Source: Bradyrhizobium sp. CCGB01
GTDB lineage: Bacteria > Pseudomonadota > Alphaproteobacteria > Rhizobiales > Xanthobacteraceae
Direction: 5' to 3'
NCBI RefSeq assembly: GCF_024199795.1
Contig: NZ_JANADK010000001.1
Location: 868,001 to 932,000 of the forward strand
DNA length: 64,000 nt
A program made the translations under genes and the position numbers. The notes under the pieces were generated by a model that ran no database searches, was not told the origin of the DNA, and saw only the letters and a program-made list of their open reading frames with translations. Shown one piece after another: positions 1 through 64,000 of the stretch (within the stretch, counting starts at the first letter, position 1; every line of letters begins with the position of its first letter).

Positions 1-329
1 GCTTCGTCGATGCCTCGATGATCGGCTGGTACAACTACATCTACCGCGACAATTCCGCGGGCAACGCCATGATCAAGAAGCTCAATCCGGAGATGACCGA
101 CGAGCTGCTCGCCTATTCCGTCGCCAAGATGAAGGAATACGGCATCGTCGATTCCGGCGAGTCGCTGAAAAACGGTATCGGCGCGATGAGCGACGATCGC
201 TACAGCTCCTTCTTCAACAAGATGGTGAAGGCCGGCGTCGTGAAGCCCGATCTCGATTTCCGCAAATCCTACACCCTGCGCTTCGTCAACAAGGGCGTCG
301 GCGTCGAGCTGCGCCCCAGCAAGCCGTAA
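1..329 (+). CDS. ABC transporter substrate-binding protein, C-terminal part
   Basis: The reading frame is open from the left edge, so this is the last ~109 residues of a longer protein. The helical segment with MIKKLNPEMTDELLAYS and the end FVNKGVGVELRPSKP match the C-terminal lobe of NMT1/THI5-like periplasmic binding proteins, which deliver pyrimidine-, taurine- or nitrate-type ligands to an ABC permease. The ATPase gene starts 11 nt downstream and the permease follows, so the three form one importer. The ligand cannot be read from this fragment; the dehydrogenase downstream hints at an organic acid, which is inference. Confidence 0.8.
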   Translation, partial: FVDASMIGWYNYIYRDNSAGNAMIKKLNPEMTDELLAYSVAKMKEYGIVDSGESLKNGIGAMSDDRYSSFFNKMVKAGVVKPDLDFRKSYTLRFVNKGVGVELRPSKP

Positions 330-340
330 ACGCAAGGTCG

Positions 341-1156
341 ATGTCACCGATCAAAACTCCGGCCGGAGTCGAGACCGGCCTGACGGCCTTGGCTGTCAGC
401 CTGCGCGGCGTGACGAAGGCCTATGACAACGGCGTCATGGCGCTCGGCCCGCTCGATCTTGCCGTGCGCAAGGGCGAGTTCATTTCGCTGCTCGGCCCGT
501 CCGGTTGCGGCAAGTCGACGGCGCTGCGCATCATCGCGGAGCTCAGTGCGCCGTCGTCAGGCACTGTGCGGCTGGCGCGTCACGAGGGCGTGCCGCAGCC
601 GGGCCACGGCATCGGCTTCGTGTTTCAGGAGCCGACCCTGATGCCCTGGACCAGCGTGCGCGAGAACGTGCGGTTGCCCCTGAGGCTCGCAGGTGTGCCG
701 AAGGCGGACGCGCGTGCGCGTGCCGACGCGGCGCTGGCGAGCGTCGGGCTCGCCGATTTCGCCGAGGCATATCCGCGCGAGCTCTCCGGCGGCATGAAGA
801 TGCGGGTGTCGCTGGCGCGCGCGCTCGTCACCGATCCAGACATCCTCCTGATGGACGAGCCGTTCGCGGCGCTCGACGAGATCACGCGCTTCCGCCTCAA
901 CAACGATCTGCTCGCGCTGTGGCGCAGCCTTGGCAAGACCGTCATCTTCGTCACCCATTCGGTGTTCGAATCCGTTTATTTGTCGCAGCGCGTCGTGGTC
1001 ATGACGGCGCGGCCCGGCCGCATCCAGGCCGACATCCGCATAGAGACGGTCGAGCCGCGGGCTGAGGAGTTTCGCACCTCGGCCGCCTATTCCGATTATT
1101 GCCGCCGCGTGTCGGCCGCGCTGGCGCCGTCCTATTCGGGGCAGTCGACGCTATGA
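341..1156 (+). CDS. ABC transporter ATP-binding protein (nitrate/sulfonate/taurine type)
   Basis: A 271-residue ATPase that powers the importer encoded around it. All nucleotide-binding motifs are present in order: Walker A LLGPSGCGKST near residue 50, Q-loop FQEP, signature LSGGMKMRVSLARAL, Walker B ILLMDEPFAALDE and the switch histidine in VTHS. Length and motif spacing are normal for the SsuB/TauB family. The stop codon overlaps the permease start as ATGA, so translation is probably coupled. The substrate is unknown. Confidence 0.93.
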   Translation: MSPIKTPAGVETGLTALAVSLRGVTKAYDNGVMALGPLDLAVRKGEFISLLGPSGCGKSTALRIIAELSAPSSGTVRLARHEGVPQPGHGIGFVFQEPTLMPWTSVRENVRLPLRLAGVPKADARARADAALASVGLADFAEAYPRELSGGMKMRVSLARALVTDPDILLMDEPFAALDEITRFRLNNDLLALWRSLGKTVIFVTHSVFESVYLSQRVVVMTARPGRIQADIRIETVEPRAEEFRTSAAYSDYCRRVSAALAPSYSGQSTL

Positions 1157-1971
1157 ACGCGCCAGCTGCCGTCACCGCAAAACCATCAGGCGCGCAACGC
1201 GCGATGCGCTTCGTGCTGCCCGTCATCGTGTTCGCGGCTGGTCTCCTCGCCTGGGAATTAGTGGTCCGCATCAAGGACATCCCGCCTTACGTTTTGCCGG
1301 CGCCCTCCGTCATCGTCCTGACATTGATCAAGGACTGGTCGGTTCTGTCACAATCGCTCGCCGCCACGCTTCTGACCACGCTCGAGGGCTTTGTCGCCGC
1401 CAGCATCGGCGGCATCGCGCTGGCGCTGCTGTTCAACCAGTCGAAATGGGTGGAATATTCGCTATTCCCCTATGCCGTGATCCTTCAGGTCACGCCTGTC
1501 ATCGCGATTGCACCGCTGCTGCTGATCTATCTGGAGCAGCAGACCGCGGTCGTGGTCTGCGCCTTCATCGTCGCCTTTTTCCCGGTGCTGTCCAACACCA
1601 CGCTGGGGCTCAATTCGGTCGATCGCAACCTTGCCGGCCTGTTCCAGCTCTACGGCGCCTCGCCGCCACAGACCCTGCGCTTTCTGAAGCTGCCGGCGGC
1701 GCTGCCCTATATCCTCGGCGGCCTGCGGATTGCCGGCGGCCTGTCGCTGATCGGCGCGGTCGTGGCCGAAATCGCGGCCGGCACCGCCGGCGCCGGCTCC
1801 GGGCTCGCCTACAGGATCGCCGAATCCGGCTATCGATTGAACATACCCCGCATGTTCGCAGCGCTGCTTTTGTTGTCGCTGGCCGGGATTGTCATCTATG
1901 GGGTGCTGGCGCTAGTTTCCCACCTCGTTTTACGGCGCTGGCACGAGAGCGCGCTTGGAAAGGACAACTGA
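1153..1971 (+). CDS. ABC transporter permease (BPD_transp_1 family)
   Basis: A 272-residue inner-membrane permease with about six hydrophobic helices. The EAA-type cytoplasmic loop lies around residues 160-190 (NLAGLFQLYGASPPQTLRFL), where the ATPase docks. I chose the ATG that overlaps the ATPase stop (ATGA) rather than a codon 54 nt upstream, because MNAPAAV fits the family start and the overlap implies coupling. The gene ends with TGATG onto the dehydrogenase, so both share a transcript. Confidence 0.92.
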   Translation: MNAPAAVTAKPSGAQRAMRFVLPVIVFAAGLLAWELVVRIKDIPPYVLPAPSVIVLTLIKDWSVLSQSLAATLLTTLEGFVAASIGGIALALLFNQSKWVEYSLFPYAVILQVTPVIAIAPLLLIYLEQQTAVVVCAFIVAFFPVLSNTTLGLNSVDRNLAGLFQLYGASPPQTLRFLKLPAALPYILGGLRIAGGLSLIGAVVAEIAAGTAGAGSGLAYRIAESGYRLNIPRMFAALLLLSLAGIVIYGVLALVSHLVLRRWHESALGKDN

Positions 1972-2960
1972 TGACTGCCGCTTCGATTTCGTCCGAAAAG
2001 ATCGATCTTCTGATTTATGGACCGGTGCGGCCGATCCTCGACAACGGTTTTTCCGATCATTTCGTCGTGCACAAGGCGGAGACGCGGGGCGATCTCGAGC
2101 GGTTGACGCCGGCGATCCGCGAAAAGATCCGCGGCGTGGCGGTGACCTATCACACCGTGCGCGCCGACAAGGAGTCGCTGTCGCAACTGCCGAAGATCGA
2201 GATGGTGGCGAGCTTTGGTGTCGGCTACGACCACATCGACGCCAAATACGCGGCCGAGCACAACATCATCGTCACCAACACGCCCGACGTGCTGACCGAG
2301 GAGGTCGCCGACGTCGCGATGGGTCTTCTGATCTCGACGGTGCGCGAATTCATCAAGGCCGACCGTTACGTGCGCTCGGGCCTCTGGCAGACCCAGAACT
2401 ATCCGCTCAGCGTCGGCTCGCTGCGCGACCGCAAGGTCGGCATCGTCGGCATGGGCCGCATCGGCCAGGCCATCGCGCGCCGGCTCGATGCCTCGCTGGT
2501 GCCGGTGGTCTACCACTCCCGCAATCCGTCCAAGGACGTCTCCTACAAGCACTATCCCGATCTGATCGAGATGGCGAAGGCGGTGGATACGCTGATGGTG
2601 ATCGTGCCCGGCGGCGCCAGCACCAACAAGATGATCAATGCCGAGGTGCTGAAGGCGCTCGGCCCCCGTGGCGTGCTGGTCAACGTGGCGCGCGGCTCGG
2701 TGGTCGACGAGCAGGCGCTGGTGCAGGCGCTCAAGTCCGGCACCATCCTGGCCGCCGGCCTCGACGTGTTCGCGGCCGAGCCGACCGTGCCGGACGAGCT
2801 CAAGGCCATGCAGAACGTCGTGCTGCTGCCGCATATCGGGTCGGCATCGGTGGTGACGCGCAACGCGATGGATCAGCTCGTGGTCGACAACCTCAAGTCC
2901 TGGTTCGCCGGCAAGGCGCCGTTGACGCCTGTCGCCGAAACGCCGTTCAAGGGGCGCTGA
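1971..2960 (+). CDS. D-isomer specific 2-hydroxyacid dehydrogenase
   Basis: A 329-residue NAD(P)-dependent oxidoreductase interconverting a 2-oxoacid and a D-2-hydroxyacid. The Rossmann motif is VGIVGMGRIGQAIARR. The catalytic triad of the family is visible: Arg in NVARGSVVD, Glu in FAAEPTVPDE and His in LLPHIGSAS. The start ATG overlaps the permease stop (TGATG) and the stop overlaps the next ATG. Being fused translationally to an ABC importer suggests it handles the imported compound or a close product, possibly a hydroxypyruvate or glyoxylate-like acid. That link is inference. Confidence 0.92.
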   Translation: MTAASISSEKIDLLIYGPVRPILDNGFSDHFVVHKAETRGDLERLTPAIREKIRGVAVTYHTVRADKESLSQLPKIEMVASFGVGYDHIDAKYAAEHNIIVTNTPDVLTEEVADVAMGLLISTVREFIKADRYVRSGLWQTQNYPLSVGSLRDRKVGIVGMGRIGQAIARRLDASLVPVVYHSRNPSKDVSYKHYPDLIEMAKAVDTLMVIVPGGASTNKMINAEVLKALGPRGVLVNVARGSVVDEQALVQALKSGTILAAGLDVFAAEPTVPDELKAMQNVVLLPHIGSASVVTRNAMDQLVVDNLKSWFAGKAPLTPVAETPFKGR

Positions 2961-3652
2961 TGTCTGGTCTTCGGGTCGTTGCATTCGCCGTCGCGGCCTG
3001 TTTGGCCGCGATCGGCCCTGCGCTGGCGCAGGATGCGACGACCCTGAAGAAGGAGATGCCCGGGCAGTGGGAGCTGTCGACCACCGAGCGCAGCAAGACC
3101 TGTGTCGTCACGCTCAAAGCTGACGCCGCGGGGCAGGCGTTCAAGCTGGAGCTGGAGCCGGCCTGCAAGACCGCGCTGCCCTTCACGAAGGATATCGTGG
3201 CCTGGAGCGTCAAGGGCCTCGACATCGTTCGTTTGCAGGACGCGACCGGTGAAGCGGTGATCGACTTCACCGAGGTCGAGGCCGGGATCTTCGAGGGCCT
3301 GCGCCAGGGCGAGGGCGTCTACATCCTCCAGGATCTCGCCGCCGCCCGCTCGATGGCCAAGTCGATGGACCAGATGATCGGGGACTGGTCGATGGTGCGC
3401 GGCAACGGCCAGCCGGTGTGCGGGCTGACGCTGACCAACACCGAGGCGAGCCCGGACAATTTCCAGGTCTTCCTCAAGCCGAAATGCGATCCGGTGATTG
3501 CGCAATTCAATCCGGCGCAATGGCGGCTCGAGCGCGGTCAGATCGTCCTGATGTCGAAATCGGGCGAGGTCTGGCAGTTCGAGGCCGACGACAACGCGCA
3601 GTGGCGGCGCGTCCCCGATACCGCCGATCCCCTGATCATGCTGCGTCAGTAG
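2960..3652 (+). CDS. Secreted AprI/Inh-family (metalloprotease inhibitor-like) protein
   Basis: A 230-residue protein with a clear signal peptide (hydrophobic core AFAVAACLAAIG, cleavage after ALAQ). Two repeats of the same fold follow. Each has a GxW motif near its start (PGQWELS, GDWSMV), a Cys in CVVTL or CGLTL, and a second Cys about 25 residues on (EPACK, KPKCD), so each repeat may form a disulfide. This matches the AprI/Inh beta-barrel family that inhibits serralysin-type proteases, although many alphaproteobacterial members have no known target. It is the last gene of the ABC operon. Confidence 0.75.
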   Translation: MSGLRVVAFAVAACLAAIGPALAQDATTLKKEMPGQWELSTTERSKTCVVTLKADAAGQAFKLELEPACKTALPFTKDIVAWSVKGLDIVRLQDATGEAVIDFTEVEAGIFEGLRQGEGVYILQDLAAARSMAKSMDQMIGDWSMVRGNGQPVCGLTLTNTEASPDNFQVFLKPKCDPVIAQFNPAQWRLERGQIVLMSKSGEVWQFEADDNAQWRRVPDTADPLIMLRQ

Positions 3653-3657
3653 GCGCC

Positions 3658-3681
3658 CGCCTCGTTCGCATCGGCGAGGCG
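3658..3681 (+). terminator. Stem-loop after the ABC operon
   Basis: A perfect 7-bp GC stem (CGCCTCG / CGAGGCG) with a 10-nt loop begins 5 nt after the inhibitor stop codon. No T-tract follows, so it is at best a weak or Rho-assisted terminator or an mRNA-stabilising hairpin. Confidence 0.35.
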
Positions 3682-4021
3682 TGCAGGCCGGATCTCGAGA
3701 TTGGCCCAATTGCGCTGGTACTCGCCTTTCAGACTCTCGAATGAGACCATTTCCCGCTCCCGAAAATTGATGAATAATCGAAATTTCGTAGCAAGCCAGA
3801 TATGGGCCGGGCGCTGTGATCAGCGCGTGACTCCAGCGCGATCTCCCGCAAATGTGGCAGGTTGCCGGGCTGGGACATGTGAACTGGCTTACAGCTTCAG
3901 CGGGAAAATGGGCGGCGCGGCCGGACCGTAGCCGTGGCCTTCATCGCGCGAACCGCCGGCGAGGGAACCGGCATGGTTGTCCGTCCGTTAACGACGCAGA
4001 CGGTCCGGCAAGGAGCCCTGC
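3682..4021. other. Intergenic stretch without a supported gene
   Basis: About 340 nt between the ABC operon and the next gene. Short open frames exist but have no family features or good ribosome-binding sites. It probably contains the promoter for the gene at 4022; an AGGAG is visible just before that start. Confidence 0.5.
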
Positions 4022-4396
4022 ATGGCCAAGCGCATCCTCGCGATCGGCATCGAACCCGGCAATGCGGACTACAGCGCGTTCCCGCAGCTCACGCCGGAGC
4101 TGGTGCGCGATTACATCGAGGCGCAATTGCTGCGCCTGCGCGATCTCGGCTACGAGGTCACGAGCTGCCTGATCGATCTCGACGTCACCGCGGAAGCCGG
4201 CGTCACGGCGGCGCTGCGCGAGGAGAGCTTCGACTGCATCGTGATCGGCGCGGGCCTGCGCGAGCCGAAGGAGCGCCTGCTGCTGTTCGAGAAGGTGCTC
4301 AACCTCGTCCACCGCCTGGCGCCTGACGCCGCGATCTGCTTCAACACCACGCCGGCCGACACGGCCGAGGCCGTGCAACGCTGGATCGATTCCTGA
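4022..4396 (+). CDS. Conserved hypothetical protein, 124 aa
   Basis: A small soluble protein with alternating beta strands and helices: KRILAIGIEP, then a long helix with RDYIEAQLLRLRDLGYEV, a second strand FDCIVIGAG, and an end with ICFNTTPADTAEAVQRWID. The layout resembles a Rossmann-like or response-regulator-like alpha/beta domain but no catalytic motif is visible. I recall similar small proteins in Bradyrhizobium but assign no function. The ATG is preceded by AGGAG at about 7 nt. It stands alone between the ABC operon and the protease island. Confidence 0.75.
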   Translation: MAKRILAIGIEPGNADYSAFPQLTPELVRDYIEAQLLRLRDLGYEVTSCLIDLDVTAEAGVTAALREESFDCIVIGAGLREPKERLLLFEKVLNLVHRLAPDAAICFNTTPADTAEAVQRWIDS

Positions 4397-4656
4397 TGGC
4401 GGGCGCGGTTCCGTCCTGAATTCAAATTGCCTGTCGCCGCAGCGTACGGTCTCGAAAACGGGATTGAATCGATCTGACGTTCGTGCAATTGTAGCGTGTG
4501 TTGCGACGAGATATTGCGCGTGGCGACATGCCGATATCCGAATTGTTATAAGCGGTGTTTGCTTTCGGTCGCCAAAGCGCCGGAAGCCTAATGTATTTTA
4601 AAGCGCGCGCGTCCGATGGGATGCGAGCACGTGTCTGGATGCGGGAGCAGTTCCGT
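4397..4656. promoter_or_regulatory. AT-richer upstream region of the protease/SIR2 operon
   Basis: About 260 nt, visibly lower in GC than the flanks, separate the small conserved gene from the S8 protease. It should hold the promoter of the downstream operon. No palindromic operator or clear -35/-10 pair could be assigned by eye. Confidence 0.35.
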
Positions 4657-6330
4657 ATGGTGCGCAAGAAGCCGGCGGGCGCGACAAAGGCTGATCCGGG
4701 CGATGTACGACGAGTCTTGACCAAGACTTCGATTGCGCCAGATCTGCTGGCCGTCATGGATCGCCGCACCAACAGGAAGGTCGCAAAGGCCGCTGCTGCG
4801 GAGCCGCCCACATTCAAGGTGATCATCGAATTTAACCGAGGGTTCCCGGGCGGAATCGGTGGCGCCCGGCTTGCATTGCTATGGGCTTACAGCAAGGCGC
4901 GAGGCTTGCCCGACCCTTCTGTCCAGATGAACCTTCTGCCCGCGCTCGCACCTGCTGCGTCCCGCTTCGATTCCTCGTTGATCGCCCTGTTGGAGCCCGC
5001 CGACAGCGTCGACATCGAGAAGTCGATGTGGACGGACAATTATGCTTTCGCAAAGCTCACCAGCAAGACGATCGGCAGGCTCTCGGATTGCAAGCTGCCG
5101 GACGTGACCGGTTCCCGATCGCCGCCCACGGCTCAGTCATCGTCGGCGGCGACGAAGCCGATTTCTCTAGTTTACAAGATCTGGCGGGATCACGAGATTG
5201 CGCGTTGCGTCTATGAGTCGGTACGAACGATCAAGTGCGACGCGGCACTCAACACCTTTCAGGCGAGCGGAAAGGGGATCGTCTGGGCGGTGGCAGATAC
5301 GGGAATTGACGCAACCCATCCGCATTTCCGGTCGCTCGAAACCACCAAACTACCGGATGGACTCCTGCATAAGGATTTTACGGGGCAGCATCCGAATCCC
5401 GATACGTCTCAGGCCGCAGCCCTAACCGATCAGGACGGGCATGGCACACATGTAGCCGGCATCATCGCAGGGCTGACCTGCCGCACGCAGGACAACGTGC
5501 CGGGGACTGTTACGGCAGTCACTAGGATGAGCATCAGGACGCAGATCCGCGACGGCAACGGTGACGTCAGCAAGGTCGATGTCGAGTACAAGAAGCCGAT
5601 CGCGGGATTGGCGCGCGACTGCAAGCTCGTGAGTCTGAAGGTGCTGACCAATGGCCAGTCGGGCGATCTCAGCAATCTGCTGGCCGCGCTCGGTTACATT
5701 CAGCGCTGCAACGACAACGGGCGGAGCCTGAAGATTCACGGGGTGAATCTCAGTCTCGGCTATTCGTTCGATCCCGAATGGTTTGCGGCTGGGCAGAGTC
5801 CTCTTTGTGTCGAGGTCGACCGCCTCGTGCGCTCAGGGGTTTGCGTGGTCGTGGCCGCAGGCAATGGCGGGTACGGTATCGTCAACACCCAGTCAGGGGC
5901 AGCCGAGCGTGCGGCGCATATGGGCACAATCGCGGATCCCGGCAACGCGAACCTTGCCATCACCGTGGGATCGACCCATCGCGACATGCCGCACTCGTTC
6001 GGCGTTTCGTTCTTCTCGGCCAAGGGCCCAACCTCGGACGGACGGATGAAGCCCGATCTGGTCGCGCCGGGCGAGCGCATTATCTCCTGCGCCTTGATGA
6101 ACAACGCTGCCGCGACTGAGGCATTGTTTCGCGAGGATTCCGGAACCAGCATGGCTGCTCCCCACGTCTCTGGGGCGATCGCGGCCTTCCTGTCGGTCCG
6201 CAACGAATTCCTGGGGCGGCCCGAACAGGTGAAGGAAATCTTCGTGGCGGCGGCGACCAACATCAAGCGGCGGCCCGAATTTCAGGGGGCCGGTCTGCTC
6301 GATCTGCTGCGCGCTTTGCAGTCCGTCTAG
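4657..6330 (+). CDS. S8 family serine peptidase (subtilisin-like), cytoplasmic
   Basis: A 557-residue subtilase. The catalytic triad is visible: Asp near residue 214 in AVADTGIDATHPHF, His near 262 in DGHGTHVAGI, and Ser near 498 in GTSMAAPHVSGA; the oxyanion Asn is in VVAAGNGGYG. About 200 residues precede the catalytic domain and contain no signal peptide or membrane segment, so the enzyme should act inside the cell or be held inactive by its N-terminus. I chose the ATG at 4657, which has GGGAG 9 nt upstream; the frame stays open to 4555. It is the first gene of an operon, with the hydrolase 11 nt downstream. Cytoplasmic subtilases next to nucleotide-sensing proteins can be defence effectors; that role is inference. 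Confidence 0.88.
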   Translation: MVRKKPAGATKADPGDVRRVLTKTSIAPDLLAVMDRRTNRKVAKAAAAEPPTFKVIIEFNRGFPGGIGGARLALLWAYSKARGLPDPSVQMNLLPALAPAASRFDSSLIALLEPADSVDIEKSMWTDNYAFAKLTSKTIGRLSDCKLPDVTGSRSPPTAQSSSAATKPISLVYKIWRDHEIARCVYESVRTIKCDAALNTFQASGKGIVWAVADTGIDATHPHFRSLETTKLPDGLLHKDFTGQHPNPDTSQAAALTDQDGHGTHVAGIIAGLTCRTQDNVPGTVTAVTRMSIRTQIRDGNGDVSKVDVEYKKPIAGLARDCKLVSLKVLTNGQSGDLSNLLAALGYIQRCNDNGRSLKIHGVNLSLGYSFDPEWFAAGQSPLCVEVDRLVRSGVCVVVAAGNGGYGIVNTQSGAAERAAHMGTIADPGNANLAITVGSTHRDMPHSFGVSFFSAKGPTSDGRMKPDLVAPGERIISCALMNNAAATEALFREDSGTSMAAPHVSGAIAAFLSVRNEFLGRPEQVKEIFVAAATNIKRRPEFQGAGLLDLLRALQSV

Positions 6331-6341
6331 GGAGGACGCCC

Positions 6342-7655
6342 ATGAGTGATGTTCCGTCGATTTGGCTGGAGTTTGACGAGGATGGCGCCATTGATGCGGG
6401 CGTCGTAGGGCCGCTCACGGCGCTGCTCAGCAAGCCGGGAATCGAGGACCTGGTGGTGATGTCCCACGGCTGGAAGAACGACAGGAACGATGCGACCAAG
6501 TTGTACGGTACACTCTGGGCCAATGCCCGCAGCAATTTGCCGGCTGGCCGGGCGGACAAGGTCGTTGTCGCGGGCGTGCTGTGGCCAGCCAAGGCTTTTC
6601 AAACCGACTTCGATGCCGCGGCGCTAACTGATGTCGGTACGCAAGGCACGCTGTCCGCCTCCGGAGGCCCTCCGGTTTCAGATTTGTCGCAGCAGGAGTT
6701 CGATGCGCTATTGACGGACTTCGCCGCTTTCCTGGGGCCGTCTGCGACGCAGACGATCGCAGCCGCGCGCGTTGCTGCCCAGCAGTTGGATGCCGGCGCC
6801 TCCCGTGACCTTGTCAAGCAAGCCGCAGCAGCAGTGAAGATAGATGCGAGTTCATCCGACAAGGAACTTCGGGGCGACGCAACCCGGATCGCGCGCGCCG
6901 TCGCCGATCGTAGCGAAGCACAGTTTCTGCTCGCCAGCCTTGCCACGCCGCCCGTGCTGAAGCTCACCCCGAAAGTCGGCAGTGCCATGGGCCTCGGCAG
7001 CGCCGTGCATGGCTTTTTCAACGGCGCGCGCGCGGCCGTCGGCCGCTTCCTCAACCAGCTCACCTATTATGAGATGAAAAAGCGTGCTGGCGTCGTCGGC
7101 GTCAGCCTCGCCGCCAACGTTCTTGGAAAGCTCACGCCCTCGCATGCCATTCGGCTGCATCTGGTCGGCCACAGCTTTGGTGGGCGATTGGTCACGGCGG
7201 CAGCCAATCGATGGGATGCGGTTCCGAACCTGGAGCTGTTTTCGCTCACGATCCTCCAGGGTGCCTATTCCCACAATGCCCTGTCCCATCAGGTCGCGGG
7301 GGCATTTCCGAAGGTGGTCGGCAAGCCCACGGGCCCGATCGTGTTCACGCACACCCACAACGACCTTGCCTGTACGCTCGCCTATGCGATCGCATCGCGG
7401 TTTTCCCGTGACACCACCCAGGGCGTCGGAGATGCAAGCGACGAGTTCGGCGCGATGGGTGCAAATGGGCCTCAGAAGCTCGAGCCGGGCGCCAGCGAGC
7501 CCGACAACGTCACCCAGATATTCGCGCCCAAGCGAGGCAAGATCAATACGTTCCTGGCCGACCAATACATCATCAAGACCAGCGAAACGGACGCTCACAA
7601 CAACATCACCAATGCGGTCGTCGGGAAACTTCTGGCCAGTGTCATCCAGGCATGA
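6342..7655 (+). CDS. Alpha/beta-fold serine hydrolase
   Basis: A 437-residue protein. An early strand and oxyanion-type motif VVMSHGWKND (near residue 40) and a nucleophile elbow GHSFGGRLVT (near 275, GxSxG with Ser) show a lipase/esterase fold. Between them is an unusually long insertion (residues ~90-220) rich in Ala, Gln and Asp that may be a regulatory lid. A late HTHNDLACTLAYAIA segment may supply the catalytic His. There is no signal peptide. It lies 11 nt after the S8 protease and 58 nt before the HAD-SIR2 gene, so it belongs to the same transcript. The substrate is unknown; lipid, ester or protein are all possible. Confidence 0.75.
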   Translation: MSDVPSIWLEFDEDGAIDAGVVGPLTALLSKPGIEDLVVMSHGWKNDRNDATKLYGTLWANARSNLPAGRADKVVVAGVLWPAKAFQTDFDAAALTDVGTQGTLSASGGPPVSDLSQQEFDALLTDFAAFLGPSATQTIAAARVAAQQLDAGASRDLVKQAAAAVKIDASSSDKELRGDATRIARAVADRSEAQFLLASLATPPVLKLTPKVGSAMGLGSAVHGFFNGARAAVGRFLNQLTYYEMKKRAGVVGVSLAANVLGKLTPSHAIRLHLVGHSFGGRLVTAAANRWDAVPNLELFSLTILQGAYSHNALSHQVAGAFPKVVGKPTGPIVFTHTHNDLACTLAYAIASRFSRDTTQGVGDASDEFGAMGANGPQKLEPGASEPDNVTQIFAPKRGKINTFLADQYIIKTSETDAHNNITNAVVGKLLASVIQA

Positions 7656-7713
7656 TCGGCCGTGAGAGGTCATAGCATTTTGCGTACAGTCATTTCGCGA
7701 AGGTGCGTGTCAC

Positions 7714-9375
7714 ATGCCAATATCGCTGCGGGGTGTCATCTTTGATTTCGATGGGCCCATCTTCGACGGCCGCGCCGCAAGCCAAAAGGCGCTGGCGACG
7801 ACTTTCGATCAGTATGAGGCGGCGGTCGGACGGCCTGACATTGTGGCCAATGCGTTGCCGCTTTACGGTCCCAATGCATTGATCGCTCTTGCCTACGCCG
7901 ACCTTCCCGCTGCGACGCCGAAACTTGCGGAAATCTGCGACTTCTATCGCACGACGCTGAAGGCGTGTGAACGTCAGGGCAAGGTCGTCAGCGGGGTTCA
8001 GCCGCTCCTTCAGAATCTCAGGGGGCGTGACATCAAATGCGCGATACTCTCCTCGCGCGCGACGGCCGATGTCATCGAACTGGTAACCCATCTCGGTCTG
8101 CACGTCGCCCTCGATGAGATCTGGGGAAGGGATGCGCCGTTGGGCCAAAAGCCGGATCCTGCGGCGGTTCGGGCCCTGGCCAGGAAGTTGAACGTCGCGC
8201 CGAATGAGCTGGTCTACATTGGCGATTCGGATCGCGACTACGACGTCACCAAAGGCACCGACGTCGCTTACTACCACGCCGCCTGGACGGGCGAGCCGAG
8301 CAGTCGAGCCTACACCGGCTGTCGTGCCTTGCTACGCAATGTTGCCGATCTCGAGGCTGTTCTTCGCGACACGCCTTCCCCACAACTCGGGTCGCATCGG
8401 AACATGCCATCTACTCTGAAGGACGCTATCCGTGTCGATCGACTGGTGTTCTATGCCGGCGCCGGGGTATCCGTCCAATCTGGCATCGGTGGTTGGAATG
8501 ATCATTACTCTCCTATCCTGCAAAAGTTGAAAATGAGCCTGTGGGCGGGTCAAACGACCTACAGCCTGCCGCAACTGCTTCAATTGGTCGCCGCCGAACC
8601 GGCGCGGTCGCAGGATGTCTATGAGCACTTCAAGCAGAGCTTTGCGCAACGCAAGAATAAGCGACCGAATGCCTATCACTATGCGATGATGCGGTCGGGC
8701 GCGTCCCGGATATGGACCACCAACTACGATCAGTTGTTCGAAGCCGCGCTGGCAAGCGGGAATTTCCCGCACTCCGTCGTGAGGGACGATGGCTCTCTGC
8801 TGGACAACTTTGCCAACAGCCGCCTGATAGTCAAGATGAACGGAGACTTCGAGAACTCGAGATACTCGATTGATCTCGAATGGGATATCGTTTTCCTGGA
8901 GCAGCAGTTCGATCTGGCTGAACGCCACCGCCGGGAGATATGGCGCTTGTTCGAAGACGATTACCGCAGCAGTTGCATGGTGTTCGTCGGCACCTCTTTC
9001 ACCGACCCGGCCTTGCGTCGCCTTCTGTCCAGCGCGGCCAAGGCGGTTCCACGTACCCGTTTCTGGCACCACCTTCTAGTGAAGGCGGCTGAGCATCCTG
9101 CCGACCGCATCGTTGAGGCCATGTATGTCGAGAATCTGAGACGCATGCGGATCGAGACGCACCTCTTCAAGGACTATCCCGACATCGAGCGCTGGGTGCG
9201 GCAGATCGCCGTGATCGCAAACAGGCCGATTGTGGGGTTCAGCGGCACCGCCAAGCAGGAGGACCGCGTGCTGGTGCCGGATGGTGTCCTCGAAGACGGA
9301 ACAATCAAGACGTCCGCATCGAGACGCTATGTGAGCGGATGGGACGCGCTCTGGCACGGCGCGACTTCCGGGTGA
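7714..9375 (+). CDS. HAD hydrolase-SIR2 fusion protein
   Basis: A 553-residue fusion. Residues 1-220 are a HAD phosphatase: VIFDFDGP (nucleophile Asp11), AILSSRAT, GQKPDP and YIGDSDRDYD, all four motifs present. From about residue 231 a SIR2-like NAD-binding domain follows: FYAGAGVSVQSGI, WTTNYDQLFEAAL and FVGTSFTDPALRRLL. The usual KLHGD catalytic histidine is replaced by Asn in VKMNGDFE, which is odd for an NADase. The C-terminus starts a third domain (IVGFSGTA, then a strand) but the frame ends at ATSG. The SLOG sequence continues in the +3 frame from 9339, so this gene and the next are probably one gene split by a one-base deletion near 9331-9340. Confidence 0.85.
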   Translation: MPISLRGVIFDFDGPIFDGRAASQKALATTFDQYEAAVGRPDIVANALPLYGPNALIALAYADLPAATPKLAEICDFYRTTLKACERQGKVVSGVQPLLQNLRGRDIKCAILSSRATADVIELVTHLGLHVALDEIWGRDAPLGQKPDPAAVRALARKLNVAPNELVYIGDSDRDYDVTKGTDVAYYHAAWTGEPSSRAYTGCRALLRNVADLEAVLRDTPSPQLGSHRNMPSTLKDAIRVDRLVFYAGAGVSVQSGIGGWNDHYSPILQKLKMSLWAGQTTYSLPQLLQLVAAEPARSQDVYEHFKQSFAQRKNKRPNAYHYAMMRSGASRIWTTNYDQLFEAALASGNFPHSVVRDDGSLLDNFANSRLIVKMNGDFENSRYSIDLEWDIVFLEQQFDLAERHRREIWRLFEDDYRSSCMVFVGTSFTDPALRRLLSSAAKAVPRTRFWHHLLVKAAEHPADRIVEAMYVENLRRMRIETHLFKDYPDIERWVRQIAVIANRPIVGFSGTAKQEDRVLVPDGVLEDGTIKTSASRRYVSGWDALWHGATSG

Positions 9376-9938
9376 CATCCGGCCATGGCCCCGGAGTGGG
9401 AGTTCCCGTGGTCGAGGCGGCCTTCAAGGAAAATGCGAGTACGGCGCGCTTCTACTTGCGCAAACGTGGCAGAAGCCAATTCAGCCGCACCGCTCCCGCG
9501 GTGGTGGTGTCTGAGGACGATGGCGTTCCTGGCGGAGATTTTGGCCGCATGCGGGAACGATTTGTTAGCGAGCTCGACATCCTCGTCGCCATCGGCGGAC
9601 CATCGCGCGAGGAAGGAGAATCCGGGACGTTGAACGAGATCAACATGGCCCTGGCACGGTCGATTCCGGTCGTCATTCTCAAGCAGGCGGGCGGAAGCGC
9701 TGCGCGGCGTAAAGCGGAGATGATGCAAAACCTGAGCGTGACATATTCCGATCCGGAGGTCGCCAAACTGGTCCGAAAAGTCAACGAGGATCTCGATGCG
9801 GTCACCGCCGAGGCGTTGCCGGCCTATGTCGACAGCATACTCGTCGATCAAATCGAGGATCTGGTCGCGGTCTCTATCGGCAGCGAGACTCGTCGCGCCG
9901 CCGATGGCGACGACATCGTCGCTCAGCGGAGATGGTGA
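9339..9938 (+). CDS. SLOG (LOG-like nucleotide sensor) domain, probably the frameshifted C-terminus of the HAD-SIR2 protein
   Basis: A 199-residue frame beginning LARRDFRVTSGHGPGVGV, the glycine-rich nucleotide loop of SLOG/LOG proteins. A second motif IAIGGPSREEG...SGTLNEI corresponds to the GG...GT..E active-site signature. In ThsA of Thoeris a C-terminal SLOG binds a cyclic ADP-ribose signal and activates the SIR2 NADase. Here SIR2 and SLOG are adjacent in the same order. The start of this frame overlaps the end of the HAD-SIR2 frame by 37 nt, and the SLOG first strand (IVGFSGTA) is left behind in the other frame, which argues for a frameshift rather than two native proteins. Confidence 0.7.
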   Translation: MGRALARRDFRVTSGHGPGVGVPVVEAAFKENASTARFYLRKRGRSQFSRTAPAVVVSEDDGVPGGDFGRMRERFVSELDILVAIGGPSREEGESGTLNEINMALARSIPVVILKQAGGSAARRKAEMMQNLSVTYSDPEVAKLVRKVNEDLDAVTAEALPAYVDSILVDQIEDLVAVSIGSETRRAADGDDIVAQRRW

Positions 9939-10798
9939 TGTCCGAGCCGGCGCGGAGTGAGCTCATTGGCATGATCGCCGATCTCAAGGACTGGCTTCGT
10001 GCCTACGCGATGCATCCGGCGTGCGTCGACGTGGCTTTCATTGGAAACACCAGCGGTCATTATCCATCGACGCCTGGACTGATGGTGGATTTCGACGCCT
10101 TTGTTTTCGTTGCAGAGATGAATTCTGCCGCCGGTCAGCCCATCGCGGCGCTGCGCGAAAGATGGACGGACGCCTGCCACGCGCGAGCGATCGATTTCGA
10201 GCTGCGTATTGTCGAAGGTCCCTATAAGCCGCCCCTTGCGATTCTGCGCCGGCCGGTCCTTGTGGTTCATCTCGGTGTCTTCACCGAGTCGCTTTATCTC
10301 GCCGCGGCGCCGCTCAAGCGCTGGGCGTGGCGAAAATACATCTGCGAGCGCGAGCCGGGACGTTTGGCCCGCATGGCACCCCCACGGCCGACGCTTGCCG
10401 AGTTCATCACCGGCCCAAAGGGGCTGCGCGAGCGATGCGAGGCGATCGAGGCCGGTGCCGTGGAGATGACGGAATGGCTGCTGCCCGATTTGCAAGCCAG
10501 ATCCTTCGTCATCACGCTGGATGAAGCCAACTTCGTCGAATGTTGCTTCGCCTATGCAGCCAATACGGCACGGAATCACGCCCGGACGCTCGGCATGGGT
10601 GAAGCCGATCAGCTTCCAAATTCCGAGTTTTTCTCCTGGTACGACCAAACGGTCCTTCGCTCTCCCGAGCTTGTCGATCTGATGAACCACAAGGCCGCTT
10701 GCAGAGATCAAGGCTTTGTCGTGGAGATCGCGCATGCACGCAGGCTCGCCCTCCGTTACATGAGGGCGTTGGAGCGGCATCTGGCTCAAATTAGTTAG
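9938..10798 (+). CDS. Nucleotidyltransferase-fold-like protein
   Basis: A 286-residue protein not assignable to a named family by eye. Residues 35-53 read IGNTSGHYPSTPGLMVDFD, which fits the minimal nucleotidyltransferase pattern of a small-residue loop followed by DxD (Asp51, Asp53). The rest is mostly helical with a Cys pair in NFVECCFAYAA and a Tyr/Arg-rich C-terminus. I chose ATG 9938, which overlaps the SLOG stop (TGATG) and has GGAGA at about 6 nt; ATG 9932 is the alternative. It could make or modify a nucleotide signal, or be the nucleotidyltransferase half of a toxin-antitoxin-like pair. Function is inference. Confidence 0.7.
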   Translation: MSEPARSELIGMIADLKDWLRAYAMHPACVDVAFIGNTSGHYPSTPGLMVDFDAFVFVAEMNSAAGQPIAALRERWTDACHARAIDFELRIVEGPYKPPLAILRRPVLVVHLGVFTESLYLAAAPLKRWAWRKYICEREPGRLARMAPPRPTLAEFITGPKGLRERCEAIEAGAVEMTEWLLPDLQARSFVITLDEANFVECCFAYAANTARNHARTLGMGEADQLPNSEFFSWYDQTVLRSPELVDLMNHKAACRDQGFVVEIAHARRLALRYMRALERHLAQIS

Positions 10799-10905
10799 CC
10801 GGCATTGTTCCGTTGAGGAGAGGCGATTCAACCGTCCATTGGTGATTATTCTGGTTTGAATGGCCAGCGGCGTCTATGATGGCTGACCAGATGGGAGAGT
10901 TACAA

Positions 10906-11211
10906 ATGCTTCGAGGTCTTGGAATCGCGGCGTGTCTGACGGTTGCGATGACAATGCCGGCGCATGAGGCCGCGGCCCAGGATGCCATCGGCGGTGCGAT
11001 CATCGGCGGTGTCGGCGGGGCAATCCTCGGCGGCGCGCTCGGCGGTGGACGTGGCGCCGCAATCGGTGCCGTCGTCGGTGCCGGCACCGGCGCTGCAATC
11101 GCCTCCGAGGGCGAGCGCCGCCGCTCCGGTTATTACGCCTATCAGCGCGGCTGCTACATGCAGCGCCCCGACGGCTACTACGTCCGGGTCGATCACAGGT
11201 ATTGCTACTGA
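10906..11211 (+). CDS. Small secreted glycine-zipper protein
   Basis: A 101-residue protein with a signal peptide (AACLTVAMTMPA, cleavage near AAAQ). A glycine-zipper region follows, with repeats of GGAIIGGVGGAILGG, which usually packs in or across the outer membrane. The tail is Tyr- and Arg-rich with two Cys (GCYMQRPDGYY, HRYCY). The ATG at 10906 has GGGAGAG 7 nt upstream, deciding the start. Such short proteins are frequent in Rhizobiales envelopes and have no defined activity. Confidence 0.8.
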   Translation: MLRGLGIAACLTVAMTMPAHEAAAQDAIGGAIIGGVGGAILGGALGGGRGAAIGAVVGAGTGAAIASEGERRRSGYYAYQRGCYMQRPDGYYVRVDHRYCY

Positions 11212-11251
11212 AGCCCGGAAGCGCCGTCGCGCCTTAGCTCTTGCCTGCCGG

Positions 11252-12022
11252 CTAAGGCATGATCTGGAGCAGCGCCTCCGGCTTGATCGAGACCTCGCCG
11301 GCGAACGGCCGGTCATGCGCGGCGATCAGCAGGACCGAGGTGGCGACGCCGGTCGCGAACAGGCCCATCGCGATCGCCGATCCCAGCCGGTTGTCGCAAT
11401 GAACGAGGCCGATCACCAGCAGCGCACAGGCGGCCTGGAGGTAGAGGCACCACCATTTGACCGGGTTCACCGCGGCGAGGCTGACGATGATCCGCTGCCG
11501 CCGCGCATCCAGCGCCTGCTCCAGCGCCGCGATGAGCTCGCGCTGCACATTCGCCTGACCCGGGCCTTGCGGCGTCATAGAGACGACGAGCTGCAGGGCC
11601 TCGGCGAGCGCGGGCGGCGTGGCCTTCAGCGACACCTGCTGATGTGCCATCATCGGCCATTCCACCGCCACGGCCTGCCCGACATAGTCGCGGACCAGGC
11701 CGCGCAGCTTTGTCTCCTGCTCCGCCGGCAAGCCGGCGGCCAGCAGCACGGCACTGCGCAGCGCGCTCGCCTCGCGGCTCACCGCGGCGCTGGCGCGGTC
11801 GCTGTCGCCCCAGACCTGCGCCGCGGTAAAGGCGACGAACAGGCCGAAGATGATGCCGAGCACCGGCAGCATGCCCGGCGAGATCGCCTTCAGCGATTTC
11901 GCGCGCTCTCCCGTCGCGGCCATCGCAACGCCTGCGAAGATGGCCGCGGTCAGAAGGTAGGTGAATCCGAAGATCACCAGCGCCATCACGGGCACGGGCA
12001 GATTGTGCAGCCAGTCGCTCAT
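11252..12022 (-). CDS. DUF4239 (bestrophin-like) membrane protein
   Basis: A 256-residue inner-membrane protein. Two N-terminal helices (VMALVIFGFTYLLTAAIF and VLGIIFGLFVAFTAAQVW), a soluble central part of about 110 residues, and two C-terminal helices (LYLQAACALLVIGLVH and AIAMGLFATGVATSVLLI) match the DUF4239 topology. No enzymatic motif is seen. It is convergent with the glycine-zipper gene and lies directly before the radC remnant. Confidence 0.8.
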   Translation of the reverse strand: MSDWLHNLPVPVMALVIFGFTYLLTAAIFAGVAMAATGERAKSLKAISPGMLPVLGIIFGLFVAFTAAQVWGDSDRASAAVSREASALRSAVLLAAGLPAEQETKLRGLVRDYVGQAVAVEWPMMAHQQVSLKATPPALAEALQLVVSMTPQGPGQANVQRELIAALEQALDARRQRIIVSLAAVNPVKWWCLYLQAACALLVIGLVHCDNRLGSAIAMGLFATGVATSVLLIAAHDRPFAGEVSIKPEALLQIMP

Positions 12023-12049
12023 CGTGCCCTTGTCATCTGATTTGAAGCC

Positions 12050-12214
12050 CTAGATCAACCGCATCCCGCGCAGGCTCGCATGTCCGTTCTTCCCGACGAT
12101 GATGTGGTCGTGCACGGAGATCCCGAGCGGTTTTGCGATGTCGATGATCGCCTTGGTCATCTGGATGTCGGCCTGCGAGGGCGAGGGATCGCCGGAGGGG
12201 TGGTTGTGCATGAT
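12050..12214 (-). pseudogene. radC: RadC (JAB/MPN domain) C-terminal remnant
   Basis: The minus strand reads the last ~55 residues of Rad[15 protein letters not shown] carries the JAMM-type His-x-His...Asp metal motif, followed by [19 protein letters not shown] and the end [14 protein letters not shown]. Upstream of GIMHNHPSG the homology stops and the DNA becomes AT-rich and unrelated, so the N-terminal ~170 residues are missing. The frame has no start of its own at the break. This looks like a gene cut by insertion of foreign DNA at about 12210-12225. Confidence 0.8.
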
Positions 12215-12317
12215 GCCTGTCATTTCTATAAGGTATTGATTTTTAAGTAATAAATAGCAAGATGACGAGGAGTGGTGCCGGAGACTGGGGTCGGTTGATC
12301 ATGCCCGACCGTGACCA

Positions 12318-12548
12318 TCACGCTTGATCACTCCTATGCTCGCCGCGTCCCTTGGATGCACGGCACTGCACCTTATTCTTTTCATCCCACGCATCAAGCT
12401 CGTCGAGCGGGTAGAGCACAGCCTTGCCAATTTTGACGAAGGACGGGCCGAGACGCATCGCGCGCCAATTTCGAAGCGTCCCAACCGAAATACCGCCCCG
12501 GTAGCGTTCAGCCACCTCGTCAGGCGTAAGGAATTTGCTGTCTGCCAC
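12318..12548 (-). CDS. AlpA/excisionase-like helix-turn-helix protein
   Basis: A 76-residue DNA-binding protein: LTPDEVAERYRGGISVGTLRNW forms the winged helix-turn-helix, followed by the wing FVKIGKAVLYPLDELDAW. The GTG at 12548 is chosen because AAGGAGG lies 5 nt upstream. Proteins of this type regulate excision of integrated islands or prophages. It sits between the broken radC and the tRNA fragment, so it is probably the last gene of an older integrated element whose integrase is gone. Confidence 0.75.
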   Translation of the reverse strand: MADSKFLTPDEVAERYRGGISVGTLRNWRAMRLGPSFVKIGKAVLYPLDELDAWDEKNKVQCRASKGRGEHRSDQA

Positions 12549-12887
12549 TACCGCCTCCTTTGGCAGCACGACCAAAGCCGTGTCGCCGCGTCTTGAGTTG
12601 AATATCGCGGTAGTCTGTCGAGGTTCGCTTCGGGTCTTTATTTCACGCGCCCAGGCCCGGGACCTCACGCTTCCGCACGGACATACATGCTGCGCAATTC
12701 ACCGCCGCGAAAGACGTCAGAGGCAGGAGTCGTAGAAACGGATACCATAGAGGCCACATAGGCGGGGTGACTGCGCCTCCTTTCGTCGACCGTGCTAGGT
12801 GCCGGACAGGTGCTGCGCCACGGGTATGTGGACGATTTCCGTCACGAGTTTGAGGGGGGCGTTCGGGCGCGGAAAGACACGACAGAC
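12549..12887. other. Intergenic/left-end DNA without a supported gene
   Basis: About 340 nt between the helix-turn-helix gene and the tRNA fragment. No open frame shows a known family, and I see no integrase or transposase remains in any frame. It is probably leftover sequence of the insertion that disrupted radC. Confidence 0.45.
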
Positions 12888-12939
12888 TTCAAAATCCGGT
12901 TCCGCGAGGGTGCCGGTTCGACCCCGGCCATCCGCACCA
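12888..12939 (+). other. 3' fragment of tRNA-Leu(CAA), putative ICE attachment site
   Basis: The 52 nt begin with an anticodon-loop sequence TTCAAAA (anticodon CAA) and its 3' stem TCCGG, then a long-variable-arm-like segment, a perfect T arm (GCCGG, loop TTCGACC, CCGGC) and acceptor 3' half ATCCGCA followed by CCA. The 5' half is absent: no GCGGAT acceptor strand or D arm occurs in the 90 nt upstream, and the 5' anticodon strand does not pair. Break at the anticodon loop is a known integration point for tyrosine integrases. I read it as the duplicated att core at the left end of the ICE. Confidence 0.6.
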
Positions 12940-13165
12940 CCTCCTCTAGTTAGCGCACGGCGGCGCTACAACGTTGATGGCGGGAAGACGGGCCAGTCCG
13001 TTGATGAGCCATCGCGGTGAGGCAGTCGCAGCGCAGCGAGGCGAAAACACAGCGTTGATCGGGCGACCTTCCATCCACGCTGCTGGGAGAGAATTGCAGT
13101 CTTATCCGGCTCGTCGTCGCGTACCGATTGCCGGATAGCGGCGCAATCGATCGGCGCGGTAATTC

Positions 13166-13831
13166 CTAAGCCCCGAGAATCGGTAGAAGGGCGTGCACGA
13201 GCGCGGCGGGCTGTTCGAGCGGGATGAGGTGCCCCGAGCGCTCGATCACTGCCAGGCTCGATCCTACGATCCCTACGTGAAGCACCTCGCTCTCCGTAAC
13301 GCGGCGGAGCGCATCGCTGGCCGCGGCTACGACGACCGTTGGGCATCTAATCTCGGCCAAGCGATGTGCATCGGCATGCCGCACCATCTTTGACTGTCGC
13401 TGGAACACGGCATTGCCGAGGCGCGCACTCATCTGCTGAACACGGGCGATCAGCTCGTCGGTCTGATGGTCGGGGTGTAGCGATGCCGCCACTGCGGCGC
13501 GGCTCAGACGTTGGAAACGCGGTGCGTCAGAGCCTGATCCGTGGCGCGAACCTCTATCGCCGCGCGCGGACGTTGCAACTAGCGCGAGACTGCTCACCTT
13601 ATCTGGCGCGCGATAGGCAATCTCCCGTGCGACGTAGCCGCCCATCGAAAAACCGATCACGATCGTCGGTCCAGTCAACTTCGCCACGGCGCGGTCGGCC
13701 ATTGCTTCGATCGACCCGTCCAGGGTTGTGTCCGCATCGAAAACCTGGCCATGGCGCTCCAGCACTGGTCGGACTTCGCGCCAGAGATCGGCGTCCAGCA
13801 TGAAGCCCGGTATCATCAGTATGCACGTCAT
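13166..13831 (-). CDS. Alpha/beta hydrolase, 222 aa
   Basis: A short alpha/beta-hydrolase. ILMIPGFMLDADLW gives the first strand and oxyanion loop, GFSMGGYVAREI the nucleophile elbow (Ser in GxSxG), and IERSGHLIPLEQP the catalytic His; an Asp before it is in VAAASDALRRVTES. At 222 residues it is a minimal form without a large lid. The start ATG gives MTCILMIPG; the frame extends further upstream but overlaps the MBL gene end. It is the most distal gene of the left-facing cargo set. Confidence 0.82.
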   Translation of the reverse strand: MTCILMIPGFMLDADLWREVRPVLERHGQVFDADTTLDGSIEAMADRAVAKLTGPTIVIGFSMGGYVAREIAYRAPDKVSSLALVATSARGDRGSRHGSGSDAPRFQRLSRAAVAASLHPDHQTDELIARVQQMSARLGNAVFQRQSKMVRHADAHRLAEIRCPTVVVAAASDALRRVTESEVLHVGIVGSSLAVIERSGHLIPLEQPAALVHALLPILGA

Positions 13832-13874
13832 GCCTTGAATGCATCCTCTCCGTGCAAATCGACGACTCAATCGT

Positions 13875-15521
13875 TCATGGGCAGCTGCCCCGCTGGTCGA
13901 GATAGACCGTGCCCAAGGTGCGCTCGAGCGCCGGGCCCGCGAACTTGGCAAGCGTTTGCCCAACCCTTGCCCAGGGTGTCGGGCCCATGTGCATCCCGAT
14001 GATGGACATGCCCCCCACAGGTACCCCCGCCTCATCCACCGAGCGGACTATTTCGAGAAGGGATTCCGGGTAAAGTAGCGCTCCGCCAGGTCCGAGCGGT
14101 TGAACCATTTCGGCCGTGTGGAGGATCCGAGCATCGGCAATCCAGCTCATCAGCATCGGCTGTTCGCCGAAGCGCACCGGCATGACCTTGGTGGCATTGG
14201 CACCTGTTCCGATCGTCACCGCTGCGGACAACGGACGCAGATCGGCCTTCATAGGCGATCGACTATATGCGTCAGGAGCGAGGGTATGCGGCGCCGCAAG
14301 GAGCGTTTGCACGATCGCCAGGTTGCGATCACGCACATAAATCGGGATGCCCCTGGCAGCATATTCGCGTAGCCCACCGATGTGCCAGGCAAACCCGGTG
14401 GAGGCGATCACCGCCTTCACCGGAAGATCGGGAAACCGCCGCGCCGCCTCGGCCAAAACCCGGTGAGAGTACCCCGCCGAGATTGGAGCGTCGATTATCA
14501 CAAGCCCATCGGGTTGCCGCACGATGGTCGAATACCAGGAACCCGCGATCTGTATGATGCCGGGCGCGATCTCTTCGGTTCCGCGCCCTGGGTCAGGACC
14601 GATAATCTGACCCAATGCCAAGGCATCCATATCCAGTGCCTGAGGGGCGGGGACCGCAGGCAATGTCGCGATCGCGTCTATATCCACTTTGGCATCAAGC
14701 CGCAGTCCTGAACGCACGGTCGACCGCAGGTGCACCCCGTCGCGAAAGACATGGGTCTGGAGAGGAAAGCGTAGTCCCTCGACAAGATCATAGACCATGA
14801 ACTCTGCCCGGTCGGTGATGTCGCCGCGACCGTTCCAGGCGACGGACCCACTGGCGCCATTGTCAAACGCTACAGTAGATTCGGTCGCAGTTGGCAGACC
14901 AAGCCGCTCGTCGATGAAGATGCGCACACGAAAGCGACCGTTGCGGAAGGACACGACGCGCTGAAGTGCGTCGTGGGAAACGGTGTCTGCCTCGCGCACC
15001 AGGTCAGTAGCCAACCTGGCGAGAAGCAGCGCGCGCACCGGATCTTGGCTTTCCCAAGATGGTGGCGGCGGAATCGCCTTGCCCAAGGCTCCATTCGGGC
15101 TTTGCGTGACCTGGGCTTGGCGGCTGAGAAACAACCGTGTTTCGCCGCCGCCCTCGGCCGACCTGATCGTCACCTCTCGGTCGCCCAAGTAATCTTCCAA
15201 CACGCTCGCCGTTGCGAATTCGCTTACTGGAAACGGCGCGTCGGCATGGTTGTTCTGCGCGAGATCAAACGTGATGCTCTGGATTTCGAAGCGCAGCGTG
15301 TGCAACCGGCGCAGATCGCGTCCGACGCCCATGTTGTCGAGCGTGCACTCGACCAGCGCTCGAGCGGTAGAGCAGGCTTCCACTGCCGTCGGATTTCGCG
15401 CGTCAATCGCCGAGACCTGCGCCGACGATGGATCGAGGCCGGCGAACCAACAAACCAAGCTTGCTGCGCCTAAGACCGCACCTCGGGCGGGATTGCGAAT
15501 TCTGGGCTGCAATCGACACAT
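13875..15521 (-). CDS. MBL-fold hydrolase-like protein lacking the metal motif
   Basis: A 548-residue protein with a signal peptide (GAVLGAASLVCWFAG, cleavage near SSAQ) and an N-terminal ~300-residue domain of unknown kind. The C-terminal part resembles a metallo-beta-lactamase fold: IAGSWYSTIVRQPDGLVIIDAP and VKAVIAST...HIGGLREYAARGIPIYV. The canonical THxHxDH is replaced by STGFAWH, so three of the four metal ligands are lost. It is therefore unlikely to be a standard zinc hydrolase. It sits between DoxX and the alpha/beta hydrolase in the same orientation. Confidence 0.75.
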   Translation of the reverse strand: MCRLQPRIRNPARGAVLGAASLVCWFAGLDPSSAQVSAIDARNPTAVEACSTARALVECTLDNMGVGRDLRRLHTLRFEIQSITFDLAQNNHADAPFPVSEFATASVLEDYLGDREVTIRSAEGGGETRLFLSRQAQVTQSPNGALGKAIPPPPSWESQDPVRALLLARLATDLVREADTVSHDALQRVVSFRNGRFRVRIFIDERLGLPTATESTVAFDNGASGSVAWNGRGDITDRAEFMVYDLVEGLRFPLQTHVFRDGVHLRSTVRSGLRLDAKVDIDAIATLPAVPAPQALDMDALALGQIIGPDPGRGTEEIAPGIIQIAGSWYSTIVRQPDGLVIIDAPISAGYSHRVLAEAARRFPDLPVKAVIASTGFAWHIGGLREYAARGIPIYVRDRNLAIVQTLLAAPHTLAPDAYSRSPMKADLRPLSAAVTIGTGANATKVMPVRFGEQPMLMSWIADARILHTAEMVQPLGPGGALLYPESLLEIVRSVDEAGVPVGGMSIIGMHMGPTPWARVGQTLAKFAGPALERTLGTVYLDQRGSCP

Positions 15522-15596
15522 CTCTTTCTAATGACGCGCGATGGCGTGATGCTGACGGCCTGATCTGAATGGCGGGCGTAGCCACCGATCACCGTG

Positions 15597-15989
15597 TTAG
15601 GACTTTCGAGCGATTGCCGGCGGTGCCGTTTCATCACCGGCGCCGAAGCGGACGATTTGCAGCAGGCCGCCGATGATCAACAGGTTCTTCATGAAATGCG
15701 GAAGCTGGGCCGGATCGGCTAAGTTGCGATGGAAGATCAGGGCGGTGGCCAAGGTAAATACCGCCAGAACCGCCGCAGCGAAGCGTGTCCGATGGCCGGC
15801 AATCAACAGCGCGCCGCTACCGACTTCGATCAACACCGCCAAGACCACGCCCGCCGAGACAAGCGGCAATCCCGCGCCCGAAATCAGCCTTTCGGTCCCC
15901 GAAAAGTCGCCCAGTTTCGCTAAACCGCCAGCAACGAAGACGCCACCGATCAGTACCCGACCAGCAACGGAGATAATGCGATTTGACAA
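15597..15989 (-). CDS. DoxX family membrane protein
   Basis: A 130-residue protein with four hydrophobic segments. The N-terminal AGRVLIGGVFVAGGLAKL and the second-half motif GHRTRFAAAVLAVFTLATALIFHRNL are typical of the DoxX/DoxD-like family, found with thiol or quinone-linked redox enzymes. The start codon appears to be TTG. A TetR-type palindrome lies 70 nt upstream of the start, so this gene is probably a member of the cargo regulon. Confidence 0.82.
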   Translation of the reverse strand: MSNRIISVAGRVLIGGVFVAGGLAKLGDFSGTERLISGAGLPLVSAGVVLAVLIEVGSGALLIAGHRTRFAAAVLAVFTLATALIFHRNLADPAQLPHFMKNLLIIGGLLQIVRFGAGDETAPPAIARKS

Positions 15990-16058
15990 GTTTTCTCATC
16001 CCGCAAAAATGGGTTGGCGGACACTTGACGTCGCCTTCCACTGGTTCGGTCGAATTTA

Positions 16059-16074
16059 ATATAGATAACTATAT
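16059..16074. promoter_or_regulatory. TetR-type operator palindrome, site 1
   Basis: ATATAGATAACTATAT, half-sites ATATAG and CTATAT spaced by 4 nt, placed 70 nt upstream of the DoxX start and after the AhpD-like gene. Three other copies occur at 19701, 22737 and 24129. Confidence 0.65.
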
Positions 16075-16239
16075 CTAATCTGCAAGCGCTGATTTGGCGC
16101 TGCCCCTCTCTCGCTGTCGGCTCTGAACGGCGGCTGGTCGGTTGGAGGATGGCCTGATTGCCGCGGGCGGGCTGAGCGAAATCGAGGCGTCTGAAGTGTC
16201 AGAAGGTCGCGCGCTGGTAATGGCGTAACCTGGTATCTG

Positions 16240-16713
16240 TTATTGCTCGAAATCAGCTCGTGACGATCTTTCGTCGGCCGGGTGTATCGCACCAAGCCCG
16301 ATCTTGATTCTGTTCCAGGCGTTGACCTGCGCGATCAGCAACGTGACTTCCACCGACTCTTCCTCGCTGAAATGCAGACGCAGTTCTTCGTAAGAAGCGT
16401 CCGGCGCGTGCGTTTCGGACACCAGTGTGAGGGCTTCGGTCCAGCCCAACGCGGCGCGCTCGCGATCGGAATATAATCCAGACTCGCGCCATGCGCTCAG
16501 CAGATGTAGCCTATCCTCGGTCTCGCCGTGCTTACGGGCATCCGCGATGTGATGATGGATGCAGAAGGCGCATCCATTGATCTGCGAAGCACGGGTCATG
16601 ACAAGCTCTCGCAACAGAGGTTCGAGACCATTGGTTTGAGCTGTTTTCCCCAGTTCGATCCAAGGCTGCATTGCCGCCGGGCTCACGACGAACGGGTTTA
16701 GCCTCACTGACAT
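16240..16713 (-). CDS. Carboxymuconolactone decarboxylase/AhpD-like protein
   Basis: A 157-residue alkylhydroperoxidase-D-fold protein. The family's redox site is INGCAFCIHHHIADARKHGE: a CxxC pair followed by the conserved His. Such proteins reduce peroxides or act on gamma-carboxymuconolactone; length and the helix with LLIAQVNAWNRI match the stress-related AhpD branch. It is encoded in the leftward cargo operon with VOC and epoxide hydrolase genes. Confidence 0.88.
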   Translation of the reverse strand: MSVRLNPFVVSPAAMQPWIELGKTAQTNGLEPLLRELVMTRASQINGCAFCIHHHIADARKHGETEDRLHLLSAWRESGLYSDRERAALGWTEALTLVSETHAPDASYEELRLHFSEEESVEVTLLIAQVNAWNRIKIGLGAIHPADERSSRADFEQ

Positions 16714-16903
16714 TGCGATCTCCTCTCCAGAGTTTCGCCGCTATGACGATTTGCTCGCAGTGATTGTGACATGAATTCCACGAATTCCCGCCCGGGCCGC
16801 TACGATGCGGCAGGGGCCTCGTGCCCTGGTCGAGCCCAGTCCTTCAGACAGATTGGAATGCGGTCGCAGACGTCGCAGCTGAAGGAACTCGGCTAAGTCG
16901 AAT

Positions 16904-17314
16904 TCAGGTTGCAGCCGGAGCTGCGGACATGTCCATCCACATCGCTTCCCAGACATGGCCATCGGGATCCGCCAGATTGCGATTATACATGAAGCCGTAG
17001 TCCTGCTTCGCGTTGACGTCCGCGGTTCCGCCATTCTCCGCGGCGGCGTCGTTCATCGCATCGACGTCGTCGCGGCTCCCACACGACAAGGCGAGCATCA
17101 CCTCGCTCGAGGTCGACGGGGCAATCGGACGATGCGTGAAGGTCTGCCATTTCCCATGAGTAAGCAGCATGACGTGGATGACGTCTGTCAGGACCATGCA
17201 GGCGCTGACCTCGTCGCTGAATTGCGGATTGTGCGTAAAGCCAATCGCCTCGTAGAAGGCTTTCGATTTCGCAAGGTCTGCAACGGGAAGATTGATAAAT
17301 ATTGTTCTCGGCAT
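16904..17314 (-). CDS. VOC (glyoxalase/bleomycin resistance) family protein
   Basis: A 136-residue vicinal-oxygen-chelate protein. It has two beta-alpha-beta repeats: TIFINLPVADLAKSKAFYEA at the start and YNRNLADPDGHVWEAMWMD at the end, with the usual Glu/His metal candidates in DGHVWEAM. The family includes glyoxalases, dioxygenases and lyases; the short length matches the PhnB/glyoxalase-like group. Neighbouring AhpD-like and epoxide hydrolase genes suggest a role in handling reactive carbonyl or epoxide products, which is inference. Confidence 0.85.
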   Translation of the reverse strand: MPRTIFINLPVADLAKSKAFYEAIGFTHNPQFSDEVSACMVLTDVIHVMLLTHGKWQTFTHRPIAPSTSSEVMLALSCGSRDDVDAMNDAAAENGGTADVNAKQDYGFMYNRNLADPDGHVWEAMWMDMSAAPAAT

Positions 17315-17360
17315 TTCGTGTCTCCTTTGTTGATGTCAAAATTCTGGGTCAAACTCGCGC

Positions 17361-18563
17361 CTACGGCGGACTTTTTGCTTCATCGCCCATCGAGTAACTG
17401 CCCTGCCTCAGCGGACGGAAAAACGTCCGAATGTCTTCGGCGAGCAAGCCGGGGACTTCCCAGGCGGCGAAGTGCCCCCCCCGAGGCAGGTTCGACCAGT
17501 GCACGACGTTGAACGCTCGCTCCGCCCAACTGCGGGGCGGCATCGGCAGCTCCCCGGGCAAATGAACGATACCGCAGGGCGGCGTGATCCGCTGTCCGGC
17601 GGCCAAGTGCAAAGGATGCTCCCTGGACTCGCTGTAAAAGCGCATCGCGGAATGTGCAGTGCCAGTCAGCCAATGCACCATAATGTCGGTGATCATCTCG
17701 TCCTTCGAGATGATCTCGTCTGGCTCGACCTGGCAGTCGCTCCAGCTGCGGAACTTCTCGACGTACCAGGCCGCCAAACCGACGGGTGAATCAGTCAGCG
17801 CGTAAGAAAGGGTGAGCGGCTTGGTGGCCTGGATGGCAATGTAGGCGCCCTCGGCTGCTGTCCAGTCGGCGACGCGGGCGAGATAACCTTCTTCCTCAGA
17901 GGTAAGCGGCGGGTCGTCGGGGCTGAGCGCAGGCCGGAATCTCGTTGATAGATAGTTGAGGTGGACGCCGACCAATCGATCCGGATGCTGTAGCGCTGTC
18001 GCGGCGCTGATCCACGATCCCCAGTCCCCGCCCTGGGCGCCAAACTTGGCATAGCCAAGACGCGTCATGAGTTTCGCCCAAAGGTCCGCGACAGCGAACA
18101 CGCTGGTTCCCCTTTCCTTCGGGCGACTGGAGAAGCCATAGCCTGGAATGGATGGCGCGATGACGGTGAAGGCGTCGGCGGGATCGCCACCGTACGATGC
18201 CGGATCGGTCAACATCGGGATGATCTTCAGTAACTCGACAAAGCTTCCAGGCCACCCATGGGTCAGCACGAGAGGAGCTGGCGCTGGTCCTTTGCCCGGT
18301 TGATGAATGAAATGAATCCGGTGCTCGCCGATGTCCGTCACGAACTGCGGAAATGAGTTCAGCCGCTCTTCCTGCGTCTGCCAATCATACTGATCCAGCC
18401 AGTATGCGACGAAGCTCTTCATGTAGTCGACAGGCGGCCCGTAGCGCCAGGCGTCGGCCACGACTTCATCAGGCCAAATGGCGCGGCTCAGGCGTTTCCT
18501 CAGATCGCGCAGCACCTCGGGATCCGCATGGAAAGTAAAGGGATTGATTGCGGTATCCTTCAC
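17361..18563 (-). CDS. Epoxide hydrolase, EHN-domain type
   Basis: A 400-residue alpha/beta-hydrolase. Residues 1-110 form the EHN (epoxide hydrolase N-terminal) domain with FHADPEVLRDLRKRLSRAIWP. The oxyanion motif is THGWPGSF, the nucleophile Asp is in GAQGGDWGSWI, and the catalytic His is in RGGHFAAWEVP. A lid Tyr, which usually activates the epoxide oxygen, may be in MRFYSESREH. It hydrolyses epoxides to vicinal diols in the cytoplasm. The GTG start overlaps the stop of the upstream NAD(P)-binding gene, so the two are translationally coupled. Confidence 0.9.
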   Translation of the reverse strand: MKDTAINPFTFHADPEVLRDLRKRLSRAIWPDEVVADAWRYGPPVDYMKSFVAYWLDQYDWQTQEERLNSFPQFVTDIGEHRIHFIHQPGKGPAPAPLVLTHGWPGSFVELLKIIPMLTDPASYGGDPADAFTVIAPSIPGYGFSSRPKERGTSVFAVADLWAKLMTRLGYAKFGAQGGDWGSWISAATALQHPDRLVGVHLNYLSTRFRPALSPDDPPLTSEEEGYLARVADWTAAEGAYIAIQATKPLTLSYALTDSPVGLAAWYVEKFRSWSDCQVEPDEIISKDEMITDIMVHWLTGTAHSAMRFYSESREHPLHLAAGQRITPPCGIVHLPGELPMPPRSWAERAFNVVHWSNLPRGGHFAAWEVPGLLAEDIRTFFRPLRQGSYSMGDEAKSPP

Positions 18564-19165
18564 CGGGATGCCCTCCGTTGAGGGGTGTCGTCTGCGGCTG
18601 GCCCCATTGCTGAGGCGAGGCCAACGATCGCGCGGACATGATTTTGCGCTTCAGCTTCGTCGAGCAGGAAAGCGGCTAGATCGGCACGCTCCATGATGAC
18701 TTTGCCGGGCGGCATCGCTCCCACATTGAATCGATATCCGCGGGGCCTTCCGCCCTCCAACAGTCTTGGCGGGCGCACGATGGTCCAGTCCAAGTGGGCG
18801 GCCCGAATTTCCCGCTCCATCGCCGTGCTGTCGGCCACTTGTCTCGCAAGCAAAAGTCGCAACAGCAAAAGCAGCGGGTTGGCCGTTGGATACAGCAGAC
18901 CCTGAGAAATCACGAGATAGCGTCGCACACCGCACGTCGTCATGGCCCGGATAACCGCTCGTGCACTTTCCTGGAGGAGGCCCCCATCCTTGGACGATCG
19001 CTGGCCGAGACACGAGATGACCGCATCCTGCCCGGTGATCAGAGAGGTAAGCTGATCGCTATCGCGAGGCTCGCTCGCGGCGGCGACGCTGTGGCCTCGA
19101 GCCAAGGCTTGCTCGGTGACAAGCCGCCCGGTTCGGCCGGTTGCCCCTAGCACAACGAGCTTCAT
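18560..19165 (-). CDS. NAD(P)-binding (NmrA/SDR atypical) protein
   Basis: A 201-residue Rossmann-fold protein with the nucleotide motif LVVLGATGRTGRLVTEQAL at the N-terminus, the strand DAVISCLGQRS and a later DWTIVRPPRLLEGG typical of atypical short-chain dehydrogenases (BVR-B/NmrA-like). There is no Tyr-x3-Lys pair in the standard place, so it may be a flavin reductase-like or a sensor protein. Its stop overlaps the epoxide hydrolase start. Confidence 0.85.
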   Translation of the reverse strand: MKLVVLGATGRTGRLVTEQALARGHSVAAASEPRDSDQLTSLITGQDAVISCLGQRSSKDGGLLQESARAVIRAMTTCGVRRYLVISQGLLYPTANPLLLLLRLLLARQVADSTAMEREIRAAHLDWTIVRPPRLLEGGRPRGYRFNVGAMPPGKVIMERADLAAFLLDEAEAQNHVRAIVGLASAMGPAADDTPQRRASR

Positions 19166-19216
19166 ATCAATGTCCTTGATGACAGGGCGCCTGTTTCCGA
19201 AACCTCGGCGCTCGGA

Positions 19217-19642
19217 CTATTCCGAAAGCGCACGCTGAGCTTCCTGCTGCGCCCGAATGGTTCGCGGATCGACAGCGATCCAAGATTCAGAGATCTTCCC
19301 GTCGGTGACCCGATACGCGTTTATGCCCCAGGATTCGAAAGGCTTGTGGGTCGGCTTCAGATTGAAGAATTGGCCCGTGTGAACGCCGGTTTCATGCCAG
19401 CAAGCAACGACCCAATCGCCCTCCGCGACCAATGATTCGAGGTCGATGCGAAAATCGGAGTAGGCTTGGTGAATGTTTGCCGCTGCTGCAACGAAGCCGG
19501 CGGGGCCATTGCGCCCATTGGAATGGTCGACGTGGGACTCCGCCACGAGATCGAAAAAGTCTGCGGGACTGTTACGCCCGATGGCGTCGTACAAGCGCTT
19601 GATGACGTCCTTGTTGAGCGTGATTGATCCGATCTCCGCCAT
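19217..19642 (-). CDS. SnoaL-like/ester cyclase family protein
   Basis: A 141-residue protein of the cone-shaped NTF2-like fold. Typical elements are DVIKRLYDAIGRNSPADFFD, HQAYSDFRIDLESLVAEGDW and WGINAYRVTDGKISESWI. The ATG giving MAEIGSITL is chosen because GGAGAAG lies about 7 nt upstream; the frame continues further 5' into the regulatory region. SnoaL-like proteins isomerise or hydrolyse small molecules or serve as binding scaffolds. It is the first gene of the leftward operon and faces the tetR gene across a shared operator. Confidence 0.87.
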   Translation of the reverse strand: MAEIGSITLNKDVIKRLYDAIGRNSPADFFDLVAESHVDHSNGRNGPAGFVAAAANIHQAYSDFRIDLESLVAEGDWVVACWHETGVHTGQFFNLKPTHKPFESWGINAYRVTDGKISESWIAVDPRTIRAQQEAQRALSE

Positions 19643-19700
19643 CTGTCTTCTCCGAGCCTGATTCTTCGTTATAGATTTGCTACGATGCAAACCATATTGA

Positions 19701-19716
19701 ATATAGCAAACTATAT
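19701..19716. promoter_or_regulatory. TetR-type operator palindrome, site 2 (divergent promoter)
   Basis: ATATAGCAAACTATAT lies between the divergent SnoaL-like and tetR genes, 17 nt before the tetR ATG. An additional ATATTGAATATA directly precedes it. The position would let the TetR protein repress both its own gene and the leftward operon. Confidence 0.7.
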
Positions 19717-19732
19717 CGGATACGCTAGAGCA

Positions 19733-20377
19733 ATGTCAAAAGAAAATGCCCGTACCTATCGCTCACCGTCGCGCGCGAAGCAGGCATCCGAAACGCAGAC
19801 GCGCATCCTTGATGCAGCGATGGCGCTGTTCCAGACGAAGGGATTCGATGGGACTACGATCGACGCTATCGCCGCCGAGGCTGGGGTAGCTGCGCCGACG
19901 GTCTACGCCGCGTTCAAGTCGAAGCGCGGTATCTTCATGGCGCTGCTCGACAGCGCGCGGTTCGGCCAACGATATCAGACCCTGGTGTCCGAGGCCCAGG
20001 CGACGACAGACCCGCGCGCGCGGCTGCGCCTGTCCGCGCAGATTGCGCGGCAAATCTATGAATCAGAGACAGCGACGATGGATCTGCTGCTTGGCGCGTC
20101 CGCAGTGTCCCCAGAACTCGCGAAATTGGTCGGAGAGCGTGAAGAGCGGCGACGTCACTCGCAGCTCCCCCTCATCGAGGAACTACATGGTCTCGGTGCC
20201 CTAAGGCGGGGACTCGACATCCGCAGCGCTGCGGATCTGATGTGGACGTTGACGAGCCGTGAGATCTACCGATTGCTGGTGAGCGAGTGCAGCTGGTTGC
20301 CGTCGGCCTATGAAGATTGGCTACAAGCTACCCTTCGCCGCGAACTGTGCAGCGAGACGGACACGAAGACGAACTAG
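19733..20377 (+). CDS. TetR family transcriptional regulator
   Basis: A 214-residue regulator. The N-terminal helix-turn-helix is intact: RILDAAMALFQTKGFDGTTI, then AAEAGVAAPTVYAAFKSKRG. The ligand domain follows and ends with MWTLTSREIYRLLVSECSWL. The start ATGTCAAAAG is identical in its first bases to that of the decayed paralogue at 24161. It is divergent from the cargo operon and next to an operator found four times in the cargo, so it most likely controls the whole module; the inducer may be a halogenated or epoxide substrate, which is inference. Confidence 0.9.
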   Translation: MSKENARTYRSPSRAKQASETQTRILDAAMALFQTKGFDGTTIDAIAAEAGVAAPTVYAAFKSKRGIFMALLDSARFGQRYQTLVSEAQATTDPRARLRLSAQIARQIYESETATMDLLLGASAVSPELAKLVGEREERRRHSQLPLIEELHGLGALRRGLDIRSAADLMWTLTSREIYRLLVSECSWLPSAYEDWLQATLRRELCSETDTKTN

Positions 20378-20443
20378 CCCCCGACGCATTTGGCGGCCGA
20401 CCAGCGGCGTGCCCCGACCTGAAACTGGAAGTGTGTTCGCCGT

Positions 20444-20880
20444 TCAACAGTCGTGGTTCGCTGTTTCGAGCCAGCTGCTAAAGCCGGCGAGCAGCGCGTC
20501 GAGCGACTTCAGATTTTCGACGCCAATGAGGCGATCTTCCTCATCGAAGAGGTCGCCTGCGGTTCGAATGAAGGCCTGTGGCGAGGGCATTACGAACGCC
20601 CCGCACGCGGCGAGCGTGTGCCGCAACTCCGCCTGGGCGTAGAGCGTCCCCCAACCGCCGACCGTGGCGCCGGTGATGGTGACCGGCTTCGAACGCAGCA
20701 CCGAAGGGTTGGCGCGGGAAATCCAGTCGATCGCGTTCTTCATCACCTCCGGGATCGATTGATTATATTCGGGTGTCGCGAACAGGAGCCCGTCGGCAGC
20801 GGCGATGAAGTCGAGCAGCTCCTGGGCACCTTGTGGACCCCCCGGTCTCCAAGTCTGCGTTGAAGGGGCACGTCCTTGAG
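20444..20880 (-). pseudogene. NADPH-dependent FMN reductase, truncated and frameshifted
   Basis: The minus strand encodes the C-terminal two thirds of an FMN_red flavodoxin-fold protein: ADGLLFATPEYNQSIPEV, then MKNAIDWISRANPSVLRSKP and ATVGGWGTLYAQAELRHTL. Further upstream the family motif PLFNADLE is recognisable as PFNADLETGG but in another frame, so there is a frameshift near 20840. The first ~40 residues with the FMN phosphate loop are missing and replaced by a LysE fragment. It cannot make a working enzyme. Confidence 0.72.
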
Positions 20881-21011
20881 GCTGCGCGCAAACCGCCTTT
20901 GGTCGCTCGCTCCATCACGATAAGATTGTTCGGGCCAGGCGTGATCGCGGCGACCAGCAGCAACCCGCTCACCGGAACATAGGTGGCTAGGTTCACAAAT
21001 ATCGGGGCCAT
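20880..21011 (-). pseudogene. LysE family translocator, N-terminal fragment
   Basis: About 44 residues beginning with ATG: VNLATYVPVSGLLLVAAITP then GPNNLIVMERATKGGLRAA. This is the first membrane helix and the PGPNN signature of LysE/RhtB exporters. After GGLRAA the sequence jumps into the FMN reductase remnant. The junction marks a deletion that joined two genes head to tail. Confidence 0.7.
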
Positions 21012-21026
21012 TCGTGCGCGCTCGAG

Positions 21027-21842
21027 CTATGCCACGCCAGCAAGCCAGCCACCAATAACACCGGCAACGATCCTGCTGCCCCGTTCGCTCAGATGCACGC
21101 CATCGCTCATCACCACGTAGCCGTTTTCAGCGGCGATTTCATCGAACGATTTGCGGCGCCAAAATCGCTGAACTGCTGATCTGAAAAGCATGCTGACGCG
21201 GAAACGAAACGGTGCAGCTGCGTCCCTACGTTGCTGCGCGATTTCGCGCCACAGGGCTTCGCTTATCGGCAGATAGGCTACGCCGTTCATTTCGGCCAGC
21301 TCACGGATGGCTGCATTGCAGACATCCAGACGGCCGTTCAACGTGTCTCCCGGCAACTCTCCGAGCGGCGCGAGGGAAGCAATCGCAATCGCAGCGGTTG
21401 ATTTCACCCGAAGCTCGACGATCACCTTCTGGATGTGTTCGGATAGCGTCTTGGCGACGGCATCGGTGTTCGAGCGAAGGACGTCATTGCAACCAATCAG
21501 GAGCGTTATCGCGTTTGGGCTGCACGCCGCGATGTCATCGACACGTTTCACCAAGTCCAGGGACGTCGCGCCATTCTGGCCGGCATTCACGAACACCGTC
21601 TCCGGAAACCGTTCCTGAAGGAGGGCTAGGTAGTCGCCGCTCAAGCTGGCGTGGGTGAGGCTATCGCCGGCGCACACGACCACGCGCCTCGTCAGTGCCG
21701 GGGGGCGCTGCCGATTGGCTCGCAACCCGTTCCTGGGAGGTTTGACGAATGCGGCAAATACCAGAGAGACGAAGGCGAGGAATGCGATGACCGCGAGCGC
21801 TCCGCCGATCGCAGCGGTCACCAGAGCTGCCGCGTGACTCAT
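21027..21842 (-). CDS. SGNH/GDSL hydrolase with N-terminal membrane anchor
   Basis: A 271-residue protein. A membrane helix at residues 8-32 (AAIGGALAVIAFLAFVSLVF) anchors it. The catalytic blocks of SGNH hydrolases follow: VVVCAGDSLTHASL (Ser), VNAGQNGATS (Gly), LLIGCNDVL (Asn) and SDGVHLSERG (Asp and His). The family includes esterases, lipases and acetylhydrolases. The ATG overlaps the haloalkane dehalogenase stop as ATGA, so the two are translationally coupled; the combination is unusual. Confidence 0.87.
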   Translation of the reverse strand: MSHAAALVTAAIGGALAVIAFLAFVSLVFAAFVKPPRNGLRANRQRPPALTRRVVVCAGDSLTHASLSGDYLALLQERFPETVFVNAGQNGATSLDLVKRVDDIAACSPNAITLLIGCNDVLRSNTDAVAKTLSEHIQKVIVELRVKSTAAIAIASLAPLGELPGDTLNGRLDVCNAAIRELAEMNGVAYLPISEALWREIAQQRRDAAAPFRFRVSMLFRSAVQRFWRRKSFDEIAAENGYVVMSDGVHLSERGSRIVAGVIGGWLAGVA

Positions 21843-22708
21843 GCGAGCCTCCGATACCAGGCGGCGAGGGCTTCGCCGATCTCGCGTGGAGAATCCTCCT
21901 GCGGATAGTGGAGACCGCGCACGGTCACTGAGGTTTGGTTCGGCCAGCTTTTGTAGAGCGCGCGCAATCGCGGCGCAGCCGTTCCGGGCTCGGACTCGAT
22001 AAAGAGCTTGGGGATCGGGCTTGACGATAACCACCGGGAAATTTCCTCCACGACGGCCACGACATCCGCCGGGTCTCCGTCGATCGGCAGCTGTCGTGGC
22101 CACGTCAACGTCGGGCGACGGGCTTCGCCGCGTTCTAGGAAGGGCCGTCGATACTCCGCCATTTCAGCATCGGTCAGTGGGCGCAGAGTCATGCGCGGTA
22201 AGTTCTGCTCGATGAACCGGTTTTCATCGAGAGCGAGTTGCTCTCCTTCCGGAGACCGAAGCGCCTTGAACAGGGCTTGAGCCTGCTCGGGAAAATCCGT
22301 CCAGTGCCATGGGGCGGCGATGGGCTCCATAAAGGCGATTCCACGAACGGCATCTGGATGTCGCCGCGCCCAATCGAAGCCTAGTGCCGAACCCCAATCA
22401 TGCAGGACGAGGGTCAAAGGGCCTTCGATTCCGATCGATTCGAGAAATCGATCAAGGTACTTGCTGTGCTCGGCGAACGTATAGGAGTCGGGGCCAGAAT
22501 CCGGGAGCTTCTCGGAGTCGCCCATCCCGATGAGATCCGGCGCGATGCAGTGGGCCGAACCCTCCAGATAGGGGATGATATTGCGCCAAAGGTAGGAAGA
22601 GGTGGGATTGCCATGAAGAAAGACGACGGCGTCGCCGGCGCCCTTCTCCACGTAGGCCATTCTTAGGCCAAGAACTTCCACGGTGCGCTTGTAGGCAAAT
22701 TCCGACAC
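21839..22708 (-). CDS. Haloalkane dehalogenase (LinB/DhaA-like)
   Basis: A 289-residue alpha/beta-hydrolase that cleaves carbon-halogen bonds to an alcohol and halide. All five catalytic and halide-binding residues are in place: Asn34 in FLHGNPTSSYLWRN, nucleophile Asp104 and Trp105 in LHDWGSALGFDWARRH, Glu128 in AFMEPI, and His267 in GLHYPQEDSP. Long stretches such as DLIGMGDSEKL, GEARRPTLTWPRQLPI and SSPIPKLFI closely follow LinB, the hexachlorocyclohexane dehalogenase. The GTG start has AAGGAGG at 7 nt and a TetR operator 29 nt upstream. It should act in the cytoplasm as the first step of haloalkane use. Confidence 0.93.
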   Translation of the reverse strand: MSEFAYKRTVEVLGLRMAYVEKGAGDAVVFLHGNPTSSYLWRNIIPYLEGSAHCIAPDLIGMGDSEKLPDSGPDSYTFAEHSKYLDRFLESIGIEGPLTLVLHDWGSALGFDWARRHPDAVRGIAFMEPIAAPWHWTDFPEQAQALFKALRSPEGEQLALDENRFIEQNLPRMTLRPLTDAEMAEYRRPFLERGEARRPTLTWPRQLPIDGDPADVVAVVEEISRWLSSSPIPKLFIESEPGTAAPRLRALYKSWPNQTSVTVRGLHYPQEDSPREIGEALAAWYRRLA

Positions 22709-22736
22709 GGTACGGCCTCCTTACGATTTGAATTAG

Positions 22737-22752
22737 ATATAGTAAACTATAA
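22737..22752. promoter_or_regulatory. TetR-type operator palindrome, site 3 (dehalogenase promoter)
   Basis: ATATAGTAAACTATAA lies 29 nt upstream of the haloalkane dehalogenase start. It differs from site 2 in two positions and keeps the 4-nt spacer. This places the dehalogenase under the same control as the epoxide hydrolase operon. Confidence 0.65.
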
Positions 22753-22790
22753 CCAATCTCGCAAGTAGGCGCCGGGGCGGCGATCCAGCC

Positions 22791-23084
22791 GTGGCCCGGC
22801 TCCATGACGCAGCTGCGATCGATCAGGAATTTGCGCTTGCACTTCTTGAACGGAATGAACGCCGCAGACGATCGCTTGAGGAGCTAGTGGCCCGCATAGC
22901 AGGCGAGCGCGTGCCGACGGCCGCTCAACGCGATGTCGTAGACCTTGTATTCGCCCTTACCAGTTGCGTGATGTTTCGGATGGCCGCCGGGACTCGGACC
23001 GTCGACGCTGTCAGCGCCATCATCAGAGACGACGCCAGAGCCGCCATCGCCAGGATCAAGCCCACGATTTCCGACCCAATTTGA
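22791..23084 (+). pseudogene. TetR-family C-terminal remnant
   Basis: A 97-residue frame that reads like the C-terminal ligand-binding helices of a TetR protein: FALALLERNERRRRSLEELV, ALTSCVMFRMAAG and the end AIIRDDARAAIARIKP. No helix-turn-helix precedes it; upstream is the dehalogenase promoter with an operator. It is probably the tail of a tetR gene that once faced the dehalogenase as the intact tetR still faces its operon. Confidence 0.55.
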
Positions 23085-23152
23085 TCGCGACCTCGTCGCC
23101 AAAGTTATTCAGTTCACAAACCGACCACGTTTCGCAAAGCGGTGGTGAAGCG

Positions 23153-24079
23153 CTATGCATTTGGGGAGCGGGGGCTCCTTCTTGTCTCACGTTCTGCATT
23201 TTGCGCGATAGTCTGTGTCAGGTCGACTAGTCGTCGAAGTGCGGGAGTCGTCTGCGTCCACACCGCGCTCGTTAGAACGGTGATTTCTCCAGCAACCGGT
23301 CGGAATACAACACCGGCTAGGTCTGACCGAACAGAAGAGCTAGTGACCAGCGTGATCCCGTACCTCATAGCTATGAGGTCGAATACGCTCGCTTGAGAAA
23401 CATCATGGACATCCACTCGCGGTAGTGAGCCTTGCCGGCCCAGCTTCTTCGCTAAGTAGTCATGAAGCTTCAGACCAGATCGACTGACCAAAAATGTTTC
23501 ATTGTGGAAGTCGCCCCAAGATAAGCTGTCCTTGAGCGCGAGTTTGTGCTCGCAGGGTAGCGCCGCGAAGACGGTCTCATTCCACAAAAGCTTTTCGTTG
23601 TAGCCTTCCAGGTTGATGTTCCCTGTAACGAAAGCGACGTCAAGCTCACCCATTGCGAGCCCGTGCAAGAGCTCGAGTGATGTTCCTTCCTTAAGGAGGA
23701 CGCGCACCAAGGGCTGCTGCTCTCTAAACGTCCGGAAGGCGTCGTGGAGCAGACCGCTAATCGGTGATACCAGAATGCCGATGCGGAGTTCGCCCAGTTC
23801 GCCGTGATAGACTGCGGCGCCGAGGCGAACCGCTCGATCAAGATGCTGTGCTCCCGCAATCGCGTCCTTAAGGAAGCCGGTGCCTGCAACAGTCAATTTC
23901 ACTCCACGTCGATCGCGAACGAAAAGCTGAAATCCCAATCGACGCTCCAGCAATTGCACGCGTCGCGTCACCGTGGACTGGGACAAGTCGAGTATTTGCG
24001 CAGCGCGACGAATGCTGCCTTGCTCTGCAGCCGACAGTGCGCAGCGGAGATATCTTAGATCAAACACAAGATCGATCAC
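23153..24079 (-). CDS. LysR family transcriptional regulator
   Basis: A ~308-residue LTTR. The winged helix-turn-helix is LRYLRCALSAAEQGSIRRAA...LDLSQSTVTRRVQLLERRLG, followed by the substrate domain with LRIGILVSPISGLLHDAF, ELDVAFVTG and MRYGITLVTSSSV. Start assignment is uncertain: GTG 24079 is given, with GTG 24067 and TTG 24094 as alternatives. It is transcribed away from the decayed tetR at 24161 across an operator copy. LTTRs often activate catabolic genes when an intermediate binds; no target site is apparent. Confidence 0.87.
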   Translation of the reverse strand: MIDLVFDLRYLRCALSAAEQGSIRRAAQILDLSQSTVTRRVQLLERRLGFQLFVRDRRGVKLTVAGTGFLKDAIAGAQHLDRAVRLGAAVYHGELGELRIGILVSPISGLLHDAFRTFREQQPLVRVLLKEGTSLELLHGLAMGELDVAFVTGNINLEGYNEKLLWNETVFAALPCEHKLALKDSLSWGDFHNETFLVSRSGLKLHDYLAKKLGRQGSLPRVDVHDVSQASVFDLIAMRYGITLVTSSSVRSDLAGVVFRPVAGEITVLTSAVWTQTTPALRRLVDLTQTIAQNAERETRRSPRSPNA

Positions 24080-24128
24080 TGTTGCCGGTTCCAATCCCCC
24101 GCTCCGATGGCATAGGGCATCCTATTTG

Positions 24129-24144
24129 ATACATTAAACTATAT
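24129..24144. promoter_or_regulatory. TetR-type operator palindrome, site 4 (degenerate)
   Basis: ATACATTAAACTATAT, with one imperfect half-site, followed by ATATTGAATATA, the same accessory sequence that flanks site 2. It lies between lysR and the decayed tetR copy, so the whole divergent promoter was duplicated together with the regulator. Confidence 0.55.
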
Positions 24145-24160
24145 TGAATATAAGTGCGCT

Positions 24161-24519
24161 ATGTCAAAGGGAAGAGGCGCGGTCCCACCGCTCATCGTCA
24201 CGAGAGCAGCAGGCCACCGAGACGCAGAGCCGAATCCATGCCTCCCTTCCTCTTCAGAGAAAGGATTCGACGGCGCGGCAACCGAGGCCGTCGCGTGGAA
24301 TCCGGGCGTGGCCGGACCCACGATCTATGCCCGGTTCAAGTCCAAACGTGGCATATTCCTGGCGCTTCTCGATAACGCACAGACCTCGTGTGGATGTTGA
24401 CGAGCAGAGAGATCCACAGGCTCTTGGTGGTCGAGCGCCGGTGGACGCTGGCCGCTTACGAGTCGTGGCTCGCCGCCGCTTTGCGTTTGGAAATTTGCGA
24501 GGGCCTAGCCCGGCTATAA
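24161..24519 (+). pseudogene. Decayed TetR regulator copy
   Basis: Starts MSKGRG like the intact tetR at 19733. The helix-turn-helix tail is recognisable: EKGFDGAATEAVAW, then GPTIYARFKSKRGIFLALLD. After a stop at 24400 the C-terminus continues in another frame: VWMLTSREIHRLLVVERRW, AAYESWLAAALRLEICE. These match the ends of the intact protein, so about 110 internal residues were deleted and the frame shifted. The product cannot be functional. Confidence 0.75.
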
Positions 24520-24544
24520 GCCGTGCCGGAAGATCGTAATGCCG

Positions 24545-24787
24545 CTAATCCGAGGTCCTTCTAGGGGTGCTGTATTGACGCCTATATTTGGCGAAACCTC
24601 GATCGGTTGCTATAAATCGCTCCAGCATAGGGACGATCAGTCGGCCTGACTCTATCACGGCTGTCCCGCTTTCCTCAGCCAGCGCCTCGCCGTATGCGAC
24701 AAGATCTCGGTGTAAATTAGCGGGGAGTTCCACCGAGATTTTGACGGGCTTGTCATCGACAATAGCGCTGAGCTTGAGCTTGGTCAC
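24545..24787 (-). CDS. DUF2274 protein
   Basis: An 80-residue protein of the DUF2274 family: MTKLKLSAIVDDKPVKISVE, then LPANLHRDLVAYGEALAEES and the tail MLERFIATDRGFAKYRR. The layout of a short strand and two helices resembles ribbon-helix-helix proteins. It regularly follows trbI in Tn4371-like elements and may be an autoregulator of transfer. The GTG start lies next to the trbI stop. Confidence 0.85.
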   Translation of the reverse strand: MTKLKLSAIVDDKPVKISVELPANLHRDLVAYGEALAEESGTAVIESGRLIVPMLERFIATDRGFAKYRRQYSTPRRTSD

Positions 24788-24788
24788 G

Positions 24789-25993
24789 TCATGCTCCGTA
24801 GGGTTCGAGGATCAGGTCGCGCGTGACGATCACGCGCACGGGGAAGCCCGGGCGGATCGTCAGCGTGGGGGCGATGTTGAGTTGGCGGCGGATGATCTGT
24901 TGGCCGGCATCGTTGATGGTGTCCTGACCGCCATTGCGGATCGCCTGGATGAGCCGGTCGTCATCATTGGTGGCAAGCTCTGCGCCGACGCTGAGCAGCG
25001 TCGAGAGGCCGGCCGCTTTGGCGAGATCCCACCAATGATAATCGATGCCGTCCTGCAGGCCGGCATAGCCTTCGGGGTCGGCGCCCGGCTGCCGTTCCAG
25101 GACGATGCTCCGCCCATTCGGGAAGATCAGGCGGTTCCAGACCAGCAGCACGCGGCTTTGACCGAACTGGACGTTGTTGTCGTACTGGCCGACGACACGC
25201 GTACCTTGGGGGATGAGGAGGATGCGGCCGGTTGGGCTGTCGTAGATGTTCTCCGTGACCTGGGCGGTGATCTGGCCAGGCAGGTCCGAGCGGATGCCGG
25301 TGATCAGCGCCGCCGAGATCACCGCGCCCGCCTGGAGAATGTTCGGCGATGCCGGCGCTGCGACGCGATCCGCCGCGACCGTCCGCCGGTCGACCGGAGC
25401 GTTGAGGAAGGCCTGTTGCCGCTCCTGCGCCGAGGGCGTTGCCGGCGGCGGCGCGAGCCCAAGGCTCGTGAGGTCGGGCTGCGCCAGGGTCGGCGTGGTC
25501 GTCGCGGCCGGCGCGGCGTTGCGCGCTTCCGATGCTGCAAACAACCGGCTGGTGCGTGCCGTCTCGATCTCCTGAAGGCGGCGTTGTTCCTCGGCGCTGA
25601 GGCCCGGCTGCGGCTGGGCCACGCCGGGCGCCGGCACCGGCTGGCCGCGGTTCTGGGCGCTGACGATCGGCCGACCTAGGTCGCCAGGCAGCGGCGGACC
25701 AAGCTGGGGCACGCCGGTATAGTCCCGTGGTAGACCCTGAAGACCGTCCGCCGTCGACCGATTGTCGGTCGAATAGAGTTCCTCGGGTGGCCGACCACCA
25801 TTGCGGGTCTGGAGCGCATAGACGAGCGCGCCGCCAAGACCGAGGCTCGCGACCAGGCCGAGTCCGGCCAGCACCTTGCGCGACAGCCGCGTGACGCGCG
25901 GCGCGTCTGCGCGCAGCCGCATCGGCGCCGCCGCCTCCGGCGCCGAGCCCGTGAGCGGCGCGCCGGATTCCCCTTCCTCGTTCCGGTCTTCGC

Positions 25994-25997
<4 letters not shown>
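24789..25997 (-). CDS. trbI: Conjugal transfer protein TrbI (VirB10-like)
   Basis: A 402-residue inner-to-outer membrane scaffold of the type IV secretion channel. A cytoplasmic tail of ~40 residues precedes one membrane helix (VLAGLGLVASLGLGGALVYA). A Pro/Gln-rich periplasmic linker follows, and the C-terminal beta barrel has TGIRSDLPGQITAQVTENI, LIPQGTRVVGQYDN and RPGFPVRVIVTRDL. Its GTG start overlaps the trbG stop. Confidence 0.93.
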
Positions 25998-27018
<1,021 letters not shown>

Positions 27019-27022
<4 letters not shown>

Positions 27023-27702
27023 TGCCCCAGCTCCCGTGACCAAGAAATTGCGTTGACATAGATCCCCAGCGGATTGGCGCGCAGCCGGTCGGCGTTGCGC
27101 GGAATCTGGACCACGATGGTGAGGATCGCCGTCCACCGGGTCGTTTCGGCGAGCTGGCCGTTCTCGTAGCGGCGCTCGCTCCAGGCGACACGGAAGCTGT
27201 CGGGAGACGCGCGGATCACGCTCGAGACGTCGACGGCGATCTGCTGGCGACCGACCTTGGTGAAGGGATCGTTGGCGCGGGCATAGTCGTTGAGCGCCGC
27301 CGCGCCGCGGTCGGTCGTGAAGTCGTAGGCGCGCAGCCAGTTCTGGCGGACGATGATGGCGTCAGCCGGGATCGAACGGACCTGCTCGATGAAGCGCGCG
27401 AGATGGAAGGCGATCTGCGGGTCGGTCGGCTGATAGTCGGCGGTCGCCGGTGCGATCGCCTGCGCCTGGCCGAGCCTGTCGGTCTGGACCACCCACGGCA
27501 CCACGGTCCCGCGGGCGGACTGCCAGACGAGCGCCGCCGCGAACCCCGCCGACAGGAAAAGCGATCCGAACGCCATATAGCGCCAGTTGCGCGCCTGGAC
27601 GCGGGCCGAGCCGATGCGGTCGTCCCAGACCTGGGCGGAGCGCTGATACGGCGTTTCGGGTTCGGGGGCTTTTCCGTAGTGCGTGGAGGGTCGTCGAAAC
27701 AT
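27019..27702 (-). CDS. trbF: Conjugal transfer protein TrbF (VirB8-like)
   Basis: A 227-residue bitopic inner-membrane protein. A helix at residues 42-62 (MAFGSLFLSAGFAAALVW) is followed by the VirB8/NTF2-like periplasmic domain: QIAFHLARFIEQVRSIP, WLRAYDFTTDRGAAALNDY and TRWTAILTIVVQIP. It nucleates assembly of the channel. Coupled to trbL by an overlapping start. Confidence 0.92.
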
Positions 27703-29060
27703 CAGCGGTCGCCTTCAGAGAGATTGATGGAGGAGCCGCCGCCATGGCTGTCGCCGCCGCGCACGGCATGGGCCGTGGTCGACACGGCGTGGCTCATTTG
27801 TTGAGAGCGCTTCATGCGGCGGGCCCAGGCGGGCGGCTGATCCCCGCCACCGGACGGGCTCGGGGCCGCGTCATTGGCCGCCTCGCCGACAGTGCCCATA
27901 GTAGAGGAACCGCCGGTCGCCTCGAACGCCGCGCGCGCGCCGCTGGCGAAACTGGAGCGCATGCTTTCGCCCGATCGCTCGGCGGCACGGCGCAGCGGTG
28001 ACGTGGCGGCCGAGCCAGCGGCCCGGGCGACGCCGCCCAAGCCGCCGGCGACACCGGAGGCGCCCGTCTGCCCGGCGGCACCGAGGCTGTAGGCGGTCGA
28101 TGCGCCGCCAGCGAGGGCCGCGCCACCACGCGCTGCGGCGGCCGCGCCGCCGGCCAGCGCCGCTCCGCCCGAGGCGACGGCGCCGACCGTGGCGGCGCCG
28201 GCAGCGACCATGCCGCCTGCCGCAAGGCCGGTGCCGACGGCGGCACCCGCGCCAAGCTGCGGACCGCCGGAGACGAGGCCGTTGGCGATGCCCGGACCGA
28301 AGATGCCGAGGCCAAGCAGCGTCAGCGCCGCGAGCACGATAGCCATGGCCTCGTCGATCGTCGGCGTCCGCCCGCCGAAGCCGGCGGTGAATTCGGAGAA
28401 CAGGCTCGATCCGATACCGATGATGACGCCGAGCACCAGGACCTTGATGCCGGAGGAAATGACATTTCCGAGCACGCGCTCGGCCATGAAGGCGCTCTTG
28501 CCGAAGAGGCCGAACGGGATCAGCACGAAGCCCGCGAGCGTCGTCAGCTTGAACTCGATCAGCGTCACGAAAAGCTGGATCGCCAGAATGAAGAAGGCTA
28601 GCAGCACGAGCGCCCAGGCGAGCAGCATCACCGCGATCTGAATGAAGTTCTCGAAGAAACTCCAGTAACCCATCAGATCGGATATGGAATCGAGCAGCGG
28701 GCGTCCGGCGTCGAGACCCGTCTGCGCGACACGGCCCGGTCGCATCATGTCGGCGACGGTGAAGCCGGTGCCCGACGCCTTCAGCCCGAGCCCCGCGAAG
28801 CTCTCGAAGATGATGCGCGCGAGGTTGTTCCAGTTGCCGATCAAGTAGGCGAACACGCCGACGAACAGGGTCTTCTTGACCAGGCGCGCCATGATGTCGT
28901 CATCGGCGCCCCAGCTCCAAAACAGCGAGGCGAGCGTCACGTCGATCACGATCAGGGTGGTGGCGATGAAGGCCACTTCGCCGCTGAGAAGGCCGAAGCC
29001 GCTATCGATGTAGCGGGTGAAGACCTCCAGGAAATGGTCGATGACGCCCGTGCCGCCCAT
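27702..29060 (-). CDS. trbL: Conjugal transfer protein TrbL (VirB6-like)
   Basis: A 452-residue polytopic inner-membrane protein. Residues 1-250 hold about six membrane helices (for example FIATTLIVIDVTLASLFW and LVLLAFFILAIQLFVTLI). From ~265 a long Gly/Ala-rich low-complexity stretch follows (GGAALAGGAAAAARGGAA), then a polar tail. This is the standard TrbL layout; it forms the inner-membrane part of the DNA path. Confidence 0.92.
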   Translation of the reverse strand: MGGTGVIDHFLEVFTRYIDSGFGLLSGEVAFIATTLIVIDVTLASLFWSWGADDDIMARLVKKTLFVGVFAYLIGNWNNLARIIFESFAGLGLKASGTGFTVADMMRPGRVAQTGLDAGRPLLDSISDLMGYWSFFENFIQIAVMLLAWALVLLAFFILAIQLFVTLIEFKLTTLAGFVLIPFGLFGKSAFMAERVLGNVISSGIKVLVLGVIIGIGSSLFSEFTAGFGGRTPTIDEAMAIVLAALTLLGLGIFGPGIANGLVSGGPQLGAGAAVGTGLAAGGMVAAGAATVGAVASGGAALAGGAAAAARGGAALAGGASTAYSLGAAGQTGASGVAGGLGGVARAAGSAATSPLRRAAERSGESMRSSFASGARAAFEATGGSSTMGTVGEAANDAAPSPSGGGDQPPAWARRMKRSQQMSHAVSTTAHAVRGGDSHGGGSSINLSEGDR

Positions 29061-29063
29061 GGT

Positions 29064-29449
29064 TCAACGTGCCTCGTTCGCGTGAGAGTCTGTCGTCGGC
29101 GCGGGGCCGGTGATCATCGGATCGCGCGCGGCTGGCGGGTTCTGCGGCTGGTCCTGCAGCCCTGGCGCCTGCGGCGCGGGCTGCGCTCCAAGGCCTGCGA
29201 AGGCTTCAGGAAGTGGTCGCGATTGTCCGCCCAGGCCTGAAGGCAGGCGGGTTCGCGGGTGCCGGCTTCTCCGAGCTGCTGGCAGCGCCGCAGCTCGGTC
29301 TTGAGCGGATCGGCGCTCGTCTCGGTCGCTGCTGCGACGCTGCGATAGAGCGGCGGTTCGTCCTTGCGAGAGAGTCCGATGGCCGTCGCCGTGATCGCAA
29401 AGGTGACGAAGCCGATGGCGCCGATCCGCGCGAGAATCTTTCCGTCCAT
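29064..29449 (-). CDS. TrbK-alt (entry exclusion-like), C-terminus probably frameshifted
   Basis: The N-terminal ~80 residues are normal for TrbK-alt: a membrane helix IGAIGFVTFAITATAIG, then LKTELRRCQQLGEAGTREPA with CLQAWADNRDHFL. The frame from the ATG would end at 29114 with an Arg-rich tail. In the neighbouring frame a Pro/Gln-rich tail (LGAQPAPQAPGLQDQPQNPP) ends at 29064, exactly before the trbL ATG, as in relatives. A one-base shift near 29190-29200 therefore separates the two. Entry-exclusion function is assumed from the family name only. Confidence 0.7.
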
Positions 29450-29459
29450 CGCCGCGCCC

Positions 29460-30224
29460 TCAGTTGCTGCCCGGGAACATCTGCGCGTTGCCCGGCTGGT
29501 AGCCGACGCCCGGCGTCAGGAAGCGCCGGCGCTGCTCGCGGCCCTGTTCGGCGGCGGCGGACCGCTCCGCCTCGGCGAGCGCTTGCGCCCGGCCGTTGGC
29601 AGAGACGACGGCGGTGAGATCGGCGAGCTGCTGAGCCTGCAAGGCCAGGAGCTGGTTGCCGGCCTGCGTCGCCTGCAGCGCGCCGGTCGCGCCCTGGCTT
29701 TGGCCGACGAGCGCCGACATCTGCGTGCGGTTGGTGTCGATGTTGCCGACGACGCCGGCCTGGACGCGCATGGCGTCCTGCAGGCCGGTGACGGTGTTGT
29801 TCCAGCGCTCCTTGGCCTGGGCGACGAGCTGCTGGTCGGAGGCGGACATCGAGGCGCTGCCAGCGCCATAGTTCGCGCGGAACGCCTGATCGATGTTCTG
29901 GACGTTATAGGCGATGCCCTGGGCCTGCTGGAGGAGCTGCTGGGTCCGCTGGACCGACTGCTGAAGCTGCTGGAGCGAGGAATACGGCAGGCTCGCGAGG
30001 TTGCGCGCCTGATTGATCAGGGACTGCGCTTGGTTCTGCAGCGAGGTGATCTGGTTGTTGATCTGCTGTAGCGCCCGAGCGGCCTGCAAGACGTTCTGGG
30101 CGTAATTGGTGGGATCGTAGACGATCCATTGGGCCGAGGCCGGGTCGATCATCATCGGCGACACCGACAACGGTGCGGCAAGGATGGCGGCGGCGAGGGC
30201 CGCGCGGGGGACACGCAGTTTCAT
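29460..30224 (-). CDS. trbJ: P-type conjugal transfer protein TrbJ (VirB5-like)
   Basis: A 254-residue secreted protein with a signal peptide (ALAAAILAAPLSVSP, cleavage near ASAQ). The mature part is almost entirely helical and Gln-rich (NQITSLQNQAQSLINQARNL, QQSVQRTQQLLQQAQGI), typical of TrbJ, a minor pilus component. The ATG overlaps the trbE stop (ATGA). Confidence 0.92.
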   Translation of the reverse strand: MKLRVPRAALAAAILAAPLSVSPMMIDPASAQWIVYDPTNYAQNVLQAARALQQINNQITSLQNQAQSLINQARNLASLPYSSLQQLQQSVQRTQQLLQQAQGIAYNVQNIDQAFRANYGAGSASMSASDQQLVAQAKERWNNTVTGLQDAMRVQAGVVGNIDTNRTQMSALVGQSQGATGALQATQAGNQLLALQAQQLADLTAVVSANGRAQALAEAERSAAAEQGREQRRRFLTPGVGYQPGNAQMFPGSN

Positions 30225-32659
30225 GGCTGACTCTCCAGGTTGGTGAGGTTGGGGATGAGATCCGCGGCCCAATAGATGCCGCGATGGCGCAGCCAGGCGG
30301 CGAGGAAGCCCTCGCGTCCGTGCTCGGAGACGATGCGGTCGATGGCCGCCTGGTCGGTCTTGGAGGAGGCGGCGCAGAGCGCCAGCGCGACGTCCGACAG
30401 GCCGAGCTCGAAGAGCCGGTTGCCCCGACGCGACTGGCAGTAATAGTCGCGCTTCGGCATGGCGCGCGCGAGGATTTCGATCTGGCGGTCGTTCAGGCCG
30501 AAGCGTCGGTAGATCGTCGTAATCTGGGGCTCGATCGCCCGCTCGTTGGGCAACAGCAGCCGCGTCTGGCAGCTTTCGATGATGGCCGGCGCGATAGCCG
30601 AGCCGTCGATGTCGGAGAGCGACTGCGTGGCGAAGACAACGCTGGCGTTCTTCTTGCGCAGCGTCTTCAGCCATTCGCGGAGCTGACCGGCAAAACCCTC
30701 GTCGTCGAGGGCGAGCCAGCCTTCGTCGACGATGATCAGCGTCGGCTCACCGTTCAGCCGGTCCTCGATGCGATGGAAGAGATAGGCCAGCACCGCAGGC
30801 GCCGCGGCCGTCCCGATCAGCCCCTCCGTTTCGAAGACTTGGACGGTTGCGACGCCGAGATTCTCGCTCTCGGCATCGAGCAATCGGCCATAGGGGCCGC
30901 CGACGCAGTAAGGCCGCAGCGCCTGCTTCAGGTCGTTCGACTGCAGCAGCACCGCTAGGCCCGTCAGGGTGCGCTCGCCGATCGGCGCGCTCGCCAGCGA
31001 CGACAGCGCCGTCCAGATCAGCTCCTTGACCTCGGGCGTGACCTGAATGCTTTCGCGCATCAGGATCGCGACGATCCAGTCGGCGGCCCAGGCACGCTCG
31101 GCCGCCTCGTCAATTCGCGCCAGCGGCTGCAGCGCGACGCTGTCGGCCGAGCCCTCGGTCAGGCCGCCGCCGAGATCGTGCCAGTCGCCGCCCATGGCGA
31201 TGGCGGCGGCGCGGATCGAGCCGCCGAAGTCGAAGGCAAAGACCTGGGCTTGGGCGTAGCGGCGGAACTGTAGCGCCATCAGCGCCAGCAGCACCGACTT
31301 GCCGGCGCCGGTCGGACCGACCACCAGCGTGTGGCCGACGTCGCCGACATGGATGGAGAACCGGAACGGGGTGGACCCTTCGGTCTTGCCGTACAGCAAG
31401 GGGGGCGCACCAAAGTGCTCATCCCGTTCCGGCCCCGCCCACACGGCGCTTAGGGGGATCATGTGGGCGAGATTGAGCGTCGAGATCGGCGGCTGACGCA
31501 CATTGGCGTAGACGTGGCCGGGCAGCGAACCGAGCCAAGCGTCAGCCGCGTTGATTGTTTCGGGCATCGCGGTGAAGTCGCGGCCCTGGATCACCTTCTC
31601 AACGAGGCGGAGCTTCTCCGCCGCGACGCGGGGATCGTTATCCCAGACTGCGATCGTCGCTGTGACGTAAGCCTGTCCGGCATAGTCGGCGCCTAGTTCC
31701 TGCAGCGCGAGGTCGGCGTCGGCCGCCTTGTTGGCGGCGTCGGTGTCGACCAGAGCGCTCGCCTCGTTGGTCATCACCTCCTTGAGGATCGCGGCGATCG
31801 ACTTGCGCTTGGAGAACCACTGCCGCCGGATCTTGGTGAGCAGCTTGGTGGCGTCGGTCTTGTCGAGCAGAATCGCGCGCGTCGCCCAACGATACGGAAA
31901 GGCGAGCCCGTTCAGATCGTCGAGGATGCCGGGCGTCGTCGCTGTCGGAAAACCGACGACAGTCAGGATGCGCAAGTGAGCATCGGCAAGTTGCGGTTCG
32001 AGGCCGCCCGTAAGCGGCTGATCGGCGACCAGCGCGTCGAGATACATCGGCGTTTCGGGAACGCGCACGCGATAGCGCTTCGTCGAGACTGTCGAGTGCA
32101 GATAGGTCAGCGTCTCGGCGTCATCCAGCCACCCGCACTCCGGCATGAAGGCTTCGACGAGTTGCAGGATGCGGTCGGTGCGATCGACGAAGCTGCGCAG
32201 CGCCTCCCAGGCGTCGACGCCGCGTTCGGCCTTGCCCTCGTAGAGCCAGCTTTCGGCGCGCGCGGCGTCCTCGGCAGGAGGCAGGAAGGCAAAGGTCAGG
32301 AAGTAACTCGACTCGTAGTGCGCGGCGTCTTCCTCGAAGTCGGCCTTGCGCTCGGCATCGACCATCGCCGAGGCGGGATCGGGAAACCGGCTCGCCGGAT
32401 ACGCGCCGACCGGGTGGCGCTGCGCTTCGACGAAGATCGCCCAGCCGCTACCGAGGCGGCGGAAGGCGCTGTTGAGGCGGCCGGCGACGGCGATCAGCTC
32501 GGCCTGCACAGCGGAATCGAGATCGGGGCCTCGGAAGCGAGCGCTGCGCTGGAGGCTGCCGTCCTTGTTGAGAACGACGCCGGGCGCGACCAACGCCGCC
32601 CAGGGCAGGAAATCCGCGAGCCGGGTTGAGGTCCGGCGGTATTCGGCGAGGTTCATCAT
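30221..32659 (-). CDS. trbE: Conjugal transfer ATPase TrbE (VirB4-like)
   Basis: An 812-residue cytoplasmic ATPase that drives pilus assembly. CagE/VirB4 N-terminal domain first, then Walker A VVGPTGAGKSVLLALM near residue 443 and Walker B LIIVDEGWLALDD near 638, with KKNASVVFATQSLSDID after it. Length and order are normal for TrbE. Two in-frame ATGs start the gene; either works. Confidence 0.94.
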   Translation of the reverse strand: MMNLAEYRRTSTRLADFLPWAALVAPGVVLNKDGSLQRSARFRGPDLDSAVQAELIAVAGRLNSAFRRLGSGWAIFVEAQRHPVGAYPASRFPDPASAMVDAERKADFEEDAAHYESSYFLTFAFLPPAEDAARAESWLYEGKAERGVDAWEALRSFVDRTDRILQLVEAFMPECGWLDDAETLTYLHSTVSTKRYRVRVPETPMYLDALVADQPLTGGLEPQLADAHLRILTVVGFPTATTPGILDDLNGLAFPYRWATRAILLDKTDATKLLTKIRRQWFSKRKSIAAILKEVMTNEASALVDTDAANKAADADLALQELGADYAGQAYVTATIAVWDNDPRVAAEKLRLVEKVIQGRDFTAMPETINAADAWLGSLPGHVYANVRQPPISTLNLAHMIPLSAVWAGPERDEHFGAPPLLYGKTEGSTPFRFSIHVGDVGHTLVVGPTGAGKSVLLALMALQFRRYAQAQVFAFDFGGSIRAAAIAMGGDWHDLGGGLTEGSADSVALQPLARIDEAAERAWAADWIVAILMRESIQVTPEVKELIWTALSSLASAPIGERTLTGLAVLLQSNDLKQALRPYCVGGPYGRLLDAESENLGVATVQVFETEGLIGTAAAPAVLAYLFHRIEDRLNGEPTLIIVDEGWLALDDEGFAGQLREWLKTLRKKNASVVFATQSLSDIDGSAIAPAIIESCQTRLLLPNERAIEPQITTIYRRFGLNDRQIEILARAMPKRDYYCQSRRGNRLFELGLSDVALALCAASSKTDQAAIDRIVSEHGREGFLAAWLRHRGIYWAADLIPNLTNLESQP

Positions 32660-32668
32660 GGGCGCGCC

Positions 32669-32950
32669 TCAGACGTTCAGGTGACCGGGAATGCGAAGGT
32701 GCCGGCGCCCGACGTCGACGAATTGCGGGTCGCGCTTGGCCGCCCAGACGGCGGCGAAGTGACCGATTGCCCAGAGACCGAGGCCGACCAGCCAAAGACG
32801 AAGGCCGAGACCGAGAGCGGCAGCGAGCGTACCGTTGAGGATGGCGATGCTCCTCGGCGCGCCGCCGAGCAGGATGTGCTCGGTGAGCGCGCGGTGGACC
32901 GGGACGCTGTAGCCGGGGACATCGCCGCCGCTCTCGACCAGGCCCGCCAT
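32669..32950 (-). CDS. trbD: Conjugal transfer protein TrbD (VirB3-like)
   Basis: A 93-residue inner-membrane protein with GYSVPVHRALTEHILLGGAP at the N-terminus and two helices (AILNGTLAAALGLGL, WLVGLGLWAIGHFAAVW). The end FVDVGRRHLRIPGHLNV is characteristic of TrbD. The ATG overlaps the trbC stop. Confidence 0.92.
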   Translation of the reverse strand: MAGLVESGGDVPGYSVPVHRALTEHILLGGAPRSIAILNGTLAAALGLGLRLWLVGLGLWAIGHFAAVWAAKRDPQFVDVGRRHLRIPGHLNV

Positions 32951-33282
32951 CAGACGAGCGCCCCGCCGCCGAACGAGAAGAAGGACAGGAAGAAGCTCGA
33001 AGCCGCGAAGGCGATCGAGAGTCCGAAGACGATCTGGATGAGCCGGCGGAAACCGCCCGATGTGTCGCCGAAGGCCAGCGTCAGGCCTGTGACGATGATG
33101 ATGATCACCGCGATGATCTTGGCGACCGGGCCTTCGATCGACTGAAGGATCTGATTGAGCGGCTGCTCCCACGGCATCGAAGAGCCGGAGGCGTGGGCGG
33201 CCGGAGCCAGCATCAAGCTAACCATCAGGACGGATGCGGTAGTCGCGATGTGGCGACGGAAATGCAGGGCACGACGGACCAT
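32950..33282 (-). CDS. trbC: Conjugal transfer pilin TrbC (VirB2-like)
   Basis: A 110-residue pilin precursor. A long leader ([18 protein letters not shown]) is followed by two hydrophobic helices (IIAVIIIIVTGLTLAFGD and LIQIVFGLSIAFAASSFF). In RP4 the mature pilin is cyclised by TraF; a traF gene is present at 40037-40582. GGAGA lies 9 nt upstream of the ATG. Confidence 0.9.
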   Translation of the reverse strand: MVRRALHFRRHIATTASVLMVSLMLAPAAHASGSSMPWEQPLNQILQSIEGPVAKIIAVIIIIVTGLTLAFGDTSGGFRRLIQIVFGLSIAFAASSFFLSFFSFGGGALV

Positions 33283-34262
33283 GCGGGGTCTCCTTCAGAG
33301 GGCTGGGTGGCGGGGCGGACGCGGTAATCGCCGTCGGGGTTGAGACCCTCGACGCGGCCGAGCTCGGCCAGGCGTCGGGTGGAGCCGCGGCCCGAGAGCA
33401 CGGCGACGAGATCGATCGTCTCGGCGATCAGCGCGCGCGGGACGGTGACGACGGCTTCCTGGATGAGCTGCTCAAGGCGGCGCAGCGCACCGAGCGCCGT
33501 GCCAGCGTGGATCGTGCCGATCCCGCCGGGATGGCCGGTGCCCCAGGCCTTGAGGAGATCGAGCGCCTCGGCGCCGCGCACCTCGCCGATCGGAATGCGA
33601 TCGGGGCGCAGGCGGAGCGAGGACCGGACGAGATCGGAGAGCGTGGCGACCCCGTCCTTGGTCCGCATGGCGACCAGGTTCGGCGCGGCGCATTGCAGTT
33701 CGCGGGTGTCCTCGATCAGCACGACGCGGTCGGAGGTCTTCGAAACCTCGGCGAGCAGCGCATTGGTCAGCGTCGTCTTGCCGGTGCTCGTGCCGCCTGC
33801 GACCAGGATGTTGCGCCGATCGACGACGGCCTGGCGCAGCACCTCGGCTTGCTCGGCCGTCATGGTGCCGGTCGCGACGTAGTCCTGCAGCGTGAAGACG
33901 GCGACGGCCGGTTTCCGGATCGCGAAAGCCGGCGCCGCCACCACCGGCGGCAGCAGGCCTTCGAACCGCTCGCCCGTTTCCGGCAGCTCGGCCGAGACGC
34001 GAGGATTGCCGGCGTGAACTTCGGCGCCGACATGGTGCGCGACCACGCGCACGATGCGCTCGCCATCGGCGGCCGAGAGCCGTTCGCCCGTGTCGGACAA
34101 CCCCTCCGAGAGCCGGTCGATCCAGAGACGGCCGTCGGGGTTGAGCATCACCTCGACAACGCTGGCGTCTCCGAGGAAACCGGCGATTGCAGGGCCGAGT
34201 GCGGTCCGCAGCATGCGCGCCCCGCGAAGTATCGCCTCAGATTTCTCGGAAGAAGCAGCCAC
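33225..34262 (-). CDS. trbB: P-type conjugative transfer ATPase TrbB (VirB11-like)
   Basis: A ~345-residue hexameric traffic ATPase. Walker A is [19 protein letters not shown], Asp box IEDTRELQC, His box [20 protein letters not shown]. The family start resembles [21 protein letters not shown] 34262 with GGGGAC upstream fits best, while the frame is open to a TTG at 34379. The C-terminus runs 58 nt into trbC, longer than the usual end near QPSEGDP. Confidence 0.9.
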
Positions 34263-34430
34263 GTCGTCCCCGTTCTTTGTGGGACCGCGTCGGGCCGTCC
34301 CTGGATCGGGGATGATTAAAGGAGCCGGAAATCGGCCCTCGGCAACAGCTTGTTTTGCTTGTCGTACTGTGGCGTACAAAGACAGGCGTTCGGCGGAATC
34401 GACGAATACTTGAGTTGTCGCAATCGGTGC

Positions 34431-34865
34431 TTATTGCGCGTCGCCCACGGCCTCGATGTCTTCGGAAATCTCCTGGCGCAGCTTCGGCCCCTTGGCGAGC
34501 CGGCGGCCGAGCGCGGCGACGAAGGCGTCGTAGCGCTCGCCAGCCTGGGCCCGGGCCGCGGCCTGCGCCGGCTCGGGCAGCGGCGGATTGGTGGTCAGCC
34601 AGAAGCGCACGAAGACGGCGAGCATCTCGACCGAGATCCCGAGGTCTCGCTCGATGCGCGTCATGCGCCGGTCGAGCTGGTCGAGGCGTTTGGTTGTCGC
34701 CGCCTCCTGCCGTTCGGCCGCGTCCGGCGACAGAAAGGACGCGATCGCGGCCTCGGCGACCAGTGAGCGCGATTGGTCGCGGCGGGCGGCATGGGCCGCG
34801 AGCGCCTTCATCACGTCGGGTTCGAGGTAGACGGACAGGCGCTGTTTCTTCGACGGATTGGCCAT
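34431..34865 (-). CDS. CopG family ribbon-helix-helix regulator
   Basis: A 144-residue protein. The N-terminal ribbon-helix-helix (KKQRLSVYLEPDVMKALAAHA, then RRDQSRSLVAEAAIASFL) binds DNA; a helical C-terminal part includes RRMTRIERDLGISVEMLAVF. It lies between trbB and traG, the place of TraR-like regulators in Tn4371 elements, and probably controls the trb or traG promoter. Confidence 0.87.
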   Translation of the reverse strand: MANPSKKQRLSVYLEPDVMKALAAHAARRDQSRSLVAEAAIASFLSPDAAERQEAATTKRLDQLDRRMTRIERDLGISVEMLAVFVRFWLTTNPPLPEPAQAAARAQAGERYDAFVAALGRRLAKGPKLRQEISEDIEAVGDAQ

Positions 34866-34872
34866 GAAAGTC

Positions 34873-36864
34873 TCACAGCTCCATGCCGTCGTTCGGGTCG
34901 AGCGAGACCTGACGAGCGACGCCCTGCATCACCTGGTTGGCGCGACTGATCTGCGCGGTGTCCTCATCGGCGTCGTCATCGAGCCCGACCTCGAACTCGT
35001 TCTCGATCGGAGCCTTCTTCTCGACCAGCGCGGCGCGGTTCAGCTCGGGCTGATGGCGACGTTCGGAGCCGGTCGGATCTTCGTCGCCGCCCTCGGGCGC
35101 GTTGACGCCGCCGGTCAGCGCGGCGGCTGGGCGGGCCGGAACCGGCAACCGGCTCCAGTCGTCCGTGGCCGGCGTGGTCGACTTGGCGATTGTCGGGGGC
35201 GCGACGATCCGTTCCTTGAACCGCCGGTCCTCGAAATAGCGCGCCTTCTTCGCCCGGATCGGCGGGGTGCCGGCGACCATGACGATCTCGTCTGCGGGCG
35301 GGAGCTGCATCACCTCGCCGGGCGTGAGCAGCGGCCTGGCCGTCTCCGAGCGCGACACCATCAGGTGACCCAGCCACGGGCTCAACCGATGGCCGGCATA
35401 GTTGCGCATGGCGCGCATCTCGGTGGCAGTGCCGAGCGCGTCGCTGACCCTCTTTGCGGTCCGTTCGTCGTTGGTCGCGAAGCTGACGCGGACGTGGCAG
35501 TTGTCGAGGATCGAGTTGTTCGGGCCATATGCCTTCTCGATCTGATTCAGCGACTGCGCGATCAGGAAGCTCTTCAGCCCGTATCCCGCCATGAAGGCCA
35601 ATGCGGATTCAAAGAAGTCGAGCCGGCCGAGCGCGGGGAATTCGTCGAGCATGAGCAGCAGCCGATGCCGGTTGCCCTTGGCGTGCAGGTCCTCGGTCAG
35701 GCGTCGGCCGATCTGGTTCAGGATCAGCCGGATGAGCGGTTTTGTCCGGGCGATGTCGGACGGCGGCACGACGAGGTAGAGGCTGGTCGGATGCCGAGCC
35801 CCGACGATGTCGGCGATGCGCCAGTCGCAGCGGCGCGTCACCTCCGCCACAACGGGATCGCGGTAAAGTCCGAGGAACGACATGGCGGTCGAGAGCACGC
35901 CCGACCGCTCATTGTCGGATTTGTTGAGCAACTCACGGGCCGCCGACGCGATGACCGGGTGCGGCCCGGCCCCGCCGAGATGCGCGGTCTTCATCATCGC
36001 CGCCAAGGTCGACTCGATCGGGCGCTTCGGATCGGAGAGGAAGGCGGCGACGCCGGCGAGCGTCTTGTCCTCCTCGGCATAGAGGACGTGCAGAATCGCC
36101 CCGACCAGCAGCGCGTGGCTGGTCTTTTCCCAGTGGTTCCGCTTTTCGAGGCTGCCTTCCGGGTCGACCAGGATGTCGGCGATGTTCTGGACGTCGCGGA
36201 CTTCCCATTCGCCGCGGCGTACCTCGAGCAGCGGGTTATAGGCTGCCGACTTCGCGTTTGTCGGGTCGAACAGCAGCACGCGGCCGTGGCGAGCGCGGAA
36301 GCCGGCGGTGAGCGTCCAGTTCTCGCCCTTGATGTCGTGGACGATGGCCGAGCCCGGCCAGGTCAGAAGCGATGGCACCACAAGGCCGACGCCCTTGCCC
36401 GATCTGGTCGGCGCGAAGCACAGCACATGCTCGGGGCCGTCATGGCGCAGATAGGCGTGATCGAACTTGCCGAGCACCACGCCATCCTCGCCGAGCAGGC
36501 CGGTGCCGCGCACCTCGTCGGCGCGGGCCCAACGGGCCGAGCCGAAGGTCTCGGCGTTCTTCGCCTCGCGCGCCCGCCAGACCGACATGCCGATCGCCAC
36601 CGCGATCGAGATGAACCCTCCGGACGCGGCGATATAGGCGCCCTCGACGAAGATCGGCGGTGCATACGCATCATAAAAATACCACCACGGGAAGAAGGAC
36701 CACGGATAGTAGACGGGCCAGTCGCCGAGCATGAACCAGGCGGGGCCGAGCTGCGGCTGGAAGCCAAGCTTCCAGGCCGTCCATTGCGTGGCGGCCCAGG
36801 TCGTCAGCAGGACGATCGCGAAGACAACGAGGATCTGGCCCCAGAGAATCTTGGTGGCGGACAT
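34873..36864 (-). CDS. traG: Type IV coupling protein TraG (VirD4-like)
   Basis: A 663-residue membrane-anchored ATPase that brings the relaxase-DNA complex to the secretion channel. Two N-terminal helices (LVVFAIVLLTTWAATQ and a second near residue 75) precede Walker A CFAPTRSGKGVGLVVP (near 150) and Walker B LLLMLDEFPALGRLDFF (near 400). The C-terminal ~100 residues are acidic and variable. It follows the relaxase gene by 28 nt. Confidence 0.94.
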   Translation of the reverse strand: MSATKILWGQILVVFAIVLLTTWAATQWTAWKLGFQPQLGPAWFMLGDWPVYYPWSFFPWWYFYDAYAPPIFVEGAYIAASGGFISIAVAIGMSVWRAREAKNAETFGSARWARADEVRGTGLLGEDGVVLGKFDHAYLRHDGPEHVLCFAPTRSGKGVGLVVPSLLTWPGSAIVHDIKGENWTLTAGFRARHGRVLLFDPTNAKSAAYNPLLEVRRGEWEVRDVQNIADILVDPEGSLEKRNHWEKTSHALLVGAILHVLYAEEDKTLAGVAAFLSDPKRPIESTLAAMMKTAHLGGAGPHPVIASAARELLNKSDNERSGVLSTAMSFLGLYRDPVVAEVTRRCDWRIADIVGARHPTSLYLVVPPSDIARTKPLIRLILNQIGRRLTEDLHAKGNRHRLLLMLDEFPALGRLDFFESALAFMAGYGLKSFLIAQSLNQIEKAYGPNNSILDNCHVRVSFATNDERTAKRVSDALGTATEMRAMRNYAGHRLSPWLGHLMVSRSETARPLLTPGEVMQLPPADEIVMVAGTPPIRAKKARYFEDRRFKERIVAPPTIAKSTTPATDDWSRLPVPARPAAALTGGVNAPEGGDEDPTGSERRHQPELNRAALVEKKAPIENEFEVGLDDDADEDTAQISRANQVMQGVARQVSLDPNDGMEL

Positions 36865-36892
36865 GGCGGGGGTCCCTTCGGTTGGTGGGTGG

Positions 36893-38629
36893 TCACAGGC
36901 CGAGCCCCCGCTTGCGGCCGAAGCTCCAGTCGATGCCGCCGTCGCCGCGGGCGACGCCCGAGACGCGGCGGCCGAGCTGCTTTTCGAGTGACGGCGTCCA
37001 GGGCACGAGGCTGAAGCCGAGCCCGTCGTCGATCATCGCGAAGCGGCCGGTCGCAAGCGTGAGGCGCCGCTGGTAGGTGCCGGTGACGTACTCGCCTGCT
37101 TCGGTCTTGACCTGGGCGCGCCCCGTCTCGGCGGCGATCCGCGTGGCGGTCGCGTCCAGCTCGCGATGGCGCAGCGTGTCGATCAGGCCGGACTGGAAGC
37201 TGATGCCGCGTTTCTGACGCTCGGCAAGGCCCTGGCCGACGAGATGGTCGGCGCGTCGATCCATGGCGTTGCGGACCTCGGCGCCGAAGCCGCCGCCGAG
37301 CGCTACGGGCTCGCGGGCGATGGCCTGCCGGTCGAGCCAGGTCGCGCCGGTCGCGGTGACCTGCCGCTCGATGTCGAGGTCGGAGCGCACTGCGAGCGCG
37401 ACGCGCCGTTCGCCGCGCGCGTCGTCGAACTTGCGCAGCTCGACGATCGAGCCCGGCGCGCTGTCGCCGGCCGCGTCGAGGTCCGGCAGTTTGATGTGAT
37501 GGGTGCGCCCGTCGACGCCGTCGACCACCGCGAAGGCCGTGCCCTTCAGCTCGTCGTCGAGGCCGCGCGCGACCAGGCGGCCGACGACGGGATCGTCGAG
37601 GCTCTCGGAGGCGAGCACGTAGCTGCCGGCGCCGCGCGCGATCCCGCGTTCGGTGAGCCCATGATGGATGCGCTTGATGATGTCGCCGCGCTCGCCCAGC
37701 TCGCGCAGGGTCGCCTCGGCCTTCTCCGAGATCGTCCACTGGCCGGGGCCGATCTCGTCGGCGAGTCCGAGCCCTTCCAGCTTGCGCAGCCGCCCGACCT
37801 TGAGCGCGTGGAACTCGTCGGGCTGCCGATCGGCCTGCGGGGCGAGATCGATGACGCCGGTGCGATAGGCGTCGCGGGCGAGCTGGCGATCGAGGTTGGT
37901 CCAGCGATCGGCATCGATCTGGCGTTCGAGGGTGCGCCGGATCTCCTGATCGGTGCGCGGCCCCAGCTCGCGGGTGATGAGGTCGCGCGCCCGGTCGCGC
38001 ATGCCCTCCTTTATATAGTCGCGCGAGATAACCAGGTCCTGGCCGTCGTCGCGCACGCCGCGGACGATCACGTGGACATGCGGATGCTGGGTGTTCCAGT
38101 GATCGACTGCCACCCATTCGAGCCGCGTGCCGAGGTCCTTCTCCATCTGGCCGACCAGCTCGCGGGCGAAGCCCTTGAGGTCGGACATCTCCACCGCGTC
38201 GTCCGGGCTGACGATGAAACGGAAATGGTGGCGGTCGCCCTCGGCGCGCTCGGCAAAATCCTTGGCGTCGACATCGTCGCCGCCGGGGCCGAATAGTCGC
38301 GCCTTCTCGCCGTCACGCGTGACGCCGTCGCGGCGAAGATAGTTGAGATGGGTCGCGAGCGGCGCGTTGCGGCCGCCATGGCGGACCACACGCGCCTTGA
38401 TGACCGCGCCGCGCGAGCGCGCCGTGATCAAGCGGTTCGCCTGGATCGAGGCGCGCTGGCCGCGCCCGAACCGGGACCGCGCGCCGGACCCAATCTTCCC
38501 TTGCCGGGAGACGCTGCCGCCGGCCCGTTGGGCGGCGGCCAACGCCTGAGCAATGAAGGGCCGTGCCCGCTGTGCGCTGGTCGAACGGATGCGGCCGGGC
38601 CGGATTCGGAATTCGTTCTCGTCGGTCAC
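36893..38629 (-). CDS. Relaxase/mobilisation nuclease, VirD2-like with DUF3363
   Basis: A ~578-residue relaxase that nicks the oriT and pilots the strand. The Arg-rich N-terminus (RIRPGRIRSTSAQRARPF) precedes the nuclease domain with HWNTQHPHVHVIVRG, the three-His metal site of MOBP enzymes. The C-terminal half is the DUF3363 region (WLDRQAIAREP, GLIDTLRHRELDATATR). I prefer GTG 38629, matching the family start MTDENEF; an ATG lies 18 nt upstream. The catalytic Tyr was not pinned down. The oriT candidate lies 113 nt upstream. Confidence 0.9.
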   Translation of the reverse strand: MTDENEFRIRPGRIRSTSAQRARPFIAQALAAAQRAGGSVSRQGKIGSGARSRFGRGQRASIQANRLITARSRGAVIKARVVRHGGRNAPLATHLNYLRRDGVTRDGEKARLFGPGGDDVDAKDFAERAEGDRHHFRFIVSPDDAVEMSDLKGFARELVGQMEKDLGTRLEWVAVDHWNTQHPHVHVIVRGVRDDGQDLVISRDYIKEGMRDRARDLITRELGPRTDQEIRRTLERQIDADRWTNLDRQLARDAYRTGVIDLAPQADRQPDEFHALKVGRLRKLEGLGLADEIGPGQWTISEKAEATLRELGERGDIIKRIHHGLTERGIARGAGSYVLASESLDDPVVGRLVARGLDDELKGTAFAVVDGVDGRTHHIKLPDLDAAGDSAPGSIVELRKFDDARGERRVALAVRSDLDIERQVTATGATWLDRQAIAREPVALGGGFGAEVRNAMDRRADHLVGQGLAERQKRGISFQSGLIDTLRHRELDATATRIAAETGRAQVKTEAGEYVTGTYQRRLTLATGRFAMIDDGLGFSLVPWTPSLEKQLGRRVSGVARGDGGIDWSFGRKRGLGL

Positions 38630-38741
38630 GGCTGAGGCCTCGCACATCGCGCGAAGCCGATGATTTTGTTGATGAAAGCGCCGGCGCGCAGCCTGCGTCG
38701 ATCAGGCGCACCTCGCGAAATCGCGGCATAAGTCCTTGAAA

Positions 38742-38803
38742 AAACACAACCGAACCAAGGCGCACATCGCGCCCTTTTATCCTGCCATCGTGCGGTTGTG
38801 TTT
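38742..38803 (+). other. oriT: Putative origin of transfer (oriT) with IncP-type nic site
   Basis: A perfect 11-bp inverted repeat (AAACACAACCG at 38742 and CGGTTGTGTTT ending at 38803) encloses TTTTATCCTGCC. TATCCTG|C at 38778-38785 is the core nic consensus of IncP/RP4-type oriTs cut by MOBP relaxases, placing the nick after 38784 on the plus strand. The site lies directly upstream of the MOBP-type relaxase gene, as expected. Confidence 0.65.
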
Positions 38804-38873
38804 GCGGTCCTCCCTCCCAACGCCCTCCACTCTGCGCCGGGGTTCGCCACGCTGCGATGGACGGGTGAGACAG

Positions 38874-39650
38874 TCATCGCGGGCCTGCAGGCTCCCGGCG
38901 GGAGACGAACAGGCCGCCGGTCGGGTTCGCATCGGCCGCCGCATCACGCGGTGTCGCCGCGGTGTCGCCGTCACGCGCCCGCGCATCGGCCTGCACCGGA
39001 CCTGCGCCCGGACCGCGATCAGAGGCGCCGATGAAGAGCGGTGCGCGCGTCCACGCCAGCGGATCGGCGGCAGCAACAGTGACGATGGCCGGAGACGCTT
39101 CGCCGCCGACAAGGGGCGTGAGCTGGGCGACATAGGCGCGCGTCTCGGCCGGCAACGGGCGGCCATTCGCGAGGTAGTCGTCGTACCGTCCGGGTCCCGC
39201 ATTGTAGGCCGCGAGAAAGCCCGGTGCGCCGTAGCGATCGTAGAGTTCGCGCATATAGGCCGTGCCCGCGACGATGTTGTCGCGGGGGTCGAACGGATCG
39301 CTGCCAAGGCGATAGCGGGCGCGCAGATAGGCCCAGGTGTCGGGCATGATCTGCATCAGACCCATCGCGCCCCTGGGCGAGACGGCGCGCGCGTCGTTGG
39401 CGCTTTCGATACGCATGAGCGCGCGGATCCAGGCGACCGGAACGCCGAACCGCTGCGAGGCCTCGCTCACGAAGCCGGCGAGCTGGGTGCTCGCCTCGGC
39501 CGGAACCGGCGGCACGGTCTGAGCCTGCGCCGGCGACATTGGCGAAGCGGCGATCGGCAGGCCGGAAAGGAGAAGGAGGAGCAGCCGGGAGGCGGCACGC
39601 GACTTGTCCGTGCCGCTCCGATGATGCTGCGATCGATGCGGGGCGCGCAC
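38874..39650 (-). CDS. Lytic transglycosylase (VirB1-like)
   Basis: A 258-residue secreted SLT-domain enzyme that opens peptidoglycan for the channel. The signal peptide includes LLLLLLSGLPIAAS. Catalytic Glu is in ALMRIESANDARAV; the motifs RGAMGLMQIMPDTW and GFLAAYNAGPGRYDDY complete the SLT fold. The start is a GTG 3 nt after the DUF736 stop. The polar tail beyond residue 190 is variable. Confidence 0.9.
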   Translation of the reverse strand: MRAPHRSQHHRSGTDKSRAASRLLLLLLSGLPIAASPMSPAQAQTVPPVPAEASTQLAGFVSEASQRFGVPVAWIRALMRIESANDARAVSPRGAMGLMQIMPDTWAYLRARYRLGSDPFDPRDNIVAGTAYMRELYDRYGAPGFLAAYNAGPGRYDDYLANGRPLPAETRAYVAQLTPLVGGEASPAIVTVAAADPLAWTRAPLFIGASDRGPGAGPVQADARARDGDTAATPRDAAADANPTGGLFVSRREPAGPR

Positions 39651-39653
39651 CGA

Positions 39654-40001
39654 TCAGTCCTCCCTGTCGCGCGTGTTGGGGCGCGGCTTGGCGGGCCGCG
39701 ACCAGTGCAGACCCCAGGTGCTGTCGTCGCCGGAGTGGAAGAGGTTGGCGCGCAGCGGACGCGGGAACAGCGGGCTGTCGAGCTGCACGGAGACGTAGTC
39801 GCCGGCACGTTCGCCGACATGCTTCCAGCCGGCGCCGATCTCGATGCCGTCGTCCCCGCCGAGCAGGACACGGTAGTCCGGCGCGTTCTCGGCCTCCGAC
39901 GCCTCGGCCGGAACGAAGGCGAGTTCGGCGTCGATGCCGAGCGCGGTGAGCCGCCCGGAATAACCGGACTTGGTGCGGGTGAATTGGCCGATCTGGGTCA
40001 T
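39654..40001 (-). CDS. DUF736 protein, copy 1
   Basis: A 115-residue DUF736 protein: MTQIGQFTRTKSGYSGRL, a central YRVLLGGDDGIEIGAGWKH and the end DDSTWGLHWSRPAKPRP. Family members are small beta-rich proteins of ICEs and plasmids without a proven role, and related to single-strand-binding-like folds only by guess. A second copy lies at 45198. GGAGA is 6 nt upstream of the ATG. Confidence 0.9.
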   Translation of the reverse strand: MTQIGQFTRTKSGYSGRLTALGIDAELAFVPAEASEAENAPDYRVLLGGDDGIEIGAGWKHVGERAGDYVSVQLDSPLFPRPLRANLFHSGDDSTWGLHWSRPAKPRPNTRDRED

Positions 40002-40036
40002 GGTCGTCTCCTTCGGTTGGGGGGGGAAGCGGCAGT

Positions 40037-40582
40037 TCAGCGGGTCGGCGCGCGCCATGCGTAGCGGCCGTCGCCGTGCTCATCGGTCCAGAGCGGTGTC
40101 GCCCGGCCGATCACGTCGGCGGTCGGCAGCGGGCCGAAGTAGCGACCGTCGAGGCTGTCGCGGACCGACCAGTTCATCAGGAAAAGCTCGCCCTCGGCGA
40201 TGCGGCGGCAGCCCTGCCAAACGGGCAGCGAGCGGCCGAGATGATCGAGGTCGAGCGCATCGCCCATCGGCACGCCGTCGACGGTGATGGCGTGATCGCG
40301 GCGGCAGACCTGTTGGCCGGGAACGCCCGCGACGCGCTTCATCAAGGGCACGCCGCGGCCGATATAGCCGCGCTCGACCATGAAGGCGGCGAGCGGTTCG
40401 GGCGCGCGGACGGCGACGAGATCGGTGACCGCGAAGCGGTCTGCCGGCGCGATGCTGTAAAGTCCGATCGGCGTGCTTGCCGAGGCGTTCCAGATAAGCT
40501 TCTTCGGGAAGTCGACGAAGGCGGCGGTCGCCATGCCCATGGTCAGGACGTAGGTGACCATGACGTAGCCGAAGCGGCTCAT
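40037..40582 (-). CDS. traF: Conjugal transfer signal peptidase TraF (S26)
   Basis: A 181-residue membrane-anchored serine protease. Nucleophile Ser lies in NASASTPIGLYSI and the general-base Lys in PLMKRVAGVPGQQV; one helix (VMVTYVLTMGMATAAFV) anchors it. In RP4 TraF cleaves and cyclises TrbC pilin. The ATG overlaps the upstream DUF2840 stop. Confidence 0.92.
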   Translation of the reverse strand: MSRFGYVMVTYVLTMGMATAAFVDFPKKLIWNASASTPIGLYSIAPADRFAVTDLVAVRAPEPLAAFMVERGYIGRGVPLMKRVAGVPGQQVCRRDHAITVDGVPMGDALDLDHLGRSLPVWQGCRRIAEGELFLMNWSVRDSLDGRYFGPLPTADVIGRATPLWTDEHGDGRYAWRAPTR

Positions 40583-41100
40583 GATCCGGCCCTCCGACGC
40601 AGAAGGAAGGCCTTGTGTTGCTGGGTCGTGTAGGATCGCGGCTGTTCGCCGGTGTTCATCCTGTTGTGGATGTGCCGCCAATGATCGGGCGAGACGTCGC
40701 CGGGATGGATGCCGATCGCCTCGATCGCATCGATCATTTGCAGCACGCGCTCGACCCTTGGCCAGCCTTCGACCTTGAGCAGAATGTCGCCCCCGGGACT
40801 CACGAAGGGCACGGTCTGCTGCGGCTCGCCGGCGCGGACCGTGCGCAGCACGTCGAGATGCGAGGCGATGGTCCCGTAGTCGTTGGCCGCCCAACGCACG
40901 AAGCCGAAGACGCTGTCCGGCGCAAAGCGAAGCACGCGGCGACGGCGGTCGAGGATCTGTTCGCCGACCTCGCGGCCGAACCTGATCCAGTTCTCCACAC
41001 GCTTCTCGATCCAGGTGAGCTCGACTTCGGTCAGGTCGTGAGGCGGCGGCGCGGCCGGTATGAGCTCGGCGCGCGCATGGATGGCGTCGGCGCCGGTCAT
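40579..41100 (-). CDS. DUF2840 protein
   Basis: A 173-residue soluble protein of the DUF2840 family found next to traF in these elements: LTEVELTWIEKRVENWIRFG, FGFVRWAANDYGTIASHLDV, RVERVLQMIDAIEAIGIHP and DHWRHIHNRM. No function is known; constant position between parA and traF points to transfer or maintenance. Overlaps both neighbours by 4 nt. Confidence 0.88.
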   Translation of the reverse strand: MTGADAIHARAELIPAAPPPHDLTEVELTWIEKRVENWIRFGREVGEQILDRRRRVLRFAPDSVFGFVRWAANDYGTIASHLDVLRTVRAGEPQQTVPFVSPGGDILLKVEGWPRVERVLQMIDAIEAIGIHPGDVSPDHWRHIHNRMNTGEQPRSYTTQQHKAFLLRRRAGS

Positions 41101-41351
41101 GTCACGTCTCCAGTGCTGTCGGGAAATTCGCGCGCGAGCAGCTCGCGCAGCATGTCGGCCACGGTGACGCCGCGCTGGAAGGCGGCGATCTTGATCCGTG
41201 CGCGCTGGTCCTGGGTGACGTCGATCGTCAGCCGCGCTGTGTAGATGTCGGCGTTGGGCGCGCGCGGTGCGGGTGCTTCGGCGGCCCTGATCCAGGTCTC
41301 CGCGTCGCCCGGCCGGGTGGCGAAGCCGCGCTTCGGAGGTGGCGCGGTCAT
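41097..41351 (-). CDS. Small ribbon-helix-helix-like partition accessory protein
   Basis: An 84-residue protein. The C-terminal half (ARLTIDVTQDQRARIKIAAF then QRGVTVADMLRELLAREF) looks like a ribbon-helix-helix domain; the N-terminus is disordered and Pro/Ala-rich. It overlaps parA by 4 nt, so it probably is the ParG/ParB-like DNA-binding partner of ParA. Confidence 0.8.
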   Translation of the reverse strand: MTAPPPKRGFATRPGDAETWIRAAEAPAPRAPNADIYTARLTIDVTQDQRARIKIAAFQRGVTVADMLRELLAREFPDSTGDVT

Positions 41352-41986
41352 GGCGCGATCCTCCCGATCTCGGTCGCGAGTGCGGCGATCTCGCGTGCGG
41401 CGGCACTGTCGCTGTCGAGTTCACCGACAAGCCGCCCGGTCTGCGCGGTATCGGCGAAAGAGACGCGCTGGCCGACAGTGGCGGCAAGCAGCGGCGGATC
41501 GTGGTCGGCCAGCGTTTCGGCGGTCTCGCGGGCGATTACGGTGCGCGCGGCGCAGCGATTGAGGATGAAGCGCGCGACGAGCTGGGGCCGGTAGATGCGG
41601 GCCTCGCCGAGCAGCGACAGCATCTCGGCCGACGCCCAGCCGTCGAAGGGCGAAGGCTGCACCGGGATAAGCACCAGGTCGGCGGCGAGCAGCGCCGAGC
41701 GCATCAGCCCGGCGACGCGCGGCGGCCCGTCGATAATGACGTGGTCGACGTCGCGGGCGATCTCCGGCGCCTCGCGATGAAGGGTGTCACGTGCCAGGCC
41801 GACCACCCCGAAGAGCCGAGGCAGGCCTTCTCGCGCCCGCTGCTGCGACCAGTCGAGCGCCGAGCCCTGCGGGTCCGCATCGATGAGGGTGACGCGCTGG
41901 CCGCGCTTTGCCCATTCGCCGGCAAGGTGGAGCGCGATCGTCGTCTTGCCGACGCCGCCCTTCTGGTTGAGCAGCGCGACGATCAT
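41348..41986 (-). CDS. parA: ParA family partition ATPase
   Basis: A 212-residue small ParA (type Ib size). The deviant Walker A is LNQKGGVGKTTIALHLAGE, with VTLIDADPQGSALDW and DHVIIDGPPRV as Walker A' and B. It segregates or stabilises the circular form of the element. Iterons and repA follow upstream, and the accessory protein is translationally coupled. Confidence 0.93.
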   Translation of the reverse strand: MIVALLNQKGGVGKTTIALHLAGEWAKRGQRVTLIDADPQGSALDWSQQRAREGLPRLFGVVGLARDTLHREAPEIARDVDHVIIDGPPRVAGLMRSALLAADLVLIPVQPSPFDGWASAEMLSLLGEARIYRPQLVARFILNRCAARTVIARETAETLADHDPPLLAATVGQRVSFADTAQTGRLVGELDSDSAAAREIAALATEIGRIAP

Positions 41987-42125
41987 GACAGTCTCCCGGC
42001 GATCGGGGACTCATCCACACGCAGCGAAAATGCGGTTCGCGTTAGAAAGATTCCGAAGGAATCTAGGTTAGAGAAGTTACAGGGCTTGCAAGCTGCTGAT
42101 TTAGCGAGCGGATTCGGCGATTCCG

Positions 42126-42188
42126 GTCCCCGATAGCACGAGGATCGGGTCCTCGATGGCACGATGGGTCCAGTCCCTGATAGCACGA
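42126..42188 (+). repeat. Three iterons, putative origin of vegetative replication
   Basis: A 16-bp unit occurs three times in direct orientation: GTCCCCGATAGCACGA (42126), GTCCTCGATGGCACGA (42149), GTCCCTGATAGCACGA (42173), spaced 23 and 24 bp, about two helical turns. It lies between parA and the end of repA, and a DnaA-box-like TTATCCCCA is at 42202-42210. The arrangement fits a RepA-iteron origin used when the element is excised. Confidence 0.65.
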
Positions 42189-42194
42189 GACGAT

Positions 42195-43079
42195 TCACAG
42201 CTTATCCCCAGGGCGCTTGGTCGAGCGGCGGCGCTGGCGGGGGATGCCGAACGCGTTCGGATCGATGGGTTTGAAGGACAGGATTTCGGGGCCGCCGAGG
42301 CACTGCTCGATGGTCAGGCGGTAGCCTGGCAGCGGCTGCCGGCGGACGATGTCGCGCAGGTCGTAGGCGAAATGCTTGAGCGGCGAGAGGCTACCGGATT
42401 TGGCGTGGAGATGCGGGAAATCGAAGCTCCAGCCAAATTCCTGCTTGCCGCCGTGCTTGCGCACAAGGCGATAGAGCCAGCGCTCCAGACCGCCCGTCAG
42501 GCCGAAATAATCGCGGTCGATCGTCAGCACGAGCGCGTCGTCGAGCACCGCGGCGTAGAACCAGTCCGGCACGATCAATTCGAGCCCGAGCGGCCGGCCG
42601 CGAGCGTCGGCGCGCTCCTTCCACTCGTTGATCCAGGAGAAGCGATGCAGCCGCCGCTCGGTCGGCTGGCGGATCGACGTCGCGACCGTCGTTGACTGGA
42701 GTCGGTCGAGCGCGGCCTTCAATCGGTCGTAGTCGCGCAAGCTGACGCCGCGGCCTATGAACTGCAGAATCTCGTAGGGCGTGGTCGCCATAAGGCGCGA
42801 CGGGCGCAGTCCGTGGTCACGCGCCTCGACGATCTGAGACGCGGCCCAGATCAGCACGTCGGCGTCCCAGATGGTGGCCATGCCGTGCTCGGGGACGGCC
42901 TCCACACGGATGACGACGGAGCCGGCCTTGAAGTTGATCGGCGCCAGTCGCTTCGACTTGCCGAGGGCGAAGAAGGGATACGCCATCAGGTCTTGAGCGT
43001 CGCGGGGTGCGAGATCGCCGGGCAGAGCCCGAAAGAGATCGAGCTGCTCGCGTTCGCTGAGGTGATGGCGCGCCGACAT
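42195..43079 (-). CDS. repA: Replication initiator protein A
   Basis: A 294-residue plasmid-type RepA initiator: LMAYPFFALGKSKRLAPINF, TIWDADVLIWAASQIVEA, a winged-helix part LMATTPYEILQFIGRG...RLKAALDRLQSTTV and WSFDFPHLHAKSGS. The family initiates replication at iterons. Presence in an ICE supports autonomous replication of the excised circle. The gene end overlaps the DnaA-box-like sequence. Confidence 0.93.
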   Translation of the reverse strand: MSARHHLSEREQLDLFRALPGDLAPRDAQDLMAYPFFALGKSKRLAPINFKAGSVVIRVEAVPEHGMATIWDADVLIWAASQIVEARDHGLRPSRLMATTPYEILQFIGRGVSLRDYDRLKAALDRLQSTTVATSIRQPTERRLHRFSWINEWKERADARGRPLGLELIVPDWFYAAVLDDALVLTIDRDYFGLTGGLERWLYRLVRKHGGKQEFGWSFDFPHLHAKSGSLSPLKHFAYDLRDIVRRQPLPGYRLTIEQCLGGPEILSFKPIDPNAFGIPRQRRRSTKRPGDKL

Positions 43080-43089
43080 CGTGAGGAGC

Positions 43090-43371
43090 TCAGCGCGGGA
43101 AGCGGCCAGCAGCGGTAGGCGCGGCCGCCTGGCGCTTTGCCGGAAGGACGGTCGCGCCGCGCGGATCGGACGTCGAAGTGACGAGACCGCGATCCGCCCA
43201 GGTCTGGAGGTCGTCGACCGAATAGACGACGCGGCCGCCGAGCTTCCGATAGGTCGGACCCGTGCCGTAGGTGCGATGCTTTTCGAGCGTGCGTTCGGAA
43301 AGGCCGAGGAAGCGGGCCGCCTCCTGCGTTCTTAGGTATCGTGGCGGTAGATTGGCGGCTTTTTCGGCCAT
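43090..43371 (-). CDS. Helix-turn-helix (AlpA/MerR-like) protein
   Basis: A 93-residue DNA-binding protein: YLRTQEAARFLGLSERTLEK, then TYRKLGGRVVYSVDDLQTWA, the wing of excisionase-type winged helices. It lies 10 nt before repA and could regulate repA or excision. Same family as, but clearly different from, the one at 12318. Confidence 0.88.
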   Translation of the reverse strand: MAEKAANLPPRYLRTQEAARFLGLSERTLEKHRTYGTGPTYRKLGGRVVYSVDDLQTWADRGLVTSTSDPRGATVLPAKRQAAAPTAAGRFPR

Positions 43372-43498
43372 GATCGAACCTCCGTGGTCTCGCGGGTGGC
43401 CGCTGCGAACGAGCGGCGGGTTGCGAGCACGGTGGCGCGAAGACGGCGCCTCGGACGATGTCGAAGTAAGGAAGCTAAATTCGACACCCGGGTGGGTG

Positions 43499-44264
43499 TC
43501 AGCGTTCGCGTCGGGGACGGCGCAGCAGCGCCCGGTATCCGCCGCGAACGAGCTTCATGCCGTCGCGGGTGAGGCGAATGGTGGTTTCGCGGATGGCGCT
43601 GCCAACCCACGACGTCGCGTCGTTCTCATGTTGGGGGAAAAGAAACCGGGCGATGGCCCGGTAGGTGGCGCCCGTCTCGCGGGCGTCAACCGCGCGTAGC
43701 ATCTGTCGCGCCCGTTGAAGCCGCTGGGGCGTCATGCGCGGGTCCGCCGGCACCGCTCGGCCTGTCGCGGCCGACCAGAACCGGCCCAACGCCGTCAGGC
43801 GGTCCGGTGTCATCTCGTCGAGCGGGATCACCGCGGCGAGCGAGTCGCCTTCCATCGAACCGGAGAGGCTGACATCGAACCGCTCTCCGTGGAGGTTCAA
43901 CCGCAGAAGCGCTGCTTCGCGGTCTCGGACAGCGTGAGCCCGAAGATCGTCAACGGTGAGATGAGAACCTTCGGATAGGGCGGGCCCGCTTTGGAGGATG
44001 ATCGCCGCCGGATCGGTTTGCGGGGTCCAGAAGATCGGCTGCGCGAGGCCCGTGATGCGTGGGTCTGCTGCGAAAACATAACCCCCATTGCTGAGCAAAC
44101 GCCGTCGCCGTTTCGTCGCTCAATCGCCCGGAGGACAACAATTCCTGAAAAGACCTCCTGTAATCCGGGTTTCGCCGTAGGAATTCCCAGGCAAGTTCGC
44201 TCGTCGTAAGCTGGTCGATATAGTCATAGGCGGCCTCAGACTGCCATTTTTCTTCCCCGGACAT
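43499..44264 (-). pseudogene. DUF6499-DUF2285 regulator split by a frameshift
   Basis: The N-terminal part (MSGEEKWQSEAAYDYIDQLT, AWEFLRRNPDYRRSF) is the DUF6499 transcriptional-regulator domain; the C-terminal part (LDEMTPDRLTALGRFWSAAT and RRARQ-like helices near RLQRARQMLRAVDARE) is DUF2285. In relatives they form one protein with QWG followed by a strand such as VFAADPR. Here the frames part at a run of five G (CCCCC at 44082-44086 on the plus strand); removing one base joins them. Either a real mutation or a homopolymer sequencing error. Confidence 0.75.
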
Positions 44265-44383
44265 CCTCCGCCGCCTCCGCGCAAATGTTACGCAACGCGA
44301 GTTGTGAAGCGATGACGATTCCAAGTTGAGTGATCGTTGGGAAGAACGAAGTCGGATCAACGTGATGCAAGTCCTGCATCACC

Positions 44384-44647
44384 TCAGTGGAGGCGGGGCC
44401 CCAGGAGTTCGCTGTAGCCGCTTTGTGTCATCCATTTGGCGCGGGAGAGATGAGCGGTGTGGACGCGGGCGGCGCGCTCTGGATCGGTTTTGGCACAGAT
44501 TCCGAAGAGCGCTTCGACGACTTCTTTCCAGTCCGCACCGTCAGCGTCAGCATCGAGAAGGCGCAGGTAAAGCTTCAGATGCGCCTGGTCATAGGCGGTG
44601 AGCGCTGCGCCGTCAGGCGGCTGGTCCAGAAAGTCTTCTTTGGTCAC
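44384..44647 (-). CDS. Small conserved protein of Tn4371-like elements, 87 aa
   Basis: An 87-residue acidic protein: LDQPPDGAALTAYDQAHLKL then YLRLLDADADGADWKEVVEA and HTAHLSRAKWMTQSGYSELL. It is mostly helical. I recognise it only as a frequent neighbour of DUF2285/DUF6499 genes; its role is unknown. The start is GTG. Confidence 0.75.
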   Translation of the reverse strand: MTKEDFLDQPPDGAALTAYDQAHLKLYLRLLDADADGADWKEVVEALFGICAKTDPERAARVHTAHLSRAKWMTQSGYSELLGPRLH

Positions 44648-44767
44648 GGTATCCCCCGTTCATAGATGTATCCATTTTGAAGGGGATTGTTAACGCTGTT
44701 TTGAGAACAGAGGCCATCGCCAGACCGTGTACACGGCGGCGGAGCGGGGCGATTGCCCGTCGACGCG

Positions 44768-45010
44768 TCAGTCGTCTCTCTTCCTGTTGACAAGCATCAC
44801 TCCCACACCCTGGTCGGAGTTCAGGAAGACGATCCCGCCGCCCTCGAACGCGCGCCGGACTTCATCGCGCGTGCTCTCATAGACCTCGAGGTCGCTTTCG
44901 GACTCGAGGCGCTTCAGCGCGGTCAAAGATACCCGGGCCCGGTCAGCGAGCGTCTCCTGTGTCCAACCCAGCAACGCGCGTGCGGCCCGCGATTGTCGGG
45001 CGGTGATCAT
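44768..45010 (-). CDS. XRE family helix-turn-helix regulator
   Basis: An 80-residue protein with a Cro/C1-type helix-turn-helix: ARALLGWTQETLADRARVSL then TALKRLESESDL. The short C-terminal strand GGGIVFLNSDQGVGVML is typical of single-domain XRE regulators in ICEs. It stands alone and may control the maintenance or transfer block. Confidence 0.88.
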   Translation of the reverse strand: MITARQSRAARALLGWTQETLADRARVSLTALKRLESESDLEVYESTRDEVRRAFEGGGIVFLNSDQGVGVMLVNRKRDD

Positions 45011-45197
45011 GCATGATCACCTCCCACTCGGACCTACGCGCACGCCAGAACTACGACTATAATAGTCGTTCTAAGGCGCCGGCGCCAGCTCTAACACCCC
45101 CGGCGATCTTCACTTGCATTCATGCGGCGCGAACTGATTCGGTCGCCGTGGAAGCCGAAGGCCCCGGCCCAGTCCGGCCGGGGCCTTGCGCGGGGCC

Positions 45198-45524
45198 TCA
45201 GTCGCCGCGCCGCCCGTTGGGGCGGGACCAGATCAGCGAGAAGGTGTCTTCGCCTTCGTCGTCGAAGAGGTTGGCGTAGATCGGGGCGTTGAAGCTCGGA
45301 TCGTCGAGCTTAAGGCCCAGATAGTCGCGGCCCTCGTTGGAGCGCTTGGACCAGGCGGCGCCGATCTCGGCGCGGCCGACCAAGACCCTGTGGCTGGGGG
45401 CGTTCTCGCCGGTGGAGCGCTGGTCGGGAACGATGCGCACATTCTTGGCCTGGACGCTGAGGGTGACGATTTCGCCGGTGAACTCGTTCGAGCCGGTCTT
45501 CTTGAAGGTGCCGATGGTCGCCAT
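45198..45524 (-). CDS. DUF736 protein, copy 2
   Basis: A 108-residue DUF736 protein, MATIGTFKKTGSNEFTGEIV with GRAEIGAAWSKRSNEGRDYL and the end DTFSLIWSRPNGRRGD. It is clearly diverged from the copy at 39654, so both are probably under selection. Its upstream region shares a 27-nt element with that of the DUF2493 gene. Confidence 0.9.
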   Translation of the reverse strand: MATIGTFKKTGSNEFTGEIVTLSVQAKNVRIVPDQRSTGENAPSHRVLVGRAEIGAAWSKRSNEGRDYLGLKLDDPSFNAPIYANLFDDEGEDTFSLIWSRPNGRRGD

Positions 45525-46087
45525 TGTAAGTCTCCGTTTTCCGTTCCCGAGCCCGCACCATTGCGGCCTCGATGGCGATCGGCAGGCCGGAGGCGATCGA
45601 CGGCGCACCCCGAAGGGGCCCTGACAGCTAAGGAGGGCTTTCTTGTCTCGCGAGGAATGACGGCTTGAGCCGGCAGGGGAAGAAAGTTTGACGCGGCTGT
45701 TGCGTCATAGGCGATCGAGGCGCAGCCGGTCTTCGGCCAGATCAGGCCATTGAAGAGGCCGTTTGGAGCGGTCGAGGCACGGTCCGGTAACGGAGAAGAT
45801 GGCGGCCGTCCCGCAACGGCAACCGGCGGCACAGCATGCTCACCGACTTCGTCTCCTCCTTCCAGGCCGACGCTGCCGCATCCGGCCGTCGTACCGCCAC
45901 CGCCGAGATCGCCGCACCGATGTCCAGTGCACGCCTAGACACGGCTCAGCTCTCACAGCGCTCCAACGAGAACCGCCTTTCCGGACCAGCGTCGATCCGC
46001 GTCGCACCCGCCTATCGTTCCGGCATCAGACGACGGGAACGACCACGGCCACGGTTGCCCTGATCCTCCTGACGGCGATGACGAAGA
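45525..46087. other. Non-coding stretch upstream of DUF736 copy 2
   Basis: About 560 nt without a convincing gene on either strand; open frames have random composition. It contains the shared element at 45627-45653 and should hold the DUF736 promoter. A small unknown gene cannot be excluded. Confidence 0.45.
45627..45653 (-). promoter_or_regulatory. Shared upstream element, copy 1 (DUF736)
   Basis: On the minus strand TCGCGAGACAAGAAAGCC is followed by CTCCTTAGC, ending 103 nt before the DUF736 start. A closely related sequence lies 102 nt before the DUF2493 start at 48752-48778. Constant distance suggests a common promoter or leader. Confidence 0.5.
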
Positions 46088-46531
46088 TCAGGCCCGTGCA
46101 AGGTCCCGGCTGGACGGGGCCGGAGCCGCCGCCATTCCAGGGACCCGCACGAAGGCGGTGATGCCGACTGCGACCGAGCCGATGACGGAGAAGGTGATCT
46201 GCCACGCGTCGGACGGCATGAGGTGCTTCACGATGCCATGGGTGGCATAGAAGCCGGCGATCGCCGCCGGCGCCACGAAGGCAGCCGCCACGATCAGCTT
46301 CAGCCACATAGGCCGGACGAAGGTGATGAGCAGATGGCCGGCGGCGAGCGTGATCGCCGCCGCGACGGCGCCGACCAGGATGGCGCCCGGGATGCCGGCG
46401 CCCATGCCGTGCGCCCAGGCGCCCGTGGTCACGCCGACGAACGCTGGCAGCGCGAAGACGGCCAGCGTGAACAGCAGCCAGCAAAGCAGGCCTATCGCTG
46501 CGAGGGATGCAAGTATTGCGAAGATGATCAT
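46088..46531 (-). CDS. Integral membrane protein, 147 aa
   Basis: Four hydrophobic helices: IIFAILASLAAIGLLCWLLF, FALPAFVGVTTGAW, AILVGAVAAAITLAAGHLLI and LIVAAAFVAPAAIAGFYATH, then a C-terminal one. The layout is common to unnamed ICE membrane proteins. I see no family motif. The ATG giving MIIFAIL is chosen for its hydrophobic start. Confidence 0.7.
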   Translation of the reverse strand: MIIFAILASLAAIGLLCWLLFTLAVFALPAFVGVTTGAWAHGMGAGIPGAILVGAVAAAITLAAGHLLITFVRPMWLKLIVAAAFVAPAAIAGFYATHGIVKHLMPSDAWQITFSVIGSVAVGITAFVRVPGMAAAPAPSSRDLARA

Positions 46532-46624
46532 GGCGGTGGTCTCCGTATGGACAAGGTCTGACGGTCGCGCCTTCCACCACCACCACGGCGCCGCTGAAGT
46601 ATAGCGCAAGAGCGCGCGTGCCGG

Positions 46625-46652
46625 GAGCGGAAATCGGCGGCGATTTCCGCTC
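46625..46652. terminator. Perfect 12-bp hairpin
   Basis: GAGCGGAAATCG, loop GCGG, CGATTTCCGCTC. It lies 21 nt after the stop of the 55-aa gene on the minus strand and 94 nt before the membrane protein start. No T-tract follows on either side, so terminator, protein-binding palindrome and structured leader are all possible. Confidence 0.4.
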
Positions 46653-46672
46653 GGGCGACCAGGGCGCCCCGG

Positions 46673-46840
46673 TCAAGGGGCGAAGGGGTCGATCTCATGG
46701 ACGATGGCGACGATGTCGCCGTCATATTCGCTGGCGGGCATGACCGACAGCGTGCCGTCGCCAGCCTGGAAGATGATGATGGCGGCCATCAGCGTGGTGG
46801 CGAGGCTGAAGGCGAAGGCGTGGGCGTCGTTGAGGGACAT
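46673..46840 (-). CDS. Short hypothetical protein, 55 aa
   Basis: MSLNDAHAFAFSLATTLMAA, then IIIFQAGDGTLSVMPASEYD and GDIVAIVHEIDPFAP. A hydrophobic first helix and a short beta part. Codon use matches neighbours. It is not recognised; the frame is open further 5' but with unlikely composition. Confidence 0.5.
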   Translation of the reverse strand: MSLNDAHAFAFSLATTLMAAIIIFQAGDGTLSVMPASEYDGDIVAIVHEIDPFAP

Positions 46841-47059
46841 CGATCCGGCTCCTGTTCGAGCGGAGGACCATCCCCCGCTGACAGGCGCCCGATGTGTTGG
46901 GCTGAGCGCTGCAATCACCGCGCAGGCGAAGCCGCAGCGGCGGCATGCTCGCATAGCCGACCCTTTACGGGTTGATGGCGTGAAGCGATCAGTCTGACCA
47001 AGGATCAGCGCAGAAAAGCGGGGGTGGTGCTCGGCGACGAGAGCCGGTCACGTTCCCGA

Positions 47060-47689
47060 TCAGGCAAGGAGAGCCGAACGATGCCCGACCGGAGCGTTGG
47101 CGATGAAATCCCTGTAGGCGTAGTTGATGAGGTCGCGGACCAGTTCGAGCAGACCGCCGACCGGCAGACCGTCGAACGGATCGCCATGGGCCATGCCGTT
47201 GCGACGCTGGCTTAGGCTCGGCTCCGACGCGCCGGTGACGAATCCGATCGCGGTGCCGCCGGTGCGGACGATCATCGGGATGTGCGCGTCGTCGAGGCCA
47301 TCGACATCGACCATATGCTTCAACAGCGCGGCGAAGGAGCGCTTCTTCTTCGGAATCTTGTCGCCATATCGATCCATCACCGTCAGCTCCAGGGCGATGA
47401 GTGCGGCGAGCTCGCCGGCTTTCAGCACGTCGAGATCGATCCAGCCGAGCAGATAGAGCGCCTGTGCGCGCCGGAATTTGAGCTGGACGATGTCGGGTAT
47501 GCGCGCGTCGATGCCGAGGCCGACGATGAACCGTCGCCATTCGTCGGGCTCGCTGAACTGGATCATTCCGCCGGGGAGCCCGGGCGATGGCCATGGGATG
47601 ATCAGCGGCGCGTCACGCGCGCCGAGTTGAATGTGGTCAAGGTCCAGATGCGCCTCCTGTCGGCAAAAACTCAGTGTTTCTGCGGACAA
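47060..47689 (-). CDS. Hypothetical protein, 209 aa
   Basis: A soluble alpha/beta protein: MIQFSEPDEWRRFIVGLGID, FRRAQALYLLGWIDLDVLKA, KKKRSFAALLKHMVDVDGLD and LLELVRDLINYAYRDFIAN. The helix-rich middle (ELAALIALELTVMDRYG) resembles HEPN-like or DUF4145-like helices but no motif is diagnostic. The start shown is TTG; ATG 47566 would remove 41 residues. Typical ICE accessory gene of unknown role. Confidence 0.65.
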   Translation of the reverse strand: MSAETLSFCRQEAHLDLDHIQLGARDAPLIIPWPSPGLPGGMIQFSEPDEWRRFIVGLGIDARIPDIVQLKFRRAQALYLLGWIDLDVLKAGELAALIALELTVMDRYGDKIPKKKRSFAALLKHMVDVDGLDDAHIPMIVRTGGTAIGFVTGASEPSLSQRRNGMAHGDPFDGLPVGGLLELVRDLINYAYRDFIANAPVGHRSALLA

Positions 47690-47726
47690 TAACAGATCGC
47701 GGTCAGTCGTTTGAAGTCGGCGGCGC

Positions 47727-48650
47727 TCACGCGCCGCCGAACTTCCAGACTGGGATACCGAGCTTCTTGGCCTTGTCGGCGAGGTTGTCGTGGATGCCGG
47801 TGCCCGGGAAGTGCATCACGCCCTTCGGCACGATCTCCAGGATGTCGTCGTTGCGCTTGAAGGGTGCTGCCCGGCCGTGCTTCGTCCAGTCGGGCGCGAA
47901 GCCGATCTGCGGGACGTTGCGGTTCTTTGCCCAGAGCGAGGCGATCTTCTCGGCGCCCTTCTGCGATTTGCCGTGAATCAGCACCATGTCGGGATGCTTC
48001 TCGTGGACCTGATCGAGCTTGGCCCAGATCAGCCGGTGGTCGTCGAAGTCGAGCCCGCCGGTGACGACGATCTTCGGGCCCGGCGGCAGGAGTACCTCCT
48101 GGTCTGCGCGCTTCTTCGCCATCAGGAAGTCGCGGCTGTCGATCATCGCCGAGGTGAGATTGCGATGGTTGACCTTCGATCCGCTGCGCGGAAGCCAACT
48201 CTTGCCGACGTGGCGCTCGTAGTGTTCCGCGGCTTGGTCGCGCATTAGCTCGAAGGCGTTCTGGCGCTCGATCAGCGTCATGCCCTCGGCGATCAAGCGC
48301 TCCAGTTCGACGGATTTCACCTCGCTGCCGTCCTGTTCGCGCTGCGCCCGCTTCTGGGCCTGCTCGTTGTCGTCCAGTTCCCGGCCGATCCGGTCGGTGG
48401 CGCGGTGGAAGACGTTGGTGGTCGACCAGAGGAGATCGTCGAGGTCGGGTTCGAGGCGCGTGTCCTCCAGGGTGCCGATCAGGGCGTCGAAGATGTCGGC
48501 GACAGCGCCAGCGACCTGGTTGCCGTCGGGAAGAAGTCGCTGGTCGGGCTCGTCTGCGAAGGGGCGATAGCCGTGAAGCTGGAGTTCGTTGAGGACATGG
48601 TCGGTGGGTGAGGATTCGTGGTGCGGTTCGTAGTCGTCGTGATCGCGCAT
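47727..48650 (-). CDS. DUF2493 (YAcAr/SLOG-related) protein
   Basis: A 307-residue protein. The N-terminal 190 residues are helical; the C-terminal part is DUF2493: KIVVTGGLDFDDHRLIWAKL, DMVLIHGKSQKGAEKIASLW and IVPKGVMHFPGTGIHDNLAD. DUF2493 belongs to the SLOG superfamily of nucleotide-binding proteins, although ligands are unknown in ICEs. GGAG lies 6 nt before the ATG. Confidence 0.88.
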   Translation of the reverse strand: MRDHDDYEPHHESSPTDHVLNELQLHGYRPFADEPDQRLLPDGNQVAGAVADIFDALIGTLEDTRLEPDLDDLLWSTTNVFHRATDRIGRELDDNEQAQKRAQREQDGSEVKSVELERLIAEGMTLIERQNAFELMRDQAAEHYERHVGKSWLPRSGSKVNHRNLTSAMIDSRDFLMAKKRADQEVLLPPGPKIVVTGGLDFDDHRLIWAKLDQVHEKHPDMVLIHGKSQKGAEKIASLWAKNRNVPQIGFAPDWTKHGRAAPFKRNDDILEIVPKGVMHFPGTGIHDNLADKAKKLGIPVWKFGGA

Positions 48651-48751
48651 GGGATGCTCCGTCGGTTGGACCGCGACCATCGCGGCCTTCATGGCGACGA
48701 AGCCCACCAGCCGGACGGCCGGGCACCCGGAGCGCAGCGCAGGGCTCGATG

Positions 48752-48778
48752 GCTAAGGCCGGCTATTTTGCCTCGCGA
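48752..48778 (-). promoter_or_regulatory. Shared upstream element, copy 2 (DUF2493)
   Basis: On the minus strand TCGCGAGGCAAAATAGCC followed by GGCCTTAGC, 102 nt before the DUF2493 start. It matches copy 1 in about 20 of 27 positions. Confidence 0.5.
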
Positions 48779-48944
48779 TGGAAAGGCCCGCAGGGCCGCC
48801 GGAAAATAGTCGGCCGCCGCCATTGCCCGGCTGGCCGGCTTGTGGGCCGATCGCCCTCTCGAAGGCCGAGGCGCGGTCCCCCTCCGATGGATTGACGCAT
48901 CCGCCGAGCGCGGCGGCGAAACCGCAGGCCCGTTCTCCTGCCGG

Positions 48945-49982
48945 CTATGCCGCCAACGCCATGAAGCGGGCAACGTCCTGCGGCGCGACCTGCAACCGGG
49001 CATCCATGCGCAGTGCATCCAGGCCGAGCGTGCGAAGATCTTCGTTGAAGTCGTCCAGCTCGGGCGAGATGACAATCGCCTCGATCTCGGCCGCGTTCGC
49101 CCGTTCGATCAGCGCATCACGCGCCCCGTCACCGGCCGGGTCGTTGTCGCGGACGATGTAGAGACGGCGCAGCGTGTCGGGGAACAGGATGGCAGCGAGA
49201 TGTGCCGCAGAGAGCGCCGCAAGCATTGGCATGTCGGGCAAGACTTGTCGGAGCGACAGAACGGTTTCGATGCCTTCGCCGGCCGCCATCACGTCGCCAC
49301 CGCTGCCGAATCGAACTGCGTTGCCGAGAAGATCGCCCAATGCACGCCTCGGCGTGTCGATCGGCGCCTTGTCGCGTCGGCGGGGATCGAGCCAAGTGCG
49401 ATGCGCCCCGGTGATCTTGCCACCGAGGTCGGTGACTTCAGCGATCATCGACGGCCAGGTCTCGGTCGGCGAATGCTCGTCGGGCCGATAGTAGCAGCGC
49501 GGGTGGAAATGCAGGTTCCCGGTTCCGCGTAAATCCGTAATACCGCGTTCCCGTAAATACGCCTGCACGAGCGTGCCGTAGATCGGCTGGGACATGCGGA
49601 TCAGTCGGCGCGCCGCCTCAGGGGACCCATGCGGCGCCGGGCTCTGCCGCTCGTGCTCACGAGGTTCGGGTTCGGGGGGCGGCATCGAGAGGAAGGTCCG
49701 GGCCTCGTCGGCGACGTCCTTGAAGTCGACCAGCCCACAGGTTTCGCGGATGACGTCGAGAAGATCGCCATGTTCGCCGGTCGCTGCGTCGGTCCATTTG
49801 CCGGCTGGACCCTTGGGGGTGTCCTTGAGCCGGACATACATCGAGCGCCCGGGCGTGTTGCGTGCGTCGCCGACCAGCCAGTAGCCGCCTTCGCGGCGGC
49901 CACTGGAGAGATAATGGCGGCACACCGCCTCGGCCTGCCGGCCGAGACGGTGTGCAAGATCGGAAGCGTCCTGACGTGCCAT
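48945..49982 (-). CDS. Toprim domain protein (DUF7146 type)
   Basis: A 345-residue primase-like protein. The N-terminal zinc-finger-like part (HYLSSGRREGGYWLVGDAR) lacks a full Cys set; the toprim domain is at ~230-320: MAAGEGIETVLSLRQVLP (Glu) and RRLYIVRDNDPAGDGARDAL (DxD). Such proteins are putative primases or nucleases supporting replication of the element. Its ATG overlaps the stop of the helicase gene, so both are translated together. Confidence 0.87.
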   Translation of the reverse strand: MARQDASDLAHRLGRQAEAVCRHYLSSGRREGGYWLVGDARNTPGRSMYVRLKDTPKGPAGKWTDAATGEHGDLLDVIRETCGLVDFKDVADEARTFLSMPPPEPEPREHERQSPAPHGSPEAARRLIRMSQPIYGTLVQAYLRERGITDLRGTGNLHFHPRCYYRPDEHSPTETWPSMIAEVTDLGGKITGAHRTWLDPRRRDKAPIDTPRRALGDLLGNAVRFGSGGDVMAAGEGIETVLSLRQVLPDMPMLAALSAAHLAAILFPDTLRRLYIVRDNDPAGDGARDALIERANAAEIEAIVISPELDDFNEDLRTLGLDALRMDARLQVAPQDVARFMALAA

Positions 49983-52900
49983 CACGCGGCCTCCCGCTCG
50001 GAGATGCGCGCGACGGGGAAGGTGTCGAGCAGCCTGGTGAGGACGATCGGCCCGGTCGCGTCGACCGGCACGAAAAAGCGGAGCTTCCACGAGATGATCT
50101 CGCTGAACAGGCCATAGGCCCGCAGACGGTCGCGCATCGCCTCGGTGAAACCGGTCAGCTCCAGGCGCTTGGCGCTCATGACGCGCGCCCGGCGAAGTTG
50201 CAGGCCCTCGGCGAGATCTAGGATTGTCGTGCCGTCCATCAGTGCGGTGAAGGCCTGTTCGGGGGTGAGCGTCGGGGCACCCATGGTGACGGCGTTCGCC
50301 GCCCAGGCCGGCGAGACGCGGCGACCGATGATGCGCTCGCCGGCATCGGTTTGGAGCCGGTAGACGCGGGTCGACTCGTTCGGAAGGCGCTTCCAGATCG
50401 GAAGCAGCAGTCCGGAGACGATATGGATCGTGCTGTCGGAGAACTCCGGCACATCGTTCAGCTCCGCCCACCACGCGGCGGCGAAGGCGGCACGATCGGC
50501 TTCCTCCCAATGGCTTTCGTCCATCATGCGCAGCGGCGCGTAATGCTGCTCCATTGGCCGGATCAGGCAGACGCGGCGCTCGATCTCGCCATCGTCGAGC
50601 ATCATCGACGGTGCGGGGACCTGCACGGCGGCGCGACCGGATCGGCCGTTGACCAGGAGCCGCGCCCGCGGGTCGGAAAGATGGTCGAGCGCGTCGGCGA
50701 GACTCGTCGGCCGATTGCGCTCCCGGCGGGTGATGGTGAGCAGCCGCGTTTCCGCGCTGGTGCCAGGATGGGTGTGGATCACTTGGGCGTCGGTGACGAC
50801 GAAGCTTTCGGCCTGCAGCGTCTCCAGCCCGATATCATAGACGCCGCTGCGGATCGCGCCCTCGACCTTGGCGGTCAGGAGCTGCTCGAACGCCGTGAAG
50901 AGCACGCCCTGCAGGTCGATGGTGAGCGCCAAGAGGCGATTGAGGAAGGTGGTGATCGGCGGCAATTCGTCCTTCATGCCGTTATGGTCCATGAGCTTGA
51001 GACCGGTGGCGGACTCGAAGCGGTCGAGCGAGCAGTTCTCGACCTTACCGCGGACGAGCAGCAGATAGAGCTGGCGCAGCGCATCGCGGGCGTATGGGCT
51101 TTCGAGATTGTCTTCAGGTCGGAACAGGCCTTGGCCGCCGGTCTGGCGCTGCCCGCGCGTGATTGCGCCGAGCGTGTCGAGCCGGCGCGCAATCGTCGAG
51201 AGGAAGCGCTTCTCGGCCTTCACGTCGCTGGCGATCGGTCGGAAGAGCGGCGGCTGCGCCTGGTTGGTGCGGTTGGTGCGGCCGAGCCCCTGGATCGCCG
51301 CGTCGGCCTTCCAGCCCGGCTCCAAGAGATAGTGGATCCGCAGGCGCTGGTTTCGGGCGGCCAGATCGGCGTGATAGCTGCGCCCTGTGCCGCCGGCATC
51401 CGAGAAGACGAGGATGCGCTTCTGGTCACCCATGAAGGCGGCCGTCTCGGCGAGATTGGCTGACCCCGCCCGGTTCTCGACGGCGAGGCGTTCGCCCTTG
51501 CGCACCACGCGGCGCGACCGGCCGGTGACCTCGGCGACCAGATCGGTGCCGAAGCGCTGGACGATCTGGTCGAGGGCGCCGGGAACGGGCTCAAGCGATG
51601 CGAGCCGCTCGATCAGCTCGTCGCGACGGGCGACGGCTTCTCGGCTTTCCACGGGCTGGCCGTCCCGGTAGACCGGGCGCGAGGACAGATTGCCCTCGCT
51701 GTCGGAGAATGGCTCGTAAAGCTGAACCGGGAACGAATGGGCGAGATAGTCGAGGATATATTCGCGCGGCGTGATGTCGACGCGGACGTCGTTCCATTCC
51801 TCGGTCGGGATCTCGGCCAGACGGCGTTCCATCAGCGCTTCGCCGGTCGAGACGATCTGGATGACCGCGCTGTGCCCGTCGGCCAGGTCCTGCTCGATCG
51901 AGCGGATCAGCGTCGGGGTTTTCATGCTGGTCAGGAGATGGCCGAAGAATCGCTGCTTGGCGCTCTCGAAGGCCGAGCGGGAGGCCGACTTCGCCTGCCG
52001 GTTCAGCGTGCCGGTCGAGCCCGTGATGTTGGCGGCCTGCATCGCTGCATCGAGATGATTGTGGATGATCGCGAAGGCTCCGGCATAGGCGTCGTAGATG
52101 CGGGTCTGCTCGGGCGTGAGCTGATGCTCGACCAGCTCGTATTCGACGCCGTCATAGGAGAGCGATCGGGCCGTGTAGAGACCGAGCGCGCGCAGATCGC
52201 GGGCGAGCACCTCCATGGCCGCGACGCCGCCATTCTCCACGGCTTCGACAAACTCGGCGCGATTGGCGAAGGGGAAATCCTCGCCGCCCCACAGGCCGAG
52301 CCGCTGGGCATAGGCGAGATTGTGGACGGTCGTCGCGCCGGTCGCCGAGACATAGACGACTCGGGCGTTCGGGAGCGCGTGCTGGAGCCGCAGCCCCGCA
52401 CGGCCTTGCTGCGACGGGGCCACGTCACCCCGTTCTCCCTTGCCGCCACCAGCATTCTGCATCGCGTGGGACTCGTCGAAAATGACCACTCCATCGAAGT
52501 CGGAGCCCAACCATTCGACGATTTGCTTGACCCGCGAAAGCTTCTCGCCACGATCGTCGGACCGTAGCGTGGCATAGGTGGTGAATAGGACGCCTTCGTT
52601 CAGCCGGATGGCCGTGCCCTGCGGGAAGCGCGACAGCGGCGTGACCAGCAGGCGCTCCATGCCGAGCGCCGACCAGTCGCGCTGTGCGTCCTCCAGCAGC
52701 TTGTCCGACTTCGAAATCCAGACGGCCTTGCGGCGGCCTTGGAGCCAGTTGTCGAGGATGATGCCGGCCGATTGGCGGCCCTTGCCGGCACCGGTGCCGT
52801 CGCCGAGCATGAAGCCGCGGCGGAAGCGGATGGCGTTCGGCGCATCGTCGGGCGCGGCGGTGACGAGATCGCCGGTCTTGTCCACAGTCCATGCGCCGGC

Positions 52901-54304
52901 GAGATATTCGCCATGGGCCTCGCCGGCATAGATCACCGTCTCGAGCTGGGCGTCGGACAGAAGCCCATCGGTGACGATCCCGGCCGGCAGCGTCGGCCGA
53001 TAGCTCGGCTTCGGCGGCGCGACTGACGCCATGGCGGCCGATTGCACCAGCTTGGTGGGATGGGGCTGCGCATCCGGGATGCGGATCGACTGGAGCGCAT
53101 AGGCCTCGTAGATCGAGTCCGACAGGCGACCGCCCTCGGGCGGCGTCCAGTCGGCGGTCTCATAGTCGAGGGGCACGCCCTCGATCTCAGTCGTGCGACG
53201 GGCGGACGCGGCGGCTGCGGCCCGCGCGAGGTAGCCGCGAACGGTGCGCGGCGCGGTATGGGGCGCGACCTTCGGCAGCGCGACGGCCATGCGCGGTGGC
53301 ACATCCCGTTCGATCCAGGCGAGCAGCGTCGCCAAGTCCGGCGCGATGCCGAGGGATGCGGGGAACCGAGCCGCATCTTCGGCCGGCGCCTTGTCGATGA
53401 CGGTCAGGCGCGTCTCGATCGTCGTGCCGTGCTTGGCATAGACCGAGCCGGCGATCGCCACGGTGAACACGACGCGGCCGCGCTCCTGCAGCCGGACGAA
53501 GCTGTCCCGCCAGGCCGGCAGTTCGGGCGAGAAATTTGCGCCCGTGATCGCCACCAGCCTGCCGCCCGGTGCGAGCCGCGCCAGCGCCGAAGCGATATGG
53601 CGATAGGCGGCGTCGGCGACGCGTCCGGAGACGTTCGCCATGACCGAGAATGGCGGGTTCATGATGACGACGCTAGGAATGGCGGCGGTATCGAGGTGAT
53701 CGTCGATCTGGGCGGCGTCGAAGCGCCCGACGGCAACGGCCGGAAAGAGAGAGGCGAGCAGATCGGCGCGGGTCTCTGCCAGCTCGTTGAGGATGAGATC
53801 CGAGCCCGCGACCTCCGCGAGGACCGCGAGCAGGCCCGTGCCGGCCGAGGGCTCCAGCACCCGGTCGGCGGGCGTGAGCGCTGCGGCGGTCAAGGCCGCC
53901 AGGCCGAGCGGTGTCGGCGTCGAGAACTGCTGAAGGGCCTGGGCCTCTTCGGAGCGGCGCGTATGGGTCGGCAGCAGCCCAGCGATCTTGCTCAGCGCGG
54001 CGAGCCGTGCAGCCGGAGACGCGGCTTTGCGGAAAAGCGGCTTTCCGTATTTGCGCAGGAACAGCACGGTCGCCGCCTCGCAGGCGTCGTAGGCCGTCTT
54101 CCAGTCCCAGGCGCCGCTGGCGTCGGAGGCGCCGAAGGCGTGTTCCATGGCGGCGCGCAGGATCGCGGCGTCGATCGTGCGGCCCTGTTCGAGATGGGGA
54201 AGGAGATGGCCGGCGGCGGCGAGGATGGCGGCGGCCGGAGGCGCGTCGAGGGCGAGCGGAAGCGGGGCCGCCGGAGCGGCTCCGGAGACGGGAGTGTGAA
54301 GCAT
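49982..54304 (-). CDS. Methyltransferase-strawberry notch helicase fusion
   Basis: A 1440-residue protein. The N-terminal third is an N6-adenine-type methyltransferase: VLEPSAGTGLLAVLAE near residue 145 and IMNPPFSVMANVSG (NPPF) near 215. From ~490 a superfamily 2 helicase of the strawberry-notch type follows: FMLGDGTGAGKGRQSAGIIL (Walker A), VVIFDESHAMQN (DESH) near 608, and a C-terminal helicase domain with LVFSD-like ILVFSDAGGTGRSYHADL near 965 and QGLGRTNRTNQAQPP. It is a conserved ICE/plasmid gene with unknown substrate; DNA processing or anti-restriction are guesses. The leader upstream is structured. Confidence 0.9.
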   Translation of the reverse strand: MLHTPVSGAAPAAPLPLALDAPPAAAILAAAGHLLPHLEQGRTIDAAILRAAMEHAFGASDASGAWDWKTAYDACEAATVLFLRKYGKPLFRKAASPAARLAALSKIAGLLPTHTRRSEEAQALQQFSTPTPLGLAALTAAALTPADRVLEPSAGTGLLAVLAEVAGSDLILNELAETRADLLASLFPAVAVGRFDAAQIDDHLDTAAIPSVVIMNPPFSVMANVSGRVADAAYRHIASALARLAPGGRLVAITGANFSPELPAWRDSFVRLQERGRVVFTVAIAGSVYAKHGTTIETRLTVIDKAPAEDAARFPASLGIAPDLATLLAWIERDVPPRMAVALPKVAPHTAPRTVRGYLARAAAAASARRTTEIEGVPLDYETADWTPPEGGRLSDSIYEAYALQSIRIPDAQPHPTKLVQSAAMASVAPPKPSYRPTLPAGIVTDGLLSDAQLETVIYAGEAHGEYLAGAWTVDKTGDLVTAAPDDAPNAIRFRRGFMLGDGTGAGKGRQSAGIILDNWLQGRRKAVWISKSDKLLEDAQRDWSALGMERLLVTPLSRFPQGTAIRLNEGVLFTTYATLRSDDRGEKLSRVKQIVEWLGSDFDGVVIFDESHAMQNAGGGKGERGDVAPSQQGRAGLRLQHALPNARVVYVSATGATTVHNLAYAQRLGLWGGEDFPFANRAEFVEAVENGGVAAMEVLARDLRALGLYTARSLSYDGVEYELVEHQLTPEQTRIYDAYAGAFAIIHNHLDAAMQAANITGSTGTLNRQAKSASRSAFESAKQRFFGHLLTSMKTPTLIRSIEQDLADGHSAVIQIVSTGEALMERRLAEIPTEEWNDVRVDITPREYILDYLAHSFPVQLYEPFSDSEGNLSSRPVYRDGQPVESREAVARRDELIERLASLEPVPGALDQIVQRFGTDLVAEVTGRSRRVVRKGERLAVENRAGSANLAETAAFMGDQKRILVFSDAGGTGRSYHADLAARNQRLRIHYLLEPGWKADAAIQGLGRTNRTNQAQPPLFRPIASDVKAEKRFLSTIARRLDTLGAITRGQRQTGGQGLFRPEDNLESPYARDALRQLYLLLVRGKVENCSLDRFESATGLKLMDHNGMKDELPPITTFLNRLLALTIDLQGVLFTAFEQLLTAKVEGAIRSGVYDIGLETLQAESFVVTDAQVIHTHPGTSAETRLLTITRRERNRPTSLADALDHLSDPRARLLVNGRSGRAAVQVPAPSMMLDDGEIERRVCLIRPMEQHYAPLRMMDESHWEEADRAAFAAAWWAELNDVPEFSDSTIHIVSGLLLPIWKRLPNESTRVYRLQTDAGERIIGRRVSPAWAANAVTMGAPTLTPEQAFTALMDGTTILDLAEGLQLRRARVMSAKRLELTGFTEAMRDRLRAYGLFSEIISWKLRFFVPVDATGPIVLTRLLDTFPVARISEREAA

Positions 54305-54330
54305 GGAGGATACCTCGAAAGAGCGGAAGA

Positions 54331-54410
54331 CGGACGAGCCGGCCCGGCGCTCTCTCTCGACCGGACGGGCTCAAACCCGTCCCGGCCGACCTCTCACTCT
54401 GGCGCGGTGG
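54331..54410 (-). promoter_or_regulatory. Structured leader A (helicase gene)
   Basis: On the minus strand CCAGAGTGAGAGGTCGG is followed by GGGACGGGTTTGAGCCCGTC and a GAGAGAGAG loop-like run, all 20-100 nt before the helicase ATG. The parts recur in order in leaders B and C, but the stem pairing differs: here GACGGG can pair with the adjacent CCCGTC. Confidence 0.45.
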
Positions 54411-54529
54411 GCGCCCGTCCCATCGCTCCGGCTTCCGGCGGCGACGATGGGACGCTAATCTCGGTTGGGAAATTAGCCGCGGCGTCTCCTTCGACGGGCT
54501 CGCCGCGCCGGGCGAGGAAGGCAGACGGT

Positions 54530-54904
54530 ATGAAGGGAAGCGCGATCGGCATCTTTGCGGCGGGATGCCTGGCGGTCGGATTCGGCGCGGGCTTCGTTCT
54601 CCGGCCGGTGATCTCGCCGGTCGCCGCTGCGCCCGTCGCCGCGTCGCCGGCCGTGGTCGCCGGCGTGGCACAGCCGAGCGAGGAAGAAGCGACGGCCGCC
54701 GTGCGTCGCTATCGCCGGTTCATCGGGATGTCGCTCGAACGTGCGACGCTGAAGCTCGGCGACTGCTCACCGGGCGGCGTCGGACCCGGCGTGACATGCA
54801 TGACGCAGCTCGTCATGGACCCGACAAAGGCCGGTGCGGCTCCGCAGAATCGCCCGATCGGCTTTGCCCGGGTGAATGGCCAGTGGGAGGTCGCGGTCTG
54901 GTAG
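54530..54904 (+). CDS. Small membrane-anchored hypothetical protein, 124 aa
   Basis: An N-terminal hydrophobic helix (IGIFAAGCLAVGFGAGFVL) is followed by an Ala/Pro/Val linker and a soluble part with RYRRFIGMSLERATLKLGDC, a second Cys in VTCMTQLVM and the end PIGFARVNGQWEVAVW. GAGGAAGG lies 9 nt before the ATG. It is one of few plus-strand genes in this block. Not recognised. Confidence 0.65.
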   Translation: MKGSAIGIFAAGCLAVGFGAGFVLRPVISPVAAAPVAASPAVVAGVAQPSEEEATAAVRRYRRFIGMSLERATLKLGDCSPGGVGPGVTCMTQLVMDPTKAGAAPQNRPIGFARVNGQWEVAVW

Positions 54905-55325
54905 CGGCGGGCGACATCGACCGCGAGCTGGCGGCTGTGTTCCTCGCCAATGGGGAAGGTTTCCTGCGGGGTTCAGACGCGGCCGATCGCGGCGATGCGC
55001 GAGAGATCTGCTACGTGATCGCCATCGCCACCGAGCTGGTGCTGAAGGCATTCCTCGTCGCCCGGGGCTGGAGCGACGATCGCTGTCGCCGGCATGTCCG
55101 CCACGATCTGGAGAAGGCGCTGGCCTTCGCCAAGGCCGCGGCCTGAAGGCGGTGGCCGGGCTGGACGGGATCGCCACCGTGCTGAACGCCTATTACCCGA
55201 CGCATGCCTTCGACAGCTTCGTCGTGCCGGACGGCGACGCGGCGTTTCCCGCCAGGGCCCGCGCGATCGTCTGCGACCTCTTCGAGCGTGTCCGCCCTCA
55301 GGTCGAGGCCTCGGGCGGACGGTAA
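54883..55325 (+). pseudogene. HEPN-like protein split by a frameshift
   Basis: From GTG 54883 the frame gives DIDRELAAVFLANGEGFL, ICYVIAIATELVLKAFLVAR and RHVRHDLEKALAFAKAA, the two-helix layout of HEPN domains, ending at 55146. The natural continuation GLKAVAGLDGIATVLNAYYP and VCDLFERVRPQVEASGGR lies in another frame up to 55325. One missing base near 55140 in a GC run explains the split. HEPN proteins are often RNases or partners of nucleotidyltransferases. The gene end overlaps the convergent DUF6117 gene. Confidence 0.6.
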
Positions 55326-55522
55326 AGCTCGAAGGGGTTGCCGTCGGCCAGATGGCCGAACGGGGTGAACACATATTCGCCGTCATCGCGCCCGACGGCG
55401 CAGATGACGTAGCGGGTCTCGCCCGTCGCGACCTCGGTGCATTCCATCAGCGCCAGGGCGCCGCTGGTCGCGGCGCGCAGCAGCGTCTGGAAGTTGGCGC
55501 GGGCATGGCCGGGAATGCTCAT
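55298..55522 (-). CDS. DUF6117 protein
   Basis: A 74-residue protein: MSIPGHARANFQTLLRAATS, then LALMECTEVATGETRYVICA and VFTPFGHLADGNPFELY. This matches DUF6117, a small beta-rich protein of ICEs without known function. The ATG overlaps the stop of the upstream gene (ATGA). Confidence 0.85.
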   Translation of the reverse strand: MSIPGHARANFQTLLRAATSGALALMECTEVATGETRYVICAVGRDDGEYVFTPFGHLADGNPFELYRPPEAST

Positions 55523-55932
55523 CGCGCGCCTCCCTCGGCAAGCCGGTCGGTGAGCAAGCGCCCGGTACTCATCCATTCGAGCGTCCGGCCGGTCGAAAGA
55601 TCGAGGAGCTGGGCGCCGCCGGAGAAGCCGTCGACGACGGGGTTCGAGGCGATGTTCGCCCATCGGAATCCCCAGCGCCCGGTTAGGCCGAAGGCCTCGG
55701 CGAAGCGGGTCACGAAGGTGATCGCGAGCTGCTGGTCAGCGCTGCCGGGATCGCGCAGCCAAAGGCGGGCCGGTCCGTACTCGGGCGAAAGCGAGAGCAG
55801 GAACGGCTCGGCCGGCGGGTCGTCGCGGGCGATTTCGGCGATGAGCGCCGTGTAGATGTCGAAGGCGCGCGCCGCGTTGGCGGCGGTGCCGACGTCGAGC
55901 AGGCAGGAAAAGCGGCTGAGAAAATCGGTCAT
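55519..55932 (-). CDS. Hypothetical protein, 137 aa
   Basis: A soluble protein with AFDIYTALIAEIARDDPP, FLLSLSPEYGPARLWLRDPG and GFRWANIASNPVVDGFSG. Its coupling to DUF6117 and position in the maintenance block suggest an element-housekeeping role. No family recognised. Confidence 0.7.
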   Translation of the reverse strand: MTDFLSRFSCLLDVGTAANAARAFDIYTALIAEIARDDPPAEPFLLSLSPEYGPARLWLRDPGSADQQLAITFVTRFAEAFGLTGRWGFRWANIASNPVVDGFSGGAQLLDLSTGRTLEWMSTGRLLTDRLAEGGAR

Positions 55933-56000
55933 GGCGGGTTCCTGAAACGAAAAAAGCCCGGCGCTGGGCCGGGCTCGGGAGGGATCGGAAGGTGATCGGG

Positions 56001-56219
56001 CTAGTAGCCGAACTGCCAGGACGGCCAGGGTTGGCCGTCGTCGGCGGCTCGCACGGCATCGTCGAGATCGGCAGGATCGCCCTCGACGACGATAGGATTG
56101 CGGACCGGCGTCTCGTCGATGACGGTGAAGCGGCCGACCAAGCCGTCCTGGACCTCGACATGCACGGGCACGAGATACTGGAAGACAACACGCCGGCGCG
56201 CCGGGCTGGATTGCGACAC
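56001..56219 (-). CDS. Small hypothetical protein, 72 aa
   Basis: MSQSSPARRRVVFQYLVPVH, then VEVQDGLVGRFTVIDETPVR. Beta-rich with an acidic end. The GTG start has GAGGAG 8 nt upstream, which decides it over an unlikely longer frame. Lies 59 nt downstream of the ParB-like gene. Not recognised. Confidence 0.65.
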   Translation of the reverse strand: MSQSSPARRRVVFQYLVPVHVEVQDGLVGRFTVIDETPVRNPIVVEGDPADLDDAVRAADDGQPWPSWQFGY

Positions 56220-56278
56220 GGCGCATCTCCTCGGTTGGAGGGATGGGCGGAGCGGCCGAAGCCGCCCCGCCTGCGCGA

Positions 56279-58405
56279 TCACTCGGCTGCGACGAGGTGG
56301 CGTTCGTCGTCTTCGCCCGCGGACTCCTCGTCATCGCCCGCGAGGAACTCGGGCAGCGCCGCGCCGTCATCCTCACCGCCGGTCTGGGTTTCCGGCGTCG
56401 ACGCCTCGGCCTCGGCGACCAGGCGCAGCGGCTCCGGCAGCCAGCCGGTGTCGGCCAGCAGGCGCTCGGCCTCCTTGGCCATGTCGCCCTTCTTCAGGTG
56501 GCTGATGAGCTGCGCGGCCTGTTCGCCGGCGCCCTCGCGCACCGCCTGCAGGATGCGGGGCTTGGTGACCCGGTTGAGGTAGTTGCCGAAGGTCGGACGC
56601 CAGCCGGCCTCGACCAGATCGAGCCCGGTCGCCCGGGTCAGGCGGTCGGCCTGGGCGAGCCGCATGTCGAGCGTGTGCTGGGACACGCCGCCGGCGCTGT
56701 GCGGGTTCGGCCGTTCATAAAGGGCATTCACGCCGTAGCTCACGCAATGCGCCAGGAGCGCCATCCGGCTGGCGTCGTCCAGGCCCGCGAGCCAGCCCCA
56801 CAGGGCGTCGTCGTCCTTGGGGATGTCGCCCGCCCAGCCGGCGTGGCGGTCTTGCACCGCGCGCGCGGACGGGCTGTCCTTCAGGGTGTCGTCCTGGGCC
56901 GGGAAGAAGATGTGCTTCACTCCTGCTTCCATGGCGCCCGTGTACATGCGGGTCATGAAGGTGTCCGAGACGAGCTTGTGGAGCAGCGCGGTCATGGCGA
57001 CGTGCGGATTCTCCGCCAGGGCGTTCCGCAGCGCGAGGGTGCGATAGGCCGTGAGCTCGATAACGAGGCGCTCCGGCAGCGGCTTGATGACGCCGTCGTC
57101 CTCGTCCTCCTCGGGCTCGGCCGGCTGGCCGCCGATGGTGATGACAGCCCGCTGCACCACGGGCTCGACCCGATCGCCACCGGCTTCCACGCACGCTTCG
57201 CCCTCAGGCGCGATCGGCGCTTCGTCCTCCGGCCGCATATAGCCGCGGTCGATGTCGAGGCTGCCGTCATGGGCGATCCTGATGAACACGCCCGCGCTGG
57301 CAATGTCTTCCGCCTCGAAGCGCGCCGGCCGGGTCTCGAAGGCGGCGAGCGCCGTCTCGATCTCGCAAAGGCGCTGATCGATCTCGTCCGGCAGCTCGTC
57401 GACGCCTTCATAGTCGGCTTCCAGCTTCTGATATTCGGCGTTGAGTGAGTCGATGGTGGCCTGTTCCTCGGCCGAGAGGTCGAGCGGTTCGCCCTGCAGC
57501 TCGCGCAGGCCGCGCGTGGCGTCATAGGGGAAGCTGACCGCGACCTCGATCCACTTCCAACCTTCGGCAGCGACCGTCTCGGCCGCGGCCTTCAGCTTCT
57601 CGGCGACCAGGCGGTCGAGCAGGCCTGCGTCTTGCAGCCAGCCGCCATCATCGGATTGGAAGAGATCGCGCATGGTGACGCCGCCGGCGGCCTCGTAGGC
57701 CTCGACGCCGACGAACACGGCCCGCTTGTCCGAGGCGCGCACCGTGGTCTCGGTGAGCATGCGCCGGATCTGGTACGGCTCCTTCGACCAGCCGTCCTTG
57801 ATCGCGTCCCAGACCTGTTCCTGGCGGGCGTGGTCGTGCGACACGGTGAAGGCCATAAGCTGCTCCAGCGTCATGCCGTCCTCGGCATAGACGTCGAGCA
57901 GCGCGGGCGACGCGGACGCGAGGCGTAGACGCTGCTTCACGACTTGGGCCGGCACGAAGAAGGCTGCGGCGATGTCTTCCTCGCTCATGCCCTTGTCGTG
58001 CATGTCCTGGAAGGCGCGATACTGGTCGAGGGGATGGAGCGGCGCGCGCTCGATATTCTCGGCGAGCGAGACCTCCTCAGCGAGGATGGCGCTGTCTCGC
58101 TCGCGCACGATGCAGGGCACCGGCGCGATCTTGGCGAGGCGCTTCTGCTTGACCAGCATCTCCAGCGCCCGGAAGCGGCGGCCGCCGGCCGGCACCTCGA
58201 ACATGCCGGTCTCGTTGCCGTCGGCATCCGTGACGGGCACGACGCTGAGGCTCTGGATCAGGCCGCGTCGGGCGATCGAGGCCGCCAGGTCCTCGATCGA
58301 GACGCCGGCCTTCACGCGCCGGACGTTGGACTGGCTGAGCACCAGCTTGTTAAAGGGGATGTCGCGCGAGGACGACAGGACGATCTTCTGAGCAGCAGTA
58401 GCCAT
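56279..58405 (-). CDS. ParB/Srx-domain protein, 708 aa
   Basis: The N-terminal ~200 residues are a ParB/Srx nuclease-like and helix-turn-helix unit: NVRRVKAGVSIEDLAASIAR, FEVPAGGRRFRALEML, EVSLAENIERAPLHPLDQYR and SEEDIAAAFFVPAQVVKQRL. The remaining 500 residues include an acidic coiled part (DSLNAEYQKLEADYEGVDEL) and end in an acidic tail. It is about twice the length of chromosomal ParB and specific to this ICE/plasmid family. No ParA gene is adjacent; parA lies 15 kb away. It is preceded by structured leader B. Confidence 0.88.
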   Translation of the reverse strand: MATAAQKIVLSSSRDIPFNKLVLSQSNVRRVKAGVSIEDLAASIARRGLIQSLSVVPVTDADGNETGMFEVPAGGRRFRALEMLVKQKRLAKIAPVPCIVRERDSAILAEEVSLAENIERAPLHPLDQYRAFQDMHDKGMSEEDIAAAFFVPAQVVKQRLRLASASPALLDVYAEDGMTLEQLMAFTVSHDHARQEQVWDAIKDGWSKEPYQIRRMLTETTVRASDKRAVFVGVEAYEAAGGVTMRDLFQSDDGGWLQDAGLLDRLVAEKLKAAAETVAAEGWKWIEVAVSFPYDATRGLRELQGEPLDLSAEEQATIDSLNAEYQKLEADYEGVDELPDEIDQRLCEIETALAAFETRPARFEAEDIASAGVFIRIAHDGSLDIDRGYMRPEDEAPIAPEGEACVEAGGDRVEPVVQRAVITIGGQPAEPEEDEDDGVIKPLPERLVIELTAYRTLALRNALAENPHVAMTALLHKLVSDTFMTRMYTGAMEAGVKHIFFPAQDDTLKDSPSARAVQDRHAGWAGDIPKDDDALWGWLAGLDDASRMALLAHCVSYGVNALYERPNPHSAGGVSQHTLDMRLAQADRLTRATGLDLVEAGWRPTFGNYLNRVTKPRILQAVREGAGEQAAQLISHLKKGDMAKEAERLLADTGWLPEPLRLVAEAEASTPETQTGGEDDGAALPEFLAGDDEESAGEDDERHLVAAE

Positions 58406-58416
58406 CGGGATTTACT

Positions 58417-58499
58417 CCGCGACGGGCGGCCGAGAGACTCTCTCTCAACCTCCAACCCGTCACGGAGCGAAGCGCCGCCCTCTTCCTCTAAAAGGGGGC
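58417..58499 (-). promoter_or_regulatory. Structured leader B (ParB-like gene)
   Basis: On the minus strand: GCCCCC, an AGAGGAAGAGGGCGG block, then a 10-bp stem CCGTGACGGG / CCCGTCGCGG enclosing an inner stem GAGAG / CTCTC with loop AGAGT. It ends 12 nt before the ParB-like ATG. Leader C has the same plan with compensatory changes. Confidence 0.65.
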
Positions 58500-58581
58500 A
58501 GCGCCACGAAGCGGTGAATCGGAGAGACACGGAAGCGCAAAGCCGGAGACATGGAAAACCGCATCTCCGGCTTCACGGGGA

Positions 58582-59775
58582 TCAGGCCGCTCGATCGAGC
58601 AGCTTCTTGGCCTTGGCCTCCATGTCGAGGCGAGCGTCCTGATGGGGTTTGTCGCGCGCGACGGCGGTGATGCCCTGCACGAAGTCGAAGACGCTTTCGG
58701 GCGGGCGGCCTTCCTCGGCCAGCACCGTGTCGATGATCTTTCCGGTCTCCGCCTTGGAGAAGCCACGACGGCGCAGGAAGTCGGTGCGGTCTTCGTCGGT
58801 CTTTGCCACGATCCGTTCGCGAGCCGCCTTGATGCCGTTGACGAAGGGAAGTGGCGAAGAGTTCGCGAAGTTCAGAAGCGCCGGGGCAGCCTCATGCGCA
58901 AACCGGTTGGCGGCATATTTGGAGTGGCGGATGGTGATTTCCTCGAAATCCTCCACACCCCACAGATTTCGGTTCTGGCAGACTGCGCGAAGATAGAAGC
59001 TCGCCATCCCGAGCGTCTTGGCGCCGACTTCCGAGTTCCAGCAGTAAAAGCCCCGGAAGTAGAGGTCGGGCGAACCGTCCGGCAGGCGACCGGCCTCGAT
59101 AGGGTTCAGGTCATCGACGAGGAACAGGAAAACGTCGCGATCGGAGGCGTAGAGCGTCGTGGTGTCCTTGGTGATGTCGACGCGCGGATTGTAGATGCCG
59201 GTCGACCAGTCGAGCACGCCCGGCACCTTCCAGCGGGTGTCACCCGTGCCGTTGCCGGCGATACGCTGAACGGCTTCCACCAGCTCCGCGTCGAATATCC
59301 GCCCGTAATCTGGGCCGGTGACGGCGCGCAGCTCTGAGCGGCCGTCGTCAGTTTCCAGCGTCTTGACCTGCTCGGCGCGATTGGAGGCCAGACCATATTG
59401 GAGATTAATGGCGGCGAGCGGGGCCGGAAGTTGGCGTAAGTAGGCGGCCGGGGCGCCGACGAGCCCTGCGAGTTGGCCGAAGGACCAGTGTGTCGGTGCA
59501 ACAGCCGCATCGGTGCCGGGCAGGATCAGGGCCAAGCGCTCCGGATCGTTACGGTTCGCCTCGACATGGATCCGCGCGCTCTCCACCACGCGGGTCCTGC
59601 TATGATCGGCGCGGTCGCGCACCGAACTGGCCAGCTCCGACAGCGATAGATAACGTTCGTCGGCCGGACGCGAGAACCATTCGGACGAGACGCGGCCGAT
59701 CCGCTCGCCGCGGCCGGCATCTACCTTGTAGCCGCCGACGGGGTCACGGGTCGCATCGAGAACCTGCATGTTCAT
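58582..59775 (-). CDS. DUF932 protein
   Basis: A 397-residue DUF932 protein as found in phages and plasmids: LALILPGTDAAVAPTHWSFG, LRAVTGPDYGRIFDAELVEA, FRGFYCWNSEVGAKTLGMAS and ICQNRNLWG-like AVCQNRNLWGVEDFEEITIR. Some relatives are anti-restriction or replication-associated, but the function is unproven. ATG 59775 has GGAG about 10 nt upstream; further ATG at 59769. Preceded by structured leader C. Confidence 0.9.
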   Translation of the reverse strand: MNMQVLDATRDPVGGYKVDAGRGERIGRVSSEWFSRPADERYLSLSELASSVRDRADHSRTRVVESARIHVEANRNDPERLALILPGTDAAVAPTHWSFGQLAGLVGAPAAYLRQLPAPLAAINLQYGLASNRAEQVKTLETDDGRSELRAVTGPDYGRIFDAELVEAVQRIAGNGTGDTRWKVPGVLDWSTGIYNPRVDITKDTTTLYASDRDVFLFLVDDLNPIEAGRLPDGSPDLYFRGFYCWNSEVGAKTLGMASFYLRAVCQNRNLWGVEDFEEITIRHSKYAANRFAHEAAPALLNFANSSPLPFVNGIKAARERIVAKTDEDRTDFLRRRGFSKAETGKIIDTVLAEEGRPPESVFDFVQGITAVARDKPHQDARLDMEAKAKKLLDRAA

Positions 59776-59786
59776 TGGACAAATCT

Positions 59787-59865
59787 CCACGACGGGCGTG
59801 GGAGCCTCTCTCCCAGCTATTCACCCGTCACGGAAAACCGGTCCGCACTCTTACTCTCAGGGGGC
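59787..59865 (-). promoter_or_regulatory. Structured leader C (DUF932 gene)
   Basis: On the minus strand: GCCCCC, GAGAGTAAGAGTGCGG, then stem CCGTGACGGG / CCCGTCGTGG enclosing an inner stem TGGGAG / CTCCCA with loop AGAGG. It ends 12 nt before the DUF932 ATG. Relative to leader B the inner stem changes GAGAG/CTCTC to GGGAG/CTCCC while pairing is kept. Confidence 0.65.
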
Positions 59866-60097
59866 GTTGCGGGGTCTCCCCGCAGAAGGGGTCGACCGAG
59901 ACTTGAGGCTCGGTCGCAGGGGAAGGCTTTCCCCCAGGGGCTCCACTTGCCGGCGAGATGGACCGAAAAACCGGCATCGAGTGCCTGCTGATCGAGGTGA
60001 GTAGGCACGTCTATATCGGGGCGCTGATCGGGTCTTGGCGCGAAGGAACACCGCGTCCGCGCAAACTCGGATTTCCGCAAAGGCGGGTTTCAGGATT

Positions 60098-60598
60098 TTA
60101 GAAGGCGAGGGCCGCCTGCGTCTCGCGCAGCAGAGAGACGCGGAAGCTTCCTGCGGCGAGGGGGCGGAGGAGTTCCTCTTCCGGACAGGACCGGTCGAGC
60201 CAGTCGAGGCGCTGATCCCGGCGCAACACCGCCATTTGACGATCGTGGTAGGGTTCGACATCCGCATTGGCGGCCGTGGTCAGGATCGCGTAGGCCTCGG
60301 GCCAGTCGCGCGTTGCCGGCCTCCAGATGCCCGCGAAATAGAACCAGTCGCCGTCGGCGAGCGCGAAGCTATAGTGCTTGCCCTTGCTGCGATGCCGGAA
60401 TTCGGATGCCGGTATCAGGCAGCGATGAGTTGGGAAGGTCCTGCCTTCGGCACGCACGACGGTGAATGGCCGGCCACCGGGCTCGCGAGGCTGAAGACCC
60501 CACGGCAGTTCCACCATCTCAACATCGCCGCCGTCGCGCCGTATGATGACCCGGCGTTCATCGAGCGATGCGTCGGAATCGAAAACCTTCGCGCTCAT
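60098..60598 (-). CDS. SRAP (YedK/HMCES-like) family protein without Cys2
   Basis: A 166-residue member of the SOS-response-associated peptidase family: ELPWGLQPREPG, THRCLIPASEFRHRSKGKHY, FYFAGIWRP and EPYHDRQMAVLRRDQRLDWL. The active-site Glu (ASEF) and His (PYHDRQ) are present. The N-terminus is MSAKVFDSD, so the catalytic Cys2 that crosslinks to abasic DNA is absent and the first ~20 residues of the domain are missing. It may bind rather than crosslink. Divergent from the intact copy. Confidence 0.85.
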   Translation of the reverse strand: MSAKVFDSDASLDERRVIIRRDGGDVEMVELPWGLQPREPGGRPFTVVRAEGRTFPTHRCLIPASEFRHRSKGKHYSFALADGDWFYFAGIWRPATRDWPEAYAILTTAANADVEPYHDRQMAVLRRDQRLDWLDRSCPEEELLRPLAAGSFRVSLLRETQAALAF

Positions 60599-60657
60599 GA
60601 TCCGCGAACATAACAAGAACGCGGTCGCGATGCAACGGCGATCGAGACGGAGGACCA

Positions 60658-61248
60658 ATGTGCAATGACTATCGGCTGAAGGTGGACGTCGCTTCGATCA
60701 TCGAGGACTTCGCTGACCTGAAGATCAAGATCCGCTTCGGCGAAGGCGCCCCGAACATCGAGGCACGCGACGACATCAAGATCACGGATGTCGGCCCGAT
60801 CATCCGCACGGTCGATGGCGTGCGCGGCGAAGGGGATCTGGTGCAGCGGCGTTGGAGCTGGCCGGCACCGAACAAGCGGCCGGTCTACAATTTCCGCTCC
60901 GAGGGGCGCGAGTTCGCCTCGAACCGCTGCCTGATCGTGGCGGATGGCTTTTACGAGTTCACCGATCCCACCGAGAAGGGCAAGAAGCGCAAGGACAAGT
61001 GGCTCTTTACCAAGCGCGATGTGCCGATCTTCTGCATCGCCGGCATCTGGCGCGAGACGAAGGAGGTCGGCGAGGCCTGGACCATGCTGACGATGGACCC
61101 CGGGCCCGACATTGCGCCGTACCACGATCGGCAAATCGTCATCCTCGAACGCGACGCTTGGGCCGACTGGCTTGATCCCAATGTGCCTGCACAGTCGCTG
61201 ATCCGGCCGCTACCGCCTGGGAGTTTGGCCGTGGAGCAAGTGGGATGA
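60658..61248 (+). CDS. SRAP (YedK/HMCES-like) protein
   Basis: A 196-residue SRAP protein with all catalytic residues: Cys2 at the start (MCNDYRLKVD), NRCLIVADGFYEF (Asn and Glu) and IAPYHDRQIVIL (His). The family forms a thiazolidine crosslink with abasic sites in single-stranded DNA, which would protect the transferring strand of an ICE. The stop overlaps the start of the Mrr-like nuclease gene (ATGA), so the two are coexpressed. Confidence 0.93.
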   Translation: MCNDYRLKVDVASIIEDFADLKIKIRFGEGAPNIEARDDIKITDVGPIIRTVDGVRGEGDLVQRRWSWPAPNKRPVYNFRSEGREFASNRCLIVADGFYEFTDPTEKGKKRKDKWLFTKRDVPIFCIAGIWRETKEVGEAWTMLTMDPGPDIAPYHDRQIVILERDAWADWLDPNVPAQSLIRPLPPGSLAVEQVG

Positions 61249-62273
61249 CGATATCCGCACCAGAACGGACGTTCGGCGAGCGGGATCAGCACGGGACATT
61301 CTCGCCGGAGGAGTACAAGCGCATCCTCGGTGAGATCGACCGGCTTGAGGAGGTCTCGACGCAGTCAGCGATGGAAGCCGAGCAGATACTGTCTGGCGTC
61401 CTGGAGCCGTTGCTCGAGAAGGAGGGCTTCGATCTGCGGCCCCGCGGGCTGCCCGGGCAACGCGATTACGGAATCGACTTCCGCGGCATACGCGGTGACG
61501 AGGCCGACGGGACTGCGGAAGCAATTGGCGTCGAGGCGAAGTTCTATTCGAAGCGGCGCGATGTGCCGCTCAACGCTGTGCATGCATTGATCGGCGCCGG
61601 CCTCACCCAGGATATCAGCCGCGTCATTCTGGTCAGCAACTGTGATTTCAGCGGGGCGGCCAAGGCCGCGGTCGAGCAGAACCTTCCTATCACGGTTGAG
61701 CTGAAGACCTTGAAAGACCTGCGCGGTTGGCTTGATGTGGTGCAGGCGGCCGAGGAGGAGGCCGACGTCGGGGCCGAGGTAAGGATCATCCTCAAGACGG
61801 TAAGCGAGCATTTTGCGCGCCTGATCGCACGAGACGCCGGAACGCTGGCGCACCTTGAATGGCGCGACGTCGAGCGCACGATCGCCGAGGTGTTCGATGG
61901 GCTTGGATTTCGTGTCACGCTCACGCCTGGCAGCAAGGACGGCGGTAAAGACGTCGTGCTGGAGTGCGAGGTCGCGGGCAAGCGCGCCGTCTACTACGTG
62001 GAGATCAAGCATTGGCGCTCGGCGACCCGGGTTGGCGCCGACGCGGTCGAAAAATTGCTCAAGGTCGTGGTGCGCGAGAAGAAGGATGGTGGCCTTTTCC
62101 TTTCGACGTATGGCTTCACCGACAATGCCTTCGAACAGCTCACAACCATCGATAAGCAGCGGCTCAGGTTCGGCGACCAGGATCGGATCGTCACGCTTTG
62201 CCGAACCTACGTGAGAGCAAAGTCGGGCATCTGGTCGCCGCCGGAAAATCTCACCGAGGTTCTGTTCGATTGA
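61245..62273 (+). CDS. Tandem Mrr-type restriction endonuclease-like protein
   Basis: A 342-residue protein with two PD-(D/E)xK units. The N-terminal unit (residues ~40-160) has RDYGIDFRGI and GVEAKFYSKRRDVPLNAVHA (ExK). The C-terminal unit (~200-310) has TPGSKDGGKDVVLE and YYVEIKHWRSATRVGADAV (ExK), typical of Mrr_cat. Mrr enzymes cut modified DNA. Coupling to SRAP on an ICE suggests attack on competing DNA or repair of damaged DNA; both are inference. Confidence 0.87.
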   Translation: MTISAPERTFGERDQHGTFSPEEYKRILGEIDRLEEVSTQSAMEAEQILSGVLEPLLEKEGFDLRPRGLPGQRDYGIDFRGIRGDEADGTAEAIGVEAKFYSKRRDVPLNAVHALIGAGLTQDISRVILVSNCDFSGAAKAAVEQNLPITVELKTLKDLRGWLDVVQAAEEEADVGAEVRIILKTVSEHFARLIARDAGTLAHLEWRDVERTIAEVFDGLGFRVTLTPGSKDGGKDVVLECEVAGKRAVYYVEIKHWRSATRVGADAVEKLLKVVVREKKDGGLFLSTYGFTDNAFEQLTTIDKQRLRFGDQDRIVTLCRTYVRAKSGIWSPPENLTEVLFD

Positions 62274-62282
62274 CATCGGGCT

Positions 62283-64000
62283 TCAGTGGAAGTTCCGGCT
62301 CTTCACCTTGATCGTGTCGATGTGCAGGTCGGGAATGTAGATGTCCCGCGTCCTCAGCCCCTTGGGCGGCAGCTCGCGCGGATCAGGACCGGCGCCGCCG
62401 TTGCGGACCTGATCGCCGCGACCGTGCGGCAGCGGGAATGCGGCATCTCGGCTCCCCACGCTCGCGAGGTCGGCTGAGAGGTCCGTGATGCGCTGCGCGA
62501 CCAGATGGACGACGTCGCCCTCGCGCTGAATGCGGCCGCGCACTGCGATCATGCTCGCTGACAGGACGGCGCGCCGGTTGGCCTCGAACACCTTCGCCCA
62601 GACGACGAGATTGGCGATGCCCGTCTCGTCCTCCAAGGTGATGAACATCACGCCCTTCGCGCTTCCCGGGCGTTGGCGCACGAGCACGATACCGGCCGCC
62701 TCGACCCAACGGCCATCGCGCGTGCCCATTGCCTCGGCGCAGGTGACGATGCGCCTTCGGCGGAGATCCTCGCGCAGGAAGCTCAGCGGATGATCTCGGA
62801 GCGTGAGCCCGACATTGCCATAGTCCTCGACCACTTCGCTGCCGGCCGTCATCGGCCGCAGCTCTACAGCGGGCTCGTTCACCTCCGGGACGAGCTGGGC
62901 CTCGCGCGCGGATGCGGCTGCAAAGAGGGGCAGCGGCTCGTCACGCAACGCCCTGATCGCCCACAACGCCTCGCGGCGGGCGAGACCGAGCGCCGGCCGG
63001 AAGGCGTCGGCCTTGGCAAGCTGCACGAGCGCCGCCGATGGAACGCCGGCGCGTCGCCAGAGGTCGTCGATAGAATCATAGGGCCGATCAGCGCGGGCGG
63101 CGACAATCGCCGCGCCATGGGCGTTGGCCAGTCCCTTGACCATGCGCAGGCCGAGCCGGACAGCGAACCGACTCTCGTCCTCGGTCGGCTCCAGCGTGCA
63201 GTCCCAGCGCGAGCGGTTGAAGCAGACGGGCCGCACATCGACGCCGTGCTCGATCGCATCTCGCACGATCTGGGCCGGCGCGTAGAAGCCCATTGGCTGG
63301 GCGTTGAGCAGGCCCGCGCAGAAGACGTCGGGATGCCAGCATTTGAGCCAGGCGGAGGCATAGGCGATCAGCGCGAACGAGGCTGCGTGTGATTCCGGAA
63401 AGCCGTAGCTCCCGAAGCCTTCGAGCTGCTTGAAGGTGGCCTCGGCGAAGTCCCGCTCGTAGCCGTTGGCCACCATGCCGTCGATCAGTTTCGTCTTGAA
63501 CGTCGATACCCCGCCTGTGAATTTGAAGGTCGCCATGCTCTTTCGCAGCATGTCGGCCTCGCCAGGCGTGAAGCCAGCGCACTCGATCGCCACCCTCATC
63601 GCCTGCTCCTGAAACAGCGGCACGCCGAGCGTTTTGCCCAACACCTTCTCGAGCTCGGGCTTTGGAAAAACGACCGGCTCAAGCCCTTCGCGGCGACGCA
63701 AATAGGGATGGACCATGTCACCCTGGATCGGCCCCGGGCGAACGATCGCCACCTGAACCACGAGGTCGTAGAAGGTTCGGGGCTTCAGCCGCGGCAGCAT
63801 CGACATCTGTGCGCGAGACTCGATCTGGAAAGTGCCGAGCGTATCGGCCTTGCGGATCATCGCATAGGTGCGCGGGTCTTCAGCCGGGATCGAGGCGAGG
63901 TCGAGATTGATGCCTTTGTGCTCGGCCAGCATGTCGAGGCTGAGCTTCATGGCGGTGAGCATCCCCAAGGCGAGAATGTCGACCTTCATGAACTTGAGGA
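62283..64000 (-). CDS. dnaE2: Error-prone DNA polymerase DnaE2, C-terminal part
   Basis: The frame is open to the right edge, so the N-terminus (PHP domain and first part of the palm) is outside. Visible are [20 protein letters not shown], the polymerase segment [19 protein letters not shown] and [19 protein letters not shown], the helix-hairpin-helix region and a C-terminal OB domain with [18 protein letters not shown]. The end [20 protein letters not shown] is typical of DnaE2. It acts with ImuA/ImuB in SOS mutagenesis; those genes would lie to the right. Confidence 0.92.

Follow-up and report, generated by a model that had tools for sequence, protein, structure and literature searches.

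Thoeris systems built on ThsA, a protein of SIR2-SLOG architecture, are activated by the product of a TIR protein (PMC11204291), and residues R371 and E403 of the ThsA SLOG domain coordinate 3'cADPR (PMC10022894). The H152A exchange ended NAD cleavage by ThsA, although its authors cautioned that the inactivity may stem from oligomer loss (PMC7272460). In Clover, a nucleotidyltransferase is paired with a nucleotide hydrolase that is inhibited by the nucleotidyltransferase product (PMC12265719), while the CARF-HAD phosphatase effectors of type III CRISPR systems (Chp) set a precedent for joining a HAD phosphatase to a nucleotide-signal sensor; they have four predicted transmembrane helices, and their conserved HAD residues are dispensable for toxicity (PMC12715507).

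We analysed a 64,000-nucleotide stretch of the genome of Bradyrhizobium sp. CCGB01 (hereafter the window), in which a HAD phosphatase is joined to relatives of both ThsA domains and followed by a protein of an orphan family, NT5. The features, in window coordinates, are:

4397..10840, no strand assigned: accessory block, approximate extent (same site empty in five relatives)
4657..6330, + strand: S8 (subtilisin-like) serine peptidase, module 1 (Pfam PF00082 Peptidase_S8, 5.6e-43)
6342..7655, + strand: alpha/beta-hydrolase-like protein, module 1, paired with the S8 gene (GHSFGG nucleophile elbow)
7714..9375, + strand: HAD phosphatase and ThsA-like SIR2, 5' half of the split HAD-SIR2-SLOG gene (Pfam HAD_2 1.4e-21, SIR2_2 1.1e-17)
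9339..9938, + strand: SLOG (STALD), 3' half of the split HAD-SIR2-SLOG gene (Pfam STALD 2.7e-7)
9932..10798, + strand: NT5, last gene, orphan family, proposed nucleotidyltransferase and signal-maker (motif hGN.S...DhD...h[DE]h; linkage to HAD-SIR2-SLOG)

The initial annotation had described five frames on one strand with gaps of 11 and 58 nt and then two overlaps, all of which was confirmed; the AT-richer upstream DNA that it mentioned holds in direction, but the difference is small (~60% GC upstream vs ~64%). The S8 peptidase has an ATG at 4657; its longest ORF begins with a GTG at 4555. The block, found in 3/265 genomes of the genus, is either wholly present or wholly absent at one site in Bradyrhizobium, and is missing at the equivalent site in five relatives. 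This all-or-none occurrence, and a dN/dS of 0.14-0.32 for all five genes in all three genome pairs, show that it is more than a chance assembly. Its edges (4381-4680 and 10781-10930, compared on the same strand) have no common run of at least 9 bases.

The presence or absence of the whole block and its tight gene spacing could suggest one five-gene system, as had been proposed for this locus, with the S8 protease and the hydrolase acting in the same pathway, for instance as extra effectors or in a protease cascade. This is very unlikely, because the two form a separate module. S8-hydrolase pairs without HAD-SIR2 exist in other Bradyrhizobium and on rhizobial plasmids (loci L093/L104 and L094; plasmids L200, L201 and L203, with the unannotated Rhodococcus plasmid L202 left out of this count), while the core of HAD-SIR2-SLOG and NT5 exists without the pair in L005 and L008. 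A five-gene ancestral unit is thereby rejected. The co-occurrence of homologues, which had been suggested as a check, was found for the two core genes; the S8-hydrolase pair was seen adjoining them only in three Bradyrhizobium genomes, the window's included. In Bradyrhizobium the pair thus shares a cassette with the core while being an independent module of its own, and the apparent five-gene operon is corrected to two modules. The S8 peptidase has a dN/dS of 0.17 against each of two relatives, and its Asp/His/Ser motifs were read by eye; the hydrolase scores 0.16 against Pfam Abhydrolase_1, far under the cut-off.

In relatives, HAD-SIR2-SLOG is a single ORF of ~735 aa, and this fusion led us to reject the idea that HAD-SIR2 and SLOG are ordinarily two proteins. 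The window copy, with its two ORFs, is therefore either broken near 9.3 kb or wrongly sequenced there. The C-terminal tail of the HAD-SIR2 ORF is not in the frame of the family, and the SLOG ORF lacks ~40 residues at the start of the domain (its STALD match covers model positions 43-192 of 211). With no obvious slippery run seen by eye and a one-frame read-through in relatives, programmed frameshifting is less likely than a mutation or an error in the sequence. Past the break, dN/dS is 0.30 and 0.32, resembling the value between two intact relatives (0.32), which indicates that the break, if real, is recent. Unless it reflects such an error, the break in the putative effector gene probably leaves the system inactive in CCGB01.

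The resemblance of the SIR2-SLOG part to ThsA, already seen in the initial annotation, is strong. The family profile covers both domains of solved ThsA chains in the PDB (E 1.8e-33 to 3e-29) and matches a related 'USG protein' there (E 3.3e-38), and the intact protein of the Bradyrhizobium relative L004 matches PADLOC ThsA at 4.7e-37. Seven viral-contig loci all lack HAD, their matches beginning at residue 246 or 247, and a plasmid search for HAD-SIR2-SLOG gave partial matches in 49 records, each short of 80% of the query. In the SLOG domain, R615 and E643 are invariant and, in a by-eye alignment, are the equivalents of ThsA R371 and E403; in the same alignment the equivalent of K388 is variable.

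The position of ThsA His152 is occupied by Asn in 39/39 aligned fused HAD-SIR2-SLOG proteins and also in two TIR-linked fused proteins. Among the fetched loci it is Asn in all six fused ORFs (four of these proteins also belong to the 39-protein alignment) and His in 82/82 unfused ORFs; the His-to-Asn change coincides with HAD fusion in every case examined. NAD cleavage by the SIR2 domain of the fused proteins is doubtful, because each of those examined has Asn in place of the catalytic His. Some activity on NAD may nevertheless persist in a sirtuin with Asn, and a classical output, in which the sirtuin would remain the effector NADase and the fused HAD would be an off-switch that clears or dephosphorylates the signal or a product, is unlikely but has arguments of its own: the equivalent of ThsA N112 (N337) and the GAG..S motif (G249, G251, S253) are conserved 39/39, as if NAD were still bound, and the loss of activity in ThsA H152A may reflect the oligomer, as its authors warned. 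Against it stand the uniform Asn at the general-base position of the fused proteins, where unfused relatives have His, and the PDB entry KomC(H146N) beside plain KomC, by its name an engineered variant, whose H146 may correspond to the His152 position.

HAD motifs I-IV are present in the 39-protein alignment, with D13, D171 and D175 conserved 39/39, D11 and K146 38/39 each, and Ser or Thr at position 113 in 39/39 (P0002 numbering). With NAD cleavage in doubt, the HAD domain is the likelier effector, although the argument from its motifs is weakened by the toxicity of Chp, which does not need the conserved HAD residues. In NCBIfam, the best matches of the HAD part are phosphoglycolate-phosphatase-like and similar models, all of those listed below their cut-offs. 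Such matches would also suit a role outside defence, in metabolism or in stress, on phosphates of nucleotides or sugars, as would the lack of known defence neighbours in a family scan that took in three flanking genes only. The ThsA homology, the TIR alternative described below, the rarity of the block in the genus and its presence/absence pattern make this highly improbable.

The last gene had been called nucleotidyltransferase-like, a reading in line with its motif residues but with no nucleotidyltransferase match in the PDB or in the Pfam, PADLOC and NCBIfam models. In an NT5 alignment of 83 rows, G36, D51 and D53 are conserved in every row and E or D at position 88 in 82, giving the G-x-S, DhD and third acidic residue of the Pol-beta motif, a likeness at motif level only that was noticed before any control. 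NT5 also fits the pattern [D/E]h[D/E]..h[D/E]h as given in PMC12265719. The NT5 profile found nothing in the PDB up to E = 10, and 46 members scanned against Pfam, PADLOC and NCBIfam gave scattered weak matches and no nucleotidyltransferase (best PADLOC match REase_II, 0.0023, in 2/46); no CD-NTase model of Pfam or PADLOC was matched either, and the CCGB01 genome has no SMODS match. Comparison by hhalign with five nucleotidyltransferase sets, thin ones of 1-8 fetched-locus sequences each, yielded no match in register, at a probability of 4-67% for known nucleotidyltransferase families among themselves. When 1757 fetched-locus ORFs, 19 of them nucleotidyltransferases, were ranked with NT5 HMMs, ranks 1-2 went to two true NT5 genes and the best nucleotidyltransferase came at rank 33 (core model) or 58 (whole model); like the hhalign comparison, this ranking is of weak power, and its background included ORFs of the nucleotidyltransferase loci themselves. 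NT5 was absent from plasmids at 0.01. From its motif we propose that NT5 is a nucleotidyltransferase.

HAD-SIR2-SLOG and NT5 are adjacent in Bradyrhizobium, Acidobacteriota and Myxococcota, with NT5 directly 3' in L003, L004, L005 and L008. For 23/62 HAD-family proteins (the window's included), the longest contig is of exactly the same size as that of an NT5 protein, with 0.38 expected; the other 39 have no NT5 counterpart on an equal-sized contig, and 9/62 contigs are shorter than 3100 bases. A Methylopila NT5 gene (L103) has no HAD-SIR2 gene in the 19 kb read. Locus L005 is adjoined by an integrase. In L006 and L007, a TIR_2 gene (1.7e-21 and 3.2e-22) lies directly upstream of HAD-SIR2-SLOG, and NT5 was not found at these loci, its absence from L007 not being proven as the contig stops 296 bases past the gene. 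The two form one clade (support 100/100), whereas NT5-linked rows are scattered across the tree; their TIR proteins match no PADLOC ThsB model at 0.01. The five genes of the window include no TIR (Pfam, PADLOC), and the sole TIR_2 match of the CCGB01 genome lies at 1.96 Mb, ~1.1 Mb from the block.

The frequent partnership of NT5 with HAD-SIR2-SLOG and its acidic pattern would also be compatible with a restraint like that of Clover, in which an NT5 nucleotide (or AMPylation of the partner by NT5) keeps the HAD/SIR2 protein inactive and infection lifts the block, so that the two would formally be toxin and antitoxin. This is distinctly unlikely, given the TIR gene in L006/L007 and the activating role of the TIR product in SIR2-SLOG Thoeris (PMC11204291), and we infer activation rather than inhibition.

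The explanation that we prefer, to which we would give not quite an even chance, is that HAD-SIR2-SLOG and NT5, the two genes of the core, make up a defence unit that signals by nucleotides in the manner of Thoeris, with the HAD phosphatase rather than the sirtuin as its effector. Upon infection NT5, as a Pol-beta-type nucleotidyltransferase, would make a nucleotide signal, a role taken in one clade by the TIR protein, and the SLOG domain would bind it. The sirtuin-like domain, its NAD-pocket residues kept and its general base lost, may gauge NAD or act as a scaffold that binds nucleotides. The HAD phosphatase, once switched on, would arrest the cell by removing phosphate from nucleotides or from another small phosphorylated compound. 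The idea of signal-maker, sensor and effector raised initially thus gains support from the linkage to NT5 across phyla and to TIR in one clade, but with SIR2 as a doubtful NADase effector. More tentatively, the family may represent a new branch of SLOG-sensed immunity, in which a sirtuin NADase became a catalytically dead nucleotide-binding linker upon HAD fusion and the TIR messenger-maker was swapped for an undescribed nucleotidyltransferase family, while the sensor was kept.

No HAD-SIR2-SLOG protein or NT5 pairing was named in the titles and abstract openings listed from the open-licence literature, which is weak evidence of absence, or in passages of PMC9503650 and PMC11204291, the latter containing the words 'phosphatase' and 'haloacid' 0 times. 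If our reading is true, Thoeris would be a modular system in which a single sensor can be combined with different messenger-making and different killing enzymes, and NT5, a family without library match, would be the likely source of an immune nucleotide. The natural His-to-Asn sirtuin would make NAD binding separable from NAD cleavage, with 41 natural sequences (39 and the two TIR-linked) as starting points.

Among known systems, IetAS shares the subtilase fold of its S8 peptidase with the block, which, however, has no ATPase gene and pairs its S8 peptidase with an alpha/beta hydrolase; in PADLOC this peptidase scores far better as generic 'subtilase' (5.8e-51) than as IetS (2.6e-13). CBASS, like the core, has a predicted nucleotidyltransferase beside a nucleotide-sensing effector, but NT5 matches no CD-NTase model and the five genes match no CBASS accessory model in PADLOC. 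Clover (CloA dNTPase and the nucleotidyltransferase CloB) and the core are both gene pairs in which an effector of nucleotide-hydrolase type stands with a nucleotidyltransferase-like protein; the core differs in its HAD instead of HD effector candidate (the five genes gave no Pfam match to an HD family) and in NT5, an orphan family. Chp, too, joins a HAD phosphatase to a nucleotide-signal sensor, which is CARF in Chp (no CARF match among the five genes in Pfam and PADLOC scans) and SLOG behind a sirtuin-like domain here. With type I Thoeris, the family shares the SIR2-SLOG architecture with ThsA homology over both domains (in the window over two ORFs) and, in one clade, the TIR gene neighbour; of the SLOG ligand residues, equivalents of R371/E403 but not of K388 seem, by eye, to be kept. 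It differs in the HAD domain fused in front, in Asn replacing the catalytic His of ThsA while the catalytic Asn is kept, and in NT5 replacing TIR in the window, L003, L004, L005 and L008.

The genome carrying the window is a single contig of 9.3 Mb, and the closest named relatives at the cassette locus are Bradyrhizobium. The tight one-strand packing described in the initial annotation (gaps of 11 and 58 nt, then two overlaps) is borne out by the coordinates of five plus-strand frames (4657-10798), named here from family scans, which returned zero matches for the last (288 aa):

4657-6330 (+), S8 peptidase
6342-7655 (+), alpha/beta-hydrolase-like protein
7714-9375 (+), HAD-SIR2
9339-9938 (+), SLOG
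9932-10798 (+), NT5, an orphan family

HAD-SIR2 and SLOG are two pieces of a single broken gene. With the HAD-SIR2 frame as query, and scoring confined to the best 8000 candidates by shared words, 62 proteins were recovered, 49 of which span 662-754 aa; in the 39 of these 62 that were picked by length for alignment, HAD, SIR2 and SLOG form one continuous protein. The Bradyrhizobium loci L003 and L004 hold an unbroken 742-aa ORF at the same site, the window copy is frame-shifted near 9.3 kb, and its SLOG ORF, starting partway into the domain, covers positions 43-192 of the 211 in the STALD model. The effector gene of this genome is broken as sequenced. Across five gene stretches, dN/dS lies at 0.14-0.32 in all three pairs among the window genome, L003 and L004; past the break, comparisons with the window (0.30 and 0.32) give values close to that for the two intact relatives (0.32), so that the break is either recent or a sequence error.

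A flanking gene was searched in 60 genomes of the genus, giving 26 matches, and the best 19 loci were compared, one being the window and one (L162) a relative bearing the cassette. Loci L160, L161, L163, L164 and L169 join sequence matching window positions 4384-4401 to sequence matching 10840-10919 with about 100-200 bases between, and L175 joins 4387 to 11256, the small next gene missing too; in the remaining 11 of the 19 the left flank was not found within the stretch compared. These empty sites in relatives show that the cassette of about 6.4 kb is gained or lost in one piece. A gene for an excisionase-like HTH_17 protein (12318-12668, minus strand; 3.4e-7), a possible trace of a mobile element, follows some 1.5 kb downstream.

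The five genes, initially read as one operon, do occur together in Bradyrhizobium, but each part is also found alone: the S8 peptidase-hydrolase pair and HAD-SIR2-SLOG with NT5 are two modules that travel together in this genus. Hydrolase matches occur in 11 of 265 genomes of the genus, and in G070 and G208, which are without full-length HAD-SIR2-SLOG, the neighbour of the hydrolase at L093/L104 and L094 is an S8 peptidase gene. Among plasmids, 27 of 72,556 records match; on the three annotated plasmids (of four examined) the hydrolase is immediately preceded by an S8 peptidase gene, 9 bases away, and the annotation of these stretches names neither a HAD nor a SIR2 gene. Conversely, HAD-SIR2-SLOG with NT5 occurs without detectable S8-hydrolase module in L005 (Terriglobia) and L008 (Myxococcales). 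All 265 genomes match the HAD-SIR2-SLOG model somehow, among the matches listed nearly always through HAD proteins alone; with up to four candidates scored per genome, the complete gene is found in three of the 265 (the window's copy in two pieces), all three with a close hydrolase. The six weakest hydrolase relatives (L095-L100, other Bradyrhizobium) neighbour other large ORFs, and a scan of those at L095, the sole one of the six scanned, matched no Pfam family; hydrolases of this family may have several different partners. In L104 (4099-8423, minus strand), close to the stand-alone pair of G070, we noted transposase-like ORFs, recognised by eye, as well as an SMC/AAA-type ATPase gene.

Across SIR2 and SLOG, the HAD-SIR2-SLOG profile matches solved chains of ThsA, the SIR2-SLOG protein of type I Thoeris (6lhx, 8bto, 8wc0; E 1.8e-33 to 3e-29), and the 'USG protein' 7uxt (3.3e-38). 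The family's KMNGD aligns to KMHGD (His152) of ThsA, with Asn at the His152 position in 39/39 aligned fused proteins, the Asn112 equivalent likewise in 39/39, and Asn at the His152 position also in the two TIR-linked proteins (L006, L007). Among 88 SIR2 ORFs of fetched loci (L003-L089, L141 and L142, comprising the best 80 of 177 genome-scan stretches, 7 viral loci and two genus members), Asn is found in all six with a fused HAD, four of them identical or almost identical to sequences of the 39-row alignment, and His in all 82 without. PMC7272460 reports that N112A and H152A each abolished NAD cleavage by ThsA and that H152A disturbed oligomers too. Judged by these residues, the sirtuin domain of the fused family has lost its base. 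Unfused SIR2(-SLOG) genes with the catalytic His in other Bradyrhizobium (L141 and L142, from G201 and G018) are possibly ordinary Thoeris.

The HAD domain looks active, with D13, R115, D171 and D175 in 39/39 rows, D11 and K146 in 38/39, and Ser or Thr at position 113 in 39/39. A HAD phosphatase fused to a nucleotide sensor is known from the CARF-HAD Chp effectors, which dephosphorylate ATP, dATP and IMP; according to that report (PMC12715507) their conserved HAD residues are not essential for toxicity, which weakens arguments from HAD motifs alone. In ThsA, 3'cADPR is described as coordinated by R371, K388 and E403 (PMC10022894). By eye, the counterparts of R371 and E403 are R615 and E643, which never vary in the 39-row alignment; the position opposite K388 is variable. 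Conservation of Arg371 and Glu403 has been described for the STALD family as a whole (PMC7272460), and these two residues therefore do not tell the ligand of the SLOG domain.

NT5 is a frequent partner of HAD-SIR2-SLOG. In L003, L004, L005 and L008 it is the next gene downstream, in the same orientation, and the L005 and L008 proteins are 45% identical to that of the window. For proteins lacking DNA, we compared the size of the longest contig between 62 HAD-family and 91 NT5-family proteins. Exact matches to an NT5 protein, which indicate a shared contig and say nothing on adjacency, were found for 23 of the 62 (two being the window and L003), with a mean of 0.38 after shifting sizes by 1-30; 39 had none. 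Contigs of at least 3100 bases account for 53 of the 62, including all 23 matches, and on the NT5 side 23 of 58 match at this size. The family is rare (2/397 genomes of the order and 2/60 relatives, each including the window's own). An NT5 of Methylopila (L103:8550-10091) has no HAD-SIR2 gene within the 19 kb read, and lies divergently beside a small, 165-aa membrane-like protein without confident Pfam match.

From its motifs, NT5 is likely a nucleotidyltransferase. Invariant in 83 rows are D31, G36, D51, D53, G94, K97, R212, H214 and R216, S39 is present in 77/83, and position 88 is E or D in 82/83; the pattern hGN.S...DhD...h[DE]h follows the order seen in Pol-beta nucleotidyltransferases, and a comparable motif is described for CloB, the Clover nucleotidyltransferase, in PMC12265719. 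The NT5 profile had no match in PDB up to E = 10, none of 46 members matched a nucleotidyltransferase family in Pfam, PADLOC or NCBIfam, hhalign comparison with nucleotidyltransferases was negative, and 19 of these enzymes did not rank above background ORFs with the NT5 model. In L005, HAD-SIR2-SLOG stands between NT5 on its downstream side and, immediately upstream, a second nucleotidyltransferase-like gene (9161-9970, plus strand; NTP_transf_2 2.8e-5, above the cut-off; Polbeta 1.4e-5, marginally below it); a phage integrase gene lies alongside.

Directly upstream of HAD-SIR2-SLOG in L006 and L007 lies a TIR_2 gene (1.7e-21 and 3.2e-22), overlapping it by 23 and 4 bases when the longest ORFs are taken. 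NT5 was not found in the 9.8 kb covered downstream in L006, nor in L007, whose contig stops 296 bases past HAD-SIR2-SLOG. These TIRs score best with SAVED-TIR and other TIR models, not with PADLOC ThsB, the Thoeris TIR protein. In a 43-row tree the two TIR rows cluster (support 100/100) and 19 NT5-linked rows are scattered over the rest, a comparison of 21 labelled rows beside 22 unlabelled ones that include copies of L005 and L008; being midpoint-rooted and with rows mostly unlabelled, the tree gives no direction for the exchange. Elsewhere in the window's genome there is a TIR_2 gene (L204, G000:C1:1961211-1961603; 2.5e-11).

Beside HAD-SIR2-SLOG we find NT5 (window, L003, L004, L008), NT5 with the second nucleotidyltransferase-like gene (L005), or TIR (L006, L007). 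Given a constant sensor-effector gene with TIR or NT5 as neighbour, and an intact HAD rather than sirtuin site, we propose that HAD-SIR2-SLOG with NT5 is a Thoeris-like system with both ends swapped, in which the sensor-effector gene would have stayed constant and the signal gene and the effector activity (HAD, not sirtuin) would have been exchanged. From homology and distribution only, we infer a putative role of this system in defence. With no TIR in the window locus and no catalytic His, it falls outside type I Thoeris by defining features, but it may work like such a system.
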